From assembly GCA_900318085.1 (NCBI GenBank), contig ONJF01000030.1:1-43402 (forward strand): a stretch of 43,402 nucleotides of DNA. The letters are read 5' to 3'. The translations under genes and the position numbers were made by a program. Under the pieces are notes generated by a model. The model was given only the letters and a program-made list of their open reading frames with translations, was not told the DNA's origin and did no database searches. Below are positions 1 through 43,402 of the stretch, in pieces; the stretch's first letter is position 1; each line of letters starts with the position of its first letter. The stretch is from an uncultured Bacteroidales bacterium. GTDB taxonomy: Bacteria > Bacteroidota > Bacteroidia > Bacteroidales > F082.

Positions 1-769
1 AATAGAAAGCAGTACTATCTTTTTGGTCAACAATGTCATATTGTATTCCCAAACGATATAACAAAACAGGTATTCCATATTTAGATGTCGACTCTCGTCG
101 GCAATAAAACAAAGCTTTTTTATAGCAAGTAATGGAAGGTTCGGCCAACAGCTGATCCGAAAACATTTCACCAAGGCGACTGCAAATATACGCCATAAAC
201 TGTGCCTTTTTCCCTACTAGTTCTTTCTCTTCAAAAAGCTCCTCCATCATTTCGAGCGCCTTCAGGTATTCTGTACAGGCGTTCACCACGCTGTCGTGTT
301 CGTAATAGCCTACGCCGTTGATGTAGTGGGCGCGGGCGTCCAGAAACGCAAGGGTTTGGGCAGACGTTTCGTTGGCGGACGCATGCGATGCGTCCCTACG
401 GAATAGTCCGTGTAGGGACACACCGCGTGTGTCCGCCAGCTGCAACAACGAATCAAAATAAACCACCGCTTGAAGCAGTTCCTCTCGGTTAGTCTGCTCA
501 CAGTCGTTTTTATAAAGCAACTCCGAAATCAGCAACCGGCAATAGTGCCCGTCAAAAGTATCAAGCTCTTCCGCCTCAGGACCGACAACGAACTCCTGCA
601 GCAGCACAAAAGCACTATCAGCCCGCCGCCACATCAGTGAGTCAATCCCAGCCAACGCCGCATGGGCATTATTGTCCTTCCCTTTGCTTGGTTGCACTTC
701 CCTTCCTCCACAATAGGGAAAAAGCAGCAGCACCAACAATATACCTATGACATTCAAGCATCTTTTCAT
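1..769 (-). CDS. TPR-like lipoprotein, 3' end outside window
   Basis: The minus frame is open from an ATG at 769 to the window edge, 256 codons, with no stop. It begins with a short lipoprotein-type signal (MKRCLNVIGILLVLLLFPYC, lipobox-like FPYC at residues 17-20). Helical, Leu/Ala-rich segments follow, such as ARAHYINGVGYYEHDSVV and SITCYKKALFYC, which look like tetratricopeptide repeats. In Bacteroidota such proteins often continue into a transmembrane segment and a C-terminal DNA-binding domain, but that part lies outside the window. The start is 5 nt after the LD-carboxypeptidase stop, so the two are probably cotranscribed. A palindromic repeat at 374-437 is inserted in frame and encodes roughly residues 111-132 (LADTRGVSLHGLFRRDASHA region). 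Function is unknown. I am confident that it is coding and less so of the TPR label. Confidence 0.75.
   Translation of the reverse strand, partial: MKRCLNVIGILLVLLLFPYCGGREVQPSKGKDNNAHAALAGIDSLMWRRADSAFVLLQEFVVGPEAEELDTFDGHYCRLLISELLYKNDCEQTNREELLQAVVYFDSLLQLADTRGVSLHGLFRRDASHASANETSAQTLAFLDARAHYINGVGYYEHDSVVNACTEYLKALEMMEELFEEKELVGKKAQFMAYICSRLGEMFSDQLLAEPSITCYKKALFYCRRESTSKYGIPVLLYRLGIQYDIVDQKDSTAFY
374..437. repeat. Palindromic repeat inserted in frame
   Basis: Two inverted arms are joined back to back: GGCGGACGCATGCGATGCGT with CCCTAC, then GTAGGGACACACCGCGTGTG with TCCGCC. Each half contains its own palindrome (GACGCATGCGATGCGTC and GACACACCGCGTGTGTC), and the outer ends GGCGGAC/GTCCGCC pair. 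The 64 bp are read through without a stop in the lipoprotein gene. This nested design matches the other coding-region repeats in this window but the sequence is a separate family. Confidence 0.8.
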
Positions 770-774
770 TTCAC

Positions 775-1677
775 TCAAAACGAAAGACGCTTCAAATATA
801 CGACTTTTTCTTTTGTTACTATCAGTCGAGAACTTAACCCTAAATACAAAGCCTTATTGTCATCCCAATGCCCGGCAGGGAAACCGAAACAAACAGGATA
901 ATCGTATTCCGAAACGGCTTCGGCGATGACTTGTTCTGCCGTCATCCCAAAGGGATGCGCGTTGTCTTTGATTTGGGTCAGGCCGCCCACGATGAGGCCT
1001 TTCAGGCGGTCGAGTTTTCCGGCGCGTTTCAGGCAGTGCATCATCCTGTCGATGTGATAGATATATTCGTCCACCTCCTCAATGAACAATATTTTTCCGT
1101 CGGTTTCAGGAAAGGTTTCGGATCCCATCATCCCAATCAAAACAGAAAGATTGCCGCCCACCACCTCGGCTTCGGCTTCTCCACAACGGTTCAAAGGATC
1201 GCTCGAAAAAGTATATTGTAAAGGTTTTCCCGTCAAGGCGTCGTATAACGACTGCTTGGCTTCGGGCGTCTTGTTGGCGAAATAGAAAGGCATGGCAGCA
1301 TGAAGGCTGGGCACACCCAAACGGTTGAGTTTGCCATGAAGTATCGTCCCATCGCTGAAACCGACAATCCATTTCGGATGCTGCAAAAACTTGGTGAAGT
1401 CCAACTTGTCGATGATGCGGATGCTGCCATAACCACCACGGGCCAACCAAATGGCATCAATTTCTTCATTGTCAAGATATTCCTGAAACACGGCAGCACG
1501 CGTGTCATCGTCACCAGAGAATATATAATGCTGGTTGAAGAGTCGGTCGTCGTAAACTGGGACAAAACCCATGTCCTTCAACCACTGTATGCCGAAGGCC
1601 ATCTCTTCGTGTGTCACCATCCGCGCCGGGGCTGCGATGGCTACTTTGGAGCCTTGTTTTAAGAACGGAATAACCAT
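775..1677 (-). CDS. ldcA: LD-carboxypeptidase (peptidase S66, LdcA-like)
   Basis: A 300-residue protein matching the usual length of the S66 family, serine peptidases that remove the terminal D-alanine from muropeptide tetrapeptides during peptidoglycan recycling. The N-terminal strand KVAIAAPAR is typical, followed by the GGYGS loop near residue 82. The nucleophile motif is GFSD with Ser108. Glu200/Glu201 (LFIEEVDE) and His270 (GFPAGHW) fit the family's Ser-Glu-His triad. There is no signal peptide, so a cytoplasmic location is expected. The start at 1677 has a promoter box about 40 nt upstream (1714-1721), and the TPR-like lipoprotein gene follows after 5 nt. Confidence 0.9.
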   Translation of the reverse strand: MVIPFLKQGSKVAIAAPARMVTHEEMAFGIQWLKDMGFVPVYDDRLFNQHYIFSGDDDTRAAVFQEYLDNEEIDAIWLARGGYGSIRIIDKLDFTKFLQHPKWIVGFSDGTILHGKLNRLGVPSLHAAMPFYFANKTPEAKQSLYDALTGKPLQYTFSSDPLNRCGEAEAEVVGGNLSVLIGMMGSETFPETDGKILFIEEVDEYIYHIDRMMHCLKRAGKLDRLKGLIVGGLTQIKDNAHPFGMTAEQVIAEAVSEYDYPVCFGFPAGHWDDNKALYLGLSSRLIVTKEKVVYLKRLSF

Positions 1678-1713
1678 AAATGTATTCTTTTGTCACAAAA
1701 CAAACAAAACCGT

Positions 1714-1721
1714 CAAAACTA
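1714..1721 (-). promoter_or_regulatory. -7 promoter box of the LD-carboxypeptidase gene
   Basis: TAGTTTTG on the minus strand matches the Bacteroidota -7 consensus TAnnTTTG and lies about 37 nt upstream of the ATG at 1677. I did not identify a convincing -33 element. Confidence 0.5.
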
Positions 1722-1836
1722 GTTTTCTTGGTTGGGAAAGCACGCCAACCGGCTGCTTTCCGGCGACGCACGGTTGTGCAGTCGCCACACACATATTTTT
1801 TAAGTTTTGCATTGTTTTGCAGGTTTTGTGATACCA

Positions 1837-3351
1837 TTATTCCTTGATGATTTCGTCTGCATCTAAGGCTTCGCCGTCATACTTCACTTCCTTGCCTTGG
1901 TCGTAGGTGATGGTGAAATACAACTCGCCTGTATCCAAGTATTTCTTCCAGTCGCCATGTTTGACGCCTGCCTTATAATTCTGTATTTCGCGCAACCTGC
2001 CGTTTTCGTAATAGAAGAAATGCTCACCATCGGGATAACCCACATTGAACATGCCCTTGAAAGCCATCTTGTCGTTGTCGTAATACGACACCCACTCACC
2101 CACCTGCTTGTCGTTGCGGTATTCTCCCTCGCTGCGCATGTCGCCAATCTGCTCGGTCCACTTGCCGTTTTTCATGCCATCGAAATAGGTGCCGCTGACT
2201 ATCATATTTCCTTTGGCATCATATTCCTTGTAGGGCCCGTTGGGTTGTCCCTTATAGAACTGTTCTTCGATCTGTTTTTGGCCGTTGTCATAGTACCATG
2301 TCCAGGCACCGTCGGGTTGACCTTCTTTGTAACTGCCTATCTCTTGGAGTTGGCCGTTGTGATAATAGAACTTCCACTCGCCAGAGCGTTCACCACCAAT
2401 GAAAAGACCTTCTGCACGGAGCGTGCTGTCAGGATAGAATTCCTTGTATTCGCCGCGCCGTTTGCCGTCGGTGTCGACAATGCCCTCGCCTACCAAAACG
2501 CCCTTTTTGTAGGTCTGTGATTTGATGACATTGCCGTCTTCATCGAAATCGCGCCACACACCCTCGCGTCGGCCGTCGCGGAACGAGGCCTCACGGCGCA
2601 CCTTGCCGTTGGGATAATACTCATGTTGCACAACGAGCGGCTTTTGGTCGCTTTCGAGCACTTGTTCCACATCATTCACGAACTTGGTGATCTTCTTCAG
2701 GTTTCCTTTCTCGTCGTATTCTTTGTAGAACCCGTCGCGTAAGCCATGGCGGTAATAGCATTCGGTATGCACGGTCCAATCGTCGTAGAATGTCTTCCAA
2801 TAGCCATGTTTCTTACCTTCACGATCGTAACGGTTCAAGGCTTCTCGCGTCATCACAAAACCTTTACGATAGTTGACGATTTCGCGGAGTAAGCCCGTAG
2901 TATCGAAAACAGGGGAAATGCCTTCCTCCAGACCGTTGATGAATTGCACTGTTTGGAGGACATGGCGCCGCCTGTCCATCCGCTTGCCTTCGCCTTGCTT
3001 GACATCATTGACAAACGGCTCCATCATCACCTCGGTTTCACTATAAGTGAAACGAGGCCCGTTTTTCAAGTCTTTTCTGTAGTTGACAATCAAACTGGTA
3101 TCGCCATTCTCCTTGAAAAACATCCAAGTGCTGTCCAATAGGAAATCTGTGCGCTTGCCCACCGACTTCAGCTGGCCGCTCTCATAGTAGGTCTTCCACA
3201 TCCCATCAGGCCTGCCGTCGCGCAGCATTCCTTCGCTCGACACCTGTCCGCTGGGATAGGTGAAGCTTTGGTATCCCGTCTGCGAAAACAAGTCGTGACC
3301 GAAAGCCAAAAACGTCAAAACCAATGAGATAATGCCAATAATGCGTTTCAT
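1837..3351 (-). CDS. Secreted MORN/YwqK-type repeat protein
   Basis: A 504-residue protein with a signal peptide (MKRIIGIISLVLTFLAFGHDLFSQ, cleavage expected after the Ser-Gln region). The whole mature part is built of repeats of about 20-25 residues with the pattern YxNGxLxxxGxYxxGxxxGxWxxYY, for example YHNGQLQEIGSYKEG and YYDNGQKQIEEQFYKG. This is the signature of MORN-like repeats of the YwqK 'antitoxin' family annotation, a name that says little about function. In Bacteroidota such proteins are common periplasmic or surface proteins. Its own promoter box lies at 3371-3378. The downstream gap to the LD-carboxypeptidase promoter suggests a single-gene unit. The repeat architecture is certain; the molecular role is unknown. 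Confidence 0.85.
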   Translation of the reverse strand: MKRIIGIISLVLTFLAFGHDLFSQTGYQSFTYPSGQVSSEGMLRDGRPDGMWKTYYESGQLKSVGKRTDFLLDSTWMFFKENGDTSLIVNYRKDLKNGPRFTYSETEVMMEPFVNDVKQGEGKRMDRRRHVLQTVQFINGLEEGISPVFDTTGLLREIVNYRKGFVMTREALNRYDREGKKHGYWKTFYDDWTVHTECYYRHGLRDGFYKEYDEKGNLKKITKFVNDVEQVLESDQKPLVVQHEYYPNGKVRREASFRDGRREGVWRDFDEDGNVIKSQTYKKGVLVGEGIVDTDGKRRGEYKEFYPDSTLRAEGLFIGGERSGEWKFYYHNGQLQEIGSYKEGQPDGAWTWYYDNGQKQIEEQFYKGQPNGPYKEYDAKGNMIVSGTYFDGMKNGKWTEQIGDMRSEGEYRNDKQVGEWVSYYDNDKMAFKGMFNVGYPDGEHFFYYENGRLREIQNYKAGVKHGDWKKYLDTGELYFTITYDQGKEVKYDGEALDADEIIKE

Positions 3352-3370
3352 TTTGTTGCTAAATTCGGGT

Positions 3371-3378
3371 CAAAATTA
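3371..3378 (-). promoter_or_regulatory. -7 promoter box of the MORN-repeat gene
   Basis: TAATTTTG on the minus strand, 20 nt upstream of the ATG at 3351, matches TAnnTTTG. The implied leader is about 12 nt, short but common in this phylum. Confidence 0.55.
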
Positions 3379-3429
3379 GGCATTTTTATTGGATTGGCGA
3401 CATGATGAATCCTTTTACTGGAAAATCGC

Positions 3430-3935
3430 CGCCGAGTTATCAACACGCCAATTATCAATATTCCATTTTATATTTTTTAAACTTATAATTTTAAAAATTG
3501 TATTACCCATGTTAATATGCCTGTGAATTGGTTGATAACTTTTCAATAAAAATCTTGCATTAATGGTTACCACTTTGAGAATTGGTTTTTGAAAAAGACC
3601 AAAAGTTTCTTTTTCAGTCCAATCAACACCTTTTCGGCTATTCGCTGAAAAACGAAAAAACGGATAAAAATGGCCCATATTTTTTGAAAATGTGTTCATT
3701 TTTACCTCATTTTCGGGTTGAAAAATGTTGATATCAACAGGCCGATTTTTTATCTACCAAAATGAAAAAGTTATCAACAAGTTATCTGTTGATAACTTAA
3801 CAATATACTGATTATCAATCTTTTACTTTAAAAATGTTGATTTTTTTCAAGCGGATAAGTGATTCAGAAATAGTGTAATAAGTCTATGGCGAACAATGAA
3901 AATATGTACTTTTGCGAATTGAATTATCAACAGTG
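3430..3935. other. AT-rich divergent intergenic region with TTATCAACA cluster (candidate oriC)
   Basis: This roughly 500-nt stretch between divergently transcribed genes is strikingly AT-rich. It holds four exact TTATCAACA sites: plus strand at 3437-3445, 3771-3779 and 3924-3932, minus strand at 3787-3795. Near matches lie at 3452, 3530, 3812 and 3835, and a 14-nt palindrome TGTTGATATCAACA at 3726-3739. The sites at 3770-3779 and 3787-3796 form a 10-bp inverted repeat. TTATCAACA differs from the DnaA box TTATCCACA at one base. An open frame at 3415-3699 has no recognisable protein features and I treat it as noise. A role as replication origin is an inference; the site clustering is directly visible. 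Confidence 0.35.
3907..3914 (+). promoter_or_regulatory. -7 promoter box of rpiB
   Basis: TACTTTTG matches TAnnTTTG. It lies 27 nt upstream of the ATG at 3942 and excludes the upstream in-frame TTG at 3912 as the start, since that codon would sit inside the promoter. Confidence 0.6.
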
Positions 3936-3941
3936 GAAAAA

Positions 3942-4397
3942 ATGGAACACATCATACCCATAGCGAGCGACCATGGTGGCTTCGAGATGAAGCAGTTTTT
4001 GGTTGAAAAACTGACAGAGGCAGGTTATCAGATTCGTGATTATGGCACTTATAGTTCAGAGAGTGTCGACTATCCTGACATGATCCATCCTTTGGCTTCC
4101 GCCATAGAGCATGGAGAATATCCTTTAGGCATCATCCTTTGCGGTAGTGGCAACGGTGCCCAGATGACGGCCAACCATCACCATAATGTTCGTGCGGCTT
4201 TGTGTTGGAATGTTGAGTTGGCCAAATTGGCCCGTCAGCACAACGATGCCAACATTCTGGCCTTGCCTGGGCGTTTCATCCCCAACGAACTGGCATGGGA
4301 GATGGTGCAGGCTTTCCTCCATACCGATTTCGAGGGAGGTCGCCATGAAAGAAGAGTTGCAAAGATTGAACCTGTTGAAACCCATGACGATGAGTGA
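3942..4397 (+). CDS. rpiB: Ribose-5-phosphate isomerase B
   Basis: A 151-residue protein of the RpiB/LacAB family, interconverting ribose-5-phosphate and ribulose-5-phosphate in the pentose phosphate pathway. It shows the N-terminal SDHGG motif (residues 8-12, ASDHGGFEMK), the DYPD segment, and the catalytic-loop region ILCGSGNG followed by the conserved NVELAKLARQHNDANILALPGR. The family's catalytic Cys is the one in ILCGSG. Length is normal. I start at the ATG at 3942 because the protein then opens directly with the first beta strand and the promoter lies just upstream. The downstream iron-sulfur gene starts inside its last codons (ATG 4390), indicating translational coupling. A TTATCAACA site at 3924-3932 lies in its leader. 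Confidence 0.95.
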   Translation: MEHIIPIASDHGGFEMKQFLVEKLTEAGYQIRDYGTYSSESVDYPDMIHPLASAIEHGEYPLGIILCGSGNGAQMTANHHHNVRAALCWNVELAKLARQHNDANILALPGRFIPNELAWEMVQAFLHTDFEGGRHERRVAKIEPVETHDDE

Positions 4398-5751
4398 ACC
4401 TAAAACCTTATTCAATGAAGGCTGTTCGATGGCTTTCGATGAAGAGCATTGGCAGAAAATCAACTACAGCACGGGTTGTTTTGAGCAGAGTTTTTCAAAA
4501 GGAAAGGAAAACTATCGCAACCTCGAGTTGGAGAAACAGCGTGCCTATACCTTGCGCAACAAGTCGCTGTTGAGCCTGGAAAAGCTATTGGTTGATTTTG
4601 AGACCCATTTCGTCGAAAACGGGGGCAAAGTGTTGTGGGCACGCAACGCCGACGATGCCTTGACGATGATATTCGATCTCATAGCCAAGGAAAAGGCCAA
4701 TGCCATCACACGATCCAATTCCAATGTGCTCGATGAGATAGAACTCAATGGTTTCTTGGAGAGTAAGAACATCCAGATCGTTGAGACGCAAGTGGCTCGT
4801 TTCGTTGAGCATGCCGCAGGCAAACGGTCATATCACCCGGTGTCGCCTTCCATCCATCTCTCGAAGGAAGAAAACAATGCCATACTTACCGAAAACTACA
4901 AACTGAAGCCCGATAGCACGGCCAAGCAGATGGTCAACTTTGTGCGGCATCGTGTGGGTGTGGAGAGTAATGATGTGCCGATTTGCATCACGGGAGCCAA
5001 CTTCTTGCTTTCCGATGTGGGTGGTGTGGTGCTCACCGAGAATGAGGGTAATATTTTGAAAGCCACTTCTCAAGCCAAGGTTCATATTGTGGTGGCAGGC
5101 ATTGCCAAAGTCATTCCGAGTTTGGATGATTTGGGTGTCTTGTTGCCTTTGTTGTCGTTGCATGCCTCCGGACAAAGTATGGCTGCTTGCAATAGCATCA
5201 CCTTTGGTCCTGTCCAACAGGGTTTGGGTCCCGAGCAGATGTATGTCATCCTTTTGGACAACAACCGTTCGGAGTTGCTTAAGCACGAGGACCAGCGCAA
5301 GGTGATGTCGTGCATCCATTGTGGTGCTTGCGTCAGTGTTTGTCCCATCTATAAACACATTGGAGGCTATGCCTATGGCACCAAGCATGTGGGTCCCGTG
5401 GGCACGGTGATGACGCCATTGATGGAGGGACTGGAGGACTACAACCACCTCAACTCGGCTTGTTCGCTTTGCGGCAAATGCACGGATATCTGTCCCGTGA
5501 AGATTCCGTTGGACGACTTGATTATCGCCAACCGTCATTTGGCCATTGTGGAAAAGACGGGCAACTCAAGATACGATGCCCTGTTGAAGGCCATGATTTG
5601 GCATTGCAAGTCGCGCAAGAAGATGGACAGTCCGCTGTTCTTGAAAAAACTGGAGGCCAAACGCTTGATGGCTTCATTGGGGAGTCAAGTGGCGATGCCT
5701 GAATTTGCCGCCAAGTCGTTCAGCCAGCAGTGGAGGGAACGGAATCTTTAA
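4390..5751 (+). CDS. LutB-like iron-sulfur protein (LUD domain plus two 4Fe-4S clusters)
   Basis: About 453 residues, close to LutB of the LutABC L-lactate oxidation complex. The N-terminal two thirds form the LUD domain: the segment CITGANFLLSDVGGVVLTENEGN and the ATSQAKVHIVVAGIAKVIP stretch are typical. The C-terminal third has two ferredoxin-like motifs, CIHCGACVSVCP and CSLCGKCTDICP. The frame is open further upstream, but that part overlaps rpiB out of frame. The family N-terminus suggests ATG 4390 (MSEPKTLFNEG), overlapping the rpiB stop by 8 nt. LutA and LutC partners are not adjacent. Convergence with the next gene is tight: the stop codons overlap at 5748-5751. The role in lactate or other 2-hydroxyacid oxidation is inferred from family only. 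Confidence 0.85.
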   Translation: MSEPKTLFNEGCSMAFDEEHWQKINYSTGCFEQSFSKGKENYRNLELEKQRAYTLRNKSLLSLEKLLVDFETHFVENGGKVLWARNADDALTMIFDLIAKEKANAITRSNSNVLDEIELNGFLESKNIQIVETQVARFVEHAAGKRSYHPVSPSIHLSKEENNAILTENYKLKPDSTAKQMVNFVRHRVGVESNDVPICITGANFLLSDVGGVVLTENEGNILKATSQAKVHIVVAGIAKVIPSLDDLGVLLPLLSLHASGQSMAACNSITFGPVQQGLGPEQMYVILLDNNRSELLKHEDQRKVMSCIHCGACVSVCPIYKHIGGYAYGTKHVGPVGTVMTPLMEGLEDYNHLNSACSLCGKCTDICPVKIPLDDLIIANRHLAIVEKTGNSRYDALLKAMIWHCKSRKKMDSPLFLKKLEAKRLMASLGSQVAMPEFAAKSFSQQWRERNL

Positions 5752-6347
5752 GCCAATAAGTTTCCTAGTTTTTCACCTATGTCGCTTTTGGCTTCCTGAT
5801 GGCCTTCAAGGTCAAGTTCGGTGGAGTATTTTTCAATGGCGTTATTGAAAGCCTCTTCGTTAGGTGTGCCTTCGTCGTAAAGTGCGAAGATATCGCCAAA
5901 CTTGATTTGATAGTCGTGATCCATGAGCAAGGCATCGCTCACATCCTGCATCTCATCGAACATCTTGATGTATTCTTCCACAAAGGTTCGTGCATCTTTA
6001 TCAGGGTCGCCGGTTGGTTGGATAGGTTCTATGGTTTCCGTTCCATCTTCACGCTTCATGATTCTTGTCATATAAAGCATTGAGGCTTTGATATTCTCTT
6101 GTTCATCTTCTGTCATTTGGCCGAAAACCTTGTTGAATTCGTCGAGTTTACCATTGGCAGTATAGTGGTCGAAATACATTTTCTTGATGCGTTCGATTTC
6201 GCTGCTGGCGGTTTCGACATCATCGATGTTTTCGACAGAGATGCCATACATGATGGTCGTTTTGATCAAGTCTCTTGCGTCTTGGGTCATGTCGTCGGTT
6301 GGACTCAATGCGTCCACGATGGATTGATAGAAGTAATCTGTGTTCAT
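5748..6347 (-). CDS. Acidic helical protein downstream of the reverse transcriptase
   Basis: A 199-residue protein that I do not recognise. It is rich in Asp and Glu, lacks a signal peptide or membrane segment, and appears largely helical (segments such as ASSEIERIKKMYFDHYTANGKLD). No cysteine cluster or catalytic motif is apparent. It starts 20 nt after the RT stop on the same strand, so it is probably translated from the RT transcript. Its stop overlaps that of the convergent LutB-like gene, leaving no room for a separate terminator. Its position suggests an accessory partner or regulator of the RT, but nothing in the sequence proves this. Confidence 0.7.
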   Translation of the reverse strand: MNTDYFYQSIVDALSPTDDMTQDARDLIKTTIMYGISVENIDDVETASSEIERIKKMYFDHYTANGKLDEFNKVFGQMTEDEQENIKASMLYMTRIMKREDGTETIEPIQPTGDPDKDARTFVEEYIKMFDEMQDVSDALLMDHDYQIKFGDIFALYDEGTPNEEAFNNAIEKYSTELDLEGHQEAKSDIGEKLGNLLA

Positions 6348-6367
6348 AGTGTTGGTGTTTTTATGGG

Positions 6368-7675
6368 TTAGTTTTGTTCTTGTTTCTTATAGTTATAGTA
6401 TTCGTTAACCAAACTCTTGTAGCCTAAGTCTTTAAGTCTTTCATAATCCACTCTAAAGTTTGTCTTGTTGTGTTTTCCAGTGCTGATGAAGCGGATATAC
6501 TGCTGCAGGTAATGGTCGATTTCCTTTAGGCCATCGGTTTGGTTGATGACGGGAAAAAACCACCGTGACCAGGTGAGTGTTTCGGGGTCGTCGCTCTCGA
6601 AGAACTTGCGGTTGAAATAGTTGATGAGGGCTTTCATGGCCTTTTCGGAGTCGATATGGTTCTTATGGCTCCAACGCAATAATGATCTCGCTTTGCGGGA
6701 TATTTTTCCCTTCATTTTCTTTTTAGTGGCTTCCGAGATGTCGATGTCGTGACCATGGCATTTGAAGCCTAAAAACTCATAGGCCTCATCGGGCGAGTAA
6801 ACCTTCTCCTTGTCAGGGTTGACCTCCAAATGATATTGTGCCAAAAAGTGGCACATCCTCTCTTTGTATTGTTGGAGCGTGTCATAGTCAGGCGCAAACA
6901 TGATGATGTCGTCGGAATAGCGGGCATATACCACACCTTGATTATAAAAGTATAAGTCCACTTCTTTCAGAAACACATCCGCCAGGAAAGGTGCCGTGGG
7001 TGTGCCGGCCATCACGCCATGTTTTTCCTCTATGACTTGGCCATTGCTGATGGCAAGGTTGGTCGTCAATAGTTTTTCGAAGAAATGATACAAAGGCAGG
7101 TCATTGGCTAACATCTCGGCTAACATAGGCAACAAAATGTCGATATCGATGGAGTTGAAATAGTCGTGGATGTCGAGTTTGTAGGCCCACATATTCTGTC
7201 CTTGGATGGCCTTGTTGATTTTGAAGACGGCATCATGGGCTTTCTGGCCACGGCGGAAGGCGTAGCAGTTGGGTGCAAATTGGTCGTCGTATTTGTAGAG
7301 CAGGAAGGCGATGAGTTTGAGGACAAGCATTTCGTCGGGTGCGAAGCTGTAGACTATGCGTTTCTTGCCCGAGCCCATCTTGTTGACCAGTTTCTTGGTG
7401 GGGATACCTATACCTTCGCCTTGTGCGATTTTGGTGGCCAAAGGGAGATAGTCTTCCCTTTCCACAAAGGCATCGGCTTCGTTGAACTCATGCCAGTTGA
7501 AGCGACCTTTCAGCAGTCGATAGGCGAGAAACTCTTCCCAGGTTTGTTGAAAGGTCAGTTGAGAGATAATAGAGACACGAGACTTCAAGTCTTTTGGACA
7601 AAGAGTCGGCCCTTCGACAGGCTCAGGGACTTTTTGTCCCGTGTCTCGAAGTCTTGTGTCCCGCGTCAAAGACAT
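6368..7675 (-). CDS. Divergent reverse transcriptase
   Basis: A 435-residue RNA-directed DNA polymerase with a complete RT palm. YKLDIHDYFNSID carries the first catalytic Asp (D168). VMAGTPTAPFLADVFL (residues 221-236) occupies the position of the usual QGxxxSP motif. YARYSDDIIMF carries the active-site YSDD (253-256), followed by LEVNPDKEK and FLGFKC. A basic helical thumb-like region follows (KGKISRKARSLLRW, YFNRKFFE). There is no maturase zinc or endonuclease domain and no recognisable fused domain. The lack of QG/SP argues against a typical group II intron RT, and YSDD is not the common retron YADD. The first about 38 residues derive from nested repeats (7572-7665), and the RT proper appears to begin near QLTFQQTWEEFL. 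No promoter box lies directly upstream, so it is probably cotranscribed with the 7850-8371 gene. Confidence 0.9.
   Translation of the reverse strand: MSLTRDTRLRDTGQKVPEPVEGPTLCPKDLKSRVSIISQLTFQQTWEEFLAYRLLKGRFNWHEFNEADAFVEREDYLPLATKIAQGEGIGIPTKKLVNKMGSGKKRIVYSFAPDEMLVLKLIAFLLYKYDDQFAPNCYAFRRGQKAHDAVFKINKAIQGQNMWAYKLDIHDYFNSIDIDILLPMLAEMLANDLPLYHFFEKLLTTNLAISNGQVIEEKHGVMAGTPTAPFLADVFLKEVDLYFYNQGVVYARYSDDIIMFAPDYDTLQQYKERMCHFLAQYHLEVNPDKEKVYSPDEAYEFLGFKCHGHDIDISEATKKKMKGKISRKARSLLRWSHKNHIDSEKAMKALINYFNRKFFESDDPETLTWSRWFFPVINQTDGLKEIDHYLQQYIRFISTGKHNKTNFRVDYERLKDLGYKSLVNEYYNYKKQEQN
7572..7665. repeat. Nested repeat in the RT N-terminal codons
   Basis: An imperfect inverted repeat (GACACGAGACTTCAAGTC near 7573 against GTCTCGAAGTCTTGTGTC near 7643) encloses a copy of a different repeat, CCTTCGACAGGCTCAGGG at 7611-7628, also seen at 20190-20213 and 41597-41620. 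All 94 bp are open in the RT frame and encode RLRDTGQKVPEPVEG and the following residues. Confidence 0.75.
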
Positions 7676-7705
7676 ACTTAAGATAGATGTTGAGATTAAT
7701 GAAAA

Positions 7706-7843
7706 AGAAAAAGGGGAATGATTTTGAATCGGTAAAATTACCGATCACGAGAGGGTACCTTGTCGGGTTGCCTGCAAAACCGAGAAATGAACGACAAGGC
7801 TGCCTCCTTCGGCAGGCGCGGCGGTGCCGCATCCCCTTTTTCT
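7706..7843 (-). ncRNA. Closed multi-hairpin element between accessory gene and RT
   Basis: A perfect 12-bp stem (AGAAAAAGGGGA at 7706-7717 with TCCCCTTTTTCT at 7832-7843) encloses four more inverted repeats. These are 7728-7735/7738-7745 (ATCGGTAA/TTACCGAT), 7758-7765/7792-7799 (CCTTGTCG/CGACAAGG), 7800-7804/7811-7815 (CTGCC/GGCAG) and 7818-7822/7826-7830 (GCGGC/GCCGC). It begins 6 nt after the upstream gene's stop and ends 30 nt before the RT ATG. The end-to-end closing stem and position upstream of an RT resemble retron-type RNAs. The outer stem plus T-rich tail on the minus strand could also act as a terminator, or the element may be another mobile nested repeat. Transcription as a discrete RNA is inferred, not shown. 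Confidence 0.45.
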
Positions 7844-7849
7844 GTGTTT

Positions 7850-8371
7850 TTAGTTCAAGAACTTGCGGATGCGACCGATGACATAGTCGCGTTCGTTGGG
7901 CATCTGGGTGTAGAAGTTGATGTAAGGAAAGCCCAATTTCTTGGCATACATGCGGGCGATGAGGTACTTCACGTTGCTGTCGTGGCTATGGCCTTTGCCG
8001 AGCATCACCACGCCTTTGACGCTGCCCAGTTGTTCGAGCACGAAGGTATAAGGCTGTCCCCATTCGGCTTTGTAGGCCTGACGCGGGCGCGTCTTGTAGA
8101 GTTGGAACTCGTCGTTGGCGAAACCTGCGATGTCGGTCACCGGCACGTTTTCCCTGACTGTGTATTGAGGAAATGCCGTGGCCAGAATCTCGCGGAAGTA
8201 GGCCAGCCATTCCGAGTCAGTCCGTACGATTTCTTCTTCATAGTGCGGTGTGGCGGGCTGTGGTGTAGGTTTAGGCTGTGCCGTCGGTTGTGATGCAGGT
8301 TTGGCTGCTGCGGTTTCGATGTTTTCTTTCACGACATCGACCAGTTTCGAGAATAGTTTTCCGAAGTCCAT
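7850..8371 (-). CDS. Small protein with possible nuclease-like fold, upstream of RT
   Basis: A 173-residue protein of unknown family. Residues 1-22 form an amphipathic helix (FGKLFSKLVDVVKENIE). A Pro/Ala/Gln-rich linker follows at about 23-44, then a compact alpha/beta domain from about residue 50. The domain has LAYFREILATAFPQYTVRENV, a strand FQLYKTRPR, GVVMLGKGHSHDSNVKYLIARMYAKKLGFPYINFY, and a C-terminal ERDYVIGRIRKFL. The arrangement recalls small restriction-endonuclease-like proteins, but I cannot identify a firm catalytic triad. It has its own promoter box at 8400-8407. The gene is followed within 6 nt by the multi-hairpin element and then the RT, suggesting one transcription unit. 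Functional linkage to the RT is inference. Confidence 0.7.
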   Translation of the reverse strand: MDFGKLFSKLVDVVKENIETAAAKPASQPTAQPKPTPQPATPHYEEEIVRTDSEWLAYFREILATAFPQYTVRENVPVTDIAGFANDEFQLYKTRPRQAYKAEWGQPYTFVLEQLGSVKGVVMLGKGHSHDSNVKYLIARMYAKKLGFPYINFYTQMPNERDYVIGRIRKFLN

Positions 8372-8399
8372 GATATTAAAGTTTTTATATTATTCGAGG

Positions 8400-8407
8400 C
8401 AAAGATA
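8400..8407 (-). promoter_or_regulatory. -7 promoter box of the RT cassette
   Basis: TATCTTTG on the minus strand matches TAnnTTTG, 28 nt upstream of the ATG at 8371. It overlaps a small palindrome AAAGATAAATCTTT (8401-8414). It is the only convincing promoter box upstream of the 7850-8371 gene, the hairpin element and the RT. Confidence 0.55.
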
Positions 8408-8425
8408 AATCTTTTAATTGAAATC

Positions 8426-8842
8426 TTATTTTTCTTTTTCAATTATTTTCATCATCTCAGCCGGTGTGACTACAAAATCCACTTTTGGATAATGTTTCAT
8501 GTTGCCAGTTACGAGAAACGAATCTTCTTTTGACAAAGCCACCTCGTAAAACACTATATCTTGTGGGTCGGGAAAGAACTCTTTTGAAGGTTTTCTTGTT
8601 GTTGAAACGCCATCTGATTTCAACATGTTGATGAAGTTTTCTATTTTTTCTTTTGGGAGTTGGAACTTCTCTCTGTTCAATACGCTTTTGTATTCTTCAA
8701 GTATTTCTTCACAATACAATGGCGTAATGTTTTTGTCGCTCAAACTTGCCAATACACCAACTGTCGGAGATTCAGGATTTTTTGTAATCATTCCTGAAAC
8801 GACAACATTGGTATCAATGACAGCAAATATTTTGCTCATCAC
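8426..8842 (-). CDS. PIN-domain toxin
   Basis: A 138-residue PIN-domain protein of the 'putative toxin-antitoxin system toxin component' type. PIN domains are metal-dependent ribonucleases with clustered acidic residues. Here these are the N-terminal VIDTNVVVSGM (Asp10), an acidic helix CEEILEEY, the FPDPQDIVF segment (Asp92, Asp95) and the late SFLVTGNMKHYP strand typical of the fold. Its start overlaps the antitoxin stop by 4 nt (ATGA), so translation is coupled. A second ATG directly follows the first. The expected role is RNA cleavage held in check by the upstream RelB-like protein. Family and partner assignment are solid from sequence; the target RNA is unknown. Confidence 0.85.
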   Translation of the reverse strand: MMSKIFAVIDTNVVVSGMITKNPESPTVGVLASLSDKNITPLYCEEILEEYKSVLNREKFQLPKEKIENFINMLKSDGVSTTRKPSKEFFPDPQDIVFYEVALSKEDSFLVTGNMKHYPKVDFVVTPAEMMKIIEKEK

Positions 8843-9132
8843 TTCTTCTCCCTTGCTAATCGGATTTCTTCATTGATTTCATCCAAGGTCATATCGGGAA
8901 ATGCACCTTGTTCCGCCATTTTTCTGATTTCCCAAAATGCTCTACGGCCTTCCTCATGGATGGCATCTTTTTCAGATATTTCGATCTCGAAAGGTATTTT
9001 GCGCTTGCGGATAACGGTACGGATAAAAATGTTGAAAGCAGTTGTTGCGCTCATGCCGAAATCTTCGCAAAGTGTATCAAACCGATTTTTTAAATCTGAA
9101 TCCAAACGGATAGTATAAGCAGATTGTGACAT
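8839..9132 (-). CDS. RelB/DinJ-family antitoxin
   Basis: 97 residues starting MSQSAYTIRLDSDLKNRFDTLCEDFGMSATTAFNIFIRTVIRKRKIPFEI. This N-terminal ribbon-helix-helix pattern is typical of RelB/DinJ antitoxins, which bind their own operator and neutralise the toxin through the acidic C-terminal part (DMTLDEINEEIRLAREKK). An upstream in-frame ATG would give 108 residues. I reject it because the promoter box TATATTTG (9152-9159) lies inside that extension. The gene is coupled to the PIN toxin by ATGA. RelB/DinJ proteins are better known with RelE/YafQ toxins, so a PIN partner is a mixed pair. Confidence 0.85.
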   Translation of the reverse strand: MSQSAYTIRLDSDLKNRFDTLCEDFGMSATTAFNIFIRTVIRKRKIPFEIEISEKDAIHEEGRRAFWEIRKMAEQGAFPDMTLDEINEEIRLAREKK

Positions 9133-9151
9133 AATGTTTATATTTTGACTG

Positions 9152-9159
9152 CAAATATA
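9152..9159 (-). promoter_or_regulatory. -7 promoter box of the toxin-antitoxin operon
   Basis: TATATTTG on the minus strand, 20 nt upstream of the chosen antitoxin ATG at 9132. It fits TAnnTTTG exactly and decides the start codon. Confidence 0.6.
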
Positions 9160-9227
9160 CAGCATTTTTTGAATATTTGTATATTTTTATTCAAAAAAAG
9201 TACCAATACTATTATTATAAAGAATAC

Positions 9228-9253
9228 AAAGTTTCCTAAATAAAGGAAACTTT
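9228..9253 (-). terminator. Hairpin downstream of the 9393-10517 gene
   Basis: A perfect 10-bp inverted repeat AAAGTTTCCT (9228-9237) / AGGAAACTTT (9244-9253) with a 6-nt loop, T-rich on both sides. It probably ends transcription coming from the minus-strand gene before the toxin-antitoxin promoter. A second GC-richer hairpin (AAACCGC 9271-9277 / GCGGTTT 9288-9294) lies just upstream in that direction and shares CCGCCACGGYAACCGC with the terminator at 10731-10755. Confidence 0.55.
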
Positions 9254-9310
9254 TATTTCTAAGCATAAATAAACCGCCACGGCAACCGCGGTTTGTCGCA
9301 AGTGGTTCGC

Positions 9311-9391
9311 ATTACAAATGCTGATATTCGATGCTGGGGGATGGCAAATCTGCCAGAACTGGGAAAATTATATCTCTCTAGGCCAGAACTG
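9311..9391. repeat. Degenerate repeat remnants between gene and terminator
   Basis: GCATTACAAATGC (from 9309) and GATGCTGGGGGATGGCAAATC resemble the 'N-TTGCAAT-N' palindromes at 10621-10671. A direct repeat GCCAGAACTG occurs at 9352-9361 and 9382-9391. No gene is visible here. The relation to the other family is tentative. Confidence 0.3.
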
Positions 9392-9392
9392 A

Positions 9393-10517
9393 TTATTCTG
9401 GTTTTCTTAAGGTATGAGTCCAAAAATCATTCAATTCGTATTTCCTTTTCCATAAATGCTCTTTGATAGCCTTATCGGTTTCACAAATATCTAGAAGAAA
9501 TAGATAATATTGATACTTTCTGTTTGGAAGATACTCTTCTATTGTTTTATATGTTGTTCTATAGTATTCCTCTTCCTCTTTCTCAATTTGAATATCATCC
9601 GTACCATCACGTACGATGTTATATAAGCTTCTATATACCTCGATGTTGTCCAAATACGCATACCGAATCTTTTTTATCGCATAATACTTGCCTCCTATTT
9701 TATACACTTCGGTATTATCCATGGTCATAAGATTATCCAAATGTTGCGAAAAACAAACTCGGTGTACATACTTATTTTGCACAGAATCAAATATTTCCCA
9801 ATTACTATAATGTGGAACTAAATAAGTTAGTGAATCTAAATTGATGAAATCAGCAGCAATCGCATTTAATAGATAATCCTCATCTGCAATGTAATACAAA
9901 TCATAATGTGTTTTCAACCTTAAGCAACAGGCAAATGGAGGATAAAACTCTGGATAACCATATACCACCTCTTGAATGACATAGTTTGTTCCTGTCTTAC
10001 AATCCGTTCCAATGATTTCATCCCCCTTGTCTTTTGAATCTGTAACTATGTGAAGCCCGTCAAGATTATCAGTTGTGTATATATTTTGAAACCATAATCT
10101 ACCATAATCCAGTTTATAACAAACCTCATGTATGAAAAAGTTGTCATATATACCGTGCTTCGGATAAAAATCATGGTTATTGTATGGCTTTATCTCTAAA
10201 AAGCATGTGTCGGATACCTTTATCTCATTATTATAAGTTATTCCAGTAGTAGAAGGCGATAGCAAAACAAATATTCCATCTTTGTTTTCAATATGAATAA
10301 TATATGTTTCGTTCCACTTACTATTCTCACATGAGTGTTCCTTTTTGTTTAGCGATTGTATAGAAAGAATCCTAAAAGTGTCTTTTACAACAGAAGGAGT
10401 CTCGCTAATAAATAATCCTTTACATTGATATTTATTAGTGTGAACAGAAATCTCAACCTGTCCAAAAATATGCGCAACGGGCAACAATAGTAGTAATAAA
10501 AATGATGTCTTTTTCAT
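9393..10517 (-). CDS. Unknown secreted protein
   Basis: A 374-residue protein that I do not recognise. It has a clear signal peptide (MKKTSFLLLLLLPVAHIFGQ, cleavage expected after HIFGQ) and a mature part rich in Tyr, Asp and Asn with many short strands. A few cysteines are present (for example CKGLFISE, ACCLRLKTHYD). No repeats or catalytic motif are evident. It is AT-richer than the neighbouring glycan and EF-G2 genes, as is the comparable unknown lipoprotein at 30644-32104. Its ATG overlaps the stop of the preceding small ORF (ATGA), suggesting translational coupling. The stop at 9393 is followed by two hairpins. Export to the periplasm or surface is the only functional statement I can support. 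Confidence 0.75.
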   Translation of the reverse strand: MKKTSFLLLLLLPVAHIFGQVEISVHTNKYQCKGLFISETPSVVKDTFRILSIQSLNKKEHSCENSKWNETYIIHIENKDGIFVLLSPSTTGITYNNEIKVSDTCFLEIKPYNNHDFYPKHGIYDNFFIHEVCYKLDYGRLWFQNIYTTDNLDGLHIVTDSKDKGDEIIGTDCKTGTNYVIQEVVYGYPEFYPPFACCLRLKTHYDLYYIADEDYLLNAIAADFINLDSLTYLVPHYSNWEIFDSVQNKYVHRVCFSQHLDNLMTMDNTEVYKIGGKYYAIKKIRYAYLDNIEVYRSLYNIVRDGTDDIQIEKEEEEYYRTTYKTIEEYLPNRKYQYYLFLLDICETDKAIKEHLWKRKYELNDFWTHTLRKPE

Positions 10518-10699
10518 TTTCCTCTTCTTATTCTAAATTCTTCTAGTATTTGTTCTATATCAGGTAAAACAGGTTGTAATGTAGCTGCTTTATGTGCTTC
10601 TTCAAATTCTTGTCCCCGTTCCAGCGAATTTGCAATTCGCTGGTGCCGAATACGGGGATTTGCAATCCCCGAAATATGTATCACGTCTTCCCATAACAT
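10514..10699 (-). CDS. Small repeat-containing ORF, possibly a gene relic
   Basis: A 61-residue frame starting MLWEDVIHISGIA. Residues 10-27 are translated from the palindromic repeat at 10621-10671 (GIANPRIRHQRIANSLE), and the native-looking tail is FEEAHKAATLQPVLPDIEQILEEF. The tail is plausibly helical, and the stop overlaps the next ATG by 4 nt as in real coupled genes. The frame is open further upstream but would run through the EF-G2 terminator and promoter, so I use the ATG at 10699. The leader from the box at 10714-10721 would be only about 8 nt. It could be the remnant of a gene whose N-terminus was lost or replaced by the repeat. Confidence 0.4.
   Translation of the reverse strand: MLWEDVIHISGIANPRIRHQRIANSLERGQEFEEAHKAATLQPVLPDIEQILEEFRIRRGK
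10621..10671. repeat. Twin palindromic repeat (TTGCAAT core)
   Basis: Two adjacent palindromes, CCAGCGAATTTGCAATTCGC with TGG, and CGGGGATTTGCAATCCCCG, share the core TTTGCAAT. Both are read through in the small ORF. The design parallels the other in-frame repeats but with a different sequence. Confidence 0.7.
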
Positions 10700-10713
10700 A
10701 CTTGTTTTGCGGA

Positions 10714-10721
10714 CAAAAATA
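10714..10721 (-). promoter_or_regulatory. -7 promoter box after the EF-G2 terminator
   Basis: TATTTTTG on the minus strand matches TAnnTTTG and follows the EF-G2 terminator by a few bases. It likely drives the small ORF and the secreted-protein gene. Confidence 0.45.
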
Positions 10722-10730
10722 ACAAAAAAA

Positions 10731-10755
10731 CCCCGCCACGGTAACCGCAGCGGGG
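10731..10755 (-). terminator. Rho-independent terminator of the EF-G2 gene
   Basis: On the minus strand CCCCGC (10755-10750) pairs with GCGGGG (10736-10731), followed directly by seven T residues (10730-10724). It lies 42 nt after the EF-G2 stop. Confidence 0.75.
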
Positions 10756-10796
10756 AAAAAATGCAATACTTATGAAAAAATACTCTTGTTTCTTTT

Positions 10797-12932
10797 TTAT
10801 TCTTCTTCCTTCTGGCTCTCTTCGTACTCCTTGAGGAGGCGGTTCTGCACATCGGTGGGCACTTGCTGGTATTCAGCATACTTCATGGTGAAGGTGCCAC
10901 GGCCCGAGGTCAGCGAGCTCAGTGAGGTCGAATAGCGGTCCATCTCAGCCAACGGAACCTTGGCGTGAATGGTCTGGTAGTTGTGGTCGCTGTCCATGCC
11001 CATGACAATGGCGCGACGGCCTTGCAAATCGGTCATGACGGCACCCATGAGGTCGGCGGGCATGCGCACGTCGAGGTCGTAGATGGGTTCCATGATCTTC
11101 GGGCCAGCGTTCTTGAAGGCGGCGCTGAAGGCCATACGACCGGCAATCTTAAAGGCCATTTCGTTGGAGTCGACCGGGTGCATCTTACCATCGTAAATGT
11201 AGACGATGATGTCGCGGGCATAAGAACCCGTCAGCGGGCCTTGCTCGAGGCGCTCGTTGACACCCTTCAGGATGGCAGGCATGAAGCGGGCATCGATGGC
11301 ACCACCGACGACGCAGTTGGCGAAGATGAGCTTGCCGCCCCAAGGCAGTTCGTACTCCTGCTTGTCGCGCACCTGCAGTTCGCTCGGGTCGGTGTAACCT
11401 TCGAAGTAAGGAGCCAGTTGCATGTGCACCTCACCGAACTGACCGCTACCACCTGATTGTTTCTTGTGACGGTAGCTTGCGCTTGCGCTCTTGGTGATGG
11501 TCTCACGATACGGGATCTTCGGCGAAGCCGTCTCGATGGCGATCTTATAGACATTGTCGAAGTACCACTTCAGGGTGTTGAAGTGATATTCGCCTTGGCA
11601 CTGCAGGATGTTCTGGCGCAGCTCACGCGACATGCCGGCGATGACGGTCGGGTCGGTCTTGTGGATGTCGTTGAGGATGCTACCGAGTTTTTCGTCTTCC
11701 TGTGAGTTGACGGCCTTGACGGCGATCGAGAAGATCGGGGTTGGGAACGGGATCTCGGGGAAGGTGGCTTCGGCGGCCTTGGCGTCAACCAAGGAGTCAC
11801 CGATACGGCCGTCCTTCAACTTGATGGTGCAGATGATGTCGCCAGCGTTGACTTTCTCAACCTCTTCGCGGTTCTTGCCGCGGAAAGCGAGCAGCTGTGA
11901 GAGACGCTCCTTGTTGCCGGTACGCGGGTTGATGAGGTCTTGGCTCTTCACGACGGTGCCGCCGTAGACGCGCATCCAGGCCACATCGCCGAGGTTTTGC
12001 TCGGTGGTCACCTTGAAGATGAACAGGGCGGTCGGGTCGTCGACGCTGTTGTGGAACTCTTGGCCGTTGTTGGCTTTCACAGCCGGCATGTCGGCAGGCG
12101 ACGGGCAGGCGTTGATGAGGAAGTCCATCAGACGGGTGACACCCACGCCACGCTTGGCAGCGCCGCAAATGACGGGGAACATCTCACGGTTGACGATACC
12201 CAGGTGGATACCGCGTTCCATATCCTCTTCGCTCAAGGTCATCTCTTCGAAGAACTTCTCCATCAGAGCCTCTTCGCCTTCGGCGGCGTGCTCGATGAGG
12301 TTGTTGTGCAGTTCTTCAGCCTTGGCCATCTCGGCAGCGGGGATGTCCTGGATCTCAGGGGCACCGTTGCCATCCTTGAAGACCAACATCTTCATCATGA
12401 TCAGGTCGATGACAGCGTTGAAGTCTTCACCGGCGTTGACGGGATATTGGATGGGCGTGACTTTGTCGCCGAAATACTCCTTCAGTTCACGGATGGTGTT
12501 GTCGAAGTTGGCGTTGCTGTGGTCGAGTTGGTTCATGAAGAACACAACAGGCTTGTTGGTGTTGGCAGCGTGACGCCAGGCGTTCTCGGTGGTGGCTTCC
12601 ACACCCGACTGGGCGTTCACCATGCACACGGCGATGTCGGCAGCGGCGAGGCAGCTGACGATGTCGCCAGAGAAATCGCTGAAACCAGGGGTGTCAAGGA
12701 TGTTGATTTTCTTGTCGTTGTAGAGGGTGTACATCAAGGAGGCGTTCACTGAAATCTGACGCTCCATTTCGATGGGACGGTAGTCGGAAACGGTGTTCTT
12801 CTCGTCGGTGCTACCTTTTCTGTTGATGAGCTTGCCTTCGAAAAGCATGTTTTCGGCAAGTGTGGTCTTACCCGACTTTGCTGCGCCGATGAGGGCAACA
12901 TTGCGGATGTCTTTTGTCTGGAATTCCTTCAT
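10797..12932 (-). CDS. fusA2: EF-G2-type elongation factor with altered GTPase motif
   Basis: A 711-residue five-domain EF-G homologue. The P-loop is GAAKSGKT (16-23) rather than the canonical GHIDHGKT. The G3 motif is DTPGFSDF, with Phe84 where canonical EF-G has the catalytic His of DTPGHVDF. The G4 motif is NQLD (134-137) rather than NKxD. These differences match the EF-G2 paralogue group. In Bacteroides thetaiotaomicron an EF-G2 has been described that supports translation without GTP hydrolysis under starvation, and I infer this protein is of that type. Domain IV, with RHKKQSGGSGQFGEVHMQLAP and TGSYARDIIVYIYDG, and domain V (EPIYDLDVRMPADLMGAV...LQGRRA) are intact. A promoter box lies at 12993-13000 and a strong terminator follows. 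It is a single-gene unit. Confidence 0.88.
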   Translation of the reverse strand: MKEFQTKDIRNVALIGAAKSGKTTLAENMLFEGKLINRKGSTDEKNTVSDYRPIEMERQISVNASLMYTLYNDKKINILDTPGFSDFSGDIVSCLAAADIAVCMVNAQSGVEATTENAWRHAANTNKPVVFFMNQLDHSNANFDNTIRELKEYFGDKVTPIQYPVNAGEDFNAVIDLIMMKMLVFKDGNGAPEIQDIPAAEMAKAEELHNNLIEHAAEGEEALMEKFFEEMTLSEEDMERGIHLGIVNREMFPVICGAAKRGVGVTRLMDFLINACPSPADMPAVKANNGQEFHNSVDDPTALFIFKVTTEQNLGDVAWMRVYGGTVVKSQDLINPRTGNKERLSQLLAFRGKNREEVEKVNAGDIICTIKLKDGRIGDSLVDAKAAEATFPEIPFPTPIFSIAVKAVNSQEDEKLGSILNDIHKTDPTVIAGMSRELRQNILQCQGEYHFNTLKWYFDNVYKIAIETASPKIPYRETITKSASASYRHKKQSGGSGQFGEVHMQLAPYFEGYTDPSELQVRDKQEYELPWGGKLIFANCVVGGAIDARFMPAILKGVNERLEQGPLTGSYARDIIVYIYDGKMHPVDSNEMAFKIAGRMAFSAAFKNAGPKIMEPIYDLDVRMPADLMGAVMTDLQGRRAIVMGMDSDHNYQTIHAKVPLAEMDRYSTSLSSLTSGRGTFTMKYAEYQQVPTDVQNRLLKEYEESQKEEE

Positions 12933-12965
12933 TTTTATCTAACTAGCTAATTATTAAATATTTAC

Positions 12966-12977
12966 TTTTCGCGAAAA
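12966..12977. promoter_or_regulatory. 12-nt palindrome in the EF-G2 leader
   Basis: TTTTCGCGAAAA is a perfect palindrome about 10-20 nt downstream of the transcription start expected from the box at 12993-13000. It could be an operator or leader element. No regulator can be named. Confidence 0.3.
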
Positions 12978-12992
12978 ATACTTAAGTGGGCG

Positions 12993-13000
12993 CAAAGGTA
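12993..13000 (-). promoter_or_regulatory. -7 promoter box of the EF-G2 gene
   Basis: TACCTTTG on the minus strand is an exact TAnnTTTG match 61 nt upstream of the ATG. A TTG-containing -33-like element lies about 22 nt further upstream. Confidence 0.65.
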
Positions 13001-13040
13001 CAAAATAAAATGATAGCTTGAGCAATTATGTTACAAATTA

Positions 13041-13131
13041 ATGAGGAATGATGAATGTGGAATGCGGAATGAAGACGAGTTTCTACATAGATTCGCGTCA
13101 TTCAGCATTCCTAATTCAGCATTCAGCATTT
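13041..13131. repeat. GAATGC/GCATTC-type repeat abutting the kinase stop
   Basis: AT-rich tandem units (GAATGATGAATGTGGAATGC then, in inverse orientation, CAGCATTC, AATTCAGCATTCAGCATT) form an inverted repeat ending directly at the kinase stop codon. The same units recur at 17365-17458 inside the mannose-1-phosphate guanylyltransferase gene. Confidence 0.7.
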
Positions 13132-14118
13132 TTATAATTCTGTTATAGCCTTATGAATATTATCCCACCGCGCTTCATCCATCTTGGCGCCCATCACTTC
13201 GATGATGTTTTTGGCCACGATGGCGCCCATCATGCCGCATTTCTGCAAGGGTTCGCCTTTGACGAGTCCGGCGAGGAAGCCCGAGGCCCAAACGTCGCCA
13301 GCACCTGTAGTGTCGATGACATTGGCTTTCATGGGAGGGATGGTGACGACTTCGTCACCGCGTTGGATATAGGCGCCCTTGGCCCCCACTTTCACCACTG
13401 CGATTTGACAGCGTTCGGCGATATAATGCAATGCGGCTTCAGGGTCTTCCAAACCCGTCAGCGCCTGTGCCTCTTGTTCGTTGGCGAAGACGATGTCCAA
13501 TCTGTCTTCAAGAAGGCGTAGCAGCAGGTCGCGGTGTTTGGCCACTTCGTTGTAGCTGGCCATGTCCATGGCGATGGTCATGCCTTTGGCGTGGGCAGTG
13601 TCGATGGCTTTTTCGAGCAGAGGCGGGTTGGCCACGAGATAGCCTTCCACATAGAAGATGTCCCAGCCATCCAGGAGGTCGGGATGGATGTCATCGGGAC
13701 CCATTTCGATGGCGGCGCCGAGGCATGTGGCGAAGGTGCGTTCTCCGTCGGGGGTCACCATGGCGATGACGCGGCCCGAAGGTGTGTCGGTGGTCAGCAG
13801 CTGCGGTTTCACATGGCAGTCGATCATTTGTTTCTTGAAGAACTCGCCCACTTCGTCCTTGCCGATTTTGCTGAGGAAGCCTGTTTCAACACCGAGGCGT
13901 GACAGACCGCACATCGTATTGGCCGTGGAGCCACCGCTGGCGTGTTGGCTGCCAAACTGTTGGGCCACTTTTTCGCCGATTTTGACGGCGTCGTCGGCAT
14001 TCACATAGGTCATGCTTCCTTTGGGAAGATTTAATTCATTGAGGATTTGATCGGTGGGGATTTGGGTCAGGATGTCGACCAGAGCGCTTCCTATTCCTAG
14101 TATTTTCTTGTATGCCAT
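13132..14118 (-). CDS. PfkB-family sugar/adenosine kinase
   Basis: A 328-residue kinase of the ribokinase/PfkB family, predicted to phosphorylate adenosine or a related sugar or nucleoside. The first PfkB signature is seen as QHASGGSTANTMCGLSRLG with the glycine-rich substrate loop. The second is DTTGAGDVWASGFLAGL, carrying the anion hole and the catalytic Asp (last D of GAGD). Overall layout (IGSALVDI near the start, FYVEGYLV mid-protein) resembles bacterial adenosine-kinase-like proteins of Bacteroidota, but substrate cannot be proven from sequence. A promoter box lies at 14140-14147. The gene is immediately followed by the 13041-13131 repeat. Confidence 0.85.
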   Translation of the reverse strand: MAYKKILGIGSALVDILTQIPTDQILNELNLPKGSMTYVNADDAVKIGEKVAQQFGSQHASGGSTANTMCGLSRLGVETGFLSKIGKDEVGEFFKKQMIDCHVKPQLLTTDTPSGRVIAMVTPDGERTFATCLGAAIEMGPDDIHPDLLDGWDIFYVEGYLVANPPLLEKAIDTAHAKGMTIAMDMASYNEVAKHRDLLLRLLEDRLDIVFANEQEAQALTGLEDPEAALHYIAERCQIAVVKVGAKGAYIQRGDEVVTIPPMKANVIDTTGAGDVWASGFLAGLVKGEPLQKCGMMGAIVAKNIIEVMGAKMDEARWDNIHKAITEL

Positions 14119-14139
14119 AGTTTATTTGGGTTTTGGCTG

Positions 14140-14147
14140 CAAAGGTA
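14140..14147 (-). promoter_or_regulatory. -7 promoter box of the PfkB-family kinase
   Basis: TACCTTTG on the minus strand, 22 nt upstream of the ATG at 14118, exact match to TAnnTTTG. Confidence 0.6.
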
Positions 14148-14157
14148 ATAAAAAACT

Positions 14158-14291
14158 AGATTCCCTTCGGGAATGGAGTGATGCGTTTTATTTAATGCGG
14201 CGGCTTGAGGGCTCTTTTTTATGTCCAATTCTTTCTGCCGCCGCAGGAAAACGAAGACAAAACCTCCATTCCCTTGGGAATCTCCATCACG
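14158..14291. repeat. Nested inverted repeat upstream of the kinase
   Basis: The outer arms GATTCCCTTCGGGAATGGAG and CTCCATTCCCTTGGGAATC (minus-strand reading equivalent) enclose an inner pair GCGGCGGC / GCCGCCGC. An open frame across it (14097-14309) overlaps the kinase start and its promoter, so I treat it as spurious. Confidence 0.55.
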
Positions 14292-14370
14292 TTTTGACTT
14301 GATTATCAATTAAATATAAAATTCTTGAAAAATTTTGTCCGAAAAAGATTGTCAGTAATGAAAAAAGCCG

Positions 14371-14378
14371 TATTTTTG
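14371..14378 (+). promoter_or_regulatory. -7 promoter box upstream of the tRNA-Asn fragment
   Basis: TATTTTTG matches TAnnTTTG, with a TTG -33-like element about 21 nt upstream (near 14349). It points toward the tRNA fragment 37 nt downstream, as expected for an expressed tRNA gene. Confidence 0.6.
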
Positions 14379-14414
14379 CAGCCGCAAACGGAACAAGTTC
14401 TGTGACATTGTGCA

Positions 14415-14459
14415 GCCTCCTTAGCTCAGTTGGTTAGAGCATCTGACTGTTAATCAGGG
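14415..14459 (+). pseudogene. 5' portion of tRNA-Asn (GTT), 3' half missing
   Basis: The acceptor 5' strand (GCCTCCT), D arm (GCTC AGTTGGTTAGA GAGC), anticodon stem TCTGA, loop CTGTTAA with anticodon GTT at 14449-14451, and the stem return TCAGG are all recognisable. After GGG the sequence changes to TGTTTCATGTTATTAAT, with no variable loop, T arm or acceptor 3' strand. It has a good promoter upstream and a rho-independent terminator 39 nt downstream, so the transcription unit survives around a broken gene. This could be a true deletion, a recombination scar at a tRNA attachment site, or an assembly error. Confidence 0.75.
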
Positions 14460-14497
14460 GTGTTTCATGTTATTAATTTTTTGGCCTCGTAGTTTCT

Positions 14498-14520
14498 CCC
14501 CGATTCTACGGGGTTTTTTT
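14498..14520 (+). terminator. Rho-independent terminator after the tRNA fragment
   Basis: CCCCG (14498-14502) pairs with CGGGG (14509-14513) and is followed by seven T residues (14514-14520). Confidence 0.8.
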
Positions 14521-14640
14521 ATGTGTTCAGCGGCACACCGCTGAACACATGCAAAAAGCAGGGGCTTACGCCGCCTGCTTATTCCCTGTCGCTCCTTCGG
14601 AGCTGAGCGGTAATATCTTATCTTTTTGCTGTCGCCCCTA
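14521..14640. repeat. Cluster of small palindromes
   Basis: A perfect 13-bp inverted repeat ATGTGTTCAGCGG (14521-14533) / CCGCTGAACACAT (14538-14550) is followed by AAGCAGGGGCTTACGCCGCC TGCTT, GCTCCTTCGGAGC and GCCCCTACGGGGC. No gene is visible. These look like a run of miniature palindromic repeats downstream of the sugar transferase stop. Confidence 0.6.
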
Positions 14641-14651
14641 CGGGGCTAGGA

Positions 14652-15254
14652 TTAAAACACAGTCTTGAAAATCAGTTGAATGTCTCCCAAAAATGTCCAA
14701 TGGTCAAGGTAATCTAGGTTGATTTTCACCTTGTCAGGCCAAATCACATTATCATTATAAGCCTTCGGGTCGGCTTGTTGGGCGAGCAGTTCTTCTTCGT
14801 TGCGGTATTTAATGCTGGCTGGACCAGTGATGCCTGGGCGTAACTGAAGGATACGACGGTCGTCGCCTTGAAGTTGGTCGGCATAGCCGGGCACGTCGGG
14901 ACGCGGGCCGACAAAGCTCATCTGACCAATGAGGACGTTGACCAATTCGGTCAGGCAGTCTACCTTGCTATGGCGTAGCCAATGGCCCATGCGCGTGACG
15001 CGTGGGTCGTCGGCCGTGGTGATACTGTCGCCTTCGGCTTGGTCTTTCATGGTGCGGAACTTGCAGATTCTGAAAGGCTTCCCTCCCCTACCTATGCGCC
15101 ATTGCATGAAAAACATAGGGCCTTTCGAGTCGATCTTGATAAGAATGCCGATGATGAGCAAAGGCAGAAAAAGCACAAGAAGTCCTATGAGTGCCATGAA
15201 CCTGTCGAAGCACCACTTGAAGAAGAACCCTATCCTGTGTCTATTTTTCTCCAC
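14652..15254 (-). CDS. Membrane sugar-1-phosphate transferase (initiating glycosyltransferase)
   Basis: 200 residues, the minimal monotopic phosphoglycosyltransferase fold. It transfers a sugar-1-phosphate to undecaprenyl phosphate to begin a surface polysaccharide or glycan. An N-terminal hydrophobic hairpin (LIGLLVLFLPLLIIGILIKI) is followed by DSKGPMFFMQWRIGRGGKPF, FRICKFRTMK, the SFVGPRP motif and LRPGITGPASI. All are hallmarks of the bacterial sugar transferase family. The C-terminus DYLDHWTFLGDIQLIFKTV is typical. It overlaps the upstream acyltransferase-like gene by 14 nt and is the last gene of the 18678-14652 glycan block. The sugar donor cannot be read from sequence. Confidence 0.9.
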   Translation of the reverse strand: MEKNRHRIGFFFKWCFDRFMALIGLLVLFLPLLIIGILIKIDSKGPMFFMQWRIGRGGKPFRICKFRTMKDQAEGDSITTADDPRVTRMGHWLRHSKVDCLTELVNVLIGQMSFVGPRPDVPGYADQLQGDDRRILQLRPGITGPASIKYRNEEELLAQQADPKAYNDNVIWPDKVKINLDYLDHWTFLGDIQLIFKTVF

Positions 15255-16047
15255 GCTGCATGGCCTCCATGTTGAGAATTGCCTTTATGCGCGGCAAAGT
15301 TATGATTTTTCTGAATGGATACAACGTTTTTACTGCCATCTTCATCCACCCATTGTAGTGCACAGCAAGGCGGCAATACGATTTGCGGAAGTGGAATTTT
15401 TCGATGAGGAAGTCTTGAATTTGGGAGTGTTCGGTGATGCTGCGAGCGCCATCTGTGACATAACGAAAGCCTTTCTCCTGCAAGTAGTATTGATTCATGG
15501 TGAGGAAGAGTCCGTAATAGGGATAAGTCGTGTTCTTCCTTTTGTATTCGGGCAGTACGGCCACCAGGCCATATTCACAAGCATCTTCCCAGAGCATCAC
15601 CGTGAAGAATCCTATAAAGCGGTCGTCATCGAAATCGAAAATCCCCCAATAGTCAAACTCTTTTTTATCACATTCATCCATGTAAGTTTCAAAAGTCTTT
15701 TGGGTCATGATGCGGTCTTTGACAGGGTAGTCCTCAAAAGAGGCTTTCAGAATGGGGTATCCTAAGTTTTTGATGAAGTCGTTGTTCACTTTCCGGAACT
15801 CTAGCTTCTCCAATGATCTCCTGACTTTTTTCCTCGTGTTGCCTGATAGTTCGTCCAAACCTTCATATCGGTCTTTGATGAGATTCCAGAAGGTGGTTTC
15901 CTCTTGACAGTCGAAGTCAAAGGTGTTTCTCACCATGAGGCCGCCTTGTTTGAGTAAGGCTTTCCATTCGGCCTCTTGTAGTTGTGGCTCTTGGTGGGGC
16001 GCGCCATCATAGCGCCAGGCCTTGCGATATAGATAGAAACCGTTCAT
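15241..16047 (-). CDS. GNAT/FemAB-like acyltransferase family protein
   Basis: About 268 residues from the ATG at 16047, where ATG shares a base with the glycosyltransferase stop (TGATG). A longer frame exists but adds only residues encoded within the upstream gene. The fold resembles GNAT or FemAB-like proteins: a first half with LSGNTRKKVRRSLEKLEFRK, then FIGFFTVMLWEDACEYGLVAVLPEYKR and the helix YPYYGLFLTMNQYYLQEKGFRYV. The SITEHSQIQDFLIEKFHFRKSYCRL ending is typical of family members that modify lipid-linked or glycan substrates. Context (between GT2 and initiating sugar transferase) suggests acylation or aminoacylation of the surface glycan. The exact reaction is unknown. Confidence 0.6.
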   Translation of the reverse strand: MNGFYLYRKAWRYDGAPHQEPQLQEAEWKALLKQGGLMVRNTFDFDCQEETTFWNLIKDRYEGLDELSGNTRKKVRRSLEKLEFRKVNNDFIKNLGYPILKASFEDYPVKDRIMTQKTFETYMDECDKKEFDYWGIFDFDDDRFIGFFTVMLWEDACEYGLVAVLPEYKRKNTTYPYYGLFLTMNQYYLQEKGFRYVTDGARSITEHSQIQDFLIEKFHFRKSYCRLAVHYNGWMKMAVKTLYPFRKIITLPRIKAILNMEAMQRGEK

Positions 16048-16802
16048 CACAGGCGTTTTTTGATGGCGTTGATGGCGTAGCAGCAGAAGCAATGTAAGGC
16101 CTTGAAAAAAGGCAGTTTTTCGTTTTTTCGGTATACCTTCCAGAGGTCGGCGGAGGCTTTCAGTTTGTTAGAACTAGCCGATTTTCTTCTAATCCTATAT
16201 GAAACAAGTGGTTCGTCCAAAGCGTATGCCAAATGACCTTTTTTCAGGATGTTGAGCCAAGTGGCCGTGTCTTCGCTGGTGCGGAAACTGGGTACGACGA
16301 CTTGTCCCACGATGGATGTGTCGACCATCACCGTGGAGCAGCCTATGATGGTGTTGCGGAGGTATTTCTCGTAATCAAGGTTGCCGATGGTGTTGATGAA
16401 TTTGTTCAAAGTGTGGCCTTCTTCGTCAATCCAATCATAAGTGGTATATGTGAACCCCACGTTGTTGTCCAACATAAAACGAAGTTGCTTCTCCATCTTT
16501 TCGGGATGCCAGATGTCGTCGGCGTCGAGGAAGGCCAAAAAACAGCCTTTAGCCATCTGGATGCATTGGTTGCGGGTGTCGGCGATGCCCGAGTGTTGCG
16601 CTTTAACCACAAAATGGATTTTCTCGTCGTGTTCGGCGAGATGAGTTACGATTGCTGCCGTCCTGTCGGTCGAGGCATCGTCGACGATGAAAAGTTCCCA
16701 ATGGGGATAGGTCTGTCTTTGCACGGATGCGATGCTGTCGGCAACATAGTTTTCCATGTTGTAGCAAGGCATGATGACCGATACCAAAGGCTGACTTTCC
16801 AC
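16047..16802 (-). CDS. Family 2 glycosyltransferase
   Basis: 251 residues with a canonical GT-A start: VSVIMPCYNMENYVADSIAS, then ELFIVDDASTDRT, and the DxD-type motif AFLDADDIWHPEKM that binds the nucleotide-sugar and metal. The C-terminal part is short with no membrane anchor. It resembles GT2 enzymes of polysaccharide clusters. It lies 11 nt downstream of the mannose-1-phosphate guanylyltransferase, so GDP-mannose or a derived sugar is a possible donor. The stop overlaps the start of the acyltransferase-like gene. Function as a glycosyltransferase is secure; donor and acceptor are not. Confidence 0.9.
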   Translation of the reverse strand: MESQPLVSVIMPCYNMENYVADSIASVQRQTYPHWELFIVDDASTDRTAAIVTHLAEHDEKIHFVVKAQHSGIADTRNQCIQMAKGCFLAFLDADDIWHPEKMEKQLRFMLDNNVGFTYTTYDWIDEEGHTLNKFINTIGNLDYEKYLRNTIIGCSTVMVDTSIVGQVVVPSFRTSEDTATWLNILKKGHLAYALDEPLVSYRIRRKSASSNKLKASADLWKVYRKNEKLPFFKALHCFCCYAINAIKKRL

Positions 16803-16813
16803 GGTGAAAGGTG

Positions 16814-17950
16814 TTATTTCAGTCCTTCAATCCAGATCTTGATTTGCTGCTCATCATGAAGCTTGCACACGAGCAGTGAATGGTCGCGGTAGGCCACGAG
16901 GTAGTCTTCCAGGCCTTCCACCACGGCTTCAGTGCCTTCCTCGATGTTGATGATGGTGTTCTTGTTGTCGACCGAAACCACCTTGCCACGCAAGGCATTG
17001 CCATTCTCGTCTTTCTTGGCATGGGTGAAGAGCGACCCCCAGGTGCCGATGTCGCTCCAACCGAAGTCGGCAGGGATGGTGAAGGTGTTGGGCGACTTCT
17101 CCATGACGCCATAGTCGATGCTGATGTTGGGGCAGTCGACGAAATGGTCGTTGATGAAGTCTTGCTCTTCGGGCGTGCCGAAGTTGTAGATGCCTTTGTC
17201 GAACACCTCAACCATCTCGGGAAGATATTGCCTGAAAGCCTGCATGATGCCGTCCAAGGTCCAAAGGAAGATGCCGCTGTTCCAGAAATAGTTGCCTTCG
17301 TTGACAAACTTCACGGCGGTATCATAGTCAGGTTTTTCCTTGAACATCTCAACTTTGACCACATTAGAAAATGCTGAATTATGAATGCTGAATGCTGAAT
17401 TATTCCTATTGGCAGTAATTCCGCATTCCACATTCTGCATTCCACATTCCGCATTCATTTTGGGCACTTGGATGTAACCATACCCCGTTTCCGGTCGGCT
17501 AGGTTTGATGCCTATGGTCATGAGTGCTTGTGGGTTCTTCGCCAAGAAATCGAAGCCCAGACGTATGATACGTTGAAACTCTGTTTCATTCGTTACCAAA
17601 TGGTCGGCAGGAGTGACGACGATATTGGCGTCAGCGCAACGACTTTGGATGTGATAAGCGGCGTATGCGATGCAAGGTGCGGTATTTCTTCTTGCCGGCT
17701 CACAAAGCACTTGGTCGGGACGGAGCATAGGCAGGTGTTCCAACACCAAGTGTTTGTAAGCTTTGTTGGTCACCACGAGGAAATTCTCGTCGGGGATGAC
17801 AGGGCTGAAACGTTCGTAGGTGCTACGGATAAAGCTTTTGCCCGTGCCTAATATATCAAGAAATTGCTTGGGGTAATTGTCTTTGCTGAGGGGCCAAAAG
17901 CGGCTACCGATGCCGCCGGCCATAATGATACAGTAGTTATTCATTTTCAA
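16814..17950 (-). CDS. manC: Mannose-1-phosphate guanylyltransferase with repeat-derived insertion
   Basis: 378 residues converting mannose-1-phosphate and GTP to GDP-mannose. The N-terminal pyrophosphorylase signature is MAGGIGSRFWPLSKDNYPKQF. CEPARRNTAPCIAYAA, VVTPADHLV, PSRPETGYGYIQ, EGNYFWNSGIFLW and SIDYGVMEKS follow in order. The C-terminal isomerase domain of bifunctional ManC/AlgA proteins is absent, as in shorter family members. Residues about 164-196 (MNAECGMQNVECGI and NNSAFSIHNSAFS) derive from the repeat at 17365-17458 and sit in the loop after GYGYIQV, just before VVKVEMFKEKPDY. Its start overlaps the DUF3298 lipoprotein stop by 4 nt. Confidence 0.92.
   Translation of the reverse strand: MKMNNYCIIMAGGIGSRFWPLSKDNYPKQFLDILGTGKSFIRSTYERFSPVIPDENFLVVTNKAYKHLVLEHLPMLRPDQVLCEPARRNTAPCIAYAAYHIQSRCADANIVVTPADHLVTNETEFQRIIRLGFDFLAKNPQALMTIGIKPSRPETGYGYIQVPKMNAECGMQNVECGITANRNNSAFSIHNSAFSNVVKVEMFKEKPDYDTAVKFVNEGNYFWNSGIFLWTLDGIMQAFRQYLPEMVEVFDKGIYNFGTPEEQDFINDHFVDCPNISIDYGVMEKSPNTFTIPADFGWSDIGTWGSLFTHAKKDENGNALRGKVVSVDNKNTIINIEEGTEAVVEGLEDYLVAYRDHSLLVCKLHDEQQIKIWIEGLK
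17365..17458. repeat. GAATGC/GCATTC repeat inserted in frame
   Basis: Inverse tandem units (AATGCTGAATTATGAATGC, GAATGCTGAAT, then CCGCATTCCACATTCTGC, ATTCCACATTCCGCATTC) form an imperfect inverted repeat 94 bp long, open in the guanylyltransferase frame. Related units occur intergenically at 13041-13131. Confidence 0.8.
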
Positions 17951-18678
17951 TCGTTTAATAGACTCTTGCCTTTCTCGCTCAAATAAGGTTTCAAGTCAGT
18001 GAGTGCGATTTTGCATAAAGGCATTCCGGCGGAAAAAGAGGCGATTTCGTAAGGCTCAAAGCAAAACACCACGCTGTCGGTTTCGATCCAAGGTTCGTTG
18101 TTGGGCAGAGCGGTTATTTCTTCGAATTCCAAAAACAAATCTTCTTTCTCCAGTTTTTCAAAATATTGTATTTCAATATTTTCTGCTATCAGATCAATGA
18201 GTTTTTCTGGTTCTTCAAATAAGTCATAGCCTACGATACTGCCATCGATTTTGCTAAAAGTGGTGCCATTATACCAAGGCATCTCATGGGCACCGCCCGT
18301 ATAGAGATAGCCCTCAGTGGTATATGTGACGTATTTGTCGGTTTGTTCCGACAAGGTGTAGTTTTCTTCGTATTCCGAGCGAGGTTCGCTGCCGTCTTCC
18401 TCAAAGAAATCATCCCTCATCGACTGCAGGTAGCCGACATGGTCTTCCGTTTCGTCGGAGAGCATCCAATGCAAGATGTTTTGCTTCAGGGTTTTGTTTT
18501 TGGTGACTGGCAGGTCGAGGCTGACATTGAAGCGGGAATAGCCTTCGCTATACTCACTCTCGATAAAAATGCTGTCGCACAATGTATAGGTTTCAACTTC
18601 AACTTCGTTAGGGTCCTTAGGCTGGCAGCCCGCAATGATTAAAAGAAGCATCGCGATAGGGAAGAGTAGTTTTTTCAT
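17947..18678 (-). CDS. DUF3298-type (RsiV-like) lipoprotein
   Basis: 243 residues with a lipoprotein signal ending LLLIIAGC (Cys18). The segment YTTEGYLYTGGAHEMPWYNG followed by TFSKIDGSIVGYDLFEEPEKL is the hallmark of DUF3298. This domain is found in the extracytoplasmic part of RsiV anti-sigma factors and in many stand-alone lipoproteins of Bacteroidota. The preceding part, with VSLDLPVTKNKTLKQNILHWML, fits the DUF4163-like region that often accompanies it. There is no anti-sigma cytoplasmic domain, so this is a stand-alone surface or periplasmic protein. A promoter box lies at 18704-18711. It is the first gene of the unit leading to manC. Confidence 0.8.
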   Translation of the reverse strand: MKKLLFPIAMLLLIIAGCQPKDPNEVEVETYTLCDSIFIESEYSEGYSRFNVSLDLPVTKNKTLKQNILHWMLSDETEDHVGYLQSMRDDFFEEDGSEPRSEYEENYTLSEQTDKYVTYTTEGYLYTGGAHEMPWYNGTTFSKIDGSIVGYDLFEEPEKLIDLIAENIEIQYFEKLEKEDLFLEFEEITALPNNEPWIETDSVVFCFEPYEIASFSAGMPLCKIALTDLKPYLSEKGKSLLND

Positions 18679-18703
18679 GACAAATATTTATTAATTAACG
18701 TGG

Positions 18704-18711
18704 CAAAGATA
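18704..18711 (-). promoter_or_regulatory. -7 promoter box of the DUF3298/manC/glycan unit
   Basis: TATCTTTG on the minus strand, 26 nt upstream of the ATG at 18678, exact match to TAnnTTTG. The four following genes are closely spaced or overlapping, so it may drive the whole 18678-14652 block. Confidence 0.6.
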
Positions 18712-18743
18712 CTGCTTTTTTAGAGAACGCGGAAAAGGATTGA

Positions 18744-21700
18744 TTATTTCACCCAACGATAGAGGATTTCGATGGGGTGAACGGCATGTACGCCTGTGCC
18801 GTCGAGGATCTGCTGCCGGCAAGAAGTGCCAGGTGCCGAGACGATGGTCGGGACACTGTTGTTCTTGTTGTCCATAGCCTTGCGGATGGTGGGGAAGAGG
18901 ACCATCTCGCCGATGGCCAACGAGGTTTTGTAGTGTTCTTTTTCATAGCCGAACGAACCTGCCATACCGCAGCAGCCACTAGGGATGACATGCACTTGGG
19001 CGCCTGCAAGTAATTTGAAGGCAGCAACGGTCTTTTCCGTGCCCACCAAGGCTTTTTGATGGCAATGGCCATGGAGCCAGATCTCCACCGCATCGGCTTT
19101 GAAATCGGCAGGGCTGATGCGCCCAGCGGCCACTCCACGCATGATGAACTCGTCGAAGAGGAGGGCGTTGCGTCCTAGTTGTTGGGCTTGTGGGCGCAGC
19201 TCGGCTGGCACCAAGTCGGGGTATTCATCGCGGAAACTGAGGATGCACGAAGGCTCTATGCCGACCAAAGGTGTTTGTTCTGATATTTTGTCCTTCAACA
19301 GGTTGACATTCCTTAAAGCAAACTTTTTTGCAAGCTTGAGGTTACCTTTCGACATAGCAGCGCGACCGCTTTCCACATGTTTCGGAATCTCTACCTCATA
19401 CCCTAGACGTATGAGGAGTTTGGCGAAGGTCAATCCTAGTTCGGCTTCCTGGAAGTTGGTGAACTCGTCGGCAAAGAGGTAGACTTTGCCTTTGGTGGCC
19501 TGTCCGTGGTGTCGGCGACATTCCTTTTTGACCGCTTTGCGCATCGTCACGCGGCTCAGGGTCGGAATGTCTCTCTCGGTCGAGAACTTGATGATGCGCT
19601 TAATGAGGTTAGATGACGGCTTCCATGAGGCAAACAAGTTATATAATGGCCAAACGTAGTGTCCAAATTGTTCCACAGTAGCCATCCAAGATACGGCAAA
19701 GGAGCGCAAGGGCATCCCACTGACATCATATTTGTGTTGTAGGATCTCTGAACGCAGGCGGGTCATGTCGACGTTGGAGGGACACTCGCTGCGGCAGCCT
19801 TTACAGGCGAGGCAACTGTCCAAGACATCGGCTAGTTCTTCCGATAGTAAGATGCTTTTCTTTGTTGCGAACTGTGTCTCGCAGTTCGAAGAAGTGCTTT
19901 GTTCAAACTGCGGGACGCAGTTTGCGACAGTGAAGGCCTCGCTCTCCCACCCTCTCGTCAAGATTTCGCGCAGCACGTTAGCACGGGCACGAGTGGCCTT
20001 GGTCTCGTCGCCGCTCACCTTGAATGCGGGACAAAGTGTGCCGCCCATCAGGTTCGACTTGCGACAGTCGCCGGCGCCGTTACACTGCTCGATGCTGCAC
20101 ATCAGGGCGTGGAGTTGTGTCTTTGCTCCCGTGGCACCTTCCACCTTGCATTCGTCGAAGGCAGCCTTCCAGTTATAATAAGTTCGGCAGGACCCTGAGC
20201 CTGTCGAAGGGCCGTCTTTTAGCTCCTCCTCTATGGCATACCGCTGTCCCACCTCGAAGCGCAGCATGCTATCCATAGGTAATGTGTCGACGATTTTGTG
20301 CAGGTTAAAGACTTGCAGCGGATCCCAGCATTTTTTTAGGTCTTGCATCAAGGCGTAGACCTCGTCGCCATACATGAGTTGGATGAACTCGCCACGCAGC
20401 CTGCCGTCGCCGTGTTCGCCGCTGAGCGAGCCCTTGTATTTCTTGACCAAGAGGGCAGTTTCGTACGCTACTTCGCGGAATTTTCTTAGTCCTTCGGCTT
20501 CTTTGATATTGATAATTGGTCTCAGGTGAAGCTCGCCTGTGCTAATATGGGCGTGATAGACACAACTCAAGCTGAGGTTGTCAAGCATTTGCGCGAAGTC
20601 GGCCATATAGTCAGGCAGTTTTTCCGGTGCTACAGCCGTGTCTTCGATGACGCCGATAGGTTTGGCATCGCCTTTCATCCCGGTGAGCAGACCCAAGCCT
20701 GCCTTACGCAGACTCCACACCTTGGAGATTTCGGAGCCGTAGACGCGTGAACAGGCATAAACCAAATGCGCGTCATTCTCTATCAATGCTTTTTCCAATT
20801 GGTCAGCTACGGCATCGATTTCTTCGCGGGTCTCACCCCTCAACTCGATGATGAGGATGGCAGCGGGGTTGCCTTGCACGAAGAAGCGGTTTTTTTGTTG
20901 CTCGACGTTCTGTTTGCTGAGTTCCAAGATATTGCGGTCCATCAACTCAACGGCTGAGGGATGGAACTGCAAGGCAACCAGGTTGCCCAAGAAACTCTTT
21001 TGCAAAGTGTCGCAATGGGCGCACACCACCATTTTCTCTTTGGGAGGCAAGGGGTCGAGGTCGACTTTGATTTCGGTGATGAAGGCCAAGGTGCCTTCGC
21101 TGCCTGCCAACACTTTACAGAGGTTGATGGTGCGTTGCTCAAGCGGTTTTTCGGTATGGTGTAGGTCTTCTATGACTTCATCGATGGCATAGCCGCACGA
21201 GCGTCGACGAAGGCTCTTGTCGGGATAGTTTTCCTCAATGAGTCGGACTGTCTCGTCATCCAAGGCCCAATTAATGAGTTGTGAATATATGTCTTGGATT
21301 AATGTGTTGGATTCGTTTTCCCAAAAGCGATTGCCAAACCTTTCCTCCAGTTCCTTGATGGTGTAGGTCTTGAACACTTCGACGCTGCCGTCGCAGAGCA
21401 CGCCTCGGGCTTCCAACACATGGTGGCGGGTGCTTCCATAGACGAGGGAATGCGATCCGCAGGAATTGTTGCCAAACATGCCGCCGATGCAGCAGCGGTT
21501 GCTAGTGGAGGTCTCGGGGCTGAAGAAGAGGCCGTAGGGTGCCAAGGCGAGGTTGAGTTCGTCGAGGACGACACCGGGTTGCACCCTTGCCCACCGTTCT
21601 TCGGCGTTGACTTCCAAGATTTTCTTGAAATGCTTGCTGATGTCGACCACAATACCGCTGCCTACCACTTGTCCCGCAATAGAAGTGCCACCAGCCCGAG

Positions 21701-21857
21701 GGATGAGATGGGTATTTCGTTGCTGGGCTTCTTGGATGAGATAGACGATATCTTGATCGTTTTCAGGGAATGCAACGCCGCAGGGTACCTCGCGATAGGC
21801 CGAGGCATCGGTAGCATAGGCAATGCGGTGGAGCGGGTCGGTCAGTAAGGTATACAT
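18744..21857 (-). CDS. FAD-linked oxidase fused to Fe-S domains (YdiJ/D-2-hydroxyacid dehydrogenase-like)
   Basis: 1037 residues. An FAD-binding type 4 domain (about 30-230) shows PRAGGTSIAGQVVGSGIVVD and GGMFGNNSCGSHSLVYGST. The FAD oxidase C-terminal domain spans about 270-530, with HISTGELHLRP and GSLSGEHGDGRLRGEF. Iron-sulfur parts follow: CNGAGDCRK near residue 600, CLACKGCRSECP near 685-697, and a C-terminal CCG domain (GHCHQK, SGCCGMAGSFGYE). This is the YdiJ-like architecture predicted to oxidise D-lactate or another D-2-hydroxyacid and pass electrons to quinones or other carriers. Two repeat-derived insertions lie between domains, at about residues 549-556 (GPSTGSGS) and 643-665. It starts 6 nt after the stop of the 4,6-dehydratase gene. 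Confidence 0.88.
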   Translation of the reverse strand: MYTLLTDPLHRIAYATDASAYREVPCGVAFPENDQDIVYLIQEAQQRNTHLIPRAGGTSIAGQVVGSGIVVDISKHFKKILEVNAEERWARVQPGVVLDELNLALAPYGLFFSPETSTSNRCCIGGMFGNNSCGSHSLVYGSTRHHVLEARGVLCDGSVEVFKTYTIKELEERFGNRFWENESNTLIQDIYSQLINWALDDETVRLIEENYPDKSLRRRSCGYAIDEVIEDLHHTEKPLEQRTINLCKVLAGSEGTLAFITEIKVDLDPLPPKEKMVVCAHCDTLQKSFLGNLVALQFHPSAVELMDRNILELSKQNVEQQKNRFFVQGNPAAILIIELRGETREEIDAVADQLEKALIENDAHLVYACSRVYGSEISKVWSLRKAGLGLLTGMKGDAKPIGVIEDTAVAPEKLPDYMADFAQMLDNLSLSCVYHAHISTGELHLRPIINIKEAEGLRKFREVAYETALLVKKYKGSLSGEHGDGRLRGEFIQLMYGDEVYALMQDLKKCWDPLQVFNLHKIVDTLPMDSMLRFEVGQRYAIEEELKDGPSTGSGSCRTYYNWKAAFDECKVEGATGAKTQLHALMCSIEQCNGAGDCRKSNLMGGTLCPAFKVSGDETKATRARANVLREILTRGWESEAFTVANCVPQFEQSTSSNCETQFATKKSILLSEELADVLDSCLACKGCRSECPSNVDMTRLRSEILQHKYDVSGMPLRSFAVSWMATVEQFGHYVWPLYNLFASWKPSSNLIKRIIKFSTERDIPTLSRVTMRKAVKKECRRHHGQATKGKVYLFADEFTNFQEAELGLTFAKLLIRLGYEVEIPKHVESGRAAMSKGNLKLAKKFALRNVNLLKDKISEQTPLVGIEPSCILSFRDEYPDLVPAELRPQAQQLGRNALLFDEFIMRGVAAGRISPADFKADAVEIWLHGHCHQKALVGTEKTVAAFKLLAGAQVHVIPSGCCGMAGSFGYEKEHYKTSLAIGEMVLFPTIRKAMDNKNNSVPTIVSAPGTSCRQQILDGTGVHAVHPIEILYRWVK
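19863..19928. repeat. Inverted repeat inserted in frame in the FAD oxidase
   Basis: The arms TTGCGAACTGTGTCTCGCAG with TTCG, and AAACTGCGGGACGCAGTTTG with CGACA, form two palindromes that also pair with each other. They encode TVANCVPQFEQ and SSNCETQFATK between the two Fe-S modules. The added Cys residues come from the repeat, not from the cofactor motifs. Confidence 0.75.
20190..20213. repeat. CCTGAGCCTGTCGAAGG repeat copy in the FAD oxidase
   Basis: A 24-bp element with core CCTGAGCCTGTCGAAGG, encoding GPSTGSGS in the minus-strand frame. The same core occurs at 7608-7630 and 41597-41620, always within a coding gene and in frame. The copies sit in different reading phases or orientations: PEPVEGP in the RT, GPSTGSG here and at 41597. 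Confidence 0.85.
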
Positions 21858-21863
21858 TGCAGA

Positions 21864-23777
21864 TTAATGGTCTAGCTGGCAATAAATGCTGTTGTTGCTT
21901 TTGAACTCAGGCACGATGACCTTCATTTGGGCCACGATCTTCATTGGGTCGCAGGTCTCCAGTTCGACATGGAGCTGTTCTATCATGTGATCCACCTCTG
22001 CGGCTTCGTATTTGCGCACGATGGCATGCATGATCTTTTCGTTTTCGGTCTTGATGGTATTCTCTTCGTTGGCCAGTACTTCTTCGTAGAGTTTTTCGCC
22101 AGGTCGGAGTCCGGTCTCGATGATTTCTATTTCGGGTCGGTGGGCCAGCTTACGCATCTTCTCTGCCAAATCCCAAATCTTGACTTTTTCACCCATGTCG
22201 AAGACAAAGATATCGCCGCCTTCGCCGATGGAGCCGGCTTCGAGTACCAGGCTGCAGGCTTCGGGGATGGTCATGAAATAGCGTGTGATGCGGCGGTCGG
22301 TGACGGTGATGGGCCCGCCTTGATCGATCTGTTTGCGGAACAACGGTACTACTGAGCCGTTAGAACCCAACACATTGCCGAATCGTGTCGTGATGAACTT
22401 GGTTTGTCCCTGTCGGCTTTGCGTATAAATCTCGGCGATGCGTTTGGTGGCTCCCATCACATTGGTCGGGTTGACCGCTTTGTCGGTCGAGATCATCACG
22501 AACTTCTCAACACCATATTCGATGGCCAAGTCGGCCACAAGCTTGGTGCCGAACACGTTGACAAACACGGCTTCGTAGGCATTCTCCTCCATGAAAGGCA
22601 CATGTTTGTAGGCTGCTGCATGAAACACCACTTGTGGATGATACATCTCAAATACCTCTCTCATGCGCACGGGGTCTTTCACGTTGGTGATGACAAAAGC
22701 CATGCGGTCTTTCATCTTCGTGAAATCGGGCGTGTTGTTCATCTCGAACTGGAAGTCATAGAGCGGCGACTCGGCTTGGTCAAGCATAACGAGTTTAGTG
22801 GGGTTGTAGTGCATTACCTGGCGGCAGATCTCGCTGCCGATGGAGCCGGCGGCGCCGGTGACGAGCACCACTTTCTCGTTGATTTCACGGATGACATTGC
22901 TCTTGCCCAAGATGATGGGCTTGCGGCCCAAGAGGTCTTCAATCTTGATGTCTTGAATTTGGCTGGTCGAAAGTTTGCCGTCAACCCATTTGTCGAAAGC
23001 GGGAATCGACTTCACGATGAGGTTGAGTGCCAGTCCTTGTTCGATGATTTCCTTGTTGCGTTCTTGTGACAGGCTGGGGATGGCCACGATCATCACATCG
23101 ATGTCGAATTTTTCGATGAATTCGGGGGTCATGGCCACCTTGGGAGAGTAAATCTTGATGGTATTAATCTGGGTGCCGACACGTTTGGGATTGTCGTCGA
23201 CAAAAGCCTTAATTCTGAATTTCGAGTTTGTGTCTTGACTCAATGTGCGCATCAGCATCGTGCCACCGTCGCCCGCACCGTAAATAATCGTGTTCATTTT
23301 GTCGGCCACATTCTTGTAGACTTCGTTATACAGCCGCCTGATGGAAAACCGCATAATAATCATCACCACCATGGTGATGAGATAATGGTAGATGAGGGTC
23401 ACATAACGGGGATAAAGGTCGGTCGCCAATTGAGGGGAGAATTGTCGGATGACCAACTTGCTGATAATCAAGAAAGACAGTGCGCCCGTGCAGGCATAGA
23501 AAATCTTTATGATATCGTTAAAGCCAGAATAACGAAGCATTCCATCGTAGGTTTTACTGATGAGGAATGCCAAAAAATAAATCACAGGTACTAACCAGAT
23601 ACGGCTCCAGTCAAAGGTAGATGCGCTGATGTCTCTGAAATACAACATCAAAATGGCCACGACATAAGCCAGGACCACAATCACCATGTCTACGGTTAGG
23701 ATCCAATATCGGGGCAGTGTGTTGTTTTTATGTTTTCCAAAGATAAAATTACAAATACGTGTAATAATCTTTCGCAT
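21864..23777 (-). CDS. Membrane nucleotide-sugar 4,6-dehydratase (PglF/WbpM/CapD-like)
   Basis: 637 residues. The N-terminal about 150 form four membrane segments (for example WILTVDMVIVVLAYVVAILMLY and SFLIISKLVI). A CoA-binding-like Rossmann region follows (TIIYGAGDGGTMLM). The C-terminal half is a short-chain dehydrogenase/reductase with VVLVTGAAGSIGSEICRQV and the catalytic segment STDKAVNPTNVMGATKR. In this membrane family Met replaces the usual Tyr of the S-Y-K triad, as seen here (Met then Lys). It probably makes a UDP-4-keto-6-deoxy-hexosamine, precursor of modified amino sugars for surface glycans. The downstream genes at 18678-14652 fit a glycan pathway, though the FAD oxidase lies between. 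Confidence 0.9.
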   Translation of the reverse strand: MRKIITRICNFIFGKHKNNTLPRYWILTVDMVIVVLAYVVAILMLYFRDISASTFDWSRIWLVPVIYFLAFLISKTYDGMLRYSGFNDIIKIFYACTGALSFLIISKLVIRQFSPQLATDLYPRYVTLIYHYLITMVVMIIMRFSIRRLYNEVYKNVADKMNTIIYGAGDGGTMLMRTLSQDTNSKFRIKAFVDDNPKRVGTQINTIKIYSPKVAMTPEFIEKFDIDVMIVAIPSLSQERNKEIIEQGLALNLIVKSIPAFDKWVDGKLSTSQIQDIKIEDLLGRKPIILGKSNVIREINEKVVLVTGAAGSIGSEICRQVMHYNPTKLVMLDQAESPLYDFQFEMNNTPDFTKMKDRMAFVITNVKDPVRMREVFEMYHPQVVFHAAAYKHVPFMEENAYEAVFVNVFGTKLVADLAIEYGVEKFVMISTDKAVNPTNVMGATKRIAEIYTQSRQGQTKFITTRFGNVLGSNGSVVPLFRKQIDQGGPITVTDRRITRYFMTIPEACSLVLEAGSIGEGGDIFVFDMGEKVKIWDLAEKMRKLAHRPEIEIIETGLRPGEKLYEEVLANEENTIKTENEKIMHAIVRKYEAAEVDHMIEQLHVELETCDPMKIVAQMKVIVPEFKSNNSIYCQLDH

Positions 23778-23870
23778 AGGACAGACAAGGTTATTAAGAT
23801 TGCAATATTACGACATTTTTTGGAATCTTTTGCCAATCTCAAAAAAAACACATGTTCTTTCCGTAAAAAC

Positions 23871-24488
23871 CTATAATGGTTGGACTTCTGCCAATGCCGA
23901 AACGAAATACCATCGTCCGTTGCTTTCGCAATAGCATTTGTAACGTGTGCGCTGCTTCTCACCTTTTTGGAAGACGAGGCCGTTTTTGGTGGCGAAGCGT
24001 GAGCCGACAGGCAGGCTTTCCAGTGTGTTGGCGGTATTGGCGTTTTTGTCGTATTGGTGCAGTATGCGTTGCAGGTTTTGGTCGGCGGTGCTGCTCGCCT
24101 TGATGTGTTGCAGATGCTTTTGGAGGGCATCAAGCACATCTTGAGGAAAGACGTTTTCGGTCATCAATGGCTGCAGCAGCGTTGCAAACCGGTTTTGCCA
24201 TTCGGTCCCGTGGGGTTTCACTACTCGCGAGCCATACTGCTGATACACATCGTAATGTGCCACTTCGTGCACGTAGGTGATGAGCATTTGGTAGGGGTTC
24301 AAATCCATGTTCAGGGTGATGGAACAGATGCCGTTTTTCGCTCTCGGTGGGCGGAAGTCGCCCAGTTTGGAGGTTCTTGGTCGTTTGAAATGCAGCTTGA
24401 AACGGCGTTGTGTGAACATCTCTCCCACCGTCGTCACCGCTGCATCGGGAAAATAGCGTTTCAGCAGTTCGAGTTCTTCAGGTTTCAT
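23871..24488 (-). CDS. SprT-like zinc metalloprotein
   Basis: 205 residues with the SprT signature HEVAHYDVY (His74, Glu75, His78) and the third zinc ligand His93 in KPHGTEWQNRF. SprT-like domains occur in bacterial proteins of unclear role and in the eukaryotic protease Spartan. The C-terminal part ends with NGLVFQKGEKQRTRYKCYCESNGRWYFVSALAEV, a zinc-ribbon-like strand region though with few cysteines. The ATG overlaps the small lipoprotein stop by 4 nt. It is thus the last gene of the chained envelope operon, and a 93-nt gap separates it from the 4,6-dehydratase start. Confidence 0.82.
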   Translation of the reverse strand: MKPEELELLKRYFPDAAVTTVGEMFTQRRFKLHFKRPRTSKLGDFRPPRAKNGICSITLNMDLNPYQMLITYVHEVAHYDVYQQYGSRVVKPHGTEWQNRFATLLQPLMTENVFPQDVLDALQKHLQHIKASSTADQNLQRILHQYDKNANTANTLESLPVGSRFATKNGLVFQKGEKQRTRYKCYCESNGRWYFVSALAEVQPL

Positions 24489-24787
24489 CGTTCAGCAAAT
24501 GTCAAATCGATGGTTTTTGTCTGCATGGGCGGAAAGGCAAGCGTATCCATGCCTTCGACTTGAGGGGCATAGCTCCATTTGGTGCAGGTGTTGCAGTGGC
24601 GGGGCGTACGGCGACGGCCTGGCACTTCTTTGGTCTTACAGGAAGACATGAGAACCGTGGTAAGGATAAATGCTAGGATTAGGATTGTTTTTACTCCCCC
24701 TGCCCCCCTCACAGAGGGGGACTGTCCCCCTTTTAAGGGGGGCAGGGGGGATTTAAAACACCCTCTTCTATTTATGTTACTTTTCAT
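24485..24787 (-). CDS. Small lipoprotein with repeat-extended signal peptide
   Basis: About 100 residues. I use the ATG at 24787 because it forms an ATGA overlap with the EnvC-like gene stop; an upstream ATG adds four residues. The N-terminus MKSNINRRGCFKS is followed by residues 13-31 from the repeat at 24696-24750 (SPLPPLKGGQSPSVRGAGG). Next come the hydrophobic core TILILAFILTTVLMSS and lipobox Cys. The mature part is short (SCKTKEVPGRRRTPRHCNTCTKWSYAPQ...), with a CNTC pair. The signal peptide n-region is thus about 20 residues longer than normal. Function is unknown. Its neighbours (EnvC-like and SprT-like) suggest an envelope role. Confidence 0.65.
   Translation of the reverse strand: MKSNINRRGCFKSPLPPLKGGQSPSVRGAGGVKTILILAFILTTVLMSSCKTKEVPGRRRTPRHCNTCTKWSYAPQVEGMDTLAFPPMQTKTIDLTFAER
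24696..24750. repeat. CCCCCTGCCCCCC inverted repeat in frame
   Basis: CCCCCTGCCCCCCTCACAGA with GGGGGA, then TCCCCCTTTTAAGGGGGGCA with GGGGG. The outer arms pair with each other and each half has its own palindrome. It encodes PLPPLKGGQSPSVRGAGG in the lipoprotein signal n-region. A shorter related piece is at 42030-42055. Confidence 0.8.
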
Positions 24788-26211
24788 TGCGATAGCCAAT
24801 TTGCTGGGTTCTGTCGTGCTTGTTCTTTCAATAGCTCGAAATGCAGCTCGGTCTTACCTTCGTTTTTGTTGGTGTGTACCATACCGATGTTTTGCTTGGT
24901 CTTCACCTTGTCGCCGCGTTTCACGGTGACGTTTTCGAGGTTGGAATAAACCGTGAAATATTCGCCGTGACGGATGATGACCACCGTGTTGGCACCGGTC
25001 AGTTTGGTGACGCTGGTGACTTCGCCATCGAAGACGGCGCGGGCCTTGGCGCCTTCGGTGGTGGCGATGTCGATACCGTTGTTGGTCACCGTGACTTTGT
25101 TGGAGACCACCGATGCGTGTTTGCCATAGGATGAAGAGATCACGCCGCGTTCCACGGGCCAAGGCAGTTTGCCCTTGTTGCTGACGAAGTTGGTCGACAA
25201 AGTCTTCTCGGCGGGTGTCAAGGCCATGCCTTTTTCCTTGGGAGCAGGTGTGGTGGTTGCGGTCTTGCCTTTGTTGGCGTTCTTTTTTTCTTCCTCTCTA
25301 CGCTTTCTTTCGGCTTCTTCGTTAGCTTTTCTAATCTCTTCGGCGATGATGTCGTCGATGGCTTTTTGCAGTTTTTGTGCCTGTTGTTGCTTGTTCTTGA
25401 TGTCCTGTTGGATGTTGCCTTCCTTTTTCTTGAGGTTGGCCACTTGTTTGTTGAGGTCGTCCTTCTCTGACTTCATGGCCTCTTGCTGTGTCTTCTCGTC
25501 TTTCAGCAAGGTGTTTTGTTCCTCGCGGGCTTGTTGGCTGGCTTCCACGGCATTGCTGATTTGCCGTCGTGTGGAACTGATTTGTTCCATCTTCACTTTG
25601 CGGGCATCGCTGAACTCGCGTATATAGCGCAGGCGGCTGAAGGCTTGGTTGAAGTCTTTTGAAGCGAAGATGAAGCCCAAGCGGTCGTAATGGCTACGGT
25701 TTTTGTTGGCGAAGGTGACCATCTTGGCATATTCCTTCTGTAGTTTGGAGAGGTCGGAATTGAGCGCTTTGATAGTGCTTTGTCCTGTTTGGATTTCTTC
25801 GTCGAGAACGGCGATTTGTTCGTTGTAGGCCTTGATGAGTTTCTCGCGTTGCTTGATTTTCTTGTCCAAGAGGTTGACTTCATTCAAGGTCATCTCTTTG
25901 TCTTTGGTGGTCTTTTTCAGCAATTGGTTGGCGGTTGAAATCTCGTTTTGCAAGGTCGTGATTTCGCTTTGCAGTTGCTTCTTCGTCTTGCCTTTGGTCT
26001 TTTGGGCGTAGGCGGGAGATGAAGCCAAAGCTAAGAGAAACAGAACAATGAACGACAAACACCACCCCATGCCCTCATGGCGGAGGCACATCCGCCATCT
26101 CCTAAGCTTGAAGGCGAACCCCTTTTGCTTAGGAGATTGCGGGTCATTCGCGGTTCTGAGACCGCGATGAGGGCAAGTGTATGGTTTTTCTATTCTTGGT
26201 CTATCGTTCAT
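24784..26211 (-). CDS. EnvC-like coiled-coil protein with degenerate M23/LytM domain
   Basis: 475 residues. The N-terminus has a repeat-derived stretch (about 13-47, including NDPQSPKQKGFAFKLRRWRM), then the signal-peptide core CLSFIVLFLLALASSPAYAQ. A long coiled coil follows (about 85-300: LQSEITTLQNEISTANQLL, KEMTLNEVNLLDKKIKQREK and others). The C-terminal LytM domain is at about 360-475 (SSYGKHASVVSNKVTVTNNGIDIATTEG). Active M23 peptidases show HxxxD and HxH zinc motifs. Here the first is NNGID and the second ELHFEL, so zinc ligands are missing. This matches EnvC-type proteins, which activate amidases at division rather than cut peptidoglycan. ATGA overlaps link it to DUF4292 upstream and the small lipoprotein downstream. 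Confidence 0.85.
   Translation of the reverse strand: MNDRPRIEKPYTCPHRGLRTANDPQSPKQKGFAFKLRRWRMCLRHEGMGWCLSFIVLFLLALASSPAYAQKTKGKTKKQLQSEITTLQNEISTANQLLKKTTKDKEMTLNEVNLLDKKIKQREKLIKAYNEQIAVLDEEIQTGQSTIKALNSDLSKLQKEYAKMVTFANKNRSHYDRLGFIFASKDFNQAFSRLRYIREFSDARKVKMEQISSTRRQISNAVEASQQAREEQNTLLKDEKTQQEAMKSEKDDLNKQVANLKKKEGNIQQDIKNKQQQAQKLQKAIDDIIAEEIRKANEEAERKRREEEKKNANKGKTATTTPAPKEKGMALTPAEKTLSTNFVSNKGKLPWPVERGVISSSYGKHASVVSNKVTVTNNGIDIATTEGAKARAVFDGEVTSVTKLTGANTVVIIRHGEYFTVYSNLENVTVKRGDKVKTKQNIGMVHTNKNEGKTELHFELLKEQARQNPANWLSQ
26071..26174. repeat. CTTAGGAGAT nested repeat (family A), in EnvC-like gene
   Basis: The outer arms GCCCTCAT and ATGAGGGC, inner arms GGCGGA..TCCGCC and CCATCTCCTAAG / CTTAGGAGAT, and a separate GCGGTTCTGAGACCGC palindrome form a nested structure. 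It encodes the Arg-rich segment before the signal core. Other copies are at 28553-28642 and 38135-38247. Confidence 0.8.
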
Positions 26212-26759
26212 TGTATTGGTTTGATTTGAATCCGTTCCATCTTATCGCTAATTTTCAGCGGGAAGCTTGTCTTTTCGTCCAGTTTGATGTTTTTATATCT
26301 CATTTTGGCGCTCAAGTTACCCATGACGAAGGTCTTGAGCAGCACCGTTTGATTCTCAACGGGCGGAATGCCTTCGTTATTGTCCAAGAGCAGAGTTTGT
26401 ATAAGCGAAAGGCTAAGGGGCATGCCGAGTTGGGTGGCTAATGAGTCCAAGGGTTCGGCAAGGTAGGTCTTTTCCAGTCGGTTGACAATCCAAACCGAGT
26501 CGGTGCTGACTTTGGCGCGTGCCACCTCTATACCCATAGAGGCAGTCACACTGAGCCAGACGAGGCTATCCTTACGCATACGCATTTGACCCGAGAGGTC
26601 GTCGAAGTTCATGCCATTGCCTTCAGCCTGGATGTCCATGTTGGCCGTGAGCCATTCGAAAGATTGCGGCGGTATGGGCGCAACGGTTTTCTTGCGCGAG
26701 GCACAAGAGGTAGCGGCCAGCAAGAGGACGAGCAATGCTATTTTTGATAAAACCTTCAC
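26208..26759 (-). CDS. DUF4292 outer-membrane-type lipoprotein
   Basis: 183 residues from a GTG at 26759, giving VKVLSKIALLVLLLAATSC with lipobox Cys20. A longer frame from 26846 would run over the promoter box at 26799-26806 and add a non-signal-like stretch, so I reject it. The mature part (MDIQAEGNGMNFDDLSGQMRMRKDSLVWLSV, then EVARAKVSTDSVWIVNRLEKTYL and YKNIKLDEKTSFPLKI) fits DUF4292, a LolA/LolB-like beta-rich lipoprotein family found in Bacteroidota next to TPR and EnvC-like genes. This exact neighbourhood is present here. The role is probably lipid or envelope handling, by analogy only. ATGA coupling to the next gene. Confidence 0.8.
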   Translation of the reverse strand: MKVLSKIALLVLLLAATSCASRKKTVAPIPPQSFEWLTANMDIQAEGNGMNFDDLSGQMRMRKDSLVWLSVTASMGIEVARAKVSTDSVWIVNRLEKTYLAEPLDSLATQLGMPLSLSLIQTLLLDNNEGIPPVENQTVLLKTFVMGNLSAKMRYKNIKLDEKTSFPLKISDKMERIQIKPIQ

Positions 26760-26798
26760 GCTTGGTTTTCTTTCAATTTTCGTTCCAAAACGAGGAGG

Positions 26799-26806
26799 CA
26801 AAAATA
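26799..26806 (-). promoter_or_regulatory. -7 promoter box of DUF4292 gene
   Basis: TATTTTTG on the minus strand, 40 nt upstream of the GTG at 26759. It suggests an internal promoter in the envelope operon and decides the start codon. Confidence 0.5.
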
Positions 26807-26853
26807 GCAAAAAACTCAAATGCTCGCCATAGGTATGCCCCACCATGGTCTCA

Positions 26854-28674
26854 TCAATGTTTCAGTTTCTGGTCCAATTCTTTCGATGCCCCGCCCGCTT
26901 GTTGTGCTTTTTTCCAATATTCCATGGCTTCGCTTTCTTTGCCGAGTTTGAGCAAGATGTCGCCGTAGTGCTCTAGATTTGCCCCTGAAGGGTTCTTCTC
27001 GAGCCCCAAGCATTTTTTCATTATCTTCTCAGCTTCTTTGTAGCGTCCGAGCTTGTAGAGCACCCAGGCGTAGGTGTCGGTGTAGTAGACATTGTCGGGG
27101 ACCAATTCGTTGGCGCGTATGGCCATTTCCAAGGCTTCCTCCAGCCTTTCGCCACGCAACGAGAGGTAATAGGCATAATTGTTTAAAACCAAAGCATTGT
27201 CAGGGTTGTTGCGCAAGGTTCGGTCATACGCGTCGAAGGCTTTGTCTTCGTCGCCTTGCTGATGGTAGATGTCGCCCAAGAAAGCGTCGAATTCCGACAT
27301 CTGCATCTTGTCGGAGGTGTATCTCCTGCCCTTCTCGAGATAGCTGATGGCGTCTACGTTGTTTTCCATCACGGCGTTGGCTACGCCTGCATACCAATAG
27401 AACACCGGTTGCATGGGATAGTATTTCAAGGCGGCGACGGCATGGTCGCGCACGGCCTCATTTTCGTTAAGGCGTGACTCGCTGACGATGAGGTTTTGCC
27501 ATCCGAAGAAGTCGGTGCTGTCGATGGCCAGCACCTTTTGGTACAATTCCTTAGATTTCACCGCATTCTCCTCGATGAAGTAGCAAGAGCCAAGGATGAG
27601 GTAGCCGAGTTTGTTGTCGGGATGGGTCTCGACGAAAGCCTCTCCGCATTGACGCGCCTGTTCGTCGATGTTGGACGCGCCTTGGTTTTTGTTCATCCAA
27701 TAGTCGTAGGTGTTGGCTTTGGTGGTGATGTCGAGGTTTTTGTTGCGGATGGCAGCCAGTAGCTCGTCGAACGCCTTGTCCTTGTCGCCGGTCATGTCGT
27801 AGAGCTCGAGGAGCGAAACATTGATGTAGGGGTGCTCGGGATTGATTTCCTCAATCTTCTCGTAGGTCTTGATGGCCTCCTTGATCTTCCCATTTTCGGC
27901 ATAAAACGAGGCTAACAAGCCATAATAGCGGATGTTGTCGGGATTTTGTTCGATGAGTTTTTCGAGTTCCGAAACCACTTTCTTGGTGTTGCCTTGGCGT
28001 TTGAAAACCTGGAGCCTTTGCTCGGTGATGAACTCGTTTTCCCCGACTTGTTGTTCCAAGAGGTCCATCTTCTCCAAGGCCTTGCTGTAGTTCTCTGTGA
28101 CGAGGTAGGCATCGATAAGCTCGCTGAGCATATCGGGGTCTTCGGGGTATTTTTGCGTCAGCTTCTCGTATAGCTTGATGAAGTCGTTGTATTGCTCCAA
28201 GTTGCGATAGAAGAGGCCGAGGCGCATTTGGTACCACTTGTTCTCGGGTTCGATTTTGGCCGCCTTTTGGATCATGTTGAAGGCTTCCTCGATACGGCCG
28301 GCATTGGAGTATTGTTCGCTCAGTTCGTACATCGAGGCGGCATCGTCGGGCATGAAGCGCAGGGCTTGCTCGAAGTTGCGGATGGCGCCTTCGGTATCCT
28401 CGCGATATTTGCTCTGCAAGCCGTTGGAGAAGTAGGTGGCGTTCTTCTTTTTGTCAGGCTTGCCGTCATATTCCGATTCCATCTGCTGGGCGAAGAGGGG
28501 CGCGCAAATTAACGACATGCCCAGTATGGCGATAATGAAAACTGTCCTTTTGCCGTCATGGCGGAGCAGCATCCGCCATCTCCTAAGCACAGAGACGAGT
28601 CTTTCTTGCTTAGGAGATTGCGGATCAAGTCCGCAATGACGGTTAAGAGAATGGTTTATTGTTCTTTTTTTCAT
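26854..28674 (-). CDS. Periplasmic TPR protein
   Basis: 606 residues. Residues about 11-41 come from the family-A repeat (RHCGLDPQSPKQERLVSVLR, then RWRMLLRHDGK). The signal core TVFIIAILGMSLICAPLFAQ follows. The rest consists of many tetratricopeptide repeats, for example YRNLEQYNDFIKLYEKLTQKYPEDPDML and YASFYAENGKIKEAIKTYEK-like units, and a final LGRYKEAEKIMKKCLGLEKNP. TPR proteins at this position, between dut and DUF4292, are conserved in Bacteroidales. A role in envelope assembly is likely but unproven. The gene ends 94 nt before the DUF4292 start. Confidence 0.85.
   Translation of the reverse strand: MKKRTINHSLNRHCGLDPQSPKQERLVSVLRRWRMLLRHDGKRTVFIIAILGMSLICAPLFAQQMESEYDGKPDKKKNATYFSNGLQSKYREDTEGAIRNFEQALRFMPDDAASMYELSEQYSNAGRIEEAFNMIQKAAKIEPENKWYQMRLGLFYRNLEQYNDFIKLYEKLTQKYPEDPDMLSELIDAYLVTENYSKALEKMDLLEQQVGENEFITEQRLQVFKRQGNTKKVVSELEKLIEQNPDNIRYYGLLASFYAENGKIKEAIKTYEKIEEINPEHPYINVSLLELYDMTGDKDKAFDELLAAIRNKNLDITTKANTYDYWMNKNQGASNIDEQARQCGEAFVETHPDNKLGYLILGSCYFIEENAVKSKELYQKVLAIDSTDFFGWQNLIVSESRLNENEAVRDHAVAALKYYPMQPVFYWYAGVANAVMENNVDAISYLEKGRRYTSDKMQMSEFDAFLGDIYHQQGDEDKAFDAYDRTLRNNPDNALVLNNYAYYLSLRGERLEEALEMAIRANELVPDNVYYTDTYAWVLYKLGRYKEAEKIMKKCLGLEKNPSGANLEHYGDILLKLGKESEAMEYWKKAQQAGGASKELDQKLKH
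28553..28642. repeat. CTTAGGAGAT nested repeat (family A), in TPR gene
   Basis: CCGTCATGGCGGAGCAGCAT with CCGCCATCTCCTAAG, then CTTAGGAGATTGCGGATCAA with GTCCGCAATGACGG. The outer arms CCGTCAT/ATGACGG pair, inner GGCGGA/TCCGCC and GCGGA/TCCGC hairpins sit inside. It is open in frame and encodes the extended n-region of the signal peptide. Confidence 0.85.
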
Positions 28675-28679
28675 GGTTC

Positions 28680-29117
28680 TCAGTTTTTTCCAGTGTGACC
28701 GAAACCGCCTGCGCCGCGCTCGGTTTCCGTAAGCGTCTCCACCTGCACGGGCTCGGCCTGTTCGCAGCGGGCGATGATTAGTTGTGCGATGCGGTCGCCG
28801 CTGTTGATGACAAACGATTTGTCGGAGAGATTAATAAGGATGACGCACACTTGACCGCGATAGTCGGCGTCGATGGTGCCAGGTGAGTTCAATACGGTGA
28901 TGCCGCTCTTGATGGCCAAGCCGCTACGGGGACGCACCTGACCTTCATAGCCTTCGGGGATCTCCATGTAGAGTCCCGTCGGCACGAGGCCGCGCTGCAT
29001 GGGTTCAAGGGTGATGGGACCTTCGGGCAGATAGGCGCGGAGGTCCATGCCGGCCGAGTTCTTGGTCTCGTAGGCTGGCATAGGGTTATTTGAAGTGTTG
29101 ACGATGTTGAGTTTCAT
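28680..29117 (-). CDS. dut: dUTP diphosphatase
   Basis: 145 residues, the standard length of trimeric dUTPases that hydrolyse dUTP to dUMP and keep uracil out of DNA. All five motifs are visible: [12 protein letters not shown] (1), [11 protein letters not shown] (2), [20 protein letters not shown] (3), [11 protein letters not shown] (4) and [13 protein letters not shown] (5). It lies between the flippase (2 nt upstream) and the TPR gene (5 nt downstream), so it is part of the same operon, a conserved order in Bacteroidales. Confidence 0.97.
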
Positions 29118-29119
29118 AT

Positions 29120-30625
29120 CTATTTCTTTTTCAATATTTTACTATTTACTATATGCATAACGCCATTCACCAGGTCTTTTTCTTTCCAGCAGATGAAGGC
29201 GAAGAAGACCAGCAGCAAGGCCGTATTGATGACCAAGGTCCAGACTGTGCTATCAATTTGTATGTATCTCTGGGCAAAGAACAATCCGATGGCAATGGCG
29301 AAATAGAGGAAGGCCGACTTCAAGTCATAGGGTATGGGGGCTTTCTTCTGTCCGACGAAATACGAGAGTATCATGCAGGTGCCATAGCCCGCGAAACCGC
29401 CCCAGGCACAGGCCATGTAGCCGTATTTGGGCACAAAGATGAAGTTGATGGCGAGCAATACTACACATCCTATTGCGGAGAATACGGCTCCCCACCAGGT
29501 CTGGTCGGTGAGTTTGTACCAAAACGAGAGGTTGAAATAGATGCCCATGAAGATTTCGGCCATCATCACGATGGGCACCACACGCAGACCTGCATGGTAG
29601 TCTTCACCGACAAGATATTTCAATATAGGCATGTACATCACCACGGCAAGGAATGCCAGCAATGTGAAGATGATGAAATACTTCATCACCTTAGCTTGCA
29701 GCACTTTGTCGTTTTTGTCGCGCTGACCGCCGAAGACAAAAGGCTCATAAGCATAACGGAAGGCTTGTGTAATCATCGCCATGATCATCGCTATCTTAAC
29801 GCAGGCGCCATAGATGCCAAGTTGTTCTTCACCTTCGAGACCGGGAACAATTTTCTTGAAAACGATCTTGTCGGCCACTTGATTGAGGATACCCGCCAAA
29901 CCCAAAAGGAGGATGGGCCAAGTATAGTTCAGCATTTGCTTCAATAGCGTAAAGTCGATTCCAGATTTCAGCTTCTTGATTTCAGGAATGAATCCGAAGG
30001 TAACCAACACGGTACAAATCAGATTGGCGATGAAGATATAACCCACCTGGTAGCTGGGATGGTACCATTCCATCATAGCGGGGAAATGCGCTTTCAAATA
30101 GGGTGCCAGATAGAAGATAAACAGGTTGAGCAACAAACTCATGATGATGAAAGAAAGTTTCAGCACCATGAATTTTACAGGGCGGTTTTCATAACGTAAT
30201 CTTGCAAACAAAATGGCTTGGAAAGCATCGAAAGCCACGATAATGGCCATGATTTCCACAAACTCGGGATGTGTGGCATAATCTAAAGCCGCAGCAATAG
30301 GTTGGAGGAAAATAGATACCAATAATAGGAAAACCAAGGATACGAAGCCGACAGAGAGTCCAGCTGTAGAGAAAGCTTTGTTGGGGTTGACGCCTTCTTT
30401 GTTGGAGAAACGGAAGAAGGTGGTTTCCATGCCAAAGGTCAGAATGACGAGGAGTAAGGCGGTGTAGGCATAAAGATTTGTGACAATGCCGTATCCACCC
30501 GATTCAGCGGCCATCCTATGGGTGTGGATGGGTACCAACAGGTAGTTCAAGAACCTACCTATAATGCTGCTCAAGCCGTAAATGGCGGTTTGCTTCGCCA
30601 AGGAGCCCAATCTGTTGTCTGCCAT
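29120..30625 (-). CDS. Polysaccharide flippase (Wzx/MATE-like)
   Basis: 501 residues with about 14 predicted membrane helices and the N-terminus [28 protein letters not shown], typical of the MOP superfamily polysaccharide transporters that flip lipid-linked glycans across the inner membrane. Repeated features are [14 protein letters not shown]-like (here [14 protein letters not shown]), [18 protein letters not shown] and the C-terminal SALFAIG-type helices. The gene is the first of the flippase-dut-TPR block, separated from the lipoprotein gene upstream by 18 nt. It may act with the glycan genes at 14652-23777 or with peptidoglycan or O-antigen lipid intermediates; substrate unknown. Confidence 0.88.
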
Positions 30626-30643
30626 AGGTCGTTTAGATTTAGG

Positions 30644-32104
30644 TTAAAATTCTTCAAAGACTCTTATTGGAACGGCATTAATGATGATTTTAGTTTGTTC
30701 TTCATCAAGTTGGTCGTAAGTTTTTTTGAATATCTTTATTGACAAGTCCTCTTTCCTCTCTTTAAAAGCCTGTAATATTTCTTTTTGTACGTCTAAATAG
30801 CGTGCAAATAAAGCGTTCCTATCTGAGTCAAAGTAGACAATTCCTTTTGAATACAAAATGGAGTCTATATTATCAAAAGTTTTCCATTCTACTTCTGGAG
30901 CGTTATTATCGTTAGGATGTGGTGTTATGAAGTTTTTTACCAAATCTTTTAGTTCTTCTAATGCGGTTTCGTGACCATTGACGAGTATTTTGTTATTTTC
31001 GTCTAAATAAACCCGCATTACATTTTTTTCGCCAATTCTTGTGTCTTCAAGATTTGGAGCAACGAATACTATTTTCCCAAAATTGTGCTTTTCTGCAAAT
31101 GACTTTACATATCGTTCCAAATGCTTGAAGTATTCTGTATTAGACGGCATGTTATCATCTTTGCAGAGGACAGAGAGTCCTTCATTTTTTGTGTATTGGA
31201 GAAAATGAAAGTTATCATAATTACTACTATCTACTTCGTTAGGATAGACCATTCTAAAGTAACGCTGTGTTTTACTTCTAAATTCCCTTGATAATAAATC
31301 GTCACGATAATGTTCTGTAATATGACCATTCAAATCATAGAATTTTGGAGCATACATAACTATCTCCCAAGGGATTTCATCAAACCGATGACAAGGAAAA
31401 CCTGGATTCAGATAATTATAAAAGATGGTATCAGTATTTACCTTAATCATTAACAAAGTGTCTTCACAATGCCATGTAATTTCATCGCTATGGTTTAAGA
31501 AATAACGAAAAACAGCAGCACTATTCCGTTCATCAATATGACCCCAAAGGCCATACCCTTCTCTGCTTTTGTCAATAGCCACAGTATCAGTATCTATCAG
31601 GGGTTGCAATCCTGAATACTCAATAAAGTCATTGAGCGAATTGGGAAATTTGAAATAATCTTCGATATATTGATCTAAAATATACTCCCAATTCCATGCT
31701 GAATACTGTCTACCAAATTTAACGACCAATCCGTTTTCGGCAACAATTCCTTCTAAAGAGTAAGAGTCCTTAAAAATTGTATCTCTTTTTGAAAGTATGG
31801 TTAAATCGGTTTCTTCCCACGGATAGGTCGTTTCACATTTCCAAAATAGCTTGTCCTTTTCTTTATGAAGATATGCCAATGTGGTTTCTATACTATCTTT
31901 TGCCGTTTCTTTTTCCCAATATTCTCTATACACATTTGTAAAAGAAACTAGTTCGTCTGCTGAAGTTGGAAATTCAATATAACGGTTATAATAACTCTCT
32001 ATCAACATAGGTAATGCGGAGTATTTTTCTGTATTTGTAAGACGATGACTTGCACAAGACGTTAGGATACAGGTTAAACACAGTATGTAAAGCGTTTTTT
32101 TCAT
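30644..32104 (-). CDS. Lipoprotein with tandem N-terminal domains and ExbD-like C-terminal domain
   Basis: 486 residues. The lipoprotein signal MKKTLYILCLTCILTSC has Cys17. Two similar modules follow. The first (about 30-110) has IESYYNRYIEFPTSADELVSF, LFWKCETTYPWEE and ILSKRDTIFKD. The second (about 128-240) has LDQYIEDYFKFPNSLNDFIEY, ITWHCEDTLLM and NTDTIFYN. The last about 150 residues resemble the periplasmic domain of Bacteroidota ExbD proteins: VYLDENNKILVNGHETALEE, LKDLVKNFITPHPND, SKGIVYFDSDRNALFARYLD, and DLSIKIFKKTYDQLDEEQTK before a VPIRVFEE end. ExbD itself is an inner-membrane proton-channel subunit with one TM helix; here a lipid anchor replaces it. It overlaps the histidine kinase stop by 4 nt. 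Function is unknown. Confidence 0.75.
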   Translation of the reverse strand: MKKTLYILCLTCILTSCASHRLTNTEKYSALPMLIESYYNRYIEFPTSADELVSFTNVYREYWEKETAKDSIETTLAYLHKEKDKLFWKCETTYPWEETDLTILSKRDTIFKDSYSLEGIVAENGLVVKFGRQYSAWNWEYILDQYIEDYFKFPNSLNDFIEYSGLQPLIDTDTVAIDKSREGYGLWGHIDERNSAAVFRYFLNHSDEITWHCEDTLLMIKVNTDTIFYNYLNPGFPCHRFDEIPWEIVMYAPKFYDLNGHITEHYRDDLLSREFRSKTQRYFRMVYPNEVDSSNYDNFHFLQYTKNEGLSVLCKDDNMPSNTEYFKHLERYVKSFAEKHNFGKIVFVAPNLEDTRIGEKNVMRVYLDENNKILVNGHETALEELKDLVKNFITPHPNDNNAPEVEWKTFDNIDSILYSKGIVYFDSDRNALFARYLDVQKEILQAFKERKEDLSIKIFKKTYDQLDEEQTKIIINAVPIRVFEEF

Positions 32105-35100
32105 GTGTTTTGTTCTTGTTGTTTTGGTAGTTGTATAATAAATTCTGCCCCCTCCCCTTCTTGGCTTTCAAAGGAGATGGTGCCTCCAGCGGCCTGCACG
32201 ATATTGTAGGTCAACGAGAGACCCACACCCGAGCCTCCTGTCTTGGTGGTGAAATTGGGAAGGAAAATCTTGTCCTTGTCTTCTTCTTTGATGCCTTTTC
32301 CGTTGTCTTTCACACGGATGACAAATGTGCTTTCAGTGGCTGTCAATGACACATCGATGTGTCCCTCTGGCTTCGATCCGATGGCTTGTACCGCGTTCTT
32401 CACAACGTTTGTGACCGCGCTGTTCAAGTTGGTCTTGTCGCCGTTGATGGAATGGTCGACTGTTGGGTCGTATTGATATGTGAAAGTGATGTTTTCTACA
32501 TTATCGTAGAAGTGTACCACATTGCCCACCAACTCTGCCAAATCCATGGGTTGGGGATGGTTTTCGGGCAGTTTTGCGTATGTTGAAAACGAGGAAGCTA
32601 TATCAGATAATGCGTCGATTTGTTCGATGAGCGTATTGTTTGTACGTTGGATTTGTTCGGCTGTGGCATTACCGTTTTCCATGTTGCGTTGCAGCATTTG
32701 AATGCTAAGACGCATGGGTGTGAGCGAGTTTTTGATTTCATGTGCCACTTGTCGGGCCACGCCACGCCATGCCGATTCTGTTGTGGTGCGTTTCAATTCT
32801 TCGACACTCTTGTGCAGTTTCACAATTAGATTGTTGTATTCCTGCACTAATTGTCCGATTTCATCTTTTCCTTTATATTCTATCGGCTCGTTTTTTCCGA
32901 TGAGTTCGTATTTGCTCAAGTTGCTTTGTATGAGTGCTAATGGTTGCGTGATGCGTTTTGTGAGGTGCAGGATTAATACCAAAGCTGCGCCCAAAAGTAC
33001 GAGTATGATATTGACATAGGTCAATACAAAATTCTTGATCTCATTGTGTAAGTCTGCGCTGCTTGAGAAATATGGGGTGTTGAGATAGGCTAATGTGTTG
33101 CCATTTGCATCGTTTAATGGAATATAGGCTGAGGCATATTTTCCCTTGCCTAGTTTTTCTGCATGAGTGAAATAGAGTTCCTTGTTTCTGTGAATGTTTT
33201 GGTAAGCCTCTGCATTCATCACAGGGGCTTGTAGGTGTAGTTCGTAGATCTCGGGTCGCGTAGTGGCCAGGAGTTGTCCGTTTCGATGGTATAGGTTAAG
33301 ATCGGTGAAGAAAGTGGTTGCGTATTGTTGCAAAATCCCATTCCACGTGTCTCTTGATGCATTCCTTAACAGTTCAGCTATGTTTAAATCGTTGCTCATT
33401 TCGAGCATGAGGGTTCTTGTAGTTTCGAATTGGGCTGACTCGGTTTTTTGGTTGTAAAGGGTCTGCATATAGACTACAGAGACTGGTCCAATGGCGAAGA
33501 GTGCGACGCCTAATGTCAGGAAGATGATGGTTTGAAGTCGGCGACGGAAGGTTTTTCTTTTCTTGCTGTCTTCTTTTGGCCTGCTCAGCCAAATGATGAG
33601 TAGGAATGGCACTGCAAGTCCCAGGAAAAACACGGCGAAAGGACTTACCTTTTCCGAGAACTTCATCGTAGGTGTGCTGATGATGAGGGCATTGTGCTCT
33701 GCATCAATAACGGCGTAATGCTTGTAGTTTTTACTATAGGTTATTTCTTTGTCTTTAACCTTCAGGCTATTTAGAAAATTCGGGTAGACATACTTACCGT
33801 ATTTGTAGACCAACTGGTTGTCGCGGTAGCTACCGACAGAGTATTGATAAGGTTTCTGACTATTGGTTTCTTGTAGTAGTTGTGGAAATCCGAATCCTTC
33901 CGGTGCAATGGGCCTATAGAACTCAAAGTAGAGTGTTTTCTTTTGTTGGTTGTCCTTGGAACTAATCTGGATCTTTCCTAAATAGTTGGGGTCTAAGGTA
34001 TAATAGTCTAGGAAGTAGAGGCCATCTCCTACCCTTTTCTGTTTGTTGTTGGCTAGTTTTTCGAGGAAATAGTTGTCACAACCGGTTACATACCCCTCGG
34101 GTTCGATGTTGATTTCTTCGTCAGGTGCACAAAGAGTAAGTGTGGTATGGTAGGCCTGCATCGTCGTGTCGAACATGAGCTCCTTTGTGTAGCCTAGGAT
34201 GACATCGCTCAACACATTGCTTTCTGCAAATAGCATTTCCCGCAAAGTGGTGTCGGTTTTCAGATGTTCGGCAAAGATGGCATAGCTTTCTTCAAATGTC
34301 AAATCGCGTTTTTCTACCAGACTATGCGCCAATCGTTGCAATTGTTCGTTTTCTCGTTTAACGTTGTATTTGTAGTAAATAAAGGTGCCTATGATGGATA
34401 TAAGAAGGATGACGGCGATTCCGATTTCCACCACGCGAGTCTTTCTTTCTTCTTTTTGTGGTTCTGTTGCCGTTTTCTTATAGGCCATAATTAGGCCAAT
34501 TGCAAGAAGCATGATAAAGGGAATCGGCCAGATGCTCCTGTAAGGTTGTTTTAACCTTGGCTTTTTCACGATGTTGTAATTGGCCAATACTTTGCCGTCG
34601 CAGTTTGTGATCTTTGTTCCGCCTTCATCGGTCAGGTTGATGTCCGCCTCGATGAATGGTGGTAAGGTCTGCAGGTGGTTCTCGAAATACTTGTTCTCAA
34701 TTTGGTATGTGGTATTAATGAGGCGGTAGACGTAATAAGTCATCGTGCCCTTTTGGTACGATTTGACGAAGTAGTTGCCTGTAAGTAGTGGGCAGATGGT
34801 GTCATTTCCGACGACCACTTTTCGTTTCATCAGTTTTGGACTGACATCGTTACGGTTCCAAAATACCAAGGTGTCGCTCATGAAGATGGTCAATCCCGTG
34901 TTGGTTTTTTCGAGTTCCTCGTGGTTGAGGCCTTTATCGATGAGTTTCTGCATGGAGCTGTCCATCTTCTGTATCGACTTTTGAAAGTGTTTCTGGACGA
35001 ATGTCTCGTTCGTCGCTAGAAGGATGAACAACCCAGTGACGATGAACAGGGCGATGCTGATCGTCCATATACTTTTGCCAATCCGCTTCCTTGTTTCGTC

Positions 35101-35106
35101 TTTCAT
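32101..35106 (-). CDS. NtrY-like sensor histidine kinase
   Basis: 1001 residues. Six likely membrane segments: near residues 14-31 (TISIALFIVTGLFILLA), 172-188, 215-235, 478-497, 518-540 and 690-708 (YVNIILVLLGAALVLILHL). A HAMP-like linker follows (ITQPLALIQSNLSKYELIG, about 710-770). The phosphoacceptor His is near residue 788 in ARQVAHEIKNSLTPMRLSIQ, and the ATP-binding domain carries VVKNAVQAIG (N box), VKDNGKGI and GGSGVGLSL (G boxes). The KNSLTPM motif and layout resemble NtrY kinases. Two large extracytoplasmic regions could sense envelope signals. No response regulator is adjacent. The 3' end is translationally coupled to the ExbD-like lipoprotein. Confidence 0.88.
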   Translation of the reverse strand: MKDETRKRIGKSIWTISIALFIVTGLFILLATNETFVQKHFQKSIQKMDSSMQKLIDKGLNHEELEKTNTGLTIFMSDTLVFWNRNDVSPKLMKRKVVVGNDTICPLLTGNYFVKSYQKGTMTYYVYRLINTTYQIENKYFENHLQTLPPFIEADINLTDEGGTKITNCDGKVLANYNIVKKPRLKQPYRSIWPIPFIMLLAIGLIMAYKKTATEPQKEERKTRVVEIGIAVILLISIIGTFIYYKYNVKRENEQLQRLAHSLVEKRDLTFEESYAIFAEHLKTDTTLREMLFAESNVLSDVILGYTKELMFDTTMQAYHTTLTLCAPDEEINIEPEGYVTGCDNYFLEKLANNKQKRVGDGLYFLDYYTLDPNYLGKIQISSKDNQQKKTLYFEFYRPIAPEGFGFPQLLQETNSQKPYQYSVGSYRDNQLVYKYGKYVYPNFLNSLKVKDKEITYSKNYKHYAVIDAEHNALIISTPTMKFSEKVSPFAVFFLGLAVPFLLIIWLSRPKEDSKKRKTFRRRLQTIIFLTLGVALFAIGPVSVVYMQTLYNQKTESAQFETTRTLMLEMSNDLNIAELLRNASRDTWNGILQQYATTFFTDLNLYHRNGQLLATTRPEIYELHLQAPVMNAEAYQNIHRNKELYFTHAEKLGKGKYASAYIPLNDANGNTLAYLNTPYFSSSADLHNEIKNFVLTYVNIILVLLGAALVLILHLTKRITQPLALIQSNLSKYELIGKNEPIEYKGKDEIGQLVQEYNNLIVKLHKSVEELKRTTTESAWRGVARQVAHEIKNSLTPMRLSIQMLQRNMENGNATAEQIQRTNNTLIEQIDALSDIASSFSTYAKLPENHPQPMDLAELVGNVVHFYDNVENITFTYQYDPTVDHSINGDKTNLNSAVTNVVKNAVQAIGSKPEGHIDVSLTATESTFVIRVKDNGKGIKEEDKDKIFLPNFTTKTGGSGVGLSLTYNIVQAAGGTISFESQEGEGAEFIIQLPKQQEQNT

Positions 35107-35166
35107 TTTTGGTCTTTTTTTGAAAACTATGTTTTCTTGCTGATATTGTGTGTGTTATAAAACGAG

Positions 35167-35178
35167 CCGAATTTTCGG
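35167..35178. terminator. Weak hairpin between methyltransferase and kinase genes
   Basis: CCGAA (35167-35171) pairs with TTCGG (35174-35178), flanked by A/T runs on both sides. It lies 76 nt after the methyltransferase stop. The 147-nt gap otherwise holds no clear signal. Confidence 0.3.
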
Positions 35179-35253
35179 TTTTTTATACACTTATGTTCTT
35201 CTGTTCCATTTTTGTCCACAAACGCCTTAAATGGCTTAAAAACGGGTTCTTTT

Positions 35254-36138
35254 TCAATTTTGGTCATTCTTCTCAAAAACGTATACCAAACTCGACCATT
35301 CACCGGACCGTCTTGCTTTCATGTTAGAGAGCCATCCTCTGAAAGCGCCTCTAAACAATGGTAATTTATGTAGCTTGTATTGCTCACTCATAAATGAAAT
35401 GTAATAAGCATCCCACTTCAGTTTGTCTGTTTTGTAGAGGCGTAATCCTTTGGTTTTGAATATTTTAGTTATTGTTGTTTTGTTGAAATGGTTGAGATGC
35501 CGTGGCACGTCGTAGGCAGCCCATTTTTCTTTGTAATACTGACCGTCGTAGGATTTATAGTTTGGTAATGCGATGACGATCCTTCCTGTTGGCTTTATAA
35601 GTCGTTGTAATTGTTCGACTTGCCATTTTAGGTTGTCCACATGTTCCAAGACATGCCACATGGTGATGATGTCAAAAGTTTGTTCAGGAATATTTTCGAG
35701 TTCCTTGCTTTTGATGATTTGTGCTTTTGTTCGCTGTCTTGCTATTTCTTTTGCTTCTTCGGATGGTTCCACACCAATACATTCCCAGCCATGAGTTTCG
35801 GCTGTGTGGAGGAAATCACCAACACCACAACCAATATCTAATAGTTTTCCTACTTTTAATCCCTCTGTTGCGATTTTATATTTGTGCTTTAAGTTTGTCT
35901 TTTTAACGCTTTCGTAGATTTTCGGAATGAATCCTTTTTTATTTTCTTGGTGGCTGTAGTATTCTTCCGATTTGTAATAATTGCCTATTTTTTCTTCATC
36001 TGGTCTGGGCATTGTGTATAGTAGTCCGCAGTTTAGGCATTCGCAAATATGGAAGTCCTCCTTGGTCAAAAACTCGTCTTTTAGCCAGAGGTTGATTTGT
36101 GCTTTATCTGATCCGCACCAGGGGCATTGGTTGTTCAT
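35254..36138 (-). CDS. Class I SAM-dependent methyltransferase with N-terminal zinc-binding motif
   Basis: 294 residues. The N-terminus CPWCGS (Cys5, Cys8) and HICECLNCGLLY form a CxxC...CxxC zinc-binding pair seen in a group of methyltransferases linked to surface-sugar modification. The SAM domain starts with LLDIGCGVGDFLHTAETHGW (motif I) and continues with CIGVEPSEEA and DIITMWHVLEHVDN (motif IV region), GRIVIALPNYKSYDGQYYK and a C-terminal FRGWLSNMKARRSGEWSSLVYVFEK. The substrate is unknown, probably a sugar or lipid-linked sugar. A parS-like 16-mer (36148-36163) lies 10 nt upstream of the ATG, and mnmG ends 31 nt upstream. Confidence 0.85.
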   Translation of the reverse strand: MNNQCPWCGSDKAQINLWLKDEFLTKEDFHICECLNCGLLYTMPRPDEEKIGNYYKSEEYYSHQENKKGFIPKIYESVKKTNLKHKYKIATEGLKVGKLLDIGCGVGDFLHTAETHGWECIGVEPSEEAKEIARQRTKAQIIKSKELENIPEQTFDIITMWHVLEHVDNLKWQVEQLQRLIKPTGRIVIALPNYKSYDGQYYKEKWAAYDVPRHLNHFNKTTITKIFKTKGLRLYKTDKLKWDAYYISFMSEQYKLHKLPLFRGAFRGWLSNMKARRSGEWSSLVYVFEKNDQN

Positions 36139-36147
36139 GGCTTTAAA

Positions 36148-36163
36148 TGTTTCATGTGGAACA
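36148..36163. promoter_or_regulatory. parS-like site between mnmG and methyltransferase
   Basis: TGTTTCATGTGGAACA differs at one base from TGTTTCACGTGGAACA, the reverse complement of the Bacillus subtilis parS site bound by ParB/Spo0J. It sits in the 31-nt intergenic gap after mnmG. Confidence 0.55.
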
Positions 36164-36169
36164 ATTTTG

Positions 36170-38041
36170 TTATCTTCCTAAAAATATGGCTAGTACGTTA
36201 ATATCTGCTGGCGATATGCCGCTAATTCTTGATGCTTGACCTAGTGTTTCAGGTTTGTATCGGTTCAATTTTTCACGGCATTCGTATGATAGGGATTGTA
36301 TTGAATGGTAATCGAATTCAATTGGTAGTTTTATGTTTTCTAATCTATTGAGTTTTTCTGCCAGTTCGTATTCCTTTTGTATGTAGCTGTCGTATTTGAT
36401 CTGAATTTCTGCCTCTTCAAGGCATTCCTTCATAAATCTATCTTGTGTCTTGAATTTTTCTAATGTGGTAACCGTGTCAATTATATCAGATAGATTGATT
36501 TGTGGCCTCAATAGTATATATGACAATTTTAACTTTTGATCGATTTTTGAGCTTTCTTTTTGCTCTAATAAACCATTGATCTCATCAGGATAAACGTATG
36601 TATCTTGCAGGAATTGCTTTATCTCTTCAACTTTGGTCTGTTTTTCTTGATATTTTTGATATCTGTCTTCTTTTGCTAGTCCTAATTTATAGGACAATTC
36701 TGTGAGTCGTGCATCGGCATTGTCTTGTCGGAGAAGTATCCTATACTCTGCCCTACTTGTGAACATCCTATAGGGTTCATCAACGCCTTTCGTGATGAGA
36801 TCGTCGATGAGTACCCCGATATAGGCTTGTGTCCTTGTTAATACTAATGGTTCTTGGTCGCGTATTGATAATGACGCATTGATGCCCGCCATCATGCCTT
36901 GGCAAGCGGCTTCTTCATATCCTGTTGTGCCATTGATTTGCCCTGCGAAGTATAAGCCATGCATAAGTCTTGTTTCCAGGGAATGGTGCAATTGTTCAGG
37001 TGGAAAATAATCATATTCGATGGCATAACCCGGTCTGTAGATCTTGGCGTTTTCGAAGCCTTCTATCTGTCGCAAGGCTTCGTATTGGATATAATCAGGC
37101 AAAGAAGAGCTGAAACCATTTAGGTAATATTCTTCCGTTGTCCAACCTTCGGGTTCCACGAAGAGTTGATGACTGTCCTTGCCCGAAAAACGTTCGATTT
37201 TATCCTCGATGCTGGGACAATACCTGGGTCCAACTCCTTGAATTCTGCCGTTAAACATAGGCGAGTATTTGAACCCTTTGCGTAGCGTTTCATGCACCTT
37301 TAACGAGGTATGAGCAATCCAGCAACTTCTTTGCTTTGTGATTCTGAAAGGCTCGGTATACGAGAAGCCCACCACTTCATCGTCTCCCTTTTGCTCGATG
37401 AGTTTGCTAAAGTCGATGGTGCGGCCGTCGATTCGTACCGGTGTGCCGGTCTTGAGCCGTTTGGCCTCAAAACCATAGTCTTTGAGTTGCTCTGTGATGC
37501 CGTGACTGGCCACCTCACCCATCCTGCCGCCCGGGAAATGCTGTTCGCCGATATGTATCAATCCGTTCAGGAAGGTGCCATTGGTAAGGATGACGGCCTT
37601 ACTCTGGATCTCCCCTCCCATCAAGGTCTTCACGCCTTTCACTTGGTCGCCTTCGATCAATAGACCCGTTACGGTGTCCTGCCAAAAATCGAGGTTGGGT
37701 GTCTTTTCCAGTAGGCTACGCCACTCTGCCGAGAACATCATCTTGTCGCTTTGGCATCGTGGACTCCACATGGCAGGACCTTTCGACTTGTTGAGCATCC
37801 TGAATTGGATCATGGTGCGGTCGCTGACAATGCCCGAATAGCCGCCCATGGCGTCGATTTCGCGGACGATTTGTCCTTTGGCGATGCCGCCCATGGCCGG
37901 GTTGCACGACATGGAAGCAAACAGCCGCAGGTCCATGGTGACGAGCATCACCTTGCTGCCCATATTGGCCGCCGCTGCTGCCGCTTCGCATCCGGCGTGA
38001 CCGGCGCCTACAACGATGATATCATACGGTTCAAAATACAT
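36170..38041 (-). CDS. mnmG: tRNA uridine 5-carboxymethylaminomethyl modification enzyme MnmG
   Basis: 623 residues, full length. MnmG with MnmE installs the cmnm5 group on U34 of certain tRNAs using FAD, NADH and tetrahydrofolate or glycine. The FAD-binding start DIIVVGAGHAGCEAAAAAANMG is followed by LFASMSCNPAMGGIAKGQIVREIDAMGG, the conserved SPRYCPSIEDKI-like segment (GPRYCPSIEDKI), GLYFAGQINGTTGYEEAACQG, TSRAEYRILLRQDNAD and the C-terminal LNRYKPETLGQASRISGISPADI. The gene is flanked on both sides by parS-like sites. mnmG (gidA) lies near the replication origin in many bacteria. Confidence 0.97.
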   Translation of the reverse strand: MYFEPYDIIVVGAGHAGCEAAAAAANMGSKVMLVTMDLRLFASMSCNPAMGGIAKGQIVREIDAMGGYSGIVSDRTMIQFRMLNKSKGPAMWSPRCQSDKMMFSAEWRSLLEKTPNLDFWQDTVTGLLIEGDQVKGVKTLMGGEIQSKAVILTNGTFLNGLIHIGEQHFPGGRMGEVASHGITEQLKDYGFEAKRLKTGTPVRIDGRTIDFSKLIEQKGDDEVVGFSYTEPFRITKQRSCWIAHTSLKVHETLRKGFKYSPMFNGRIQGVGPRYCPSIEDKIERFSGKDSHQLFVEPEGWTTEEYYLNGFSSSLPDYIQYEALRQIEGFENAKIYRPGYAIEYDYFPPEQLHHSLETRLMHGLYFAGQINGTTGYEEAACQGMMAGINASLSIRDQEPLVLTRTQAYIGVLIDDLITKGVDEPYRMFTSRAEYRILLRQDNADARLTELSYKLGLAKEDRYQKYQEKQTKVEEIKQFLQDTYVYPDEINGLLEQKESSKIDQKLKLSYILLRPQINLSDIIDTVTTLEKFKTQDRFMKECLEEAEIQIKYDSYIQKEYELAEKLNRLENIKLPIEFDYHSIQSLSYECREKLNRYKPETLGQASRISGISPADINVLAIFLGR

Positions 38042-38053
38042 GGTCTTTGTCAG

Positions 38054-38069
38054 TGTTTCACGGGAAACA
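38054..38069. promoter_or_regulatory. parS-like site upstream of mnmG
   Basis: TGTTTCACGGGAAACA differs at one base from the palindrome TGTTTCACGTGAAACA, the consensus ParB-binding parS site. It lies 12 nt upstream of the mnmG ATG, in an intergenic region. Confidence 0.55.
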
Positions 38070-38134
38070 ATTTGTTTAAACTATTGAATATCAGATATTT
38101 ATTATAAATTTGTAATACAAGTATAAAACTTAAC

Positions 38135-38247
38135 CCGTCATTGCGGTCTTCATCGCGGTCTTAGAACCGCGATTGACCCGCAATCTCCTGAATGCGGGGT
38201 TTTGTCTTCGCATAAAGGAGATGGCGGATCTGCGTCCGCCATGACGG
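38135..38247. repeat. Nested repeat (family A) at the 3' end of ybeY
   Basis: CCGTCATTGCGG...CCGCAATCTCC and GGAGATGGCGGATCTGCGTC with CGCCATGACGG form an outer stem (CCGTCAT/ATGACGG) with inner GCGGTCTTAGAACCGC and GGCGGATCTGCGTCCGCC hairpins. The gene's last about 35 codons and its stop (38150) lie inside it. It is related to the copies at 26071 and 28553. Confidence 0.85.
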
Positions 38248-38686
38248 TAGAGGGCTCTTGAGTTGTACCTCCTGTCAGTAAGGTTAAAGCCTTTTCTTCC
38301 TGGTCTCTCATCTCTTTCTCCTCTTCCTCGCTATGGTCGTCGAAACCAATGAGATGCAGCACACCATGAATGATGACACGATGCAATTCACTCTCATAAC
38401 TGCGTCCAAAGGTCACGGCATTCTCCTTGATGCGGTCGATGCTGATACAGAACTCGCTCGACAGCACGGTCTCACAGTCAGTCAAAGGGAAAGTGACGAT
38501 ATCGGTATAGAAGTCGTGGCCGAGACGCTCCCTGTTGATCTCCAACAGCTTCTCATCGCTGCAGAAATAGTAGTACAACTCCCCTACCGTCTTGCCATAG
38601 CTTTCCACTACCTGGCTGATCCAAGCCTTGTCGCGCTGCGGGTCGATAGGTGGCATTTCCACATCCAATGTGCTGAATCTAATCAT
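38150..38686 (-). CDS. ybeY: Endoribonuclease YbeY with repeat-derived C-terminal tail
   Basis: 178 residues. YbeY is a zinc endoribonuclease for 16S rRNA 3' maturation and ribosome quality control. The zinc motif HGVLHLIGFDDH (H3XH5XH, about residues 114-125) is intact, as are ELYYYFCSDEKLLEINRERLGHDFYTDIVTFPL and ESELHRVI. The native fold ends near EKALTLL at about residue 137, matching the usual length of about 140-150. The last about 35 residues (TVMADADPPSPLCEDKTPHSG DCGSIAVLRPR) are translated from the repeat. It starts 1 nt after the DUF4175 stop region, so the two are cotranscribed. Confidence 0.93.
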   Translation of the reverse strand: MIRFSTLDVEMPPIDPQRDKAWISQVVESYGKTVGELYYYFCSDEKLLEINRERLGHDFYTDIVTFPLTDCETVLSSEFCISIDRIKENAVTFGRSYESELHRVIIHGVLHLIGFDDHSEEEEKEMRDQEEKALTLLTGGTTQEPSTVMADADPPSPLCEDKTPHSGDCGSIAVLRPR

Positions 38687-38687
38687 T

Positions 38688-41162
38688 TTAGTGTGTGTTT
38701 TTCTTCAAGTAGTAATCGTTGATTTTCTCCTGGTAATAGGGAGCATATTCTATCGGATTGGTCTTCAAGAACTCCTGGTTCTTTTTCAACATTTCTTTGT
38801 AGCGTATCTCATCAATCTGTCTCTCGAAATGCGAGCCTTTGTATTCGTTCGACTTGCGCTTCTCCTCTTGTTCGCGTTTCTCCTGCGCCTTCTGCGACTC
38901 CAGCATGCGTGATTCGATGCGTTGGCTGCGCTCAATCATCTGTCGGTTGATCTTCTTGTTCACCAACTCCTCTTCCAACTTCTCCATATCCTTGATGATC
39001 TCATTTAGGCCGTCATTGCCGATTTGTCCGTTCTCTTTCATGTCGTTAAGCATCTGCTGCATGCCTTGGCGTAGCATCTCCTGTTCGGCGGCCATGCGGG
39101 CAAACTCCTCGCTCATCGAATTGGGCATTTGTTGCCCTGATTTCTCCATCTGCTGTTGCATCTGCTTCAGTTGTTCACTCAACTGTTGTTGCAGTTGCTG
39201 CATCTTTTGCATGCTCTGTTGTCCTTGTCCTGGCTTGGGCATAGAGCACGTCATCGGCATGCCCATGGACTCCATGCTGTTTTCCATGTTCTCCAATGAC
39301 TCGGCCAGCATCAGTGCCAGGTTGTTCATCGACATCATGGCGGTCTGTTGATGGCGTGTGGCTTGCGAGAGTTTCAGGTCGTTGAGCTGCTTCATTGCGT
39401 TTTCCGTCTGATTCTCAATGGTATGCAACTCTTCGAAGACAAAGTTCTGGATCATGGGCTGGCGCATGGCCATGCTGCGCAATGAGTCGCGGACCATATT
39501 GAAGTTGTCGGCGACCTCCTTCTGATGGATGATCTTGTCGACGAGCGACGGGTCGTCGGTGCGCATTCTGCCAATCTCGTTCATGAGCGCTTCCTGCTCG
39601 TGCGATGCTTGTACCACATTCTCAAGCAATATACGGAGCAAATGCGCGTCTTCTGCCATCTGTTGCATCCCTTGCATCTGCATCATCGACATCATGTTTT
39701 GCGCCATCTGTTGCATCTTCTGGCCGGCATTCTTTTTGTTTTGCTGCGATTGCTCCTGCTGGCTGTTTTGCTCGTTCTGCATGGCGTCTTGCAAGTCTTG
39801 GTCGATACTCTCCTGCATCTCCTCGTCCTTTTCCATGTCGAAGGGCTGCTGCATCTCTTGGTTCTTCTCAAGGAGCTGGTCGAGGTCGTCCATCATCTTG
39901 TCGAATTGCTCCTTGGCTTCCTCGGCCGATTTTTGCTCGTTCTCCTCCCCTGCTTTATTCTGGTTTTCAGAATCTTGCTTCTGCAACTCCTCGCCGAGTT
40001 TGTCCAATTTGTTGGCCAAGTCGTTAAGGTCTTTTTCCATCTTCAGTTGTTCCAAAAGCGAGAGGTTGCGGTCGAGGAGCTCTTGCATCGACTGGTTGTT
40101 TTTCTTGATGTCCTGCATCATCTGCTGCATCTGTTCGCGCGGCATCTCTTCAAGCAACTTGTCGATCTGTTCCATCATCTTCTTCAACTCTTCGGGAATC
40201 ACCTCGTCGAAGAGTTTGTTGATCTGTTCCTGCTTCTTGATGAGGTCCTCGTTACCCAAGTCGTGCTCTTTCATGAAGTCTTCGAGGTTTTTCTGCTCTT
40301 CTTGCAACTTGTTCCATTCGTCTTGGATCTTTTGTTGTTTTTCGAGCAGGTCTTTCATCTTCTCTTTGTCCGACCAGTCCAAGTCTTTCTTTTGGATAAG
40401 GTCTTGCAGCATCTTTTCAATCTGGTCTTGGAGTTTGTCGGCTTCTTGCGACTTCTCTTGCAGGCGTTCCATGATGTCTTCCGATTGTTGGTCTGCGATG
40501 CTGTCCAAGGCCGACTCCGAAGGCTTGTAATAGGTGAAAGTCTCCGAGCGCTTCGACTTGGGTCCGTGGAAGCCGTCGTTGTCCCACACCACGAAATAGA
40601 CCTCCATGTTTTGTCCTGGCATGATGCCAAGCTCGTCCATGTTGAATTGGTAAAAGAATGAGGAGCGCGTCTGTTTGAGGTCGAGAGGCACTGTCTTGAC
40701 AATGTTCTTTTCAATGGGTTCCTTGACGATGCAGTTGAAGGTCAACTTGCTGAAGCCATAGTCGTCGGTGACGAGGCCCGAGAAATAGACGTCGGCAGAG
40801 AGTTGTTCATCGAATGACTCCACTCGAATGTCGGGGTATGCATCAGGAATGACATCAACAGAAAAGGGTAGGGGATCCATGCTTTGGTTCCATGGGTTCT
40901 GCACTTGTACCTCGAATTTGGTGGACTGCCCTGCAACAAGTTGGTATTCGAAGACATCATCTTGTGCAGTTAAGTCGGTGGTCAGTGAGTCGCGGGTGAC
41001 AGACATCTGCTCGGTGTCGCGGGTGGTGAAGCTAAAGGTGAGTTTGGTGCCTTGCGGGACGATGAGTCGCGTCTTGGCATCCAAGGTTTCGTTGGTGCGA
41101 TGGATATAAGGCGGATAGCGCAACTCGCAGCGGTAGGAGAGTAGGGTGGGGTTGGGGTGCAC
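38688..41162 (-). CDS. DUF4175 family protein, C-terminal fragment (frame-shifted)
   Basis: 824 residues from a GTG at 41162, but this is the C-terminal part of a larger protein whose N-terminal part is in another frame (40982-42001). It begins with immunoglobulin-like beta domains (PTLLSYRCELRYPPYIHRTNE, LIVPQGTKLTFSFTTRD, VTDDYGFSKLTFNCIVKEP). A very long Gln/Glu/Met-rich coiled coil covers about residues 230-800 (many MQQMMQDIKKNNQ-type stretches). An in-frame TAA lies six codons upstream of the GTG, so the original start must be elsewhere. DUF4175 proteins are membrane-anchored, mostly periplasmic and of unknown function in Bacteroidota. Whether this fragment is translated is uncertain. 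Confidence 0.75.
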   Translation of the reverse strand: MHPNPTLLSYRCELRYPPYIHRTNETLDAKTRLIVPQGTKLTFSFTTRDTEQMSVTRDSLTTDLTAQDDVFEYQLVAGQSTKFEVQVQNPWNQSMDPLPFSVDVIPDAYPDIRVESFDEQLSADVYFSGLVTDDYGFSKLTFNCIVKEPIEKNIVKTVPLDLKQTRSSFFYQFNMDELGIMPGQNMEVYFVVWDNDGFHGPKSKRSETFTYYKPSESALDSIADQQSEDIMERLQEKSQEADKLQDQIEKMLQDLIQKKDLDWSDKEKMKDLLEKQQKIQDEWNKLQEEQKNLEDFMKEHDLGNEDLIKKQEQINKLFDEVIPEELKKMMEQIDKLLEEMPREQMQQMMQDIKKNNQSMQELLDRNLSLLEQLKMEKDLNDLANKLDKLGEELQKQDSENQNKAGEENEQKSAEEAKEQFDKMMDDLDQLLEKNQEMQQPFDMEKDEEMQESIDQDLQDAMQNEQNSQQEQSQQNKKNAGQKMQQMAQNMMSMMQMQGMQQMAEDAHLLRILLENVVQASHEQEALMNEIGRMRTDDPSLVDKIIHQKEVADNFNMVRDSLRSMAMRQPMIQNFVFEELHTIENQTENAMKQLNDLKLSQATRHQQTAMMSMNNLALMLAESLENMENSMESMGMPMTCSMPKPGQGQQSMQKMQQLQQQLSEQLKQMQQQMEKSGQQMPNSMSEEFARMAAEQEMLRQGMQQMLNDMKENGQIGNDGLNEIIKDMEKLEEELVNKKINRQMIERSQRIESRMLESQKAQEKREQEEKRKSNEYKGSHFERQIDEIRYKEMLKKNQEFLKTNPIEYAPYYQEKINDYYLKKNTH

Positions 41163-42001
41163 CTGAAGAGGTTCTTAAAGGTGTAGCTGAAATCGTTGGC
41201 CGAGCCTTTGGTCATCAGTTGTTGTCCTAGTTCGCTCTTCACATAGAAGGCGTCGGGGATGCGGTCACCCGTGACGCGGATATTGAACTTTACCTCCTTG
41301 CCTTGGGTGGTCTCAATGTCGTCCTGTTCGATTTCAACCTGATAGGGTAGGGGCTTCTCGAAATGTTGCTCATAGTTGACAATGCGCTGTGTGGGTTGCA
41401 CGGCAAACGATGGCAAAAACACCATCAAGGCTATTAATATAAGGAGAGAACCGAAAAAGATGCCGAGATACTTCAAGTTGCCACGCAGGTCGACAGCATC
41501 TGAGAATCGGATAGGGGAGAGGCGGGCACTGCGCTGCTCAATGGTGGCTGCCAATAGGGCATTGTCATCGGAGGTCCCTGAGCTCGTTGAATCTAAGGTC
41601 CCTGAGCCTGTCGAAGGGCCGACAGCACTGGTAGAATTCAAAGCCTCCATCTGGTTGCTCAATTGAATCGTATTTAGCAGCTTATCCTTAATTTCAGGGA
41701 AGAACTTGCCGATCATCACCGAGGCTTGTTCCACCGACATCTTCTTTCGGAAACGGATGAGATTGACAAGTGGGATGAGGAAATGATACACCAAAACGAA
41801 TGCGCTACCAGCCAGCAAAAACAGGAAGAGCACAAAGCGTCCTTTGGGTGGAAACCAAGAGAAATATTCCAGCCCGTTGATGAGCAGATAGAAGACAATC
41901 CACAACACAGCGCCCACCAACACGCCTTGTATCAGGCGGTTGAGGTAGTACTTCCGCGTGAAGCCCTCGATTTTCTCTATCAATTTGTTAGGTGCAGACA
42001 T
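40982..42001 (-). CDS. DUF4175 family protein, N-terminal fragment (frame-shifted)
   Basis: From the ATG at 42001 (MSAPNKLIEKIEGFTRKYYLNR), the usual DUF4175 N-terminus. A longer frame to 42139 adds a stretch including AFNPHAPLEGGK, derived from the repeat piece at 42030-42055. Two membrane helices (GVLVGAVLWIVFYLLINGL, FVLFLFLLAGSAFVLVYHFLI) and a third (YLGIFFGSLLILIALMVFLP) enclose a cytoplasmic loop. That loop includes GPSTGSGT, translated from the repeat at 41573-41620. Family similarity ends at YTFKNLF near 41170, after which the frame is wrong (Pro/Ser/Arg-rich nonsense to 40982). The matching continuation VHPNPTLL is in the frame of the C-terminal fragment. Confidence 0.75.
   Translation of the reverse strand: MSAPNKLIEKIEGFTRKYYLNRLIQGVLVGAVLWIVFYLLINGLEYFSWFPPKGRFVLFLFLLAGSAFVLVYHFLIPLVNLIRFRKKMSVEQASVMIGKFFPEIKDKLLNTIQLSNQMEALNSTSAVGPSTGSGTLDSTSSGTSDDNALLAATIEQRSARLSPIRFSDAVDLRGNLKYLGIFFGSLLILIALMVFLPSFAVQPTQRIVNYEQHFEKPLPYQVEIEQDDIETTQGKEVKFNIRVTGDRIPDAFYVKSELGQQLMTKGSANDFSYTFKNLFRCTPTPPYSPTAASCAIRLISIAPTKPWMPRRDSSSRKAPNSPLASPPATPSRCLSPATH
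41573..41620. repeat. CCTGAGCCTGTCGAAGG repeat, one full and one partial copy
   Basis: GGTCCCTGAGCTCGTTGAA (41573-41591) is a divergent half copy, followed 5 nt later by the full 24-bp element at 41597-41620. Together they encode GPSTGSGTLDSTSSGTSDD in the DUF4175 N-terminal part. Confidence 0.8.
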
Positions 42002-42252
42002 AGCAGGCGCATAAAGTGGCATCACTTTTCCACCTTCTAAGGGGGCATGGGGATTAAAAGCGGCTGCAAAAATAGGAATAATTCGCGAAACGGAATGCAT
42101 TTTTTTCAAAAAATATGGAATTATCGGATTGCTTCGCAAGAAATCACAAGAAATTCATTTTAATATCTATTGTAAATCAATAATTTAGAAAATATTTACC
42201 GAATAATACAATAATTAAACTAATTTTTTAGTTGTATATTCAAAAAGTTATC

Positions 42253-42260
42253 TATATTTG
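42253..42260 (+). promoter_or_regulatory. -7 promoter box of the LRR lipoprotein gene
   Basis: TATATTTG, exact TAnnTTTG, 20 nt upstream of the ATG at 42281. Confidence 0.6.
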
Positions 42261-42280
42261 CAGCGTCAAGACCTACCAAA

Positions 42281-43294
42281 ATGGCTATCAAACGACACAT
42301 AGTATTATTAATGGTGATGGGATTATTCGCCTCATGCGCGACTCAACGAGCCAAGTATGTGACTTATGTTCCTGATTCGGTGACTATGTTTGAAGTAGTC
42401 AGGGCAGAAGTACAGTATCTTGACATTCCCAAAGACAATAAGATCGAGGTGCTCTCGCTGACCAATTGCGGTCTTGACCGAATTCCTTCGAGCATCAAAC
42501 ATTGCAAGAATCTGCATCGACTGAATCTGGAAGGCAACCAGATCAAACACATTCCCAGATGGCTCACTTCGCTGGATAGTCTTGAGGAAATCAACTTGAA
42601 CTTCAACAAGCTGAACCTGAAAAGACGGGATATACGCCGTTTGTCGAAGGTAGAAGACATTCTGTTGGCGGGCAATGGCATCAAGAAGCTCCCCGACAAT
42701 ATTGGTGTGCTGCGTTGCGAAAGCCTTAATTTATCCAAAAACCAACTCAGCACCTTGCCCAAGTCGTTCGCCAATCTGAAACAAGCCAGATACTTGATTT
42801 TCTACGACAACGCGTTTGAGGTCATTCCGGAGGAATTGGCCGGTTTCAAGAATTTGAAGCACTTGGATTTCTACAAGAACAAGATCACGGAAATCCCTGA
42901 TTTTGTTGGCGATATGGATAACCTGCAACAACTTTTCCTGTCGTTCAACAAAATCGAGGAGATTCCCGACACCTTACGCAATCTGAAACGCCTGAAGTAT
43001 TTCTATATCCACCACAACGAGTTGCATTTCATTCCAGAATGGATCACGGAGATGGATTCCATCGAACGCTTCGGCGTGGGTTTCAACCATCTGCTGGAAT
43101 TGCCTGATTTGTCGAAGATGAAAGCGCTTTACGAGTTCGATGCCGAACATAACCTGCTGGAACGTTTCCCGTGGGAACTCGTGGAAAAGCCAGAGATGGA
43201 CATCCTTATCTTGCGTGACAATGATTTCGTGCTGTCGGATGAAGAAAGAATGCGCCTGATCCAAATCAGCAAAACCATGAACATTAACTATTGA
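42281..43294 (+). CDS. Leucine-rich-repeat lipoprotein
   Basis: 337 residues. A lipoprotein signal (HIVLLMVMGLFASC, Cys19) is followed by leucine-rich repeats of about 23 residues from about 55 to 315: LSLTNCGLDRIPSSIKHCKNL, LNLEGNQIKHIPRWL, LNLSKNQLSTLPKSF, LDFYKNKITEIPDFV, LFLSFNKIEEIPDTL and others. The pattern LxxLxLxxNxIxxIP is that of bacterial LRR proteins used for protein binding at the cell surface or periplasm. Ligand unknown. Transcription is divergent from DUF4175, with a 141-nt AT-rich intergenic region holding the promoter box. A BlaI-type regulator gene follows after 21 nt. Confidence 0.9.
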   Translation: MAIKRHIVLLMVMGLFASCATQRAKYVTYVPDSVTMFEVVRAEVQYLDIPKDNKIEVLSLTNCGLDRIPSSIKHCKNLHRLNLEGNQIKHIPRWLTSLDSLEEINLNFNKLNLKRRDIRRLSKVEDILLAGNGIKKLPDNIGVLRCESLNLSKNQLSTLPKSFANLKQARYLIFYDNAFEVIPEELAGFKNLKHLDFYKNKITEIPDFVGDMDNLQQLFLSFNKIEEIPDTLRNLKRLKYFYIHHNELHFIPEWITEMDSIERFGVGFNHLLELPDLSKMKALYEFDAEHNLLERFPWELVEKPEMDILILRDNDFVLSDEERMRLIQISKTMNINY

Positions 43295-43315
43295 TTCATC
43301 ATAAAAACAAAGAAT

Positions 43316-43402
43316 ATGAAAGAGTTAACCAAAGGAGAGGAACAAGTGATGCAAGTCATCTGGAGCATTGGCCAGGGCTTCGCCAACGAGATTATGGCGG
43401 CC
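43316..43402 (+). CDS. BlaI/MecI/CopY-family transcriptional regulator, 3' end outside window
   Basis: 29 codons are visible: MKELTKGEEQVMQVIWSIGQ followed by GFANEIMAA. This is the start of the BlaI/MecI winged-helix domain (typically LTxAEEQVMxxLWxLGxA). In Bacteroidota such regulators are usually followed by a BlaR1-like M56 membrane peptidase, which is not visible here. Spacing of 21 nt from the LRR gene suggests possible cotranscription. Confidence 0.8.
   Translation, partial: MKELTKGEEQVMQVIWSIGQGFANEIMAA

Follow-up and report, generated by a model that had tools for sequence, protein, structure and literature searches.

The Class 2 UG reverse transcriptases (RTs) studied so far use a non-coding RNA (ncRNA) encoded in cis as their template, according to PMC12632851 and PMC13174585. 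The ncRNA of DRT10 is described there as 137 nt long, with one large stem-loop and smaller ones, and the template lies 3' of a stable stem-loop. As described in PMC12632851 and PMC12483538, DRT9 (UG28) and DRT10 (UG17) resemble the locus reported here in combining an RT with a cis-encoded ncRNA whose size and plan are similar, and DRT10 also in having a small partner protein. The Class 2 DRT trait, a conserved structured ncRNA in cis, is present. The locus differs from both systems in its RT, which falls in another clade by profile, in the sequence of its ncRNA and in its partner, which is COG2852-like here and SLATT there; no poly-U template was recognised here.

Layout of the locus

The locus was found in a gut-type Bacteroidales genome (GCA_900318085.1, contig ONJF01000030.1), in a window of 43,402 nucleotides, the whole stretch of DNA that was analysed. 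It holds a three-part unit of a small partner protein, a conserved folded RNA and an RT. The sequence-only reading had proposed four elements in one transcriptional direction, and all four were located, on the minus strand:

8400..8407, minus strand: promoter box TATCTTTG, presumably of the -7 type, 5' of the 173-aa gene (sequence)
7850..8371, minus strand: partner protein, 173 aa, with an amphipathic N-terminus, a P/Q-rich linker and an alpha/beta domain of about 115 aa
about 7707..7842, minus strand: entire structured RNA, an extended RT-5 bounded by the outer stem (match of the covariance model at 7699-7845)
6368..7675, minus strand: RT open reading frame (ORF), 435 aa
7574..7675, minus strand: stretch added to the N-terminus of the RT ORF by an interspersed palindromic repeat
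6368..7573, minus strand: conserved UG26 RT core, 401 aa (PADLOC RT_UG26, 1.7e-163, and tree)
6989..7006, minus strand: GTPTAP motif, replacing QGxxxSP (sequence and alignment)
6908..6919, minus strand: YSDD active site (identical in all 46 aligned RTs)
5748..6347, minus strand: acidic protein of 199 aa, a neighbour (no homologues at other loci)

The 199-aa protein had been counted as a member of the cassette, which was not confirmed. Because no homologue was found at 90 other loci (two duplicates among them) or in any of the 59 further genus genomes, its own genome being the one positive of 60, it is considered a neighbour and was rejected as a component. Of the proposed co-occurrence of the flanking genes, the part concerning the 173-aa partner stood, as this gene is strongly linked to the RT, while the 199-aa protein never co-occurs with it.

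The promoter box assigned to the 173-aa gene is indeed present 5' of it. Of the 80 partner ORFs tested, 47 have the pattern TAnnTTTG in the 120 nt that precede them, where 4.7 were expected from mononucleotide shuffles. Partner, RNA and RT would probably form one transcript from the promoter before the partner gene.

The reverse transcriptase

The RT belongs to the UG26 family. Its best PADLOC profile was RT_UG26 with 542 bits (E 1.7e-163) over positions 2-397 of 398, followed by UG27 (119 bits), RT (116), Drt9 (103) and UG17 (102); the next-best UG profiles were UG27, Drt9, UG17, UG4 and Drt3a. A tree was built from 24 of the 46 UG26 rows and 26 outgroup RTs, 20 of which were scanned and 16 labelled at 1e-60 (six UG27, nine generic RT and one Cas1-RT). 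All 24 UG26 rows were placed on one side of a branch (96/97), and UG26 and UG27 together were split from 19 other RTs (99/96), with the viral UG27 as sister group. Of the placement proposed earlier, among retron, DGR, group II intron and Abi/UG/DRT RTs, this tree delivers one part, the UG26 clade beside UG27, its labelled outgroups being UG27, generic RTs and one Cas1-RT. Nothing excludes membership of UG26, the first 34 aa of the copy here being repeat-derived.

These approximately 34 N-terminal residues derive from an interspersed palindromic repeat with at least 42 matches in its own genome, itself included, the others being fragments 24-39 nt long; 40 out of 122 candidates were scored. No such insert was present in the RTs of two other loci (L028 and L030). 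The ORF of 435 aa is real as claimed, but the conserved core comprises about 401 aa.

The motifs were as described in the sequence-only reading, including GTPTAP for QGxxxSP and the YSDD active site. AGTPTAP occupies core residues 189-195 and YSDD residues 219-222; none of the 46 aligned RTs departs from Y-S-D-D or from D134, and the catalytic aspartates D134, D221 and D222 are intact. RVT_1 was the sole Pfam domain at cut-off, in agreement with the claimed absence of a maturase or endonuclease domain, and the group II intron RT/maturase equivalog remained below its cut-off (126 bits against 300). Among fold neighbours GsI-IIC and G2L4 were nearest, followed by DRT9 (8e-15) and DRT2 (5e-11), DRT9 scoring best of the solved DRT folds.

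The expectation of an RT that is neither retron nor maturase and is accompanied by a structured RNA and a small partner protein was borne out. The suggestion of an undescribed system does not hold for its identity: the parts are already catalogued, the RT as UG26, the RNA as Rfam RT-5 and the partner, weakly, as RTasCOG2852. UG26 is catalogued yet not well characterised, and no paper describing its function or a product, or joining COG2852 and RT, was found among the open-licence papers searched.

The structured RNA

The element claimed as a closed multi-hairpin folds better than chance on the minus strand (z -6.05, 0 of 200 shuffles); folding is good on the plus strand as well (z -4.59). It matched Rfam RF03026 (RT-5) above the curated cut-off, and is likewise located 5' of an RT. 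Its parts are, all on the minus strand:

7832..7842, minus strand: outer stem P1, 5' strand GAAAAAGGGGA (covariation)
7715..7821, minus strand: Rfam RF03026 RT-5 core (83.9 bits, gathering 45.7, E 2.1e-16)
7812..7817, minus strand: pseudoknot, 5' strand GCCUGC (covariation)
7770..7775, minus strand: pseudoknot, 3' strand GCAGGC (covariation)
7723..7728, minus strand: unpaired UUCAAA between P4 and P1, hypothetical candidate template (conservation)
7707..7717, minus strand: outer stem P1, 3' strand, then a U-rich run (covariation)

The pseudoknotted fold with its outer stem extends the Rfam model, whose 104 positions omit the outer stem and the first hairpin. In an alignment of 70 sequences, all 11 pairs of P1 showed two-sided change somewhere and 93.9% of cells were paired; for the pseudoknot these values were five of six pairs and 98.6%, and for the whole fold double changes in 38 of 42 pairs and 94.6%. 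None of 500 shuffles reached this, and slid controls were 46-52% paired. UUCAAA (alignment columns 157-162) is identical in 67-70 of the 70 sequences. At cut-off, the Rfam model found no match at four UG26 loci with a similar RNA (L019, L021, L022 and L023; L022 reached 41.2 bits). A covariance model built here matched at 80 of 80 genome-contig loci (L050 partially). It also matched in each of the 11 genomes, out of 393 in the order, that bear the RT; most or all of the loci and genomes so recovered had contributed to building the model. Within the genus, the RNA was found at six of six loci with the RT, three of them, judged by length, on the same contigs as rows of the RNA model, and at none of six without it.

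In retrons the RNA directly precedes the RT, and an outer inverted repeat closes it. The RNA here shares this arrangement, and could be read as an msr-msd in which the outer stem is a1/a2 and the product a branched msDNA. The RT, however, lies outside the retron families (NCBIfam retron St85 57 bits, cut-off 235; PADLOC best UG26), which makes a retron very improbable.

The RNA could also be a cis-acting leader of the RT gene, acting as regulator, terminator or ribosome gate and holding no template, since it often ends 10-20 nt ahead of the RT start and has a U-run after its closing stem. Yet genes intervene between RNA and RT at some loci, namely two in L015 and in L085, a duplicate of it (judged by eye to be trkA- and trkH-like), and a 158-aa ORF in L016. 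One genome (G718) carries the RNA alone: the RT search gave nothing there at 1e-60, and none lies nearby, within roughly 1.3-1.5 kb. Moreover, the multi-helix pseudoknotted fold exceeds a terminator in elaboration. Such a leader is considered distinctly improbable. A weak 48-nt match to the RNA model in another genome (G679) is probably due to chance.

A rolling-circle mechanism like that of DRT2, yielding concatemeric cDNA that encodes an endless reading frame, would fit the frame staying open over at least two copies in 46 of 70 sequences in the RNA sense (23.2 expected from mononucleotide shuffles) and in 40 of 70 in the cDNA sense (20.3 expected). The open frame is not universal, though, both senses show the excess, and in 36 of 70 sequences the enclosed length cannot be divided by three. 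The endless frame was rejected, as it is not conserved across the 70 sequences, and a DRT2-like mechanism is regarded as highly doubtful.

A test for a telomerase-like A-B-A' template signal gave no clear separation. The signal reached 3.10 nt against 2.34 with shuffled flanks (0 of 300), but permuted pairings scored alike (3.05 nt, 85 of 500 as high).

Partner, distribution and proposed function

Of 80 genome-contig loci, 79 have a partner homologue 5' of the RT, as do five of ten other UG26 loci; at the remaining five none was found, nor in one UG26 subclade. Partner gene, RT-5 RNA and RT show conserved order and linkage and would form a self-contained module, of which RNA and RT are the minimal unit.

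The RTasCOG2852 profile matched 38 of 44 partners at 0.01, weakly (best 3.1e-8), and missed those of L016 and L018 at 0.001. Pfam gave no credible family (best E 0.007), and the partner profile matched no PDB sequence. The AlphaFold2 model had a mean pLDDT of 86, with blocks from residue 51 onward at 94 or higher. Its top five Foldseek matches (E 0.09-0.35) were TnsA, Bax1 and McrBC entries, which have the PD-(D/E)XK fold; ranks 6-34 were mostly unrelated folds at similar E (0.45-1.1). The domain of about 115 aa is tentatively predicted to be PD-(D/E)XK-like. It resembles the RTasCOG2852 and PD-(D/E)XK nucleases (Vsr- and DUF559-like) in this weak profile match and in its top fold matches, but the catalytic D ... 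E-x-K is apparently missing. The expected positions, placed by predicted strand order in 86 homologues, look like T/S109 and M123-L-G125, and the partner seemingly lacks the catalytic residues.

The RT is patchily distributed, being present in 11 of the 393 genomes covered in the order, and the UG26 loci fall into 15 context groups among 45 loci. In the genus, the unit occupies a variable spot between EF-G and LutB: it is present in six loci (L154-L157, L160 and L162), the spot is empty in L152 and other genes fill it in L153, L158, L159 and L163. The unit is gained or lost as one block.

The preferred reading, given a probability of roughly 0.55, is that of an RNA-templated, cDNA-making UG26 module like the Class 2 DRTs DRT9 and DRT10, with the partner as responder and most likely directed against phages. 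The RT would bind the RT-5 RNA and copy a short single-stranded stretch of it into cDNA, most likely UUCAAA after the P4 hairpin, in the manner of DRT9 and DRT10. The partner, PD-(D/E)XK-like and seemingly catalytically dead, would sense, hold or transmit the cDNA product, perhaps acting at the membrane through its amphipathic N-terminal helix. The output is possibly anti-phage, a reading proposed solely because of family resemblance. The preferred reading is weakened by the scarcity of defence proteins in the flanks, by the A-B-A' comparison, by the RNA of G718 with no RT nearby, by the UG26 loci at which no partner homologue was found and by the weak fold match of the partner.

An RNA-templated enzyme with a domesticated chromosomal function in regulation, stress response or DNA metabolism is unlikely, though of some weight. 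Most of the flanking proteins have metabolic, transport or housekeeping roles. No more than seven of 122 matched PADLOC at 1e-15 (no control set), through seven models of three kinds with one protein each; this lack of a defence-island sign in the scanned flanks is a further difference from DRT9 and DRT10. Three partner-less RTs of one genus (L020, L021 and L023) share one site, between YggS-like and LysO-like genes named by eye. No close UG26 was seen in phages, plasmids or IMG/VR viral contigs among the matches listed (best about 24-32% identity, and about 25% for phages and plasmids, with the plasmid search covering at most 5000 records). Ten viral RTs were scanned, nine with UG27 as best profile, four of these also scoring with UG26 (L219: UG27 297 bits, UG26 186), and one unlabelled. 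Although UG27 is the sister group, RT-5-like RNA was not found near viral RTs save one chance-level match of 14.6 bits (17 and 30 viral loci, overlapping sets), and Rfam RT-5 gave none at five of those loci. Against a non-defence role stand the patchy, accessory-like distribution, the presence or absence of the unit at one site within a genus and the many contexts. The DRT systems of the papers cited above are described there as antiviral, and UG26 is reported in cold-seep viruses in PMC10504277.

A bolder reading, in which UG26 and RT-5 would add another way of making non-genomic DNA, as a telomerase-like synthesiser of short repeats with UUCAAA next to a pseudoknot as its template, the cDNA signalling through a dead membrane-bound nuclease fold and the system serving a house function outside defence islands in Bacteroidales, is clearly unlikely.

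The analysis defines a complete testable unit, comprising likely RNA ends, a covarying pseudoknot and outer stem, a candidate template and a partner, and both empty and occupied sites for it are available within one genus. If RNA-templated DNA is made, the group of DRT9, DRT10 and telomerase-like enzymes would grow wider; should the unit have no antiviral role, this group would contain an RT with a different job.

The reverse transcriptase and its RNA

The four elements proposed in the sequence-only reading were all recovered in place on the minus strand, and a repeat was found at the start of the reverse transcriptase (RT) gene.

7850–8371, minus strand: 173-aa partner protein
about 7707–7842, minus strand: RT-5 RNA
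6368–7675, minus strand: UG26 RT, ORF of 435 aa
5748–6347, minus strand: 199-aa protein
7574–7682: palindromic interspersed repeat, core CCCTTCGACAGGCTCAGGGAC, continuing in frame into the RT gene, whose N-terminus it encodes

The identities of the RT (UG26) and the RNA (RT-5) are firm. The PADLOC model RT_UG26 matched the RT at 1.7e-163 (542 bits; runner-up UG27, 119 bits), RVT_1 was the sole Pfam family above cut-off and NCBIfam gave nothing above any cut-off. The active-site residues were unchanged in all 46 aligned RTs. Phylogenetic placement, proposed as a check in the earlier reading, grouped the RT with UG26: a 50-RT tree has a branch with the 24 UG26 rows on one side (96/97; seen in 98% of 200 bootstrap trees). 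A further branch (99/96) sets UG26 together with seven viral RTs, of which six carry the UG27 label, apart from the remaining 19 RTs. A few viral RTs match both profiles, such as that of contig L219 (UG27 297 bits, UG26 186 bits), so the border between UG26 and UG27 is not sharp. The RTs of viral contigs L219–L222 and L233 scored between the two (L221 itself was left out of the scan), and no RT-5-like RNA was found near them.

The structure model of the RT (pLDDT 92.5) has group II RT GsI-IIC (4e-17) and G2L4 as nearest folds, followed by DRT9 (8e-15) and DRT2 (5e-11). Residues 1–34 of the ORF derive from the palindromic repeat, and locus comparison revealed no ATG at the usual start position. 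The repeat has 42 matches in the genome including itself, the others being 24–39 nt long. Related, non-identical inserts were observed at the same site in loci L014, L025, L026, L027 and L029.

Rfam RT-5 (RF03026) matched at 7715–7821 with 83.9 bits (cut-off 45.7); four similar RNAs (L019, L021–L023) were missed at this cut-off. From 70 sequences a structure of seven helices and 42 pairs was obtained, with 94.6% of cells paired and changes on both sides in 38 pairs. None of 500 shuffles equalled it, a control weakened by kinship among the sequences. Sliding the partners by one to three columns lowered pairing to 46–52%, a comparison biased towards the structure, which was partly derived from the same 70 sequences. 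Helix 1, the outer stem P1 (GAAAAAGGGGA/UUCCCCUUUUUC), lies beyond Rfam's model, and helix 3 is a pseudoknot (GCCUGC with GCAGGC; 5/6 pairs doubly changed, 98.6% paired). The unpaired motif UUCAAA, 3' of hairpin P4, is identical per column in 67–70 of the 70 sequences. Inside P1, reading frames stay open over tandem copies in 46/70 and 40/70 sequences for the two senses, in excess of the 23.2 and 20.3 expected from shuffles; the length is divisible by three in 34/70.

Linkage of the parts and the partner protein

In the phylum sample of 395 genomes, a UG26 RT at E 1e-60 occurs in one, the genome under study; in the order sample it occurs in 11 of 393. When the RT alignment was used to scan GTDB contigs, at least 590 stretches matched, at least 498 of which encode relatives; the best 80 were taken, so the linkage counts describe the closer relatives, mostly labelled ruminant-gut Bacteroidales MAGs. 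Two of these loci (L085, L104) duplicate contigs L015 and L014 of the order sample.

In 79 of these best 80 of at least 498 relatives, the RT has a same-strand partner homologue on its 5' side; the sole exception is L050, a locus cut by its contig. In L079 the homologue is a 52-aa piece at the contig start, and in L085 it lies 3.2 kb from the RT. The covariance model of the RNA built here found the RNA in all 80 (partial in L050), most of which had been used to build it. In the ten other order-sample loci, all used in the model, the RNA was present throughout and the partner in five (L014–L018), with no homologue found in L019–L023. This indicates a core of RNA and RT, with the partner as a subclade feature. 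Partner, RNA and RT are firmly a three-part unit in the near subclade. The co-occurrence anticipated by the sequence-only reading held for the partner and failed for the 199-aa protein, which has no homologue in any of 90 other loci and drops out of the cassette. This acidic singleton is absent from 59 other genomes of the genus (1/60, its own) and gave no credible family in PADLOC, Pfam or NCBIfam.

The RNA can stand apart from the RT: in L015 (6945–9982), a TrkA-like and a TrkH-like gene, so named by eye, separate them. Genome G718 carries a complete RT-5-like RNA (L212, 1337–1475) followed by a kinase-like gene, with no RT nearby; because the G718 assembly is fragmented (82% completeness, about 1230 contigs), either RT loss or a gap may explain this. 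In genome G776, a second, cut-off UG26 RT was seen at the end of contig C23 (L013/L024).

The PADLOC model RTasCOG2852 matched the 173-aa partner weakly (4e-5) and 38 of 44 homologues at 0.01; the divergent partners of L016 and L018 gave no match at 0.001. The partner's structure model has a mean pLDDT of 86, with a domain at or above 94. The top five Foldseek hits were TnsA, Bax1 and McrBC entries (weak E, 0.09 to 0.35), which we take to be PD-(D/E)XK nucleases; ranks 6–34 were mostly other folds (0.45 to 1.1), with a VRR_NUC domain at rank 35. The expected D and E-x-K positions appear to hold T/S109 and M123-L-G125 in most of 86 homologues, and from the model we infer a putative dead nuclease fold. 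The partner has an amphipathic N-terminus, with a mean moment of 0.53 versus 0.37 after shuffling (86 sequences, some with uncertain start codons). In L086 (6875–7851) the partner gene occurs in two tandem copies, one with a hydrophobic N-terminal stretch.

Genomic setting

Within the genus of the window, LutB and a gene identified by eye as EF-G flank the unit. Twelve loci were viewed at this spot: six carry the unit (L154–L157, L160, L162), the sequence ending short of EF-G in L154 and L162, and in L152 it is absent, with EF-G and LutB 163 nt apart. Other genes take its place in L153, L158, L159 and L163; L161 likewise holds other genes, its sequence stopping short of EF-G. The gap (window 5751–10797; L152–L163) is a variable spot, either empty or holding the UG26 unit or other genes. 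A RelB-like antitoxin and PIN-domain gene pair lies at 8426–9165, between the partner gene and EF-G, and L157 also has a fragment resembling the PIN gene.

Neighbours of 45 contig-scan loci with both flanks fell into 15 groups by single linkage, which may lump contexts. When 122 proteins flanking no more than 41 loci were compared with PADLOC at 1e-15, seven models of three kinds (PDC-S01, mad2, PglZ) gave matches, a count drawn from UG26 flanks only. Since each model matched one protein, at most seven proteins are involved, probably three. Pfam identified transporters, glycosyl hydrolases and metabolic enzymes in the flanks. No close UG26 was seen among the listed matches from phages, plasmids and viral contigs. 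The genomic context does not support the usual defence-island argument.

Proposed working mode

The Class 2 UG RTs described so far turn short cis-ncRNA templates into repeat DNA (PMC12632851, PMC13174585). UG26 is like them in RT profile, in RNA size and plan and in having a small partner, and RNA-templated DNA synthesis by UG26 is likely on this analogy. For DRT10 the same papers place the template 3' of a stable stem-loop (PMC12632851, PMC13174585); by this rule, UUCAAA 3' of P4 would be a candidate template for copying by the RT. A realignment-repeat test gave near equal values for real and permuted pairings (3.10 nt vs 3.05). A DRT2-like endless reading frame was not conserved in the 70 sequences. 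By the same analogy, the unit may possibly serve in defence.

The sequence-only reading had suggested an undescribed system; its parts are already catalogued (UG26 RT, RT-5 RNA and, weakly, RTasCOG2852), and the kind is indeed uncharacterised. As far as we have seen, the new points are the complete fold of the RNA, including its pseudoknot and outer stem, the proposed nature of the partner and the site of presence and absence in the genus.
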